Shown here one piece after another: positions 1 through 38,051 of a DNA stretch of 38,051 bases. A model generated the notes under the pieces. It did no database searches. It had not been told where the DNA came from and was given only the letters and a program-made list of their open reading frames with translations. The DNA comes from a virus, in the IMG/VR virus record IMGVR_UViG_3300007734_000662, positions 1 to 38,051 of that record; one strand, given 5' to 3'. Within the stretch, counting starts at the first letter, position 1, and each line of letters opens with the position of its first letter. The position numbers were made by a program, and so were the translations under genes.

Positions 1-127
1 TGTTTACCTCGATGATCTTTTTTCATCTTGGCGGACATCGCCCGTCCAATATCTTCAAGACTTCCTGGCAAGCAATTAGCCCTAGCTTGGGTAGCCGTGC
101 AGTAGAACTGCTCCATCTCAAAGTTAA
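1..127. repeat. Terminal overlap, left copy
   Basis: Bases 1-127 align without gaps to 37925-38051 with 11 mismatches. Both encode the same stretch of polA with 10 synonymous changes and one Leu/Met change (Met in this copy). It marks circular closure from two sequence variants. Confidence 0.93.
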
Positions 128-365
128 TGCCTAACACATACCAAAAAATTAAGCGTTCAAATGCCGCGTTATGCGCCCTTATCTGGCCTTTAAAGTTTCT
201 GACACGTTCAGGAAATGGTTGGTCAGGTGTCCAAGTCTGGACATCTTCATCATCAAAAGCATAAGACATGCACAACACTTCAGTGCTTCTGTCTTGCGCG
301 TAATTGTAAACCCCATGCTTCTTTAAGTCACAGGCGCTCTTTGTTTCGAAATCTATAAATAGCAT
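1..365 (-). CDS. polA: DNA polymerase A family, N-terminal 3'-5' exonuclease part (continues across contig junction)
   Basis: This is the first 121 codons of the phage family A DNA polymerase; the rest lies at 36403-38051 because the circular molecule was cut inside the gene. The ATG at 363-365 opens with MLFIDFETKS, a DxE exonuclease motif I. AHNAAFE near residue 90 matches motif II, and the YxxxD motif III (YCEQD) is in the other segment. Joined through the 127-base overlap, the protein is 628 residues, a normal size for phage PolA with proofreading but no 5' nuclease. It would copy the genome with the primase-helicase encoded nearby. No Shine-Dalgarno is visible: the start lies just after a terminator hairpin (370-392). 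Identity is seen in the motifs; the joining is inferred from the overlap. Confidence 0.9.
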   Translation of the reverse strand, partial: MLFIDFETKSACDLKKHGVYNYAQDRSTEVLCMSYAFDDEDVQTWTPDQPFPERVRNFKGQIRAHNAAFERLIFWYVLGINFEMEQFYCTATQARANCLPGSLEDIGRAMSAKMKKDHRGK

Positions 366-369
366 AGCT

Positions 370-392
370 AAAAAAAGCCCCTTTCGGGGCTT
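370..392 (-). terminator. Intrinsic terminator or attenuator just upstream of polA
   Basis: On the minus strand a perfect 7-bp stem (AAGCCCC/GGGGCTT) closed by a GAAA tetraloop is followed by seven T residues. It lies 8 bases after the stop of the 211-aa gene and its T-run ends only 4 bases before the polA ATG. It should end transcription from the DUF2800 operon, or act as an attenuator in front of polA. Confidence 0.85.
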
Positions 393-400
393 CTCCTTAC

Positions 401-1036
401 TTAGACTGAACGTCTACGTCTGCCTGATTCTTCAGGTGCTTCATCTGCTTCAGCAGATGCTTCACCATCTAAACCAACCCATTCAACAACTTCAAACACG
501 GGAGTGTAAATCTTACCGTACGCTTTGTGTTGGTAAAATTCTTTCTTCAGATTGATAACTGGAACAGGTTTATCTTGATCGGCATCTACTTGCGCTGCAA
601 TAGCAACTGCAAGAGTTTGTACTGAACGTTTACCGCCAACTGAAGTGGTTGAGTAACGAACTTCCAAGCCTTTATCTTCACCGGATAAGCATTTTAAGCT
701 CATACCGACTTGAGTTTCCCATCCACGCTTACCACCAGCAGGAGCAGCATCAAGTTCAGGTAATGGTGATGTAATACTTACCATCTTTTCACCTAAAACT
801 TCACCTTCACCCCAGCAGATAAAACCGTGAACAAAAGAAAACGGATTAACCGCCCATGTAGAGTCTGATTCAACTTCAGATTCTCCTGCACCAAACACCC
901 AATGACCTGTGCGATCCATTTTAAGTATCGCAGAACCATTGTTACCACCGACTTCAGTTTCCAAAGAACGAAGCGCAGATGATAAAGATGTTACAGAAGG
1001 AAGATTAGAACCAGAAAACGCTACTAAGTTTGACAT
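401..1036 (-). CDS. Probable ssDNA-binding or recombination accessory protein (hypothetical)
   Basis: This is a 211-aa protein of a type I associate with phages but cannot assign to a named family. It begins MSNLVAFSGS, has a compact middle with many Gly and Trp residues, and ends in an acidic stretch (about 193-205) followed by RRRRS. An acidic tail after a beta-rich core is typical of phage ssDNA-binding proteins. In many phages the gene between a DUF2800 nuclease and PolA encodes the DUF2815 ssDNA-binding protein, and this gene holds that position. It follows the DUF2800 gene by 11 bases, so the two are probably co-transcribed. An AAGG lies upstream of the ATG as a plausible ribosome site. 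The function is inferred from position and tail only. Confidence 0.75.
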   Translation of the reverse strand: MSNLVAFSGSNLPSVTSLSSALRSLETEVGGNNGSAILKMDRTGHWVFGAGESEVESDSTWAVNPFSFVHGFICWGEGEVLGEKMVSITSPLPELDAAPAGGKRGWETQVGMSLKCLSGEDKGLEVRYSTTSVGGKRSVQTLAVAIAAQVDADQDKPVPVINLKKEFYQHKAYGKIYTPVFEVVEWVGLDGEASAEADEAPEESGRRRRSV

Positions 1037-1047
1037 AATATTGTACC

Positions 1048-2169
1048 TTATTGAAGTTTAGTAAGAGCAGCAGACAACTGTTGCCCGATTAACAGCACAG
1101 CAGGACGAGGATCGTCTACATGTGCCATTGTGTTACCCGATGAAATAGAAACGGTTGACCCTTCTGGTAAAGGCTGTTTAAGCTTCTTTAGCTTCTTTTC
1201 AGCCTGAGCAGGAGAGATAAACGATGCTTCCATCACATCAGATTCTGTTAAGCCAGTTGCAAGCAAGGCTTTCTTAGCCTCAACTTCATCTGACCATTTA
1301 CGGGTTGACCTTTTGGCAACCAGTTTGTAATTTGGTAAATCAGTACCTGATTCTAGCATAGTAAATGCTAAAGCTCGCAAATCTTTTATCCATTCTTCTA
1401 AAATTTCAGCGTTTTGAAGATACGCATCAATAGTAGGCGCGTCAATCGCATCTATCTTTACTTTGAGAGCGCGATCAACTGCGCCTGTCATTAACGGACA
1501 AGTAGGCTTTGCCGCACACCATTTACAGTGAGAACCTTCCCTGAGCGGTGCGTCAAGTTTTTGCGATGCTTTAACAGCACTTAACAGTTGCTGTTCAAAT
1601 GCTTTAATGCGTTCTACAGTCGTTACCCAGCGTTTAATCATTGGAGGCTGGATAATGATTAGCTCGACTTCTTTTACGTCTTTAAACGCCCATTTAGCGT
1701 GTTCAGTACGCATAGCAGCAGCAGCGTAGAACATCAATTGCTCATTTTCTTTCGCTTCTACGATAACGCCATTGCCAAACTTCCAATCCAAGACAATAGC
1801 ACGATCATGTACACGACCAAGCAGATCGCAGCTGCCAAATACATCAGGAATGAAATCACCGAAATTAACTTCAACTTCGACTTCATAAACCATTTCATTT
1901 TCTGGATCAACTTCATCTAGTAACCCCAGTGCGACATTGATTTTTTCATCGATTAAGTCTTGCGTCAATATAACATCTTCATATTGATCCCCGACTACAG
2001 GCTTTGTACCAATACCTAAGTATTCAGCAATGGTGTTATGAAGAAGCGTACCTTCATCAGCATAAGAGCTGGAAGGTTTTTCAGGTGCTTCATTGCACAA
2101 CTTGACTGAGCCTGGGCAGTTGATAACGCGTTTGGCAGTAGAACCACCGACTATTTTACTGTGTGCCAT
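1048..2169 (-). CDS. DUF2800 PD-(D/E)XK nuclease, Cas4/AddB-like
   Basis: This 373-aa protein fits the phage DUF2800 family, a branch of the PD-(D/E)XK nucleases related to Cas4 and the AddB nuclease domain. The core is visible as H44, D115 and the D-x-K pair D128/K130 (VLDWKFG), followed by a conserved Gln near 144. C18 near the N-terminus and C215, C218 and C224 near the C-terminus make the four-cysteine arrangement that holds an iron-sulphur cluster in Cas4/AddB. The probable role is exonucleolytic end processing in phage recombination or replication, with the ssDNA-binding-like protein downstream. It reads away from the VRR-NUC gene across a 109-base divergent region that must hold its promoter. 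Confidence 0.85.
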   Translation of the reverse strand: MAHSKIVGGSTAKRVINCPGSVKLCNEAPEKPSSSYADEGTLLHNTIAEYLGIGTKPVVGDQYEDVILTQDLIDEKINVALGLLDEVDPENEMVYEVEVEVNFGDFIPDVFGSCDLLGRVHDRAIVLDWKFGNGVIVEAKENEQLMFYAAAAMRTEHAKWAFKDVKEVELIIIQPPMIKRWVTTVERIKAFEQQLLSAVKASQKLDAPLREGSHCKWCAAKPTCPLMTGAVDRALKVKIDAIDAPTIDAYLQNAEILEEWIKDLRALAFTMLESGTDLPNYKLVAKRSTRKWSDEVEAKKALLATGLTESDVMEASFISPAQAEKKLKKLKQPLPEGSTVSISSGNTMAHVDDPRPAVLLIGQQLSAALTKLQ

Positions 2170-2278
2170 TAATAGATTCCCGTTTCGTTTAAAGTAAATC
2201 TATTATTTCACAAAAAAATATATTGTACAAATGTTTTTTACAGTGATAAGCTATAACCTCACTAAACGAGAGATCAAT
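2170..2278. promoter_or_regulatory. Divergent promoter region between DUF2800 and VRR-NUC operons
   Basis: This 109-base AT-rich spacer separates the divergently read DUF2800 and VRR-NUC genes. On the minus strand TTGTAC and AATAAT are spaced by 17 bases and make a plausible sigma-70 promoter. The TTGTACAA at 2223-2230 is palindromic, so it could serve either direction or bind a regulator. The plus-strand promoter is not clear. The assignment rests on sequence pattern alone. Confidence 0.45.
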
Positions 2279-2566
2279 ATGCTAGAACGTGATATTGAAA
2301 AATATTTTAAATGGATAGTTGAAGTGAACGGAGGAAAGACGTATAAATTCACTTCACCTGCACATCGAGGTGTAGCAGATAGAATTGCTTGCATGTCAGA
2401 TGGAACAACGTGGTTTGTCGAACTTAAAACAAAAGGGGGTAGATTATCAGAATTACAAAAACTATTTGCACAAGAAATGATAAGACTTAACCAAAATTAT
2501 GCGTGTCTTTGGACAATAGAACAGATTGATAATTGGGCAATAGAATGTTTGGGATTACATATTTAA
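2279..2566 (+). CDS. VRR-NUC domain nuclease
   Basis: This 95-aa protein belongs to the VRR-NUC branch of the PD-(D/E)XK nucleases. The hallmarks are seen in order: an early Glu in the MLERDIEKYF helix, a Gly-Gly and Lys segment, GVADRIACM (the catalytic Asp in GxxDR), FVELKTKGG (the ExK pair) and LSELQ before the C-terminal helix. Stand-alone phage VRR-NUC proteins act on branched or nicked DNA such as Holliday junctions. An ATG 48 bases upstream is in frame, but the one at 2279 has a GAGAG site just before it and gives the usual domain start. It is the first gene of the plus-strand accessory operon. Confidence 0.88.
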   Translation: MLERDIEKYFKWIVEVNGGKTYKFTSPAHRGVADRIACMSDGTTWFVELKTKGGRLSELQKLFAQEMIRLNQNYACLWTIEQIDNWAIECLGLHI

Positions 2567-2649
2567 TTAGATTGATTATATGTTTAGTAATTTTAACGGT
2601 CATGCTTCCGCTGGCCATCATTAACTTATGGGTAACAAAATGGAAATAG
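2545..2649 (+). CDS. Putative 34-aa single-pass membrane peptide
   Basis: This short reading frame is offset from both neighbours. It starts inside the end of the VRR-NUC gene and stops inside the start of the next one, bridging their gap. The predicted peptide begins MFGITYLIRLIICLV and is almost wholly hydrophobic up to a short WVTKWK end, as expected for one transmembrane helix with a basic tail. The ribosome site (GGGCAATAG) is weak. The family is not recognised. Phages often hide small membrane proteins this way, but a chance hydrophobic frame in AT-rich DNA is possible. Confidence 0.4.
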   Translation: MFGITYLIRLIICLVILTVMLPLAIINLWVTKWK

Positions 2650-2816
2650 ATCAAGACATAGACTGGTTGTATGCACAAGTTGTAAAAGGAGGGCTTAAAC
2701 GTCCAACTGAGAAGCAAGAAGATGAATTTGATTATTTGGTAAGCCGATACAGACGGTTATTAGGCTTAACTGTATCTTCAGCCAGAACACGAGCTTTCAA
2801 GGAAGTTATGATGTGA
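2640..2816 (+). CDS. Small hypothetical protein
   Basis: This charged, probably helical protein of 58 aa (62 if the ATG at 2628 is used) is not recognised. It has a conserved-looking core with LYAQVVKGGLKRPT, a middle stretch of acidic residues and a C-terminal SRYRRLLG segment. It has no cysteines, signal or membrane segment. It lies between the nuclease gene and the DUF3310 gene in a tight operon, so it is probably co-translated with them. The choice of start is uncertain because neither ATG has a strong ribosome site. Confidence 0.6.
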   Translation: MEIDQDIDWLYAQVVKGGLKRPTEKQEDEFDYLVSRYRRLLGLTVSSARTRAFKEVMM

Positions 2817-2863
2817 TCTGGCCGGAATTAACTTTTCCACCGATAAACTTATGGAGTTATCCC

Positions 2864-3076
2864 ATGCCCGACAAGAAGATGGTTGGGGGTAAGCACTACT
2901 TATTACCGATCCAACCCGTTACTTACATCCATGCTAACAGTATACCGTTTATGGAAGGTAACATAATAAAGTACATTACGCGCCATCGAAGCAAGAATGG
3001 CGCAGAAGATATAAAGAAAATCATACACTACTGTGAACTAATCTTGGAGCTTGAATACAATGAATCAACGAGATAA
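2864..3076 (+). CDS. DUF3310 family protein
   Basis: This 70-aa protein matches the phage family DUF3310, sometimes labelled nucleotide kinase on weak grounds. The family signature is clear: GGKHY, then QPVTYIHANSIPFMEGN, then IKYITRHRSKNG and EDIKKIIHYCEL. The true activity of the family is uncertain. A GTG at 2813 would add 17 residues, but the ATG at 2864 has a GGAG at good spacing and starts with MPDKK as in relatives. Its end overlaps the start of the next gene. Confidence 0.88.
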   Translation: MPDKKMVGGKHYLLPIQPVTYIHANSIPFMEGNIIKYITRHRSKNGAEDIKKIIHYCELILELEYNESTR

Positions 3077-3521
3077 ACAAAGAAAAAGATGCCTTGAATA
3101 TTACCATAAAAATAAAAAAGCTATACACGAACGTGTTATGTTGAAACGCAAAGCGGATAAATTAAAAGATAATGTTGTAATCCCTCCAGTACCTCAAAAA
3201 AGCATCACCAAGAAAGAAATAATGGCTTTAATCGGCATTAAAGCATTGATGCTTGATAAGATCGTGAAAGACCCTCGCTATTGTATGCCTAAGCATGTCG
3301 CGACTCATATTGACGGATCAATTTTATACAACCGCGCCGAGATCATGGATTGGCTTCCGTATATAAGAGAAGTCTGCGCGTTCATGTATAAACGCCCCCC
3401 GATCAAATTAACTGGAATGGCAGCGCAAATTGTCCAATTTATGCACCGCAGTAAAGACATGGAGTTGTATTGTGATGATTTAAGACGTAAACAGTTAGAT
3501 GGAAGAATTAATAATGGCTAG
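3060..3521 (+). CDS. Hypothetical basic protein with possible winged-helix segment
   Basis: This 153-aa protein has a very basic N-terminus (roughly residues 3-45, rich in Lys and Arg) and a middle segment (about 50-100) that starts SITKKEIMALIGI and ends ILYNRAEIMDWLP. That segment resembles the helix-turn-helix plus strand layout of AlpA/excisionase-type winged helices, which suggests DNA binding. The resemblance is by eye only. The start at 3060 is preferred to a TTG nine bases earlier because GGAG at 3046-3049 sits at usable distance. It overlaps its neighbours at both ends. Confidence 0.65.
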   Translation: MNQRDKQRKRCLEYYHKNKKAIHERVMLKRKADKLKDNVVIPPVPQKSITKKEIMALIGIKALMLDKIVKDPRYCMPKHVATHIDGSILYNRAEIMDWLPYIREVCAFMYKRPPIKLTGMAAQIVQFMHRSKDMELYCDDLRRKQLDGRINNG

Positions 3522-3789
3522 GGATGTAGACTACGCCCTCATATTGCAAGTGCTTTATAGCAGAGGCTACACCTTAGCTAGTATATCAAAAGTTACAGGC
3601 ACAGCGGTAAGCTCATTATCTAATGTAAAACAAGAAACTAAACCTGTACCAACTGGCTGGCATGATGGCTGGGAAGGAATGGCATTGCAAGACTATTACC
3701 GTAAAGCACTAGGTGAAGCACCACCCCATGTTGGGGATTATATTGAATTAGAGGATTGTTATGAAAATGAAATATCCATTGCCAAATGA
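3514..3789 (+). CDS. Small helix-turn-helix protein
   Basis: This 91-aa protein has an N-terminal segment, ALILQVLYSRGYTLASISK followed by VTGTAVSSLSNVKQE, that fits a Cro/C1-type helix-turn-helix in pattern (helix, Gly turn, recognition helix). The C-terminal half is acidic with a WHDGWEGMALQDYY motif. It could be a small transcription regulator of the phage. The ATG at 3514 is chosen because GGAAG lies just upstream; a frame-matched ATG at 3499 has no ribosome site. The overlaps with both neighbours suggest one co-translated operon. Confidence 0.7.
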   Translation: MARDVDYALILQVLYSRGYTLASISKVTGTAVSSLSNVKQETKPVPTGWHDGWEGMALQDYYRKALGEAPPHVGDYIELEDCYENEISIAK

Positions 3790-3961
3790 AAACGCCAGAT
3801 GTTTAGGCAGCAACTGCGATAAGAAAGAAAACTGTGCAAGGTATTTAAGTATAGAAATTGACACCAAAGATTATTTTTGGCATGGAGATTTTAAGAAAGA
3901 ATTAAAACAACATGACTGTGATTTTTTTATAGATTTTCGAGGCAATTACTATGAGCATTGA
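3761..3961 (+). CDS. Small cysteine-containing hypothetical protein
   Basis: This 66-aa protein has an early cluster of three cysteines (C14, C19 and C25, in RCLGSNCDKKENCARY) and a further Cys near residue 53 (HDCDFF). The spacing could bind zinc or iron-sulphur. Relatives with the pattern CxGxxCxxxxxCxRY are common in phages and are of unknown function. It starts at an ATG preceded by GAGG six bases away and overlaps the upstream gene by 29 bases and the downstream gene by 11. Confidence 0.72.
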   Translation: MKMKYPLPNENARCLGSNCDKKENCARYLSIEIDTKDYFWHGDFKKELKQHDCDFFIDFRGNYYEH

Positions 3962-4220
3962 ACAACAACCTGAAGCATGGATAGTTATCAATAAAGAAAC
4001 AGGCTATAGAACACAAGTATCTGATTTAACACCCTTTTTGTACCACAGGGAAATATTTGAAGTAATACCGCTCTACACAGCACCGCCAAAACGTGAGCCT
4101 TTGAGTGACAAAGAGATAACTAAAAACACTCCAAAATTGATACATATAGGAGAACGATTAGCGTTCCATGCTGGGGTGAGGTTTGCTGAAAAACATCACG
4201 GCATTGGAGGTGAGGAATGA
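3951..4220 (+). CDS. Hypothetical phage protein with HGIGG tail
   Basis: This 89-aa protein of a widespread phage hypothetical type combines an N-terminal QPEAWIVINKETGY segment (a small beta unit), an IPLYTAPPKREPLSDKEI linker and a helical end finishing in AEKHHGIGGEE. Its function is unknown. The next gene shares the PP-K-PL(S/T) linker and the HGIGG ending, so the two look like modular relatives. Its stop overlaps the next ATG (ATGA), with the GGAGG coding for the Gly residues serving as the next gene's ribosome site. Confidence 0.75.
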   Translation: MSIEQQPEAWIVINKETGYRTQVSDLTPFLYHREIFEVIPLYTAPPKREPLSDKEITKNTPKLIHIGERLAFHAGVRFAEKHHGIGGEE

Positions 4221-4229
4221 GTAAAGAAA
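4197..4229 (+). repeat. Gene-junction direct repeat, copy 1
   Basis: This 33-base segment spans the end of one gene and the start of the next. It matches 4532-4564 at 32 of 33 positions (one A to G change). It encodes HGIGG-E-E-stop in one frame and MSKE in another, and contains the GGAGG ribosome site. Confidence 0.9.
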
Positions 4230-4555
4230 GAGAGTTGTTGCAATTTATTTTAAACAGCCATGCTGCAAATGGCTCAAAGTTAGACAAGTTTTGGAAAGCT
4301 AAGATAGAAGAACTACTCGCCCAACCTGAGCAAGAGCCTGAGCCTCTTTTAGCAGAAACAAAGATTGAATGGTATGGGAAAGGGTTTAGACAAGGGGTCA
4401 ATGAGTTTGCACCACCCAAACCCTTAACAGAAGATGTTATATATGCTCTTGATAAAGAAGGGGTTGTTGAAAATATGGACGATCATCAAGTCAGATACGT
4501 CATCAGATGGATAAGAAGAGTAGAAAAAGCACACGGCATTGGAGGTGGGGAATGA
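4217..4555 (+). CDS. Hypothetical phage protein with HGIGG tail, paralogous module
   Basis: This 112-aa protein of unknown function starts MSKERELLQFI, has a helical N-terminus, an acidic and Pro-rich linker (about 34-45), a middle WYGKGFRQGVNEFAPPKPLTE segment and a C-terminal helix ending VEKAHGIGGGE. The linker and ending repeat those of the previous gene. The first codons (MSKE) and the preceding 20 bases recur at the next gene start, giving a 33-base near-identical junction. It is translationally coupled on both sides through ATGA overlaps. Confidence 0.75.
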   Translation: MSKERELLQFILNSHAANGSKLDKFWKAKIEELLAQPEQEPEPLLAETKIEWYGKGFRQGVNEFAPPKPLTEDVIYALDKEGVVENMDDHQVRYVIRWIRRVEKAHGIGGGE

Positions 4556-4564
4556 GTAAAGAAA
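4532..4564 (+). repeat. Gene-junction direct repeat, copy 2
   Basis: This is the second copy of the 33-base junction, 335 bases after the first and with one mismatch. It again joins an HGIGG C-terminus to an MSKE N-terminus through an ATGA overlap. Confidence 0.9.
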
Positions 4565-4773
4565 TAAATGATCTTAAGCAACAAATCATATGGCTACAAA
4601 ATCAAAATGCTTTTCTTAAAAATAGAGAAGAAGCACTCCGAGATCACTTTGCTGGCTTGGCGATGCAGGGTTTGTTAGCAGCAGATAAAAATACATTGTG
4701 GAATGAAGATGATATTGCTTTTCTTGCTTATGGGCAAGCTGATTCAATGTTAGAAAGAAGGGGGAAAAAATAA
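4552..4773 (+). CDS. Small coiled-coil hypothetical protein
   Basis: This 73-aa protein has an N-terminal heptad-like stretch (INDLKQQIIWLQNQNAFLK) typical of a short coiled coil, then FAGLAMQGLLAADKN and a C-terminal AYGQADSMLERR helix. The FAGLAMQGLLA phrase is common in phage hypothetical proteins, and its function is unknown. The start at 4552 is set by the ATGA overlap with the upstream gene and the strong GGAGGTGGGG before it; an in-frame upstream ATG at 4507 lacks a ribosome site. It overlaps the next gene by one base (TAATG). Confidence 0.72.
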   Translation: MSKEINDLKQQIIWLQNQNAFLKNREEALRDHFAGLAMQGLLAADKNTLWNEDDIAFLAYGQADSMLERRGKK

Positions 4774-5348
4774 TGATATACATTAAATGGTTCATATTAC
4801 TGATTATAAACTTGGTAACAAATTTACTATCTTTACCTTTAGCACCATTTGTAGCATTGTTTGCAAATGAAGAAGGTTGGCTTCCTAAATGGCTGTATTA
4901 TTTTCAAACGCAAGACAATCCCATTGATGGAGATGAAGGTTTTAAAACTTTATATGCACCATTTATTCCAGTTAAGAACAAGTACCAGCGTTGGCGCAAC
5001 AGAACTGCATGGCTGTGGAGAAACAAGTTGTATTATTTCTCATATAAAGTATTAAGTGTTAGATACAATCCCGCAGAAGATACACTAATAAATTCAGGTG
5101 ATGATGCTGTAGGCAATGGTGTAGTGGGTGTAGCTGGATCAGGAAGATCTGGACTGTCAGTAGCAAAACTATACAGAAATAAAAAGTTAATAGCATTTAA
5201 ATACTACTACATTAGGCAGTACAAAAGCCATCCTGATAAGTGCATTAGACTACTTATCGGTTGGAAACTTGCTGGATATATTGATGGTGATGAACGAGTG
5301 GCTACATTCGGATTTTCACCAAGCCCTTGGATGCACTTTATTAAATAA
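4773..5348 (+). CDS. DUF7338-like membrane-associated phage protein
   Basis: This 191-aa protein opens with a long hydrophobic helix (about residues 4-30) followed by ANEEGWLPKWLYYFQTQDN-PIDGDEGF. I associate that phrase with a phage family now called DUF7338. The rest is rich in Tyr, Trp and Arg, and ends GWKLAGYIDGDERVATFGF. It is probably anchored in the inner membrane by the N-terminus. The biochemical role is unknown. It overlaps the upstream stop by one base and lacks a separate promoter. The family name is recalled from the motif and not verified. Confidence 0.7.
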   Translation: MIYIKWFILLIINLVTNLLSLPLAPFVALFANEEGWLPKWLYYFQTQDNPIDGDEGFKTLYAPFIPVKNKYQRWRNRTAWLWRNKLYYFSYKVLSVRYNPAEDTLINSGDDAVGNGVVGVAGSGRSGLSVAKLYRNKKLIAFKYYYIRQYKSHPDKCIRLLIGWKLAGYIDGDERVATFGFSPSPWMHFIK

Positions 5349-5352
5349 TTAT

Positions 5353-5433
5353 ATGGCTAATAAGACAACTAACAAACAACGTAAGAAAAACGTTTTTAAA
5401 GCTAACGAGCGCAGCTATGAAACCAAAAATTAA
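5353..5433 (+). CDS. Putative 26-aa basic peptide
   Basis: This short frame encodes MANKTTNKQRKKNVFKANER and six more residues, strongly basic. It starts four bases after the DUF7338-like gene and overlaps the next small gene by 17 bases in another frame. There is no clear ribosome site. Its content suggests nucleic-acid binding if it is real. It may simply be a leader. Confidence 0.35.
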   Translation: MANKTTNKQRKKNVFKANERSYETKN

Positions 5434-5536
5434 ACGTGTAGGACGATTTTGGGTATGCGGAGGGCCTTACGAAATTGCAGGATATGGGCGCACGCCTTGT
5501 GAAGCTTATTTAAATTGGAGAAACCAATGGTTTTAA
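5417..5536 (+). CDS. Small phage protein, GYG-TP-EAY type
   Basis: This 39-aa protein is basic at the start (MKPKIKRVGRFWVC), then reads GGPYEIAGYGRTPCEAYLNW and ends NQWF. The layout of aromatic, G-Y-G, T-P-x-EAY and W is one I recognise from many tiny phage proteins found next to helicase or replication genes; no function is known. Its end overlaps the helicase start by 10 bases, and its last codons contain the helicase ribosome site (GGAG), so the two are coupled. Confidence 0.7.
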   Translation: MKPKIKRVGRFWVCGGPYEIAGYGRTPCEAYLNWRNQWF

Positions 5537-6870
5537 GACCTTATCAGGATGAAGCTGCTGATTTCTTGTACAGCCGTGATCGAGCGATGATTCTTGCACC
5601 TGTTGGTGCTGGCAAGACGGCCATCACTCTAACAGCTATGCAAGCGATGATTCAGGACGGGCATGTTAAACGATTCTTAGTCCTTGCACCTAAACGTGTG
5701 TGTACTGACGTTTGGAGGCAGGAAGGACTTAAATGGGCTTCTAACATATTCATTGAAATAGCTATTGGAACTGCTAAGAACAGAATAGCAGCGTTTAATT
5801 GCGCTGCTAATGTGATCGTTACCAATTACGACAATCTGTTATGGCTATGCCGTGAACGTCCAGACTTACTTCAAGGCTTTGATGGCATTGTTTTTGACGA
5901 GCTGACACGTTTGAAGAACCCATCTGGATCACGCTTTAAAGCCTTGTTCAAAGTGATAGACCTGTTCAAGATACGCTGGGGCTTGACCGGATCATTTACT
6001 AGCAATGGTTTAGAAGATGTGTTTGGACAATGTAAAGTAGTAGACCAATCATTGCTAGGTAGAAGCAAAAACGCTTTCCTACAGCAATATTTTGTTCTGA
6101 TGAATCGAGATTATGGTGAATGGGCTGCACGGCCTGATTCCTTACCTAAGATTATGAAAACTATCAAACCCGCTACTTATTTGTTAGATGCAGGTGATTA
6201 CGCTGATCTGATGCCACCTTTGCACATGGTTGAGATTAAGTGCCAGATGGATATGGAACACTATAATACTATGAAGAAGGATTTAGTTGTAGCGTTTCCC
6301 AGTGCAACTGCGGTTGCAACTAATCTTGCAGTAGTAACGGGTAAGCTTCAGCAAATGAGTTCTGGGTTCGTTTATCACTCAACAACTACACCCAGTAAGT
6401 CGCCAGGTAAGTTCAACACTTCCACACAATCAATATGGTTTTCTAGCCATAAATTTGATAGATTAGAAGAATTGCTTGCAGAAAATCAAAGAGATTGTAC
6501 AATGATTTTTTACATGTACAAGGAAGAACTCGAAGAACTCAAGCGGAGATACCCTCACGCGCAAACATTAGATGATCCTAATGCCGTTGAACGTTGGAAT
6601 ACTGGGCAGATTGAGTTGTTGTTGGCGCACCCTAAGAGCGCAGGGCATGGTTTAAATCTTCAACATCACGGCAATAAGATAGTATTTCTATCATTACCGT
6701 GGTCATTGGAGTTATTCGAACAGGCAATAGGGCGCATTCATCGGAGTGGTCAAAAACGTGAAGTATGGTGTTATATTTTAATGACTGAAAATACTATAGA
6801 CGAGCGCATTTATTCTGTCTTACAGGAAAAATGCACGTTATCTGAAATTGCAATAGCGGAGTTACGATGA
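5527..6870 (+). CDS. SNF2-type superfamily 2 helicase
   Basis: This 447-aa helicase/translocase has the SF2 motifs in order: the Q-like RPYQDEA near residue 4, Walker A (APVGAGKT, 24-31), VLAPKRV (52-58), a DELT motif II (124-127), GLTGS motif III (152-156) and the SNF2-type motif VI QAIGRIHRSGQ (399-409) near the end. It resembles the small phage SNF2 proteins and probably remodels or unwinds phage DNA in replication or recombination. The start at 5527 is set by GGAG six bases upstream; a TTG twelve bases earlier is less likely. It overlaps the next gene by 4 bases (ATGA). Confidence 0.93.
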   Translation: MVLRPYQDEAADFLYSRDRAMILAPVGAGKTAITLTAMQAMIQDGHVKRFLVLAPKRVCTDVWRQEGLKWASNIFIEIAIGTAKNRIAAFNCAANVIVTNYDNLLWLCRERPDLLQGFDGIVFDELTRLKNPSGSRFKALFKVIDLFKIRWGLTGSFTSNGLEDVFGQCKVVDQSLLGRSKNAFLQQYFVLMNRDYGEWAARPDSLPKIMKTIKPATYLLDAGDYADLMPPLHMVEIKCQMDMEHYNTMKKDLVVAFPSATAVATNLAVVTGKLQQMSSGFVYHSTTTPSKSPGKFNTSTQSIWFSSHKFDRLEELLAENQRDCTMIFYMYKEELEELKRRYPHAQTLDDPNAVERWNTGQIELLLAHPKSAGHGLNLQHHGNKIVFLSLPWSLELFEQAIGRIHRSGQKREVWCYILMTENTIDERIYSVLQEKCTLSEIAIAELR

Positions 6871-7052
6871 AATTAAGTTGGCGAGGGTTAAATGATGTTT
6901 TGGCAAACATGAGCGAAGAAGAAGTATTTAAATTGCTTGAGGAAGAAAAAATAGGTGCTAGACGTGCGATGGTTTTAATACGGCTACATCAACGTTTTTG
7001 CACCTTGAGGATGGCTAGAGAGCGCAATCAATTATTTGGGGAACAACAATGA
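6867..7052 (+). CDS. Small helical protein downstream of helicase
   Basis: This 61-aa, wholly helical charged protein has a MSEEEVFKLLEEEKIGARR stretch followed by LHQRFCTLRMARER. Proteins of this pattern regularly follow SNF2-type helicases in phages, which suggests a partner of the helicase, but I know of no demonstrated function. It is coupled to both neighbours by ATGA overlaps. Confidence 0.75.
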   Translation: MKLSWRGLNDVLANMSEEEVFKLLEEEKIGARRAMVLIRLHQRFCTLRMARERNQLFGEQQ

Positions 7053-7363
7053 TCTTTTATAACTGTGAAGAACTAGAAGCTAAACTTTATAAAGCTAGAA
7101 TGATTAATTTATATCTTACTATAGCATTAATCATATCCTTAATGGTTAATGTAGCATCAGCAGAATCAATCAACTGCACAACTTTTGGTACTTTAACAAC
7201 CTGTTCTAACGGTATGACTATTAATAGAATGGCCTTAGGCACAAACATCACTACACCTGAATTGCCGATCTTACCACCAATGGAGCAAATAGCACCTGCT
7301 ATGCTAGTTGCCCCATTTCCGCAAATTCAACCTATTGAGCCAATACCAGGCTTTAATAAGTAA
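7049..7363 (+). CDS. Small exported or membrane-anchored protein, unknown function
   Basis: This 104-aa protein has a hydrophobic helix at about residues 19-38 ending in NVASA, which looks like a signal peptide with cleavage before ESINC or a membrane anchor. The first 17 residues may be cytoplasmic, or translation may begin at the internal ATG for residue 18. The mature part has two cysteines (INCTTFGTLTTCSNG) that could form a disulphide, then a Pro-rich tail. It is the last gene of the plus-strand operon and abuts the stop of a minus-strand gene with no gap. A role in lysis (spanin-like) or in blocking superinfection is possible but unproven. Confidence 0.7.
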   Translation: MIFYNCEELEAKLYKARMINLYLTIALIISLMVNVASAESINCTTFGTLTTCSNGMTINRMALGTNITTPELPILPPMEQIAPAMLVAPFPQIQPIEPIPGFNK

Positions 7364-7525
7364 CTATTCAACTACTTCTTCAGCAGGCATCGCTTGAACT
7401 TGTGGGCCTGCTTGAAGTTGTATTTTTTGAATGACCGGAGCAACTTGGGTAAATTGACCAACTCCCAATGCGTTCATGATGATGTTTAGTTCTTCTAATG
7501 ACAATGTCAATGTAATTTCGTTCAT
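7364..7525 (-). CDS. 53-aa phage protein of the MNEITLTLSLEELN type
   Basis: This 53-aa protein begins MNEITLTLSLEELNIIMNAL, then has a GQFTQVAPVIQKIQLQA helix and an acidic end. The layout of a short beta strand followed by two helices is one I know from very common small phage proteins of unknown function found near lysis genes. Its ATG overlaps the lysozyme stop (ATGA), so it is the last gene of the late operon. Its stop codon is immediately adjacent to the stop of the plus-strand gene that ends at 7363. Confidence 0.75.
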   Translation of the reverse strand: MNEITLTLSLEELNIIMNALGVGQFTQVAPVIQKIQLQAGPQVQAMPAEEVVE

Positions 7526-7953
7526 GATAATATTAATTTTGCTTCTTTATTTCTACGAATAGTAAGACCTTTTAAGACCTTACCGCCTGCTTTATCCCAA
7601 CGTTTGATTTCAACCGCTGCGGAAATCCAATCACCTACATCAACTTTCTTTTTTAACGTTGATGAAGTATAACTACCAATGCCTAAATTATAAACAAAAT
7701 CTGCTATTGCAGCTTGTTTTTCCATATTAACTGTTGCTAGTATGGGTGAAGCCTTAATCGCTTGATTAAGCACCTCTAATGCCATTTTAATTAAATCTTC
7801 ATCAGCTTGGTTCTGTGTCCAAATCATTCCTTCTTTAATGCCTTTGGTTTGACCGTAACCTATCGTCCAAATCCCTGCTGGGCATTTATAACTGGTAAGT
7901 TTACATCCTTCTGATTCTTTAATGAGTTTGATTAATAATTCTAATGCCGACAT
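7522..7953 (-). CDS. Endolysin, GH24 lysozyme
   Basis: This 143-aa lysozyme of the T4/P21 type cuts peptidoglycan glycan chains at lysis. The active-site layout Glu-8-x-5-Thr is present (E15, position 24, T30, in SEGCKLTSY...PAGIWTIGYG), but the usual catalytic Asp at position 24 is Cys. This substitution occurs in other phage lysozymes of the CPAG type. There is no N-terminal signal peptide, so export should depend on the holin. The ATG at 7953 is used; a TTG one codon earlier is unlikely. It is coupled to the genes on both sides by stop-start overlaps. Confidence 0.93.
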   Translation of the reverse strand: MSALELLIKLIKESEGCKLTSYKCPAGIWTIGYGQTKGIKEGMIWTQNQADEDLIKMALEVLNQAIKASPILATVNMEKQAAIADFVYNLGIGSYTSSTLKKKVDVGDWISAAVEIKRWDKAGGKVLKGLTIRRNKEAKLILS

Positions 7954-8312
7954 CAATTTAAGAACCGTAATTTGTATAAAGTAGACAAGTAAGTTTCAAC
8001 AGCCGTATCAATTAAATTCTGAATAGGTGTATCATCCTTATCACATATTTTATATCGGTTGTCTTTTATCCACTTCACTTGCGTTTGCAATTCTGTGATA
8101 ATGCTTTGCCTGCTACTTTTAAAGCCTAAAATCTCAATGTTACTCATAAGACCATATTGGCCTTGATAAGCTTCAGCAATAGCATCAGCGTTTTCTACAA
8201 TTTCATTATAGAAAGTGTTTAACGCCATATGCTGGGCAAAAGATTTAGTTCTTAAATGCTCACGATGAGCAAGATCACGAGCCAAAAACAATAATGATAT
8301 TAAATGTTCCAT
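7953..8312 (-). CDS. DUF5856-like helical protein
   Basis: This 119-aa all-helical protein starts MEHLISLLFLARDLAHREHL and continues TKSFAQHMALNTFYNEIVEN and EAYQGQYGL. The spacing of His and Glu residues on amphipathic helices (H17, E18, H19, H28, E37 and others) is like a ferritin-type four-helix bundle and resembles the phage family DUF5856. The role is unknown. Its place between the holin-like genes and the lysozyme is unusual for the family. The family call is from memory of the motif. Confidence 0.7.
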   Translation of the reverse strand: MEHLISLLFLARDLAHREHLRTKSFAQHMALNTFYNEIVENADAIAEAYQGQYGLMSNIEILGFKSSRQSIITELQTQVKWIKDNRYKICDKDDTPIQNLIDTAVETYLSTLYKLRFLN

Positions 8313-8315
8313 CTT

Positions 8316-8549
8316 TTATCCTTTACCAAAAACGTATGCTATAACAGAGAAAATAGCGGCTACAGCAAAGACCACCCCTCCAAAGAAACCCTTGTTGTTT
8401 GCAGATTCTTTTTTAAGTTCATCTAAAGCTAAGAAAATACGATCCGATCTTCTTCTGGAATCTTCAAGTTCTTTATGAAGTTCTTGCGTAAGACCTTCAA
8501 TTTTTTGTTCTACTTTAGCCACTCGGCAGTTAAGATCAATATCTGTCAT
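8316..8549 (-). CDS. Coiled-coil protein with C-terminal membrane helix, XhlA-like
   Basis: This 77-aa protein has an N-terminal coiled coil (about 7-50, VAKVEQKIEGLTQELHKEL and on), a short charged link and one membrane helix (about 54-73, GGVVFAVAAIFSVIAYVFG). The build matches XhlA-type haemolysin-like accessory lysis proteins and some class III holins. It follows the holin-like gene by 11 bases with an AAGGA ribosome site and precedes DUF5856 and the lysozyme, so it probably helps membrane disruption at lysis. Confidence 0.78.
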   Translation of the reverse strand: MTDIDLNCRVAKVEQKIEGLTQELHKELEDSRRRSDRIFLALDELKKESANNKGFFGGVVFAVAAIFSVIAYVFGKG

Positions 8550-8560
8550 GGTTTTTCCTT

Positions 8561-8722
8561 TTAATCTTTTAAAACCAATCCTAATCCACCTGCAACTGCA
8601 CTGGCAAGTATCAAAAGCTGATCTATAGGCTTACCTAGATAAATGAATACTGAACCTGCAATGGCTGTTAAAAGCCAAATAAGCCCACGTTTAGTTGATG
8701 CTTCTGACCAGATTATTTTCAT
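8561..8722 (-). CDS. Candidate class II holin
   Basis: This 53-aa protein begins MKIIWSEASTKRGLIWLLTA, with one membrane helix (about 14-29), a short polar turn (GKPID) and a second helix (about 35-50) ending LVLKD. Two helices with a W-x-E-ASTKRG start match small phage holins found upstream of GH24 lysozymes. It would form the inner-membrane pores that release the lysozyme. Its ATG overlaps the stop of the collar fibre gene (ATGA). The call rests on size, topology and position. Confidence 0.78.
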   Translation of the reverse strand: MKIIWSEASTKRGLIWLLTAIAGSVFIYLGKPIDQLLILASAVAGGLGLVLKD

Positions 8723-9666
8723 GTTTTTATGATATACATCATTGCTACGTTTTTAGGACGGGTTTCAGCGCCAGACGCAATTTGAATACCAGTTGTATTT
8801 GATTGAATATCTGCAACGCCTGTGCCTGTAGTTGCGCCAGTAGGTGCAGCTGACCCTGATGAACCACCGTTTCCACTACCCTGATTATTAGTGTATGAAT
8901 GTGTATGACCTGCATCAGTATGTGTATGTCCAGGATCGGTAATTGTAATCGGGCCAACTAAATCTGCTTGAGTAGAACCTAAGACACGGCCTACATCAAC
9001 CCCAGCGCTATTATCCCAACCACGAACAAAATAACCCCTTAAATCAGGAAGGTTGAAAGTCGTTGTGCCATCGCCTGCTCCGTATAAAATACCACAGACA
9101 CCAAAAAGATTAAGATAAGTTGTTCTTGATACGGCTGCACCATTACATTCTAAGTACCCTAAAGGCACTACGTTACCAGCATAAGCAGCTACATGACCAA
9201 CAGGGCCAGCAGTTCCCGTAATATTAATAGGCCAGTTAGCACCAAAATCAGTAGTGTCTTGTGAAGCAGTAAAATTAACGCCATTCCAACCCATGAAGAT
9301 GTCGGTGTTAGATTGTGAAGTAGACGTACCTGCAAATACATAAGGGGGCGCAAACGATGTCGGAGCATTGACACCGTAAATGTTATCAAAGGTTGAGATA
9401 GCAGGGCCATTAGTTTCACCAGCTAATGGAGCGCCTTGCAATACCAACTTGTAAATACCATCTAACCAAATTTCACCGCCTGTTTCACCTCTAGCGTTTA
9501 GAACTATAGGGTTAGGCCAAGGTGTTGTAGCCGCTCCGTCTTGATAAGCAGTTAATGGTGTAGAAGTGCCAGCAGCGTAGAACCAAATAAGACCACCATT
9601 TAGGAAAGTCCCATCATCGCTAAACTGAGCGTTTTGTAGAATCGGTGATAAGTATGCTTGAGTCAT
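8719..9666 (-). CDS. Tail fibre protein with phage collar domain
   Basis: This 315-aa fibre protein has an N-terminal virion-attachment-like domain (about 1-105, LNGGLIWFYAAGTSTPLTAY and INGEIWLDGIYK-like strands), a linker, then a Phage_Collar-type domain from about residue 155 (GHVAAYAGNVVPLGYLECNG, then FNLPDLRGYFVRGWDN). A His-rich DPGHTHTDAGHTH segment near 245-258 is typical for metal-binding fibre tips of this family. It probably contacts the host surface. It is the last structural gene before the lysis cassette. Confidence 0.88.
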   Translation of the reverse strand: MTQAYLSPILQNAQFSDDGTFLNGGLIWFYAAGTSTPLTAYQDGAATTPWPNPIVLNARGETGGEIWLDGIYKLVLQGAPLAGETNGPAISTFDNIYGVNAPTSFAPPYVFAGTSTSQSNTDIFMGWNGVNFTASQDTTDFGANWPINITGTAGPVGHVAAYAGNVVPLGYLECNGAAVSRTTYLNLFGVCGILYGAGDGTTTFNLPDLRGYFVRGWDNSAGVDVGRVLGSTQADLVGPITITDPGHTHTDAGHTHSYTNNQGSGNGGSSGSAAPTGATTGTGVADIQSNTTGIQIASGAETRPKNVAMMYIIKT

Positions 9667-9693
9667 TTTAATTCCTAAAAATATGGTTGTTCA

Positions 9694-11349
9694 TTATCTT
9701 CTACCTTGTTGCGCTGCGCCTGCACCGACAGAACCAACATATGGGCCCATTCGAGATAAGCCTTGACCAACTGCGCCTCGTATAGGCCCTGCTTCTTTTA
9801 ACAATTGTTCAACCATCATTCTTTGAAAGGCAGGAGTATAAAAATGCGCACCTCCGTAATGTTTCAGTAACGCACCAGGAATTGCACCCGCAAGATCGCC
9901 TGCTAGTTCATTAAAACCTCTAGTTGCGTTTAATCTTTCAGCCGAGCCTGATGAAGGAAGTTTGTTACCTATAATTTCTTGCGCCCTTCTAGCTTCAACT
10001 TGCATAGGCATTTCACCTTCAGCGTAACCCACACGATTTTTACCTCGCAAAGCTTGTAGAAGCGAAGCTGGCGTAGCCATTTCATGGCTTACGCTTGATG
10101 TCATTGCAGTTTCCATTCGTTTAGCATCACGATACGCATTATCCGCAGCGTTTAATGCTTCTGCATAACGTGGATTTTGCGCCTCCATCATTTGCTTAAT
10201 CAGGCTTGCGGCTTCTTTAGCTGCATCGCCAACAAGGTTTTCATCAGCGGATGGACTTTTTCTATATTTGTCACTAAGTACACGTAATTCAGATAACATT
10301 TGTTTTATTGAGCTACCATTTAATCTTTGGCCTTCTTTAAAACGATTAATTACACTGTAATCTATTAGTTTTGCTATTTGTTTAGCTCGATCGTCAGGCG
10401 CTCCTTTTCCTGCAAAATCTTTAATATTTTGAAGCCCTAATGCAAGCTCAGGTGTCATTTCACCGCTAGTTTGAAGTGCTAAATTATCATAAGCTTTACT
10501 AGCCGCTTCTTTAACAGCCTTATACCCTGATGAATCAGGTTTAATTTTACCTAAATCAACAAGCTCGCGTTGAACAGCGGCTTGACCTGGCAATGCAGCT
10601 TCTTGACTTGGCGCAGTGCGAATACCTTTATTTAAAGTGTCAACAATACCTTGAAGTGTAGAAGTGTTAAAACTTTCTAATGCTCTTTTTTGAGCTTCAT
10701 TAATATGACCACCTAAAAAGGGTAAGGCAGTTAATTTTTCTTCAAAAGCTTTAGGCGTTCCACCTAATGCTTGACCAATAGTAGGTTCACCGCCAGCTTC
10801 AACAAATTCTTTAACGCCAGGTGCAGCAACAGGGCCTCTAAACATAGCGCCTAATCCTTTAGCAACACTTTCGCCAACACCTTGACCAGCAGCGCCATAC
10901 ATTCCAGCTTTAGCACGATCTTCAGGTGATAATGCAGCAGCAGTCCCACCAGCGCCTAATACACGCATTAGGAATGGTAATTTACCCATAGGGGTCATAG
11001 CAGTTGCTTCAGCAGCAATATTTACACCTAACCCACCTAAAGCTGCAGGGAGCCCTGCTTCTTGCATATAGGCTTCACCAGCTCTTAATTTAGCAATATC
11101 TTCTTCAGATAAATCAGCAAATAATCCTTTTAGCCCTGTTGCAGCTTTAGTTAATGCGATGTTTGCGCCTCGTCCCGTTCGCATCAATGCACTTTCTTGA
11201 GCTGGATATTTAGGTACGCCATAAGCTTCCCAAGGAGATGGTGTTACTTGAGCAGCTTGTTTACCTGTAGCAATATTAAAGGCTTGTGAAAACGCATCAT
11301 TAACTTGCGGTTTAGAATTAAACGCTGCGGTAAATTCTTCATCATTCAT
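9694..11349 (-). CDS. DNA ejection protein, P22 gp16-like by position
   Basis: This 551-aa protein is rich in Ala and Gly, with predicted helices and a small hydrophobic Gly/Ala patch near 95-175 (LPAALGGLGVNIAAEATAM and similar). I do not recognise a family from sequence alone. In P22 the third ejection protein, gp16 (609 aa), follows gp7 and gp20; here the third gene in the same order and of similar size is this one. Such proteins are packed in the capsid and pass into the host at infection to help DNA cross the envelope. The start codon follows the upstream stop by two bases. Confidence 0.72.
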   Translation of the reverse strand: MNDEEFTAAFNSKPQVNDAFSQAFNIATGKQAAQVTPSPWEAYGVPKYPAQESALMRTGRGANIALTKAATGLKGLFADLSEEDIAKLRAGEAYMQEAGLPAALGGLGVNIAAEATAMTPMGKLPFLMRVLGAGGTAAALSPEDRAKAGMYGAAGQGVGESVAKGLGAMFRGPVAAPGVKEFVEAGGEPTIGQALGGTPKAFEEKLTALPFLGGHINEAQKRALESFNTSTLQGIVDTLNKGIRTAPSQEAALPGQAAVQRELVDLGKIKPDSSGYKAVKEAASKAYDNLALQTSGEMTPELALGLQNIKDFAGKGAPDDRAKQIAKLIDYSVINRFKEGQRLNGSSIKQMLSELRVLSDKYRKSPSADENLVGDAAKEAASLIKQMMEAQNPRYAEALNAADNAYRDAKRMETAMTSSVSHEMATPASLLQALRGKNRVGYAEGEMPMQVEARRAQEIIGNKLPSSGSAERLNATRGFNELAGDLAGAIPGALLKHYGGAHFYTPAFQRMMVEQLLKEAGPIRGAVGQGLSRMGPYVGSVGAGAAQQGRR

Positions 11350-11351
11350 GG

Positions 11352-12746
11352 CTATTGACCTTTATTTCGATTAGCACGAACTTTCATTGCAGTTTCATGA
11401 GTAATTTTACCTTCTCTACCCAAATCTAACAATTCAGCATCTGAATATTTACCGTATTTTCCAATATAACGTTGTTCTTTTTTAAACCATTCTTCAAATG
11501 CTGCCATTTTTTGATCGATAGTCATATCAGATTCAAGATTACCAACTTGTTTTAATCGTTGCGCTAATTCTTTATCTGATTGCGATCCTGGTGCAAAAGG
11601 TACAGTATTAGCCATATCATTTGCGACAACCGCTAAAGCTGATTGAATATCGCCTGATGCTAAAGATTCACCTATAGTTTGACCAAATCTATTAGTCCAA
11701 TATTCAATATCACTTCCTATTGAGCCTTTAACCAAATCTCGGATATGATTAATGTCAGGAAGCGTTTCAAATGAGTTAAGCGATTTATTGATTGTCTGCT
11801 GTTCTTCAGCTTGTTGTTTAGCCGTAATTATTGCGCCTTCTTTTTCAGCAGTTTGTTTAATTTGTAAATCTCTAGCTTGTTCAGGGTTTACAATTGCGCT
11901 TCCTTGTTCTGGAGGAAGAGTATTCAATAAATCATTTCGCGCTTTAATAAGTGCTTCTCTTGCTGTTGGTTCTTGTACAGTAGTTAGCAATGTATTTATT
12001 GAATTAAGCTGTGCAGTCATTTCATCAGGCATTTGCATTTGAGAAGTGCCTCCCAATGCAGGTATCTTTTGATATGCTCCAACAACTCCTGGCACTTGTT
12101 CAACACCGCCATATTGTTGCTGCGCAGTCATTGGAACACCTACATTAACTCTAGCTTGTTGTTCTGCTGTTGTTTTAGCTGATTCCTGCAAAGCTTGAAG
12201 CCTACGCGTAAATACATTTAATCCAGCAGAAGCGGTTTCAACAGCTTCAGGAGATATAGTATTAGGATCATAAGGAGGATAATTTTTATCTATTAATCCT
12301 TGTTGTTGAAAATTTGATAAAGCTTGTCCGCTTTCAGAATGAAACATTTGAAGTGCTTGATCTTGAGGAACACCTTTAGCTAATCTTTCATAATACATAT
12401 CAACAATTGGAACGGCTACTTGCGCTCTTATTTTTGCACGTTCACGATCCATTTTATCTTCAATTTCACCAGTTTGTGCTTGTTGATGACGCATCCCCAT
12501 CATAGCTTGTTGCATTTCCAACTGGTTTTTCATTGCCGTTTGTGCGTATTCAGGGCTGATAGCCCCGATCGCTTGATACGATGGGTTAGCTTGTTGAGCA
12601 TATAAAGCTTTTAACCCTTCACGCTCTTGTTGCGCTCTACGGGCATTTTCTAAAGAAATATTTGAAGCTAAACCTTCGTTTAAGGTTTTTTGTGCATTAG
12701 GATATGCTTCCCATTGCATTTTTAAAATTTCAGTTAAATCAGACAT
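11352..12746 (-). CDS. DNA ejection protein, P22 gp20-like by position
   Basis: This Gln- and Ala-rich, largely helical protein of 464 aa starts MSDLTEILKMQWEAY; two adjacent ATGs could add one residue. It contains coiled-coil-like runs such as NQLEMQQAMMGMRHQQAQTG. The size (P22 gp20 is 471 aa) and place as second of three ejection genes support the call, while sequence similarity is not obvious by eye. Glycines and charged residues are typical of virion proteins that unfold to pass the portal. It is probably packaged in the capsid. Confidence 0.72.
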   Translation of the reverse strand: MSDLTEILKMQWEAYPNAQKTLNEGLASNISLENARRAQQEREGLKALYAQQANPSYQAIGAISPEYAQTAMKNQLEMQQAMMGMRHQQAQTGEIEDKMDRERAKIRAQVAVPIVDMYYERLAKGVPQDQALQMFHSESGQALSNFQQQGLIDKNYPPYDPNTISPEAVETASAGLNVFTRRLQALQESAKTTAEQQARVNVGVPMTAQQQYGGVEQVPGVVGAYQKIPALGGTSQMQMPDEMTAQLNSINTLLTTVQEPTAREALIKARNDLLNTLPPEQGSAIVNPEQARDLQIKQTAEKEGAIITAKQQAEEQQTINKSLNSFETLPDINHIRDLVKGSIGSDIEYWTNRFGQTIGESLASGDIQSALAVVANDMANTVPFAPGSQSDKELAQRLKQVGNLESDMTIDQKMAAFEEWFKKEQRYIGKYGKYSDAELLDLGREGKITHETAMKVRANRNKGQ

Positions 12747-12770
12747 CAATAATTCCTTAATTCAATATTA

Positions 12771-13511
12771 TTAGACAGAGCCAATCCCTTGTAATCCGCT
12801 CCAATCGCTATACATTTGACCACCTAATTTAGCTAATCCAGGTATTGCACTAGCAGCGCCAGTCCATCCAGCTGATGCGCCAGCAGCATTAGCAGCGCCT
12901 AATGCCTGATAAGCTGGAGCCATTGCATTAGCAGCGCCTACACCTATTTGACCTAAGCCTAATACAGAGTTTTGACCTAACTTGGCAGGTTCTAAATACA
13001 TCGTACCAATTTGTGCTTTCTGACTTAAATCTTGATTAAATGCTGTACCATAGGCTTTTTGCGCTCTTTCCCAAGCCGATTGATAACCTTGAGCAGCTTG
13101 CCCTTGCGCATAATTGTTCATGGCTTGACCAGCTGCACCGGATAACAAGCCACCTTTAGAAGCTGCACTTTGTTGAACACCTTGCAAACCTTGTTGCAAT
13201 TGAAATTGATAGCCTGGCGTTGCTTGTAGTTCAGCTAAATTTCTTACTATCGGTGTGTATAAAGGACTTTGTCTGTAGTCCTCCATACCATATCGTGAGG
13301 TCAGATAAGGTAGATTAGCTTCATATCCTGTAGCCCCAACTTCACCTAAATGCGTGTAGGGTTTGATGTCTTTTTGAGCATTGCCATAGACTTTCTTAGT
13401 CCATTCTAATTGTTCTCGCGCATTTTGAGCTTGTGCGCTTGAAGCAGCAGATTGCCCTGCCGCACCTAAAGCGCCTGATGCTACACCTGCCGCTGCTATT
13501 CCCCAAGGCAT
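12771..13511 (-). CDS. DNA transfer/ejection protein, P22 gp7-like
   Basis: This 246-aa protein is rich in Ala, Gly and Gln. It starts with a hydrophobic small-residue segment (MPWGIAAAGVASGALGAAGQ), and its core carries TPGYQFQLQQGLQGVQQSAA then GLLSGAAGQAMNNYAQG. That core is a hallmark of P22 gp7-type DNA transfer proteins. These are capsid-packed proteins ejected into the cell to form part of a trans-envelope channel. A strong GGAGG five bases before the ATG sets the start. It overlaps the end of the upstream hydroxylase gene by 16 bases. Confidence 0.85.
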   Translation of the reverse strand: MPWGIAAAGVASGALGAAGQSAASSAQAQNAREQLEWTKKVYGNAQKDIKPYTHLGEVGATGYEANLPYLTSRYGMEDYRQSPLYTPIVRNLAELQATPGYQFQLQQGLQGVQQSAASKGGLLSGAAGQAMNNYAQGQAAQGYQSAWERAQKAYGTAFNQDLSQKAQIGTMYLEPAKLGQNSVLGLGQIGVGAANAMAPAYQALGAANAAGASAGWTGAASAIPGLAKLGGQMYSDWSGLQGIGSV

Positions 13512-14071
13512 AAAAACCTCCTATCTGATTTAATACAGAAAATTAATGTGATCCGGTCAACCGGAGAATTATTACGCACCCAATGAACGGCTTGGTTATT
13601 AAACCAATAGACTTCACCTGGTGGAGATATATGCTCTCCTTCTTCAAAACAGAACGCTTGATCTGGATGGCTTTCTAACTGTACTGCATATTTGTCATAA
13701 TACTTGGCGTGCCAAGTAGTATCAGTATGGGGTTTGCATAATCCACCAGGAGGAATTTTAGATATTAAGATTCCACCTAATTCTTCACCTTTCATGGTAG
13801 TCATTAACTGAAAGGCTAAATCCTTAATAGCTGGAAGGCTATCTGCTTCTTTATACCAGCATGAACGGTGTTCCCCATTGAACTTAGTCCAATCACCACC
13901 GTCATACTCAGCAAGATCGCGGAATCTAACATGAATATCCTCAAATCCATAATGAGGACTAGAAGGTGTATTAGTTCTGATAGGGTTTCTGTTCCAAAGC
14001 TGAGGATTACGTTTTAACTGTAACAGTATCTGCGTAATATCTACATTAGCAATGGCCATAATATTATTCAT
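13496..14071 (-). CDS. Aspartyl/asparaginyl beta-hydroxylase-like 2OG-Fe(II) oxygenase
   Basis: This 191-aa protein fits the Asp/Asn beta-hydroxylase fold (a 2-oxoglutarate and iron dependent oxygenase). The iron-binding triad is visible as H115-x-D117 (KPHTDTTWH) and H163 (NQAVHWVRNNS), with R173 placed to bind 2-oxoglutarate. A Gly/Pro turn and acidic strand lie between them as expected. The substrate is unknown and could be a virion protein, a host protein or a small molecule. It is translationally coupled to the sulfotransferase-like gene (ATGA) and has a good AGAGGAA ribosome site. The fold is well supported; the role is not. Confidence 0.87.
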   Translation of the reverse strand: MNNIMAIANVDITQILLQLKRNPQLWNRNPIRTNTPSSPHYGFEDIHVRFRDLAEYDGGDWTKFNGEHRSCWYKEADSLPAIKDLAFQLMTTMKGEELGGILISKIPPGGLCKPHTDTTWHAKYYDKYAVQLESHPDQAFCFEEGEHISPPGEVYWFNNQAVHWVRNNSPVDRITLIFCIKSDRRFLCLGE

Positions 14072-14544
14072 ACTATTCCTCTGACACGTTCAATAGCTGC
14101 GGTATTCTGTATATTCATTTGACATAACATTTTATGCCGTTCTTGGTTAAGTTCTTTGCGAAGCAAATAGTAGTATGCTTCTGACATAATTTCGTAATTA
14201 AACAAGTCTTTATAAGCTATTCTATACCCTTTAAGTTGAATCATCAAATCAGCCGAATATGAAGGCATCGCTTTAAAGCCTAGCTCTGCTATTGATTGAT
14301 TTATTTCATCAAAAGGACGGTCTATAATTAGCTTTTTAGCAGAGTGTAGATTAAGTTCATCCACTCTATTAAATGCACTGGTTTCAGCAATTCCTAAAGT
14401 TCCGTTATACGCCATCGCATCTAAATCAGTCGTATGGTAATCCATAGCTGATTCATGGATACACAATGAAGTATCAGTTGTCAGCAAGTTAGAAACCCAT
14501 GCTGTTCCTGATCTAGGAAGTGCTAAAACCATAAAGTCGATCAT
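14068..14544 (-). CDS. Sulfotransferase-like P-loop protein
   Basis: This 158-aa protein opens with MVLALPRSGTAWVSNLL, the 5'-phosphosulfate-binding loop of sulfotransferases (normally PRSGTTW), which binds the sulfate donor PAPS. It is short for the family (usually 250 or more), and the later 3'-phosphate-binding motif is not clear, so it may be a minimal or divergent enzyme. The predicted reaction is transfer of sulfate to a sugar or protein hydroxyl. It is coupled to the 2OG oxygenase gene by ATGA, so the two may act in sequence. The assignment rests mainly on the N-terminal loop. Confidence 0.75.
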   Translation of the reverse strand: MIDFMVLALPRSGTAWVSNLLTTDTSLCIHESAMDYHTTDLDAMAYNGTLGIAETSAFNRVDELNLHSAKKLIIDRPFDEINQSIAELGFKAMPSYSADLMIQLKGYRIAYKDLFNYEIMSEAYYYLLRKELNQERHKMLCQMNIQNTAAIERVRGIV

Positions 14545-14559
14545 TTCTTTAAAGGCATC

Positions 14560-14886
14560 TTATTTATTCCAAGGTAAAGGTAATGAAATTTTAGTAGGCT
14601 TATTTTGTGCATCAATAACGTTTGCGATAAATGTTTCAAATCCAGTTACACCATCAATTCCCAATGCTGTTTGAACCCATCCAATAACATCATCTTGAGT
14701 TAATTCACCATAAGGTTTGTACTTAATATTAGGTGCAAATTGAAAATCAATTGAGCCTATTTGAGATATTAAAATGATTCCATCAGAACCGTTTATACAC
14801 CAATAAACTTTAGTTACATAATTATCTAATGTTTCAGCATCAGGTTGACATTCAATATTTGTAATCTTCCATGTATATTCAATCAT
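14560..14886 (-). CDS. DUF7936-like phage protein
   Basis: This 108-aa small beta-rich protein starts MIEYTWKITNIEC, then has TKVYWCINGSDG strands, PYGELTQDDVIGWVQTALG and an end with LPLPW. This pattern is common in genes immediately downstream of phage tail fibres and is now grouped, as far as I recall, as DUF7936. It may be a fibre chaperone or a virion accessory protein; no function is proven. Its start touches the stop of the long fibre gene. Confidence 0.75.
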   Translation of the reverse strand: MIEYTWKITNIECQPDAETLDNYVTKVYWCINGSDGIILISQIGSIDFQFAPNIKYKPYGELTQDDVIGWVQTALGIDGVTGFETFIANVIDAQNKPTKISLPLPWNK

Positions 14887-17879
14887 TAAGCTAACCTATA
14901 TAAAATGTAAGTTGCCGCAGCAGTTCGCCTTAATCTGAAATGTGCTGATGCGGCGATTGCAACAGTTAATACCCCTAGCGATGTAACATTTGTATTAATT
15001 GCCAATGTAATGACCCCAGAAGCCGTATTGACAATATGAAAATCAAAGCCGATATTAGTAGTAGGAACTCCTATAAAACCTGCATCTATAGCTGTACCAG
15101 TCGGCAAAGTAACAGTATATGTAGTGCCTGTAGTATTGATAATACCTGTCTGTAACTGAGCCACAGTTAATGTAGTTACTGCCGCTATAGAAGTAGGCGC
15201 GGGGGCATATTGCCAAAGATTTCCAGTTTCTATGTAAGCGTTTCCAACAGAATCGATACATATACGTTCTGCTGGTGTTGTTCCATTAGCTGTATAAAAT
15301 GTTAAACTGGTTTGGTTGCCACCATTGTTAGTTGCTCTTATTTGGCTATCCCTAACATTAAAACCATTATTAGTAGTATCAAAACTTAATACTGCTTGTG
15401 TATTTCCTGTTCCACTTGTATTCACAATAGAAGCCACTACTTGACCTCCAGATGAAGCACCTACTACTGCAAACTTACCCCAACTACTAGGACTACTCGT
15501 TCCAATCCCCACGTTACCTGAAGCATCTTTGTATATCTGGTTTGTGCCTATGTTAACTACGCCTGTGCCGCCTGTAAGTGTGCCTGTGTAAGCTAAAGTA
15601 GTAAAAGCACCTGTATTAGCTGTTGTTGCACCGACTGTTCCATTTATATTAATGGATGCTGTACCTGTTAAGTTTGTAACCGTGCCGCTTGATGGCGTCC
15701 CTAATGCGCCGTTAAAAGTTACAAATGCACCAGCAGCGCCTACATTCGTTCCAAGTGCAGTTAATACACCTGTTCCAGTTGTAGTGGTGGCAGGAGCGCT
15801 TCCAGCTCCTCCACCAATCATTAAAGCATTAGCTGTTAATGCTGCGGAAGTAGCCCAAGTAGATGCTGAACTAAAATATGGAATTCCGCCTGAAGTACCT
15901 GCAACCGTAAATGCTGGAGTAGTAGTAGGGGTTGCAACAGTTATCAATCCTCCAGTAAATCCAACTGATGTAACTGTACCTACTGATATTGACCCTCCTA
16001 AGCTAGTAGAAGTTCCATTAATAGTAATGGTTGAATTGGTCAAGCCTGCATTAGGAATACCTGTAAAGTTCGTACCTAAAAAGGTAGGTGCAGCTCCGCT
16101 ATTAATACTTTGAGGTAAACTTAAGGTGATTGCGCCTGTTGAAGCTGAGGCTATTACTTGATTAGCTGTTCCTGTAATTGATGTAACACCATTAGAACCT
16201 TGAATACCAGCAACCGAGATTGTCCAGTTAGCATAAGTACCAGAACCGCCAATAGAATCAACATTAACTACTAAAGTTGTACCGCTGAAAGATGTAATTA
16301 CACCTTCCATATAATTAGCAGGTGTAGTGACGTAAGCCACTCTAACTCTAGTTCCTACCGTAAAAGCCGTTGAAATATTAGAAAGGTTTGTAGTAAATGT
16401 TTTTGATCCTGTTGCGATAGCTACAGAAGAAACAGAAGTTAAATTGTAATACCCTATACCTACTTCAGTAATTGGTGTTACAGTTACAATAACTCCAGGT
16501 GTTTGAGGAACTGTTGGGCTTGAGGTAGCTGGCAATGTTACAATTGAAATATCGATGTCACTAACAGCCCATAAAATTTGAATATAATCCCCAGCATTTA
16601 ATGACAGCACATAATTTACGGCTGCAATCATTTCACCGTTAATAGTTGAGTTTTTTGATGCAATCCAATATACACTATTACTATTTGGAATATCTACGCC
16701 ATTTAAACGAAACCATACATCAGTATTATAATTTTTGTTTCCCGTACCAATGTTTTGAAACTGTATGGAGTATTGAATATTGTATACGCCAGCATGCGCA
16801 ACTGTAATCCGATTGCTGCTAACTATACTAACGCCATTATTATTAGGGTCAGAAGTACCAATATTAATTGTGTACGCTACGGTTGTACTGGCGGCAGTTT
16901 GATTAGTTGTATCCCAAAATGCCCCCCAATAACCTGTTGTACCAATACCTGTTGCTACAGTTGCCCAAGTAGGCACTGTTGAGCCATTAGATGTTAAAAC
17001 CTGACCTGCTGATCCTGCTGCGGTAAATGCGTATTGAGTACCATTACCGACAGCGACAGCGCCTGCTGTGGGTGTAGCTGTGCCATTTGTACCGCCATTG
17101 GCAATAGGTAGCGTTCCAGTAAAAGTGATATCGGGTGTTGTTCCACCGCTAGAAGCAATATTTCCACTTCCGGTAACAGCAGTAACTGTACCGCCTGATC
17201 CAGTAGCACTTAAAGTTCCAGCTACAAATGTAACTCCGCTTCCAATTGTTACGTTACTAAATCCGCCAGTACCGTTTCCATATAATATTGATGCGCCTGA
17301 TGTTGCTGGGGCTTTACTATTAAAAATATTCCAATCAGTCGAAGATAAATATCCATCGGTAGCAGTTCCAGCCTGACTAATACTAATTGCAGGAGTATTA
17401 CCGCCAGACGATGTGATAGGTGCAGTTCCTGTTACGGAAGTAACCGTTCCACCTGACCCAGTTGCAGATAAAACACCGCCTGCAAAAGTAACACCTGAGC
17501 CAATAGAAACTGAACTGAAACCGCCAGCCCCATTACCATAAAGAATTGCATTGCCGGACGTTGCAGGAGCAAAATCTATTCCTGCTACAGCGTTATTAAA
17601 TCCACCTGAGCCATTACCTTTTAAAATACTGGTTCCAGTCGTAGAAGGCGCATATGTTACCCAAATGACACCATTCCAATAAACCATTTGATCTATTGTC
17701 GTATCAAAATAAGGATATCCTATATAAAGATTTTGGGTTGGCCTACCTGATGTAGGGCCACTAGCTACAACTGATTGCAGAATAGGTTGTAATTGGCTAA
17801 ACCATTGCGCCCAAGGCGTTTGCACTCGGTCATTAGCATCAACTAAAGTAGACTGAAATGGAGGTTGAGAAATAGACAT
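14886..17879 (-). CDS. Long tail fibre protein
   Basis: This 997-aa fibre has a virion-proximal N-terminus (about 1-75, starting MSISQPPFQSTLVDANDRVQ), then Gly/Ser/Thr-rich repeats based on GGTVTSVTGTAPITSSGG and SILYGNG-GGFS units. Next come a C1q/TNF-like beta-sandwich (about 310-470, with AGVYNIQYSIQF), a short GSNGV collagen-like turn, more repeats and a GNVGIGTSSP segment typical of fibre shafts. It lies where P22 has its tail needle gene (gp26), but it is far longer and no needle-type coiled coil is visible. It is likely to bind the host surface. Its ATG overlaps the upstream stop codon. Confidence 0.85.
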   Translation of the reverse strand: MSISQPPFQSTLVDANDRVQTPWAQWFSQLQPILQSVVASGPTSGRPTQNLYIGYPYFDTTIDQMVYWNGVIWVTYAPSTTGTSILKGNGSGGFNNAVAGIDFAPATSGNAILYGNGAGGFSSVSIGSGVTFAGGVLSATGSGGTVTSVTGTAPITSSGGNTPAISISQAGTATDGYLSSTDWNIFNSKAPATSGASILYGNGTGGFSNVTIGSGVTFVAGTLSATGSGGTVTAVTGSGNIASSGGTTPDITFTGTLPIANGGTNGTATPTAGAVAVGNGTQYAFTAAGSAGQVLTSNGSTVPTWATVATGIGTTGYWGAFWDTTNQTAASTTVAYTINIGTSDPNNNGVSIVSSNRITVAHAGVYNIQYSIQFQNIGTGNKNYNTDVWFRLNGVDIPNSNSVYWIASKNSTINGEMIAAVNYVLSLNAGDYIQILWAVSDIDISIVTLPATSSPTVPQTPGVIVTVTPITEVGIGYYNLTSVSSVAIATGSKTFTTNLSNISTAFTVGTRVRVAYVTTPANYMEGVITSFSGTTLVVNVDSIGGSGTYANWTISVAGIQGSNGVTSITGTANQVIASASTGAITLSLPQSINSGAAPTFLGTNFTGIPNAGLTNSTITINGTSTSLGGSISVGTVTSVGFTGGLITVATPTTTPAFTVAGTSGGIPYFSSASTWATSAALTANALMIGGGAGSAPATTTTGTGVLTALGTNVGAAGAFVTFNGALGTPSSGTVTNLTGTASININGTVGATTANTGAFTTLAYTGTLTGGTGVVNIGTNQIYKDASGNVGIGTSSPSSWGKFAVVGASSGGQVVASIVNTSGTGNTQAVLSFDTTNNGFNVRDSQIRATNNGGNQTSLTFYTANGTTPAERICIDSVGNAYIETGNLWQYAPAPTSIAAVTTLTVAQLQTGIINTTGTTYTVTLPTGTAIDAGFIGVPTTNIGFDFHIVNTASGVITLAINTNVTSLGVLTVAIAASAHFRLRRTAAATYILYRLA

Positions 17880-20215
17880 TATTTAGATGCCTGTGTTGCG
17901 TAAGCAGCAGCGCCAATCAATACTGTTTTGATTGGATCGGTTATTCTAAATTTAAAAACATAGTTTCGTGAAACTCCTAATCTTCGCCATTCAGCTCGGC
18001 TTAAGAAGTCACCTTGCGCTCCGCAAGTCGCCCACATTTCATCGCCCCAAGTATATCCTCCATCTCGGCTTACTTGTAGCATGACTTGAGGATTTTGACC
18101 TTGACCATCATTAAGCCCACCGCCTTGTTCCATATCTAAACGAAGTCTATAAATATGAAGCTTATTAAACGAAGTGTTCGCAAAGAAATGAGGTGTTATT
18201 AATTCTCTTGCAATCAGATCACCATTATCCGTGTAAGATGCAGGATCAAGAATATACAAATTACCATTACGATAATCCGAAGTTATTACATGGAAGTCAA
18301 ATTGACAACCAAAATTAGCATAATGTCTTGTGGTAGCACCAGATAATAAGGTACTCCAAACTTGTGAAGTTGCATCATATAGCCAAGTAACCCCTTGTTG
18401 TTGAAAACTTATCTGATAAAATTCATGCCCGTTTTGACGATAACTGAAAGCAATTGCATCGCTTGGATTTACATATTCATTAAAAAGAAAATCCAAATCA
18501 GGTGTGGATACAGTAACAGGGCGATAATTTTGGATCGTCACGACTGATAAACCGCCTCGTCTAGCCCTTCCCAAATAGATTAGTTCACCATTACATCGGG
18601 CAATACTCCATCTAGCAGCTACCCCCATATCAGTAGGTGAACCTGGTATTCTCAATAATGGAAAAGGATATGCACCAATATTTTGCCAGTATTCTTGAGA
18701 TATAAACCCTAACAATACTAAGCAGCTATTATCAACAGCGACTGCTTCTAAATTATCGGTATACGCCTCTTTACTGGCAAAAGATAAAGCGTCCCATGTA
18801 AACCCATCATAGAGCTGGGATAAATAAAATTGACGTGTATTAGGTGAATTAACAATGAAATATCCATCTAAGAAAGTTACAGTGTTACCGCCAGGAAACC
18901 CAGCAGCTGTAATCTGTCTAAAATTATTAATTACTTCTAACCCTCCTGCGCCAGCAGGAGTAGTAATGGGAACGTTAAAAGTCCATTCATTAGCTAATGT
19001 GCAAGTTCCAGTGCCTATTGTAGTTCCAGTAGCTGCAAACGAAGTGCCTACTTCATTATTCTGAGCGCCAGCTAATTGAAAATCAGATGTTCCAATACTA
19101 TTGATAATGTATTGAGTGCCAACAATTAATGCAGTAGCAGAAGTTAAAGGAAAATTAACTGTATATTCACCTGATGGCACTGGCCCTGCGGTTTTTAAAA
19201 TATCAACATTGTCATTTGTATGCCGATTGGTTGCAGTTTCGGTTACTGCAACAACGCCATTTTGTAAATATGTAAGAAGTCCTGAAGAGTTATTGTTTAT
19301 AGTTACGCCTGTTCCCAATCCAACGGCAGATGCAGTAAATTCTAATCCAACAGTATTAGACGCAGCTCCATAAAGTGTAAAATTAGTAGTTCCTACGATT
19401 AAGATTATATATTTTTGTCCTACTACCAAAGATGTTGCTGGAACATTAACATCAATAGTTGCAGGAACAACTGTACCTGTGCCAAAGATTGATTTAGTCG
19501 CTGTAAAAACAGCGCCTAATACATTAGAAGCTGCCCCTGCAAGTGTAAAATCTGAAGTTCCTAAAGTTAAAACTGTATATCTTGAACCTACTACTAAAGC
19601 AGTTGCTAGAATAGGAGTTTGTAAAGATGGTAATACAACATTAAAAGCCCAACTTCCTTGTGTAGCTGAAGTAATTGTATACGCTCCAGAAAGCACATCT
19701 CCACCATCAGTAGTGATGGTAGCTGTATCGCCAGCAATACCAGCATTAACATATCCATTTACAGTTATAGTCAATCCTATTCGATTATAAACATTTGAAA
19801 CAGAATTAGCTGGATATGTATAACTTAATTGAAGTGTTTTAGGTTCGTAAATGTATCCGTTTTCACCATCAACAATTATGATTTGTTGAGCGTTATCCGA
19901 AATTGATACTGTGCCTTCAGCCGTTGAAAGCGTTCCTCTTTCAGTAATTACGCCATTTTTATCAATCTCTAATAACTTATTAGCATTTACTGAGTAGAGT
20001 AAATTTAAAGATTGTAACCACCATAATCCACGCGAAGGGTTCTTACCTGCATTAGCAAAGAGTGTTAAGCCAGGTGTGGGATATGCGGCTAAATTTGATT
20101 TATCTTTTTCAGGTTTAACTTCGAGAAAAAGATTCTGCCTTTTTTGTGCAGAAACAGCTTTAGACCGTCCAGCTATGCCAGCCCCTAATATAGGAAGAAC
20201 AATGGCTTCTGGCAT
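17879..20215 (-). CDS. Tail hub/packaged DNA stabilisation protein, P22 gp10-like
   Basis: This 778-aa protein's N-terminus (about 1-130) and C-terminus (about 430-778) match the P22 gp10 tail hub, which plugs the portal with gp4. Tell-tale phrases are SAQKRQNLFLE, YWQNIGAYPFPLLRIPGSP and RCNGELIYLGRARRGGLSVV. P22 gp10 is 472 aa; about 300 extra residues here lie between 130 and 430. They hold three copies of a roughly 45-aa unit (about 205-250, 262-305 and 361-405) built on VVG-x-x-Y and GTSDFTLAGAASN, ending GTGT. Such units occur in other phage virion proteins. The gene overlaps the fibre start and abuts the gp4-like gene. Confidence 0.87.
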   Translation of the reverse strand: MPEAIVLPILGAGIAGRSKAVSAQKRQNLFLEVKPEKDKSNLAAYPTPGLTLFANAGKNPSRGLWWLQSLNLLYSVNANKLLEIDKNGVITERGTLSTAEGTVSISDNAQQIIIVDGENGYIYEPKTLQLSYTYPANSVSNVYNRIGLTITVNGYVNAGIAGDTATITTDGGDVLSGAYTITSATQGSWAFNVVLPSLQTPILATALVVGSRYTVLTLGTSDFTLAGAASNVLGAVFTATKSIFGTGTVVPATIDVNVPATSLVVGQKYIILIVGTTNFTLYGAASNTVGLEFTASAVGLGTGVTINNNSSGLLTYLQNGVVAVTETATNRHTNDNVDILKTAGPVPSGEYTVNFPLTSATALIVGTQYIINSIGTSDFQLAGAQNNEVGTSFAATGTTIGTGTCTLANEWTFNVPITTPAGAGGLEVINNFRQITAAGFPGGNTVTFLDGYFIVNSPNTRQFYLSQLYDGFTWDALSFASKEAYTDNLEAVAVDNSCLVLLGFISQEYWQNIGAYPFPLLRIPGSPTDMGVAARWSIARCNGELIYLGRARRGGLSVVTIQNYRPVTVSTPDLDFLFNEYVNPSDAIAFSYRQNGHEFYQISFQQQGVTWLYDATSQVWSTLLSGATTRHYANFGCQFDFHVITSDYRNGNLYILDPASYTDNGDLIARELITPHFFANTSFNKLHIYRLRLDMEQGGGLNDGQGQNPQVMLQVSRDGGYTWGDEMWATCGAQGDFLSRAEWRRLGVSRNYVFKFRITDPIKTVLIGAAAYATQASK

Positions 20216-21318
20216 TATCGTCCGTATCCATCGCTATAAATATTGTATCTCATTTGGCTGGTACTCATAAGCGCTACATCCGTACTAAGGGTAGGAGTTC
20301 GTTGATTAATTCTCTTAATGCGTTTAATAGCGTTTTGAGCTAATGCAACAGATGTTTGTCTAATATCAAATTGGTATTCTTCAGCAATACGAATCGCTAA
20401 ATTAAACACTATCGCTTCCCAATAGCCTGGAGGAAGGCTAATGTAAGCAGTAGGATCATTAACAACAGTAAAAGGTTTCCATGATGTCAAAGTAATTGTT
20501 TCATTACTTGATGAACATATTGGATAGATATAGACATTTCCAATAGGAAATCCTCTATCATAAAACAAATAGCCGGGGAAATTAGTTTGTAAACTTTTAA
20601 GTCTTACTGCATTGTAATCATCCCATTCCATAATTTGCATGGGGTAATCAACAGGTATGCTGCCTGTGTAGATAGTGAAATACGCATCTATGATTCGGCT
20701 TGGCCTGATAGTATTCCAAGTAGCTCCAAGACCTATAGTGTAAGGATTAGTGTTAGCTGATAATTGAAATGTTTCTCTAGTGATCTGATAAAGCATTAAT
20801 TCATCAGCAGACCATGAATCTAACATGCGATTAAGCGATTCTATTCCATCTTTAAGCTCATTTGCGGTTAAATCAGTATCTACAGAGGATACTTGAATTA
20901 AACGCATTGCCGCGCGTACTAAATCATTTGCAGTATAAAGCTGACCAACATTGCTGACCATTGAAACAGCAATAGGATAAGGTGAAATATGCGCCCATTC
21001 TTCTGGAGCATTACTCCAAAATACTGATCGATTTCCCCAAATAGGCCCTGGCAACGTCCAAATATCATTAATGAAAACTGTTGATATAAGATTACCACCT
21101 ATCAACTGAATATCATATTCTTGAGTTCCATCTGCTACCCAAAAAGATATATTATAGCCGCTAGTAATTACTATAGGATTAGCAATAGGTGTAGTTAAAG
21201 CTTGATCTTGGAAGATCGCCGCCGCAGATGAAGTATTTGCCAAGTTTACCCCTGCGGAGATCAAACCTAATTGCCCCCCTAATTGGGGAACTAAATCCAG
21301 AGTAAAATATCGAGCCAT
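20215..21318 (-). CDS. P22 gp4-like tail accessory protein with fibre-like N-terminal domain
   Basis: Of 367 aa, the C-terminal part (about 125-367) starts YTANDLVRAAMRLIQV, continues DGIESLNRMLDSWS and IRPSRIIDAYF, and matches P22 gp4-type head-completion proteins that sit under the portal. The first 115 residues are different: they resemble the N-terminal domain of fibre proteins (ALTTPIANPIVITSGYNISF and a TQEYDIQLIGG strand), and a similar layout begins the collar fibre at 8719-9666. P22 gp4 is only 166 aa. The extra domain could carry an appendage or dock the tailspike. Its stop touches the gp10-like start. Confidence 0.83.
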   Translation of the reverse strand: MARYFTLDLVPQLGGQLGLISAGVNLANTSSAAAIFQDQALTTPIANPIVITSGYNISFWVADGTQEYDIQLIGGNLISTVFINDIWTLPGPIWGNRSVFWSNAPEEWAHISPYPIAVSMVSNVGQLYTANDLVRAAMRLIQVSSVDTDLTANELKDGIESLNRMLDSWSADELMLYQITRETFQLSANTNPYTIGLGATWNTIRPSRIIDAYFTIYTGSIPVDYPMQIMEWDDYNAVRLKSLQTNFPGYLFYDRGFPIGNVYIYPICSSSNETITLTSWKPFTVVNDPTAYISLPPGYWEAIVFNLAIRIAEEYQFDIRQTSVALAQNAIKRIKRINQRTPTLSTDVALMSTSQMRYNIYSDGYGR

Positions 21319-21354
21319 TATTTAATCCCTTATATTTTGATTATAACAATAGAT

Positions 21355-23505
21355 TTATATTTTTTCTATCTTAAAATATGATTCATTATTGTTAATTGCT
21401 AATGCTCCTCCAGATGATTGATATGCAGTTACAGCATAATAATCCCCAGCTACAGCATTATCAATATTTGAAGTTAAAAGCGTTTCAGCGGCTAATGCGG
21501 ATACTATACTTCTTGAAGAAGTTGTACGATCCATAAGCACCCCATTTTTAAAAAGTTTAATAACGCGTGTGCCTGTACCATTTGCAGGGAAATAAATTTG
21601 GGCATTTATTTGATATGTGCCAGCATCTTTAATATAAATTTTATCTGTAGTTGAAGCTATGCTATGTAACCCACTATTGTCAATAAGGTTAAGGTTCCAT
21701 AATAATGAAGTGTCTGTAGCATTTGCAATTGATTGAGTTGTCGATGAAGTTACTAAGCAAACAATAGGGCCAATACTATCAAATGCGCTTGGTATGCCTG
21801 ATCCGACAGTGCAATTAGTAGTTGTATTAGCAATTGTAGTGTTATACCCTGCTGTAGGATAAACTATTGGGGCTACATCACTTGCAAATCCTTTCAACGT
21901 AGTAGGTATTGCTTGAGTATCAGTAACACTACAACTTGAAAACCTAATACCTCTTGGATAAGTTGTATATGTTGGATTGCTCATTACTCTAAAGCCTTCA
22001 GCATTTACCCCAGCCCATCCAGTTCCTAATACGTTGACAACTTTGCACCCAACAACATCAATATTTTGAGTGTTATATTGTTCATTTCCAGTTATTGCTA
22101 CGCTGCTTGGAGAAAATACAAAGCCTATTGTACCCGTATTATTAGCTATACACCCTGTTAATAGTGCATCTTTAGTAACATTTGAGCATTTAAATCCATA
22201 AGTTAAACAACTATTTGCTGTACATGCGGATATAGTAAATCGTCTATTCCCTGTATACCCATCTGCGCTAGCATACGAGCCTGAAAAGTCAAAACCTTGA
22301 TCTACCGAAGTTGAATTACACCCTACAATTACGCAATCTCTAATTTCTACAAAAAGAAATCCTCTTGTCCATTTACGTGAATCTATGCCCCCAATTCTGG
22401 AATTAAGGTTATAAACATTTGAATTAGCAAGTGTAAAATCTGCACAATTGAGTATCTCAATACCATTTTGAGAATCATTGGTAGGATCAGGGTTTGACCC
22501 TGATATTCTGTCATGCACTAAACAAGCTTCAACTACAAAACGTTTAGAATGCCGAATTTTTATTGCTGAACCGCACCCATTACCCGTGACAGCTACTCTA
22601 GTTACAGTAAAATTTTCGGCATATGTATTACTTGTTCCTAAGTGAAGGCCTAAAATTTCTAACCCTGCAATTGCATCGTCATTAAATAGGGTTGTTACGT
22701 TTGCCCCCATATTAATTTTAACATTATCAATAAAGAAATTTGATATCCCAACAATTGACAAAGTTTTAAAATTAGTGGCTGTATTATCGCCAATTTGTAT
22801 AAAATTTGCATTTTGTAAGCCTTTAAATGATGTAGGCTGACAAGTTCCACTAATTGCATAAGTTAATCCATCGCCATCAACTATTTTACCGCTTTCTAAA
22901 GCTGCTTTAACTGCAACAAGGTCATCCGTAATTCCGTCACCAACTGCACCGTAATCTTTAAATGACACGATATCATTTAGTTTAGCCGCTACAGTTCTAG
23001 CAACTGCGCCTGCACCAGATTGAATTGTACCTATTAAAGTTGATCCTGTAGATGCAGAAAACGCAGTTAAATTTTGTATAGTGGTAACGGTTCCTGTAAC
23101 TATTGTTACTACCCCAAAGCTATAAAAATTACCTGTAACTGTTCCTGTAATTTTATAGCTTCCTGCTGGAATAGCTACACCTAAGGGTGTAGCGGCAATA
23201 GCCGCAGTAAAAGCCGCAGTATCATCCGTTGTTCCATCGCCAACAGCGCCAAAGTCTTTAACAGTTGGAAGATCACCAAACCCATCACTAATTAACCGTG
23301 GCAAAGCGCCAGTTAATGTAGTCCCATTTTTAGATGCTTGAAATGTACTTGATGTAGTAACAGACGCTCCAGCAGAACTAAGACTTAATCCTGTAGGATT
23401 ACCATTACCATCTTGAACTTGTTGCAAAGTTGAAGTTATGCCGCCAGGAACCTGCAATAAGCCTGGAAAGGATAAATTTTGTTGCTGATTCGCTAGGCTA
23501 GACAT
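21355..23505 (-). CDS. Tailspike with pectate-lyase-type beta helix
   Basis: This 716-aa protein has an N-terminal virion-binding segment (about 1-60) and two copies of the VKDFGAVGDGTTDD motif (about 82-95 and 182-195) that opens Pectate_lyase_3-type right-handed beta helices. A long parallel-helix region follows to about 540. The C-terminal domain (about 560-716), with TYQINAQIYFP and GDYYAVTAY, looks like a C1q/TNF-type trimerisation domain. It is likely to bind and perhaps cleave host surface polysaccharide. Catalytic residues cannot be assigned by eye. In P22 the tailspike gene (gp9) lies apart from the morphogenesis cluster; here it lies between coat and gp4. A GAGGAA site lies before the ATG. 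Confidence 0.88.
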   Translation of the reverse strand: MSSLANQQQNLSFPGLLQVPGGITSTLQQVQDGNGNPTGLSLSSAGASVTTSSTFQASKNGTTLTGALPRLISDGFGDLPTVKDFGAVGDGTTDDTAAFTAAIAATPLGVAIPAGSYKITGTVTGNFYSFGVVTIVTGTVTTIQNLTAFSASTGSTLIGTIQSGAGAVARTVAAKLNDIVSFKDYGAVGDGITDDLVAVKAALESGKIVDGDGLTYAISGTCQPTSFKGLQNANFIQIGDNTATNFKTLSIVGISNFFIDNVKINMGANVTTLFNDDAIAGLEILGLHLGTSNTYAENFTVTRVAVTGNGCGSAIKIRHSKRFVVEACLVHDRISGSNPDPTNDSQNGIEILNCADFTLANSNVYNLNSRIGGIDSRKWTRGFLFVEIRDCVIVGCNSTSVDQGFDFSGSYASADGYTGNRRFTISACTANSCLTYGFKCSNVTKDALLTGCIANNTGTIGFVFSPSSVAITGNEQYNTQNIDVVGCKVVNVLGTGWAGVNAEGFRVMSNPTYTTYPRGIRFSSCSVTDTQAIPTTLKGFASDVAPIVYPTAGYNTTIANTTTNCTVGSGIPSAFDSIGPIVCLVTSSTTQSIANATDTSLLWNLNLIDNSGLHSIASTTDKIYIKDAGTYQINAQIYFPANGTGTRVIKLFKNGVLMDRTTSSRSIVSALAAETLLTSNIDNAVAGDYYAVTAYQSSGGALAINNNESYFKIEKI

Positions 23506-23508
23506 TTA

Positions 23509-23688
23509 CTATTCCTCAAATTTGGTCGATCTAACACGTTTTACGGGAGTTTCTTTACCCTTACTGTCCCATTCTTGGGAAGTTAGCCATCCATCCTTGG
23601 ATAAAGCTTTATATTCTTGCTCATCAATGGCAATTGTTGAATTGTCATATGAGTCTTTGTGCATCGAGCATGGATATTCGATTGCCAT
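23509..23688 (-). CDS. Small protein of the head-completion region
   Basis: This 59-aa protein begins MAIEYPCSMHKD and continues IAIDEQEYKALSKDGWLTSQ. The layout Y-P-x-x-(L/M)-x-x, then V/I-x-D-E-x-E, then a Gly-Trp end is a widespread small phage protein type encoded between coat and head-tail genes; function is unknown. The ATG follows an AGGTGA ribosome site that sits in the tail of a terminator hairpin. The tailspike start is 3 bases after its stop, so the two are translated together. Confidence 0.75.
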   Translation of the reverse strand: MAIEYPCSMHKDSYDNSTIAIDEQEYKALSKDGWLTSQEWDSKGKETPVKRVRSTKFEE

Positions 23689-23703
23689 ATTTCACCTAAA
23701 AAA

Positions 23704-23731
23704 GGAAAAAGGTGGAGGAAACCTCCACCTT
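23704..23731 (-). terminator. Terminator after the coat/decoration unit
   Basis: A perfect 10-bp stem, AAGGTGGAGG and CCTCCACCTT, closed by three bases (23709-23731), is followed on the minus strand by a T-rich tail (TTTCCTTTTT). It lies between the decoration-like gene and the 59-aa gene. Confidence 0.8.
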
Positions 23732-23738
23732 CAACTTA

Positions 23739-24113
23739 CTATGGGTTATTAGCCGCAATTGCACCGTAGTTACTTGGTGATGCTGTCATAAAGTCAGTAG
23801 CAACAGGGTAAGAACGAACAATTTGAACTAAATATGTATCAGCTGCTGGAGTTTTACTTGCAGCAGTTGGGTTTACATAAGTGATACTGATAGTATTAGC
23901 AGCTTTCACTCTTGCGCCAGTTATAGCAACGCCAGCAGTTTGAGCTGCTGTAGTTGATACTGATACAAAATCACCTACAGCAACGCCAGTAAGAGTAAAA
24001 TCTTGCTCGGCAGTGGTAATTGTTGCAACAGCAGCAGGAGTTACTGCTAAAGATACAATAGATGTAGCGCGGATTGGTGCGACTGCAACTATATTAGGGC
24101 CTGGATTACTCAT
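23739..24113 (-). CDS. Candidate capsid decoration protein
   Basis: This 124-aa protein is rich in Ala, Val and Thr, beginning MSNPGPNIVAVAPI. Its core has VAVGDFVSVSTTAAQTAG, GARVKAANTISITYVNP and TPAADTYLVQIV strands, which suggests a small beta barrel. Similar proteins encoded just after coat genes are thought to decorate or stabilise capsids. I infer that role from position, size and strand pattern. It starts 15 bases after the coat stop and shares the coat transcript up to a strong terminator. Confidence 0.7.
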   Translation of the reverse strand: MSNPGPNIVAVAPIRATSIVSLAVTPAAVATITTAEQDFTLTGVAVGDFVSVSTTAAQTAGVAITGARVKAANTISITYVNPTAASKTPAADTYLVQIVRSYPVATDFMTASPSNYGAIAANNP

Positions 24114-24128
24114 ATTAAAATACTCCTA

Positions 24129-25382
24129 TTAACCAGTGATACGGCAAGCCAGCTCAGGATAAACTGTGCTGAAACCATAAAGAACATCAAGACGAGTCGG
24201 CAATTGGTCAGAGTTAATATCGTATTGGCGAACCAAACGAATTGACAAACCATCAGCAGAAGCACGTCCAGCCATATCAACACCTTGTGGCAATAACAGA
24301 TCAGCAGTACCAAGAGCAAAAGCATCGCGATGGAACGCAATAGCATTGGCGTAGCTTGCACCAGCAGAACCTGAAATTACAGTAGCGTTGCCAGAAGCAA
24401 TAGTACCAGTGGTGCTAGTTACGTTTTGGAATTGACCGCTAAATACAGGTGTTGGGAATACTTGAACTGTTTGTGAAGAACCAGTACCAGTAGTCAACGC
24501 AGTTACTACGAAGTTACGCAGTGTACCAGTTGATTGACGGTTTTGTGGGTTCACAGCGTAAACGCCAGGTATTGTGAAAACAGTACCTTGAGTTAAAGTT
24601 TTACCATTAGTAATAGTAGCAGTTAATCCAAAAGTAGTTGCAGCATTAGTTTGAACAGAACCGCCAGCTTGTGCAGCTACAGCGATAGTGTCAGTACCAA
24701 CGATGAAAGAACCAGAAGTAAAGTTACCTACGTTTTGATCCATTGCAAAGTTAAAGCCTAAAGTGCTGTCGCCCATTGCGCCTTTCTTGAATATTTCAGA
24801 AATAACACCTTGTGGGTTGAACAAGTTAGTCAAACCAGAAACGATACCAACATCGATAGTAGGATCAACAATAATGCTTCTTAATTCATCAACAGGAGCA
24901 GCTTCTTGGTTCAATCTAGCACGAGCAGCTAAGATTGTGTTCAAAGATTGAGCTTGAGTTGGTGAGTTAGATAACACGCCAGGAGTACCGACCATGTTAT
25001 ATACATTCAAGAATTGTTGTAGACCATCATAGTCGATTTTGTTAGCAACCGCAGCAATAGCAGGCTTAATAAAACGATCTGAGAAGTCAGAAATGTTTAA
25101 GCTCAAATCTTGAGTTGTAAACGCCATATCAACACCGAACTGAGTGTTCAGAGTCAATGGAACGTAAGTTTCAACAGAAGATTCAACTTGAAGTGCAGGG
25201 CCAGTTCTACCAACATAACGAGGAGGTTTTCTCAAGTTAATAGTAGTACCGATTTTTGCGCCTTCGATGGCAAATTTGTCGTCATATTGACGGCTGATTG
25301 CACGAGTAAAAACTAAGCTGTTGGTCAAGACCCGTAGAGCTTCGTTTGTAATCATGCTTATGGTAAGCAATTGATTAGACAT
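24129..25382 (-). CDS. Major capsid (coat) protein, P22 gp5-like
   Basis: At 417 aa it is close to the 430-aa P22 coat protein, and its sequence features match: MSNQLLTISMITNEALRVL at the start, NLRKPPRYVGRTG and TQFGVDMAFTTQDLSL near 45-100, then SDRFIKPAIAAVANKIDYD. It folds as HK97-type subunits with the extra I-domain of the P22 group (middle, about 225-340 here). It assembles around the scaffold into the procapsid. The ATG at 25382 is chosen because a GGAGA lies six bases before it; an ATG twelve bases earlier would put the ribosome site inside the coding region. Confidence 0.92.
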   Translation of the reverse strand: MSNQLLTISMITNEALRVLTNSLVFTRAISRQYDDKFAIEGAKIGTTINLRKPPRYVGRTGPALQVESSVETYVPLTLNTQFGVDMAFTTQDLSLNISDFSDRFIKPAIAAVANKIDYDGLQQFLNVYNMVGTPGVLSNSPTQAQSLNTILAARARLNQEAAPVDELRSIIVDPTIDVGIVSGLTNLFNPQGVISEIFKKGAMGDSTLGFNFAMDQNVGNFTSGSFIVGTDTIAVAAQAGGSVQTNAATTFGLTATITNGKTLTQGTVFTIPGVYAVNPQNRQSTGTLRNFVVTALTTGTGSSQTVQVFPTPVFSGQFQNVTSTTGTIASGNATVISGSAGASYANAIAFHRDAFALGTADLLLPQGVDMAGRASADGLSIRLVRQYDINSDQLPTRLDVLYGFSTVYPELACRITG

Positions 25383-25590
25383 ATTTGTCTCCAAATGAAA
25401 AGAAAAAGGTATTTAGCCTGATTTATTTCCAGATGGGAGCCAATCCCTCGAATTATCTGTACTGAGGTTGCCTAGCTATCTAAACAGGCAAAAGTTTAAA
25501 TAGATGTGAGGTCATTATATACCATATCGTATTTAAAATGTACATAAAAAAATGCCACCAATATGGTATTGGTGGCGAGTCGGAGAGTTG
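25383..25590 (-). promoter_or_regulatory. Coat leader region with candidate promoter
   Basis: This 208-base spacer lies between scaffold and coat and has no gene. On the minus strand a consensus TATAAT lies at 25514-25519 (the plus strand reads ATTATA), downstream of the scaffold terminator; its -35 is weak. Transcription would start near 25507 and leave a leader of about 125 bases before the coat ribosome site. Such a promoter would be needed if the terminator at 25546-25576 is efficient. The evidence is a single good -10 box and position. Confidence 0.45.
25546..25576 (-). terminator. Strong terminator between scaffold and coat
   Basis: The minus strand holds a perfect 10-bp stem, GCCACCAATA and TATTGGTGGC, with a 3-base loop, then one A and seven T. 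It starts 15 bases after the scaffold stop. It reads only in the minus direction. Confidence 0.9.
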
Positions 25591-26430
25591 TTAGCGTTTT
25601 AGACGTGCTACCAGTTTAGCTTTATCTTCTGCATTACGAGCAGCTATATATTCCGAAGTAGACATTTCAGCGTAGGATTTTGTGCCATTCACTGTGCCTC
25701 CAGTGCCATTAATAGGCCGTATTGGTTTTGGTGCTGAACTTGTTCTGGCATCTTGCCTAACAATCGCTGCTAATCTCATACCTGCCTGTACAGGTGACAT
25801 ATTAGAGATTTCATAGGCTACATCAAGGTTTCTACCTAATTGATAGGCTATATCAGGGCCATTTTCCATACCTAATATAGCTTCTCTGATAGTTTGATTC
25901 TGAGCTAATATTGGATCAGATGTAATTCTTTCAATAACAGAATCATAATCCGCATATCTAACACGAGCAGCGGCTTCAGCCGTTTCCAATTTGGCTTGTG
26001 CAGCTTGTTGAGTTTGCAATCTTGCCCGTTGCTCATATTCCTGAGCGACAGCTTGTTTTGCCTCCATAACCGCAGATTCACGGGTATATTGCATCATTGC
26101 ATCCATATACCGAGGATCATACTGACCGCCAGCAAATTGTGACGGATCAGGTGGTGCTAATGATGGCGCTTGTTGCTCTTGAGCAGGAGAATACTGTCTA
26201 AGTATTTGCTCCTGCTGCTCAAGCATCTTTTCCAAACGCTCTGCTTGCCTTCTTGCTTCGTGCTTATCACGAGTTAATTCATCAATCCGTTTCTTATACC
26301 AAGGGTCTTGTTTTTCGGACGTAGGTTCTTCAGTTGTTTCTACCTCCTCCTGATTACCCTCTGATTCAACTTCTTGTGATTCAACTTCTTGAATCTCTAC
26401 AGGTGTACTTTCGATTATTTCTTCACTCAT
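25591..26430 (-). CDS. Scaffold protein, P22 gp8-like
   Basis: This 279-aa protein has a very acidic N-terminus (about 1-42), then a long helical Arg/Gln/Glu-rich coiled coil (50-80 and 110-160) and a basic C-terminus ending KAKLVARLKR. P22 scaffold is 303 aa, helical, with a basic C-terminal helix-turn-helix that binds coat, so the layout fits. It shapes the procapsid and then leaves. It overlaps the portal stop by 4 bases (ATGA). A strong terminator follows it before the coat gene. Confidence 0.85.
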   Translation of the reverse strand: MSEEIIESTPVEIQEVESQEVESEGNQEEVETTEEPTSEKQDPWYKKRIDELTRDKHEARRQAERLEKMLEQQEQILRQYSPAQEQQAPSLAPPDPSQFAGGQYDPRYMDAMMQYTRESAVMEAKQAVAQEYEQRARLQTQQAAQAKLETAEAAARVRYADYDSVIERITSDPILAQNQTIREAILGMENGPDIAYQLGRNLDVAYEISNMSPVQAGMRLAAIVRQDARTSSAPKPIRPINGTGGTVNGTKSYAEMSTSEYIAARNAEDKAKLVARLKR

Positions 26431-28622
26431 TTCGTTTCTCCGGGTTTTGCTTCACTTGTTAATGCTGCAATATCAGGTTCCCTTCGCATAGCGCCTGGTC
26501 TAATAGGTTGACCAGCAGGTGCTTGACCTTGTGGTGCGCCTTGAGGCATACCTTGAGGCTGTGGAGGTGGCTGAGTTGCTTGCATTTCTAACTGCTCAAA
26601 TTCTTGATTATTTTCTACTAGCTCTTGAGTTCCCATACCCATCATTAAGGTTAAATTTTCTCTGACAGCAGCTTGTAATTGCGTGTCTGTCATCATAATT
26701 TTACCTTCGACATCCATGCGTTTAGTTTGGGCTTCAAACCATTCACGTTCCTGCTTTTGAAGTTCAATCATGCGTTGGTCACGAAGTTGAGTAATTTCTT
26801 GACTCATATGCTCCATTTGACCTGCTAATTCATCCATCATTTGCCGAGCTTGAAGGACTTGAGGATCAACTTTATCGCCACTCTTAGCCACCGCTTGTAT
26901 TTGCGGAGGTAGCATGGCTTGAAGTCGTTTGCTAATTTCTTCAGCTCCTGGCCAATCCATATTCTTTAACATCAAATCACCGATGATATTAAATAATGAT
27001 GGGTTTGCTTGAGTTAAAGTCAGCATCATTGTGGCTGCTTCATCGCGTTTAGTTGCATATGAAGGGCCTGCATCGCAAACAACGTCATAACGTCCAATAG
27101 TTGGATTAAAAATTGAATCAATCGCAGTATTTTCAGTGTTAGCAGACGGAGTTTGAATGTTAGGGTTAAGTTGTACGGTTCTTGGCGTTCCATCTTCACC
27201 TAAAATTCGTGCAACTCTGGGTCTATCATAGACTTTTGGAATCATATCTAACACGACACGGCCAATTTGACGGACTGAACGTGATAAATTGTCTTGATAA
27301 TGAAAAGTGTTAATATCAGCCTGTTTTTGCCTCAATAATAAGGCTCTACCAGACGTTTCATTAGACTGTGCGCCTAAAGTAGGTTGGTAAATCCCCATGC
27401 TTTGCATGATGTCATTCTCAGCTAATTGAATAGCTTGCATGATCGCTGGGCTTGATTGTGGAGGCATTGCCCGTTGAGGTGAGCCAACAGGTGTTCCAGC
27501 TATTGATACAGGGTCATATTCGAGGTATGCGACGGATTCTTTGTTTACCCTTCCCCAATTAGGGTCAGTTTCAAATTGCCCTGCTACGCCTATAAACGGA
27601 GCTTTAGGCGACAATGCAACATTTTCAGCATTAGCAGATAGATAATAGTTATACAACCGTTGAGCATCTTTAGCATTGCGAATCAAACCTGATAAATAAC
27701 GTCTACCTTGTAGCCATAGTTCATGACCGATGACTGGAACAATAGGGATATACTTCGTAGGAAGCTCACCACGCTCTAAAATAGTATCGCCAGTAGCTTT
27801 GCACCACATACAACGTTTTTTATCAGCTATACGCACCTGTGATGGGTCTTGAGGATCAGTTATTTCTACTTCTTCATGCTCTATATAATAGTATTCCGCA
27901 ATACGAACGCTGTCTTTAGTGTACCAACCTTGAGCATCGCCATTACCTGCATCATCGAAATGCGTTTCATCAACGCCGGGATATAAACGCTCAAATTCAT
28001 CTTTGGAAATTTCTTCCGCTAAAATACACCATTCCGCATCAGAGCCATCTGGTGATTTGCTGTGCGGATCCATGTAGACCTTAAATGGATCAGGTATCCG
28101 GTCGATGTAAATTTCTTGATCGAAACTGGAATCATCAGCCCAATCATTACGAATACGCACATAGCCAATACCCATGTCTACTTGCGATTCCACCGCAGTA
28201 TCGTAAGCCATACCAGCATTACTATTATCTTGAATGTGACGAATCAACCCCTGCAATACTTCCGCTGTTTCTTGATCGGCTTCATCGTTGACCGGACGGA
28301 TACGAATACTGGGAGTATTCTGACGAATTTCATTAACCACTCGATCACGATACTGAAGCAATCGGTTAATCACCAACATTGGGCGTTCTTTACCTGGGCG
28401 ATTTCGATCATACTTTGCAGACTCAGGCCATTGATCACCTAATCGTGCAAAACGAACATCATCCAACATTTCCTGTCTATTGACAGAAGTAAACTCCACC
28501 GCAGAACTGAAACGTTCGCGTATCTCACTTAATGTATCTTCGTCCATTTTTTCTTCGTCTGTTTCGGTATCCATACCAACACCAAATGATTCCATTATTG
28601 AATCTGTATCTAAATTTGCCAT
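26427..28622 (-). CDS. Portal protein, P22 gp1-like
   Basis: At 731 aa it is almost the same length as P22 portal (725 aa). It opens with an acidic N-terminus, then a core with RPMLVINRLLQYRDRVVNE, RIRPVNDEAD and a WCILAEEISKDEF strand, and ends in a coiled-coil barrel-like tail (QMEHMSQEITQLRDQRM, about 600-660) and a Pro/Gln-rich end. It forms the dodecameric ring at one capsid vertex through which DNA enters and leaves, and binds TerL, gp4-like and gp10-like proteins. It follows TerL by 24 bases. Confidence 0.92.
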   Translation of the reverse strand: MANLDTDSIMESFGVGMDTETDEEKMDEDTLSEIRERFSSAVEFTSVNRQEMLDDVRFARLGDQWPESAKYDRNRPGKERPMLVINRLLQYRDRVVNEIRQNTPSIRIRPVNDEADQETAEVLQGLIRHIQDNSNAGMAYDTAVESQVDMGIGYVRIRNDWADDSSFDQEIYIDRIPDPFKVYMDPHSKSPDGSDAEWCILAEEISKDEFERLYPGVDETHFDDAGNGDAQGWYTKDSVRIAEYYYIEHEEVEITDPQDPSQVRIADKKRCMWCKATGDTILERGELPTKYIPIVPVIGHELWLQGRRYLSGLIRNAKDAQRLYNYYLSANAENVALSPKAPFIGVAGQFETDPNWGRVNKESVAYLEYDPVSIAGTPVGSPQRAMPPQSSPAIMQAIQLAENDIMQSMGIYQPTLGAQSNETSGRALLLRQKQADINTFHYQDNLSRSVRQIGRVVLDMIPKVYDRPRVARILGEDGTPRTVQLNPNIQTPSANTENTAIDSIFNPTIGRYDVVCDAGPSYATKRDEAATMMLTLTQANPSLFNIIGDLMLKNMDWPGAEEISKRLQAMLPPQIQAVAKSGDKVDPQVLQARQMMDELAGQMEHMSQEITQLRDQRMIELQKQEREWFEAQTKRMDVEGKIMMTDTQLQAAVRENLTLMMGMGTQELVENNQEFEQLEMQATQPPPQPQGMPQGAPQGQAPAGQPIRPGAMRREPDIAALTSEAKPGETK

Positions 28623-28646
28623 GATTTTTCCTGAGCTATTAAAATG

Positions 28647-30182
28647 TTAAGCGCCCATCCAAGAAGAAGTGCTTCCCCCAGATGAATTATAAGACCGATT
28701 TCCTCCTTCCCTATGCTCTCGTTGTTCCCTATGGGCTACCGGAAACGCAAAAGTAACCGCTAATGCGTCCGCTGCATCAGGTGAGGCTAAACCCCTAGAC
28801 CGCATTTCTTTCTTACCTTCAAGAAAGATAGTCCCTGAAGAATTAGGTTTCTTCATAGGCCCTATTAAATCAGATTTCAATTGCCTATCCTCCTTAATAC
28901 TGGCAGTTTTTAACCAATCCCTCATTGCGCCCCACATCTCTGCGCGTTTATTGCCCCACATAATAGCATTAGTCGCCTTCCATCCAAAATTCACGCCTCT
29001 TACCTTATATCGTTGCTCAACTAAACGATCAAGAATACCATAGCCCAAACCGCCTTCATCAATCACTGTCAAGGCAGGGCGATACTGTTCAATTGCATCG
29101 ATGACCCGTCCAACAATCGTCATGGTATCTTCACCGGAGTATCGCTTAATTGCTAATAAATCTCGTCCCTGCCTGACAATAATCACCGTTGAGTCAACCC
29201 CACCTCGTGCAGGATCGACACCAATAACAATAGGCGCAGTTGTATCCTTATATAAGGGGCGTTGAAACGCATCTTCAATGAGGTCGGGCGATATAAACTG
29301 ATCTTCACCTGCGGTGGGAAATTCACCGTACACCTCAACCCGTGCTTGGGAAGAATCTTCACCATACTCAGCAATAATCTGTTCATAAACCTGTTTATCC
29401 GTATCCTCAACCGTTCTCGCGTCCACCATACGACTTTTCCAGAACGCTCGTTTGCCGTGAAAACACTCGAAGAAATATCCTTCATTCCGTCTAGGATTGC
29501 TGAAAGCAAACCAATACCGATCAAGGATATTCTCGGTAAAGAAACCAGCTCCTACCGACCATATCTCATTAGGAATACCTGACGCTTCATCAAAAATTAA
29601 CATCATTCCATCATGGTTGTGAACCCCTGCGTAACTGTCTGGGTTCTCAGCACTCCATAACTTACCTTCAGCGCCCCAATATCGCGTACCTTTCTTCAGT
29701 TGCATTTCCACCAAGTTAGTCAACCATGTAGCTGGGGTTATCTTGGTAGCAGACAGTTCAAACCAATGCGTGTTAATTGACATGGCATACCATCGTGACA
29801 GTTCTCCCCATGTGACGGACTTTAATTGGCTTTCCGAGTTAGCCGACACGATCACCGTTGAGCCTACCCGTGTTGTCAACATCCACAATATTAACCACGA
29901 CACCAATGCAGACTTACCAATACCACGTCCAGATGACACCGCTGACCGCAGGGTGTTCATATCTACTTGGCCTTTATTCTCCTTAATATGATCGGCAATA
30001 TCCCTTAGCACTTCCCGTTGCCATTTTCTTGGCCCGTGAAAGTGTTCTAATGGTGTGTTCTTCTTCCCCCAAGGAAACACGAACAGCACAAACGCTTCGG
30101 GATCATCCGCTATCTTGGGGGACCATAACTCCACCATCAACGTCTGTTCTTCGTCTGGACGATATATTGGTTGTTGAGCCAT
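28647..30182 (-). CDS. terL: Terminase large subunit
   Basis: This 511-aa packaging motor has the ATPase Walker A loop SGRGIGKS (84-91), the Walker B LIFDEA (195-200) and the RNase H-like nuclease with GVDPARGG (321-328), DE at about 384 and a DAADALAV end near 478. The size matches P22 gp2 (499 aa), so headful packaging is likely. It begins 80 bases inside the end of terS in another frame, longer than the usual few-base overlap; a GAGG lies 12 bases before the ATG. An internal ATG (residue 16) would shorten the overlap. Confidence 0.94.
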   Translation of the reverse strand: MAQQPIYRPDEEQTLMVELWSPKIADDPEAFVLFVFPWGKKNTPLEHFHGPRKWQREVLRDIADHIKENKGQVDMNTLRSAVSSGRGIGKSALVSWLILWMLTTRVGSTVIVSANSESQLKSVTWGELSRWYAMSINTHWFELSATKITPATWLTNLVEMQLKKGTRYWGAEGKLWSAENPDSYAGVHNHDGMMLIFDEASGIPNEIWSVGAGFFTENILDRYWFAFSNPRRNEGYFFECFHGKRAFWKSRMVDARTVEDTDKQVYEQIIAEYGEDSSQARVEVYGEFPTAGEDQFISPDLIEDAFQRPLYKDTTAPIVIGVDPARGGVDSTVIIVRQGRDLLAIKRYSGEDTMTIVGRVIDAIEQYRPALTVIDEGGLGYGILDRLVEQRYKVRGVNFGWKATNAIMWGNKRAEMWGAMRDWLKTASIKEDRQLKSDLIGPMKKPNSSGTIFLEGKKEMRSRGLASPDAADALAVTFAFPVAHREQREHREGGNRSYNSSGGSTSSWMGA

Positions 30183-30600
30183 TGTGAGTTTGTTCCTCTA
30201 TTTGAATTTGAATAGGTTTGATTCCTTCGATGACTCGACTACGCGCTTCATCTAAGGCAGATTGTATATTAATAGTTTCAATTGACATGGATATTTCCTG
30301 CTTGGCAGTCCAACCATGAACATGTTGCAGGATTGACAGCGCTGCTTTCGAATCACCGTTTCTGGCAGCTTCTCTTAACTGCGTTGCGGCTTCCATCTCT
30401 CCATCCGCTGCACCTTTTAACGCTGCCATTTCAGCAACAGGATCGAGTTGGCATAACTGTCGATATTCGGAAGGTAACATCCCTGCGGCTAAGGCAAGCT
30501 TGTCACCTTTCAATCCTAAAGCAGCAGCGTCATATATTTGTTGTAAGCGCCATTCGGTGGCTTGCACTTCTCTTGGCGTAAATGGGATTGATATCATCAT
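30103..30600 (-). CDS. terS: Terminase small subunit
   Basis: This 165-aa protein starts MMISIPFTPREVQATEWRLQ. It has a helix-turn-helix-like N-terminal half (LQQIYDAAALGLKGDKLALA then AGMLPSEYRQL), an oligomerisation-type helical middle and a polar tail. P22 gp3 (162 aa) is the same size and gene order. It recognises the packaging start site and loads the motor. A strong AAAGGAGG precedes two adjacent ATGs. The last 80 bases overlap terL. Confidence 0.85.
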   Translation of the reverse strand: MMISIPFTPREVQATEWRLQQIYDAAALGLKGDKLALAAGMLPSEYRQLCQLDPVAEMAALKGAADGEMEAATQLREAARNGDSKAALSILQHVHGWTAKQEISMSIETINIQSALDEARSRVIEGIKPIQIQIEEQTHNGSTTNISSRRRTDVDGGVMVPQDSG

Positions 30601-30677
30601 CTATCCTCCTTTCAAAATTATATTTAACATCATTTACCTATGGTAGTAAAGTTTTTTACATCTTCTCTGAAATTTTT

Positions 30678-30766
30678 AAAAAAATTTCTCGTGGGGGAAT
30701 GGTCAAATAAAAAAAAATTTCTCGTGGGGGTTAATTTCAAATTTAAAAAAAATTTAGTTTGGGGGG
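30678..30766. repeat. A-tract/G-run triple repeat upstream of terS
   Basis: Two exact 20-base copies (30678-30697 and 30711-30730) of seven A, TTT, CTCGT and five G lie 33 bases apart. A third, degenerate copy (A-tract, TTT, AGTTT, six G) lies at 30745-30766. Bent A-tracts spaced about three helical turns apart could bind a protein such as TerS, or alter DNA shape. Confidence 0.8.
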
Positions 30767-31012
30767 TGTACATGGGCGACGGGCGGTTCAAAATCCCCCT
30801 ATCACCCCCCCCATCGACCAGGCACGTTACGTTATAACATACCATTACAAGCTAACCTATTGATTTATATATGGTTTACGGTTTGAGTAATGACATCAGC
30901 ATTGGTTTGGTGGATATAGTAGCAACCAAACTACCCTTGCAAGTTATTGATTGATAACATTTAGTTAATTTTTTTTTTAAATTATACCCCCAAAAATACC
31001 CCCATTTACTTT

Positions 31013-31325
31013 TGTGTATATTGTGCATAACTGTTTTTATAGTTGTACACATTGTACACACAAGGGGTATTTGCGTTCCTTGCATATCTGTTTAAATTGG
31101 CATTTGTGTACAATGTGCATAATGTTCACACCTGTTTTTAATTGGTGCGCTGTAACATTTTTTTCCGGTAATAATATAACTATTATATTTTATTATTTTA
31201 TAACTAATATAATAACTACCATATACACATTATACACATAGCTTTCAAAGCCCCGTCAATAAAGGGCATGTTGTGTACAAAACTGCTTAAAATTCTTATA
31301 CACATCGATATACACAATATCCACA
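31013..31325. other. Candidate replication origin (DnaA-box cluster)
   Basis: Four exact matches to the DnaA-box consensus TTATNCACA lie at 31022-31030 and 31114-31122 (minus) and 31230-31238 and 31296-31304 (plus). At least eight one-mismatch copies lie among them: 31013-31021, 31043-31051, 31052-31060, 31105-31113, 31221-31229, 31272-31280, 31308-31316 and 31317-31325. Left boxes are mostly minus-oriented and right boxes mostly plus, flanking an AT-only-like core (about 31165-31220) that could melt. It lies next to the early promoter. Use of host DnaA is inferred. Confidence 0.7.
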
Positions 31326-31344
31326 ATTAACTGTAAAAGATTAC

Positions 31345-31381
31345 TTGACAATAAAACTAAATAGTTTTATTCTATGGTCAA
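31345..31381 (+). promoter_or_regulatory. Early promoter with palindromic operator
   Basis: A perfect -35 TTGACA (31345-31350), a 17-base spacer and a TATTCT -10 (31368-31373) face the early plus-strand genes. The spacer and part of the -10 are an inverted repeat (31351-31370) with 9-base arms ATAAAACTA and TAGTTTTAT around AA. Outer TTGAC (31345-31349) and GTCAA (31377-31381) are also inverted. A repressor bound here would block RNA polymerase. The start of transcription would be near 31380. Confidence 0.75.
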
Positions 31382-31428
31382 GTTTTCAGATTCCCTGGGA
31401 ACTAAAACACTAAATAAATGTAATCGAC

Positions 31429-31599
31429 ATGAAAAAATACATTATTAAAAACGAAAGGATAACTTTAAACCCTGCTTATAAAGTTGAGCTGCCAACAATC
31501 AATTTTAAAATTTATGTATTAGCAGCAACAAGCGCCTTGTTATTTGTTGGTGGTATTCGGTTAATATGTGAGCTGCTTGTAATGATTCAAGCAGCTTAA
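31429..31599 (+). CDS. Putative 56-aa membrane protein, first early gene
   Basis: This 56-aa protein starts MKKYIIKNERITLNPAYKVE and has one membrane helix at about 28-55 (YVLAATSALLFVGGIRLIC). It is the first frame after the early promoter, about 50 bases from the expected start of transcription. No strong ribosome site is visible. The family is unknown; early phage membrane peptides often modify the host envelope or block superinfection, but that is speculation. Confidence 0.6.
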   Translation: MKKYIIKNERITLNPAYKVELPTINFKIYVLAATSALLFVGGIRLICELLVMIQAA

Positions 31600-31630
31600 A
31601 AACTAAACTATAACTAAAAGGTAAACTAAA

Positions 31631-32020
31631 ATGAATCATTTTAATATCGAAAAAAAAATTAACGATTTACTAACCGCAAATGGCGCTTTCTTTGCATTTA
31701 CAGAACAACAATATAATGATGAAGCTTTGCCAGGTGTTGAGTATAAAAGATTGTATGCTGGAATGTTATGCCCATCTGATAACGTTAAAACTGTAATGAT
31801 TGGCCTTGATAACTTAAGCGATGAAAAAACACGCTGGGAACTTGCTAACAATTCAATAAAATCTATTATATGGGACTCATTAGCTAATTATGAATGTCAA
31901 ATAACAGGCAATTATAACGATGCTATAGGCGCGTTAGAAGTTTACGGAATAACTCAAGATGATGTTACAAAAGAATGGCCGGCATATTATCAAAACTGCA
32001 TTGACAACGACTACTTTTAA
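31631..32020 (+). CDS. DUF7659-like phage protein
   Basis: This 129-aa acidic protein begins MNHFNIEKKINDLLTANGAF and has a FAFTEQQYND-ALPGVEYKRL segment, a YAGMLCPSDNVKTV strand-helix and an end with SLANYECQITGNYNDAIGAL, YGIT and VTKEW. I recall this layout as a phage family (DUF7659) with no known function; the family name is not verified. An AAAGG lies before the ATG. It is probably expressed early with the genes downstream. Confidence 0.72.
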   Translation: MNHFNIEKKINDLLTANGAFFAFTEQQYNDEALPGVEYKRLYAGMLCPSDNVKTVMIGLDNLSDEKTRWELANNSIKSIIWDSLANYECQITGNYNDAIGALEVYGITQDDVTKEWPAYYQNCIDNDYF

Positions 32021-32024
32021 CATT

Positions 32025-32225
32025 ATGAACTCAGTATATAAAGCACAGTGTAAAACTTCTAAGATTGCCCGTGAGTTGGCGGGTAACTTTAGCAACGTAT
32101 CATCGATTAATGATAGTTTAAAACCGCCTTATTGCTTAAGAGTAGTAAAAGAATATAGATCTATAGAGATACAACAATTACGCGATAGTGTCGCTCAATA
32201 TATAAAAATAGGTAAATTAAAATGA
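32025..32225 (+). CDS. Small hypothetical early protein
   Basis: This 66-aa basic protein, MNSVYKAQCKTSKIARELAG and onward, has a C-terminal helix (EYRSIEIQQLRDSVAQYIK). It is not recognised. An in-frame ATG at 31959 lies inside the upstream gene and is less likely. The next gene starts at the overlapping ATGA, so coupling is probable. Confidence 0.6.
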   Translation: MNSVYKAQCKTSKIARELAGNFSNVSSINDSLKPPYCLRVVKEYRSIEIQQLRDSVAQYIKIGKLK

Positions 32226-32803
32226 AATTACAAGATTTAAGACTAGCATTAACCGCAACACCTAAAAAAACTGATATTCGTTATTGCCTTAACGGTTTAA
32301 AGATTACAAAAGATACTGTTTCAGCATCAAACGGGCATATCCTATGCCATATCAACACGTATCAAAACGAACTACCCAATCAACTAGATAATAATGATAA
32401 CCCTATTCCAGATAGTTATTTAATCGTTCCAGTAGAAACTATCAAAGCGCTACTTAAAAAGATGGGTAGTAAACACGAAACAAAAGAAGTATGTATATTT
32501 TTAAACAATGGTCGTTATGAACTGCAATGTATGAATGAAGTTGAGATATTTACACCCATTGAAGGTAAGTATCCAACTTTCGATAAAATACTAACACCGG
32601 TAAAAGCAAATAACCATGATGAAAATTTAAATAAAATCTTGCATCAATTTGATTGGGGATATGTCGCCCTGGCTAATGATGCTATTTGCAAGTATTACGG
32701 TAACACTACACCAAAACGTTTATACAGTTGTAATGAATGCGGTTATTTTATGCCGTCATTAGATAATGACATTATTTATGTAATTATGCCATGCAGGAAC
32801 TAA
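32222..32803 (+). CDS. Sliding-clamp-like protein (DnaN-type fold, short)
   Basis: This 193-aa protein resembles phage DNA polymerase III beta-clamp-like proteins. It has a DIRYCLNGLKI strand pair, a VSASNGHILCHIN segment (like the ATDGHRL of clamps), a SYLIVPVETIKALLKKMGS helix, a long beta stretch and EIFTPIEGKYPTFDKIL, which parallels the PxExGKFPDxxxVIP of clamps. Bacterial clamps have three domains (about 370 aa); this has length for only one and a half or two, so it may form a larger ring or act differently. It would help the replication enzymes stay on DNA. By eye the match is good but not certain. Confidence 0.72.
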   Translation: MKLQDLRLALTATPKKTDIRYCLNGLKITKDTVSASNGHILCHINTYQNELPNQLDNNDNPIPDSYLIVPVETIKALLKKMGSKHETKEVCIFLNNGRYELQCMNEVEIFTPIEGKYPTFDKILTPVKANNHDENLNKILHQFDWGYVALANDAICKYYGNTTPKRLYSCNECGYFMPSLDNDIIYVIMPCRN

Positions 32804-32807
32804 GACA

Positions 32808-32924
32808 ATGTATAAAGTCTATTTTGTATATAACCAAACAATCCATTACATGTTATTTGATTATTTAGACACTGCGACACGTTTTGCACTTGAGCATGAT
32901 TCAATAGTCGAATTTACCCATTAA
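32808..32924 (+). CDS. Small hypothetical protein (38 aa)
   Basis: This 38-aa protein begins MYKVYFVYNQTIHYMLFDYL and ends ALEHDSIVEFTH, reading like one small beta-alpha-beta unit. It follows the clamp-like gene by 4 bases. The family is not known. A hairpin terminator follows the stop after a few bases. Confidence 0.55.
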   Translation: MYKVYFVYNQTIHYMLFDYLDTATRFALEHDSIVEFTH

Positions 32925-32930
32925 TCAATC

Positions 32931-32956
32931 AAGGCCGCTTAATACGCGGCCTTTTA
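32931..32956 (+). terminator. Terminator 1 with AAGGCCGC stem
   Basis: An 8-bp stem AAGGCCGC/GCGGCCTT with a 7-base loop is followed by four T in total (32952-32955). It lies after the 38-aa gene and before the 53-aa basic gene. Confidence 0.75.
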
Positions 32957-32976
32957 CTATTCCAGGATATTATAAA

Positions 32977-33138
32977 ATGAACTATAAACCAGGCCGCCCG
33001 GCCATAGCAAAAGAGGATAAAAACATCTTGCAGACTTTTAGTTTAAAACAGTGGCAAGTAAGGCGGTTAAAAGAAACAAAAAACAAAAGTAAACTGATAC
33101 AACTACTTTTAACTAAACATTTTACCAGTCTACCGTAA
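32977..33138 (+). CDS. Small basic protein, possible ribbon-helix-helix regulator
   Basis: This 53-aa, strongly basic protein has an N-terminal MNYKPGRPAIAKEDKN arm, then ILQTFSLKQWQVRRLKETK (strand followed by helix) and NKSKLIQLLLTKHF (second helix). The strand, helix, turn with N-x-S and helix arrangement is that of ribbon-helix-helix DNA-binding proteins such as Arc. It could be the regulator of the early operator, but I have only the pattern. An AGGA precedes the ATG. The gene is flanked by two near-identical terminators, so it seems to be its own transcription unit or an added cassette. Confidence 0.62.
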   Translation: MNYKPGRPAIAKEDKNILQTFSLKQWQVRRLKETKNKSKLIQLLLTKHFTSLP

Positions 33139-33162
33139 GCTAATTTAACTTAATAATTCAAT

Positions 33163-33190
33163 AAGGCCGCCTAACAAGCGGCCTTTTTTT
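33163..33190 (+). terminator. Terminator 2 with the same AAGGCCGC stem
   Basis: The same 8-bp stem AAGGCCGC/GCGGCCTT with a 7-base loop is followed by seven T. It ends the early plus-strand operon 24 bases after the 53-aa gene. Confidence 0.88.
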
Positions 33191-33511
33191 ATACCTTGCA
33201 CTCTGCTATTCCAACCTATAACCTACCCATCAATCAAGCATCTTTACACTAAATAACACGTTTTAAGGCGTTATATTGTAAAAGCAATAGTAACATAGCC
33301 ATAAAAATAAACGTGCCTAAAATCGTTTAAAAACCGCCTAAAAAATAACCCTATTTCCTACTAGGTTGTAGGGTATAAATCCCCTATTTCCTACTAGGTT
33401 GTAGGGTAATTGCTAAAAATCTGCCCGTCAACCAAAAAAGTTTTGCCCAACTATTTCTGAGCAAAACCCAATTTAATCCGATTTGATTTGAAATTTAGAA
33501 ATTTTGGTTTT
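33191..33511. other. Non-coding spacer between early operon and primase, with tandem hairpins
   Basis: This 321-base AT-rich spacer between convergent units has no convincing gene. Its main content is a pair of exact 27-base direct repeats at 33349-33375 and 33382-33408. The rest (33191-33348) has several CGTTTTAAGGCG- or GCCTAAAA-like short words but no clear site. The primase stop is at 33512. Confidence 0.7.
33349..33408. repeat. Tandem 27-base nested palindromes
   Basis: Two exact copies of a 27-base sequence lie 33 bases apart. Each reads CCCTA, TTT, CCTA, C, TAGG, TTG, TAGGG: two nested inverted repeats that can fold as one hairpin. There is no T-run, so a simple terminator is unlikely. 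They could be a protein-binding pair (about three helical turns apart) or RNA processing hairpins. Confidence 0.88.
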
Positions 33512-35815
33512 TCAATTCACAAGTGACAATTTTCTGTTTAGTTCCGGCTCAACTTTTTTCCTAAGTTCTGTTTTACTCAGCGCGTTAATGGCTTCATCAT
33601 CAGGCGCCATGTAAATATGTTTCACGCTGGGAAATTCACGCGACTTAAGGCGACCCATATCTTTCCAGCCAGCTTCTTTAAGAGCGTGTAGAAGTGCAGC
33701 TTGAGGAACCTTGATATTACCTGGTGCAGTATTAACTAACCGATCGCAAAGCGCATGGAATGGCGATGCTATCACGCCTGCTGCAAACTCACCGACACGG
33801 TTACGCATCAGCTCAACAAGATAAGACTCAGCGCTCGACATGCCTTGCTCAATTAAGTTTATTTTGAACTCCGTCATCATCGGTGCAGCTGCTGGATTGA
33901 ACGCTGACACGTCACGAGCATACAACCATGACGCTATGGCTTCATAGCCACCACCTGTCTTGAACCACCCCCACATTGATTGCGCTTCTGCGTAATCCAT
34001 ACGAGGAGCATGTGACCAAACGCAGAACCATCGTCTGTCTTGTGACTCTAATTGAATTGGTACAGGATCATTTGAATAAGCCAGCACAAACAAACGATTC
34101 ACCATATCGTAAGGGTGTAACCCTTTACGGTTTATAGACAACGTTTCTGGAGGCGCAGCAATGATCGGTTTTAATTTGTTAGCCAATGCCCGTCTTTCTC
34201 GTGCATCGGTTTCTTTTAGTTCGTTAAGGACTAAGATTTCACATTCTAATGCGTAACCAAACTGGCTGTTCATCGAATCGTTATCAATGTACCCTCGGTT
34301 CTTAAAGTGAGGGCCACACACTGCCCAGATGAAAGGCGCATACATCGTATCCTTACCAGCTCCTTGATCGCCACCATGCAGAATGGCGTGATTGATCTTG
34401 ATCTTAGGGTTTTGAACTTTGTAAGCCATTACGTTAAAGATATGCTCGAGTTCAGCTTCATTAGGAACTAAGTTCTTGCAATGGTCAAGCCAACGAGTAA
34501 CATTACCAGCCTTACCCGTCACATCAGGACGTGCATCACGCCAACGATTGCCGTACATGTCACCATCAAGAGCGGTCAACATGGTTTCCCCAGCAGCATA
34601 AGTGATCCCCACCAAAGCATGTGCGCCCATCGCTTGTCTGTTTTCGTCATAGCAAACTGAGGCTTCAATCTTACGCCCAGTATGAATGGACTTGCACTCA
34701 AGATGACGGAACAAAGCGTTGAAAGTAGATCGGCTGACTTCACGTCTGGCAACCAAATCAAAATAAGATTCATCGGCTTGAATGTAAGCGAATCTGCTGA
34801 ACCAATCTTTCTTTTCCAATCGTCCTAACTCCTTACGTTCGACTTCAGCAATAGCACTAGCCGCATCTTGGCTAAACATATCAGTAGGTTCGAGTTTAGC
34901 TAATGTATCAACCATAACTGATGCTAACAATTCTTCACGGATCCCATGCGAATGTTTCGGGCCACCTTCTGCCTGCACCCATTCAAGGTAGGTCTTACTG
35001 TCAAGATGTTGGCATGACTCATGGAAGCACATGAAGGCACGATTAACAGGATGATACCTTGCCATAGGATTGCCATCAGAGTGAGCAACAGCATTAATGC
35101 AAGTCACGCCAACCCAGCCTTCACCATTAGCACCCTCGATGACATCACCACGCCCAACAAGCCATGTCAACACATCATCTTTGCCATCGTCAATCAAATC
35201 CACACGCTTAACTGTTGCGGTGTCTGCTTCACATGGAGTAACGCCAAGCGCTTCACATATCTGAGGTAAGGTAAACTCTAATTCAGGATTGAATTTAACC
35301 AGTACGGACTTAAAATTATCTCGACCAGGCTTAAGATTGACACTATCAGGAAGGCGAAAATTACGAACGGCATTAATAGCGCCCCCATCAGTATAACCTG
35401 CATCAGCAATCGCTTTAATAGCTGCACTGAAATCCCCTTTAGTTGGTTGATCGTCAAGGCTGAAAGTATACCCGTATTGATAGTTGCCTGGTGAAGTTTC
35501 CATAATCCATGTTGGAATCAGATCAGGCATTTTTGATTTCGTACCGACATCATCTAACACCAAGAACGCCACCAACTCACAATTGCTTGCAGAAGCACTT
35601 GGTTTGCCGTCTTTAAAACGTTTAATAATAAAAGAGGCAGTATTGCAGTATGTTGCCCCCGAATGTTTAAATCGTTCTGGTAAAAAAGCAGGCCAACTAT
35701 ACTGTTGCGCTCCATCTTTATGAAATAGATTAGGCTTAGGAATTTGTTTAACAAATAATACTGTTTCATGCTCGGGCGCAATGGATATTAAATAATCGAT
35801 AAATGCGTTGTTCAT
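33512..35815 (-). CDS. Primase-helicase (AEP-like primase plus SF3 helicase, DUF5906)
   Basis: This 767-aa protein joins an N-terminal primase-polymerase-like domain (about 1-215; acidic motif FLVLDDVG at 85-91 and ETSPGNYQYGY at 106-116) to a superfamily 3 helicase of the D5/DUF5906 type (Walker A GDQGAGKD at about 480; VLNELKE and DRRWFCVW later). A linker with a His/Cys cluster (CFHESCQH, about 263-270) may bind zinc. It unwinds and primes DNA at the fork with PolA. Its ATG overlaps the HNH stop (ATGA). Motif positions are by eye. Confidence 0.9.
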   Translation of the reverse strand: MNNAFIDYLISIAPEHETVLFVKQIPKPNLFHKDGAQQYSWPAFLPERFKHSGATYCNTASFIIKRFKDGKPSASASNCELVAFLVLDDVGTKSKMPDLIPTWIMETSPGNYQYGYTFSLDDQPTKGDFSAAIKAIADAGYTDGGAINAVRNFRLPDSVNLKPGRDNFKSVLVKFNPELEFTLPQICEALGVTPCEADTATVKRVDLIDDGKDDVLTWLVGRGDVIEGANGEGWVGVTCINAVAHSDGNPMARYHPVNRAFMCFHESCQHLDSKTYLEWVQAEGGPKHSHGIREELLASVMVDTLAKLEPTDMFSQDAASAIAEVERKELGRLEKKDWFSRFAYIQADESYFDLVARREVSRSTFNALFRHLECKSIHTGRKIEASVCYDENRQAMGAHALVGITYAAGETMLTALDGDMYGNRWRDARPDVTGKAGNVTRWLDHCKNLVPNEAELEHIFNVMAYKVQNPKIKINHAILHGGDQGAGKDTMYAPFIWAVCGPHFKNRGYIDNDSMNSQFGYALECEILVLNELKETDARERRALANKLKPIIAAPPETLSINRKGLHPYDMVNRLFVLAYSNDPVPIQLESQDRRWFCVWSHAPRMDYAEAQSMWGWFKTGGGYEAIASWLYARDVSAFNPAAAPMMTEFKINLIEQGMSSAESYLVELMRNRVGEFAAGVIASPFHALCDRLVNTAPGNIKVPQAALLHALKEAGWKDMGRLKSREFPSVKHIYMAPDDEAINALSKTELRKKVEPELNRKLSLVN

Positions 35816-36315
35816 GCTGCCGCCATAGAATTAAATAAATGATATTTTTTAGCTGCCAAAGCATAAGCTTTTCGCGCCTCTAAAATTGTAGTGTAACGCC
35901 CTAAATTAACATTTTTATTATTAACGGAAATACTAGCTCTCCATAAATTATTAACTTTATCAAAAGATACCCCTCTAAAACCACTTTTATTTTTAGCAGA
36001 TAAGCCTAAATTTTGCCTGTTTTCGGCTAACGTAACTTCTCGTAAATTGATTAACCTATTGTCTGATCTGTTTCGATTAATATGGTCTAATTGATTTATT
36101 GGTAAACGCCCATGCACATAAAGCCAAATAAGCCTGTGAGATACATATCTAGCACCCAATAATGTAACGTATCTATAACCATCTGATTGAACAAACCCTG
36201 CTTCACGCCCTACAGAAACACCACGCCTAGGTAATTTATGTGTGATTACCCCTGTATCAGGATCATAACGTAATAATTCTTTTAATTGAGATTGTGTTAA
36301 ACTAGGTGAAGCCAT
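35812..36315 (-). CDS. HNH endonuclease with AP2 DNA-binding domain
   Basis: This 167-aa protein has an N-terminal HNH nuclease (about 60-105; LDHINRNRSDNRLINLR holds the conserved His, Asn and Asp) and an AP2-type domain (about 110-160; SGFRGVSFDKVNNLWRASIS and LGRYTTILEARKAYALAAKK). This is the usual build of phage free-standing homing endonucleases, which cut related phage genomes and spread by repair. It sits between the primase and polA, just after a hairpin terminator, and overlaps the primase start by 4 bases, so it has been fitted into the operon without an intron being visible. Confidence 0.9.
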   Translation of the reverse strand: MASPSLTQSQLKELLRYDPDTGVITHKLPRRGVSVGREAGFVQSDGYRYVTLLGARYVSHRLIWLYVHGRLPINQLDHINRNRSDNRLINLREVTLAENRQNLGLSAKNKSGFRGVSFDKVNNLWRASISVNNKNVNLGRYTTILEARKAYALAAKKYHLFNSMAAA

Positions 36316-36345
36316 AATCGTTTCCTCTTTAAATGATTTGGGTTA

Positions 36346-36386
36346 AAAAAGGTAATCTCTTTCTCGGGGGATTGCCTTTTTGTTTT
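36346..36386. terminator. Bidirectional terminator between polA and the HNH gene
   Basis: Arms AAAAAGGTAATC (36346-36357) and GATTGCCTTTTT (36370-36381) pair over 12 bp with one wobble and a 12-base loop. Both strands have a T-run after the stem, so it may work both ways. On the minus strand it ends polA transcription before the HNH gene. Confidence 0.82.
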
Positions 36387-36402
36387 TGGGCTTATCAGTA
36401 TA

Positions 36403-38051
36403 CTACTTAGAATACCTTTCCATAGTATTTATTTCTACATCCAATGGCAAACCACTACACCATGGCGGTGCGGTACACATAACTTCTACCATACGGGATG
36501 ATATTTTTTCAGCTTCTTCTTTTTTACATTCCACGATAATTTCATCATGCACTGTGGCTATAATTTGTATTCCTTCCAATGAAAGAACCCTAAGTGAATG
36601 ACGAAGTAAATCGTTAGCTGTAGCTTGGGCAATGTTTTCTTGCGCAATTCCTTGCCAAAGTCTAGCTCTAGGCCATTCTTCGGCATCAGCTGTAGGTTTG
36701 AACGCGGCTTTTAAATATGTTACTGACCCATCATCTATACGCGCAAACGGGTAGCATAACACTCGCCCTGACGGAAGTATGTACCAAATATGCTCACCAT
36801 CAAACAAATACGTTACTCGACCAGCCGAGAACTCATGCCCCTTATGACGCATGGCACTCATGTAAGCACGTTCTAACTCTTGGCCGTAAGGTATGCACCA
36901 GGGGTTTGCCACACGCCAACCATTAATCATGCGCTTGATTTGATGCTCCGGCATGTTAAGACCATAAATTCTAGCCATTGACGAAAAAGCGCCTGCACCG
37001 CCCGAATATCCTAGCGCCAACTCTTGCACCTTACCGATGAAACGCTGATCTTTAGTAACTTCTTTAACGTTAAAAGTAGACTTAGCATTTTCGACATATA
37101 CATCACCACCGGATCGAAAAATATCAAGCTTTGCTTCCGATGCTACGTGATTAGATAACCACGGATTGCATCTCGCTTCAATACCTGCCCAATCAGCCAC
37201 GACTAAAACATTACCTTTAGCAGGGATAATAGCAGGTCTAATCATACCTTTTAAAACGTTTGTGACGCGCGTACCAAACGGACTAAGGTCATCGCCTGAC
37301 ATCATCACTGATCGCACTGCTTCAGGGTCTTTAGCACACACACGAGCCATGTTCTGTAACTGGACTCCGTATGAACTAGCACGGCCTGTAGCAGAACCGC
37401 CATTAAAAACAAACGCACCACGAACACGCCCATCTTCAATATCAGCCAGTTCAGCCATACGTTTAAACTTAGCCACCGATGACGCGCTAATGTCGTCAAT
37501 ACACTGAACAACGTCTAGCACTTCAACGGGTAAATCCATTTGCAGTAATGCCATCCGAGTAGCTTTGTTTAAGGATAACTTCTCATCCACCATCATCAGT
37601 TCAGGATCGATACGTTCTGCTACCCATTCTTTTAATTTAGGCGAACGTGCAGAAGCGATGCCTGTAATATCTTTAACTAACGCCTGAATATCCTCAAGCT
37701 CAGTCGTAGCATAACCGATAGCTGCATGACATAACGGCACATCGACTAATAATCCTTTGTCATTGATGCGTTCATTGACATGGTAATCCAGCAGTTCATC
37801 ATCAGATAATTGACGAAGTGCCAGACTGACTTCACGCATAGCATGAACATCTTGCTCACAGTAATGGATTAACTCAGGCAATAACGCAGTATTGTATGGA
37901 GGTACGCAACATTGACGGATTAACTGTTTACCTCGATGATCTTTTTTCATCTTGGCTGACATCGCCCGTCCAATATCTTCAAGACTTCCTGGCAGACAAT
38001 TAGCTCTTGCTTGTGTAGCAGTACAATAGAACTGTTCCAGCTCAAAGTTAA
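36403..38051 (-). CDS. polA: DNA polymerase A family, main part (5' end continues at 1-365)
   Basis: This is the C-terminal 549 codons of the phage polymerase; the reading frame is open to the window end and continues at 365-1 through the 127-base overlap. Exonuclease motif III YCEQDVHAM is near 37853-37879. Polymerase motif A is VVADWAGIEARCN, motif B KVQELALGYSGGAGAF and motif C ATVHDEIIVE, all in the right order, with the metal-binding Asp residues in A and C. An internal ATG at 37962 is not the start. It is flanked downstream by a hairpin terminator (36346-36386). Confidence 0.93.
   Translation of the reverse strand, partial: NFELEQFYCTATQARANCLPGSLEDIGRAMSAKMKKDHRGKQLIRQCCVPPYNTALLPELIHYCEQDVHAMREVSLALRQLSDDELLDYHVNERINDKGLLVDVPLCHAAIGYATTELEDIQALVKDITGIASARSPKLKEWVAERIDPELMMVDEKLSLNKATRMALLQMDLPVEVLDVVQCIDDISASSVAKFKRMAELADIEDGRVRGAFVFNGGSATGRASSYGVQLQNMARVCAKDPEAVRSVMMSGDDLSPFGTRVTNVLKGMIRPAIIPAKGNVLVVADWAGIEARCNPWLSNHVASEAKLDIFRSGGDVYVENAKSTFNVKEVTKDQRFIGKVQELALGYSGGAGAFSSMARIYGLNMPEHQIKRMINGWRVANPWCIPYGQELERAYMSAMRHKGHEFSAGRVTYLFDGEHIWYILPSGRVLCYPFARIDDGSVTYLKAAFKPTADAEEWPRARLWQGIAQENIAQATANDLLRHSLRVLSLEGIQIIATVHDEIIVECKKEEAEKISSRMVEVMCTAPPWCSGLPLDVEINTMERYSK
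37925..38051. repeat. Terminal overlap, right copy
   Basis: This is the right-hand copy of the 127-base overlap. Mismatches lie mainly toward the 3' end of the aligned segment (from about base 71 of the overlap), at third codon positions. Confidence 0.93.

Follow-up and report, generated by a model that had tools for sequence, protein, structure and literature searches.

A DnaA-box-like iteron array in a phage genome, very probably an origin of replication that the phage's own primase-helicase recognizes

Self-loading initiators of the D5/Primase_Cterm type, such as SaPI Rep, the SaPI5 primase-helicase, and SCCmec Cch2, work with iteron origins, and in both SaPI Rep and Cch2 the C-terminal domain binds iterons downstream of the protein's own gene (PMC7581432). 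P4 alpha, which has a Toprim (DnaG-type) primase, a helicase, and a winged helix in one protein, binds the origin repeats, unwinds, and primes (PMC4234260); its type I iterons are those of ori and crr. Phage NrS-1, which has a DUF5906-type primase-polymerase, carries the 8-nt recognition sequence of this protein only twice, and the Head and Tail folds of the protein were called novel (PMC7102993). In the PLE satellites of Vibrio cholerae, the specificity of the initiator RepA and the iterons co-vary and have been exchanged repeatedly; moreover, the ICP1 nuclease Odn mimics RepA and attacks the PLE origin (PMC8263062).

We analyzed a 38,051-nucleotide stretch of DNA, referred to here as the window (IMG/VR record IMGVR_UViG_3300007734_000662), which is a bacteriophage record with a podovirus-type gene set. 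The original prediction was that a dense cluster of DnaA boxes at 31013-31325 is a phage replication origin of host type that uses host DnaA. We conclude that this region is very probably an iteron origin of the phage, read and opened by its own primase-helicase via a C-terminal wing, with no need of host DnaA for recognition, and that the box word and the wing switch together in sister phages.

The window protein is like SaPI Rep, the SaPI5 primase-helicase, and Cch2 in combining a primase and/or helicase with a C-terminal domain predicted to read iterons, and its predicted structure matches those of 7ola (the SaPI5 protein) and 7pds. Unlike SaPI Rep and Cch2, it belongs to a phage replication module with PolA, its array lies ~2.2 kb past the gene and beside terS, the iterons form abutting 9-bp pairs, and even close relatives differ in their word through switching. 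With P4 alpha it shares the predicted union of primase, helicase, and winged helix in one protein, but scans against Pfam, PHROG, and NCBIfam gave no Toprim or P4 alpha match to the window protein. By both profile and structure, the helicase region matches NrS-1 best (6k9c), yet neither an iteron array nor a winged helix is described for it (PMC7102993), in contrast to the array and the predicted winged helix here. PLE RepA differs further: it is a RepA_N initiator with ~30-bp semi-palindromic iterons in few variants, whereas the window-type phages have an unrelated initiator and many words, with iterons replaced within a conserved scaffold.

The box array and its genomic setting

The prediction of four exact and at least eight one-mismatch TTATNCACA boxes within 313 bp was reproduced by our scan (Table 1), with exact boxes starting at 31022(-), 31114(-), 31230(+), and 31296(+), and one-mismatch boxes at 31013(-), 31043(+), 31052(+), 31105(-), 31221(+), 31272(-), 31308(+), and 31317(+). 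We compared these counts with 2000 dinucleotide shuffles of 31013-31325, which is AT-rich (30% GC). The shuffles held on average 0.11 exact boxes (maximum 2) and 1.57 boxes with up to one mismatch (maximum 7), and 0 of 2000 attained either 4 exact or 12 near boxes; the density is not that of shuffled AT-matched sequence. Since a scan of the whole window found no excess of TTATNCACA (48 observed, 57.7 expected), the box signal is a local cluster. Any other 313-bp stretch of the window has at most 2 boxes, and an unbiased search for clustered over-represented 8-mers ranked this cluster first in the 38-kb window; neither this search nor the window scan found a second cluster of the window's iteron word.

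Table 1. Parts of the array and of its proposed reader (window coordinates)
Feature	Positions	Strand	Basis
Iteron array, 12 boxes with <=1 mismatch from TTATNCACA, class word WTRTRCACA, 9-bp head-to-tail pairs	31013..31325	.	scan, shuffles
Head-to-tail pair ATATACACA / TTATGCACA	31013..31030	-	
Head-to-tail pair TTGTACACA x2	31043..31060	+	
Head-to-tail pair TTGTACACA / TTATGCACA	31105..31122	-	
Weaker copy ATGTTCACA, overlapping pair 31105-31122	31122..31130	+	
AT-rich core separating the two iteron groups (A+T up to 90%), candidate unwinding element	31150..31215	.	unwinding role inferred
Head-to-tail pair ATATACACA / TTATACACA	31221..31238	+	
Single box TTGTACACA	31272..31280	-	
Single box TTATACACA	31296..31304	+	
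Head-to-tail pair ATATACACA / ATATCCACA	31308..31325	+	
Primase-helicase, 767 aa (PHROG DNA primase, DUF5906 / superfamily-3-type helicase), proposed iteron reader	33512..35815	-	
Codons ~aa 680-740, predicted winged helix	33596..33778	-	AlphaFold2
Codons aa 719-736 (DMGRLKSREFPSVKHIYM), last strands + wing, proposed specificity-determining segment	33608..33661	-	co-variation

The orientation of the boxes (left - - + + - -, right + + - + + +) was as originally described, and the AT-rich core between the two groups lies at ~31150-31215. A further point, absent from that description, is that neighboring boxes directly adjoin one another, head to tail with a spacing of exactly 9 bp, on both sides of the core. 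The left edge of the core holds CGCTGTAACATTTTTTTCCGG, a non-iteron element common to some relatives with other words. The region displays the hallmark of an oriC-like region, a TTATNCACA box cluster beside an AT-rich element, as well as that of an iteron origin, short repeats arrayed next to an AT-rich region or on its two sides. In contrast, the turn in GC skew that had been named as a check is absent from the array, as the cumulative minimum lies at 37989 and the maximum at 7079. A distant minimum had been named as a refuting outcome, and this result thus speaks against the original interpretation, though GC skew is a poor origin test here, since the curve broadly tracks gene strand. Cumulative T-A does peak at 31199, but per-gene third-position skews show no clean switch, and AT skew was dropped as an origin marker.

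The array sits between two divergent operons, terS-terL (leftwards from 30600) and 31429-32803 (rightwards). Relative to the putative start of terS (30600), it lies ~410-725 bp upstream; terS itself is assigned from position and homology to relatives. Family scans bore out the PolA, the primase-helicase, and the weakly DnaN-like (clamp-like) protein of the original prediction; a DUF2800 protein, a VRR-type nuclease, and an SNF2-type helicase are also encoded. The ends of the window (1-127 and 37925-38051) share a 127-bp overlap with 91% identity, across which the polA frame is continuous; therefore the genome, which is not flagged as having terminal repeats, is probably circularly permuted, nearly complete, and assembled from mixed strains.

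Several neighboring elements were noted in the course of this analysis. An inverted repeat at 31335-31386 (ACTTGAC...GTCAAGT and AAAACTAAATAGTTTT) spans a sigma-70-like promoter (TTGACA-17-TATTCT, 31345-31373) that adjoins the right iteron group and faces the 31429-32803 operon; this repeat is likely a repressor operator, and similar palindromes are also present in relatives with other iteron words. Before terS, at 30671-30765, a 27-nt element occurs three times, each copy consisting of an A/T run and then GTGGGGG or a near match to it; it is similar in relatives and a candidate packaging or terminator element. An HNH endonuclease gene with an AP2 domain (35812-36315), between primase and polA, is missing or elsewhere in many relatives and looks like a mobile homing-type gene. 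Several close relatives have the array but lack the genes at 31631-32803 (DUF7659, an 88-aa ORF, and the DnaN-like protein), and thus these three are not needed for it.

Different words on a conserved scaffold

Relatives were collected by scanning viral contigs with the terminase and primase, which yielded 160 loci. In most, the same spot, between the primase gene and terS, is occupied by a comparably dense array with a different word. A generic PWM motif finder run on each region gave mixed output in AT-rich and simple-repeat regions and was replaced by neighbor-counted words. A strongly over-represented 9-mer was found in 59 of 65 non-identical pre-terS regions, in a few of which the top word may not be the iteron, and copies often numbered 9-20 per 450 bp, compared to <1 expected. 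The window and its closest kin have TTRTACACA; the other 9-bp words include TTGCWTACA, with TTGCTTACA/TTGCATACA in L005, L088, L094, L095, and L099; WTGATACAT (L002, L100, and L104); TTGCTAACA (L103 and L106); TTGCCCACA (L133-L143); TTGTCCACA (L064, and L208 from a later scan of bacterial genome contigs); ATGACCCAT (L158-L161); and TTRCCTACA (L025). In Vibrio phage isolates, which are distant homologues, the primase has a different C-terminus and no comparable array was found near it.

Among close relatives, the three main words are mutually exclusive over the last 1.3 kb before terS: WTRTRCACA has 8-11 copies in the window, L087, L096, and L092 and 0 in L088, L099, L095, L100, L002, and L104, while TTGCWTACA has 5-6 copies in L088, L099, and L095, and WTGATACAT has 10-11 in L100, L002, and L104. 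The scaffold is nevertheless shared. The spacing is exactly 9 bp in 90 of 127 same-strand neighbors, across word classes, and an alignment of five close relatives places different boxes at the same positions and in the same orientations, with flanks that remain recognizable. In the L102-L106/L157 group, non-iteron words such as GGCGGGGCTATA are also common across several word classes. Phages with 93-100% identical terminases carry same-place arrays of words that are not DnaA boxes (e.g., TTGCWTACA, WTGATACAT). The conservation of box sequence along with the origin that is expected of an oriC-like region, whose reader (host DnaA) is itself conserved, was not observed, as sister phages differ in word on the same scaffold.

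A DnaA-type DNA-binding domain (PF08299) was not found in the window proteins, and it is absent from 25 relatives searched, the sole carrier being MW202483. In this phage (MW202483.1, isolate ctNMl277, locus L211), a free-standing 98-aa DnaA DNA-binding domain is encoded at 7083-7379 (PF08299, E 1e-17) and the array word is ATGTAAAC-like; the domain is possibly a DnaA decoy or regulator.

The primase-helicase wing and the word

Because the boxes differ despite nearly identical terminases, we searched for a phage protein that changes with the word. We screened 30 window proteins for positions that separate TTRTACACA from TTGCTTACA phages, and found a tight group of residues in the primase only (723, 724, 729, 730, and 736), with no such group in TerS, TerL, PolA, or two small putative HTH proteins. 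A few scattered positions in SNF2, o57, and HNH also separate the classes, although the HNH matches are unrelated copies. TerS, TerL, PolA, the small putative HTH proteins (3051-3521 and 3499-3789), and the clamp-like protein were rejected as readers; they failed the screen or the co-variation analysis, or are absent from relatives that keep the array.

As an objective test of co-variation, we measured word likeness by cross-scanning among 59 loci and controlled for backbone identity. Of 666 variable primase columns, the top four after this control were 724, 726, 729, and 720 (partial r 0.29-0.23), compared to best values elsewhere of 0.14 in TerS, 0.09 in TerL, and 0.12 in PolA; smaller signals occur at primase columns 302, 701, and 228. 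Within backbone clusters (groups >= ~88% identical, with p by permutation), wing identity predicts word likeness (r 0.86, p 2e-4), while values are lower for primase aa 1-640 (r 0.49, p 0.15), TerS (r 0.15, p 0.14), and TerL (r 0.07). The correlation for primase aa 641-718 (r 0.56, p 2e-4) is as expected if the C-terminal domain is exchanged as a block.

Individual pairs illustrate this relationship. The L099 and L100 primases differ in 17 of 765 residues, 7 of them in 719-737 and 0 in 640-718, and the words are TTGCWTACA and WTGATACAT; likewise, L096 and L100 have 23 differences, 5 in 719-737 and 0 in 640-718, with WTRTRCACA and WTGATACAT. Conversely, L104, on another backbone, has a wing (KSADYPSQ) that resembles that of L100 (KSTDFPSQ), and both have the same word; similarly, the wing of L208 (KSRRHDS) resembles that of L064 (KSREYDA), the two TTGTCCACA loci. 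Across lineages with backbones less than 65% identical, wing identity is only a weak predictor of the word (r 0.23), in part through noisy word calls and in part because the code must be context-dependent; thus, the recognition code is not simple. The concentration of co-variation in aa 719-736 points, indirectly, to the C-terminal domain as the probable determinant of iteron specificity.

The predicted fold of the protein is consistent with such a role. A sequence-profile search matched the helicase region to NrS-1 (E 1e-12), and Foldseek with the whole AlphaFold2 model returned the NrS-1 helicase region (E 1e-18), the SaPI5 primase-helicase, and PriRep1 (7pds). Together with the DUF5906 and DNA primase matches, these structures indicate a superfamily-3-type helicase with a primase, the primase region being assigned from the PHROG name and the arrangement. 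In the C-terminal part, the modeled order of elements (strand 681-683, helix 686-694, helix 705-714, strand 718-723, wing, strand 732-736) is that of a winged-helix DNA-binding domain, in which the variable residues lie in and beside the predicted wing and the helix before the wing is conserved. The isolated C-terminal domain gave no significant Foldseek match (the best was replication terminator protein, E 0.035), and a P4 alpha domain was not among the matches listed.

Competing explanations and biological meaning

Three other explanations were weighed. It is very unlikely, in our judgment, that these are DnaA boxes at which host DnaA melts the AT-rich core before the phage primase-helicase is loaded, even though the four exact boxes fit the R-box consensus of E. 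coli and lie around an AT-rich stretch, and DnaA-box-like words occur in three lineages (the window type, L064, and L208). Against this, the scaffold in sister phages is retained but filled with words other than DnaA boxes, and the word goes with a segment of a phage protein; furthermore, the window array lacks TTATCCACA, which in bacterial origins is usually the most frequent box, and abutting 9-bp pairs are not a typical oriC arrangement. The idea we find least credible is that of a packaging (cos/pac) array bound by TerS, on the model of the lambda R sites, which lie just upstream of the small terminase gene and are bound by its product. The distance from the array to terS would suit it, as packaging sites typically comprise repeats upstream of terS, but TerS identity fails to predict the word within clusters and no TerS residue separates the word classes, such that the co-variation expected for a cos/pac site was not seen.

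We also think it improbable that the array serves transcriptional or copy-number control, like P4 crr, with the primase-helicase or another phage protein binding the boxes to regulate the divergent terS and 31429-32803 operons and with the true origin located elsewhere. P4 uses one kind of iteron for both ori and crr, and the sigma-70-like promoter beside the right iteron group would fit such an arrangement; yet the reader appears to be a replication enzyme, the array flanks an AT-rich core, and no second cluster of the word was found in the window.

We therefore favor initiation by the phage's own protein. By analogy with SaPI Rep and SCCmec Cch2, which bind iterons C-terminally, and with P4 alpha, the primase-helicase would use the wing of its C-terminal winged helix to recognize the 9-bp iterons, assemble as rings on the two iteron groups, open the AT-rich core lying between them, load itself as helicase, and prime synthesis for the phage PolA. 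What computation establishes is the array, its other-word counterparts, the 9-bp phasing, the in-place replacement, the co-variation with aa 719-736, and a predicted winged helix; binding, ring loading, melting, priming, and origin activity we infer. Since word and wing switch together in sister phages, with all iterons rewritten and the scaffold conserved, the DnaA-box match would be a by-product of the lineage's current word, and DnaA-like words recur in a minority of relatives. Thus, the call of a phage replication origin was probably correct, given iterons that flank an AT-rich core and co-vary with a replicative primase-helicase, and the host DnaA mechanism was probably wrong, given the sister arrays, the tracking of a phage protein by the word, and the lack of PF08299 in the window. 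Host DnaA may still bind some of the boxes as a secondary activity.

We consider the chances even that this lineage of environmental phages repeatedly rewrites its whole origin in place, each of the ~10-15 iterons turning into a new 9-bp word along with changes in 5-7 wing residues of the initiator, to yield a multitude of mutually exclusive replicons whose genomes are nearly identical. Such rewriting could be driven by the need to escape parasites or nucleases directed at the origin, or to avoid interference when relatives co-infect. Switching as such is already known with an unrelated initiator, PLE RepA (PMC8263062); what is new is that an initiator of this type is combined with the frequent switching of an entire iteron set. 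An apparent host-DnaA origin thereby becomes evidence for phage-encoded initiation, a caution that phage origins can be misnamed by DnaA-box scans. The relatives also offer dozens of word-wing pairs, some of them on backbones that are nearly identical, as a natural data set that could reveal the recognition code of a winged-helix wing. Finally, a second, unrelated case of origin-specificity switching in phage-related elements, besides PLE RepA, makes selection for new origins a directly testable question.
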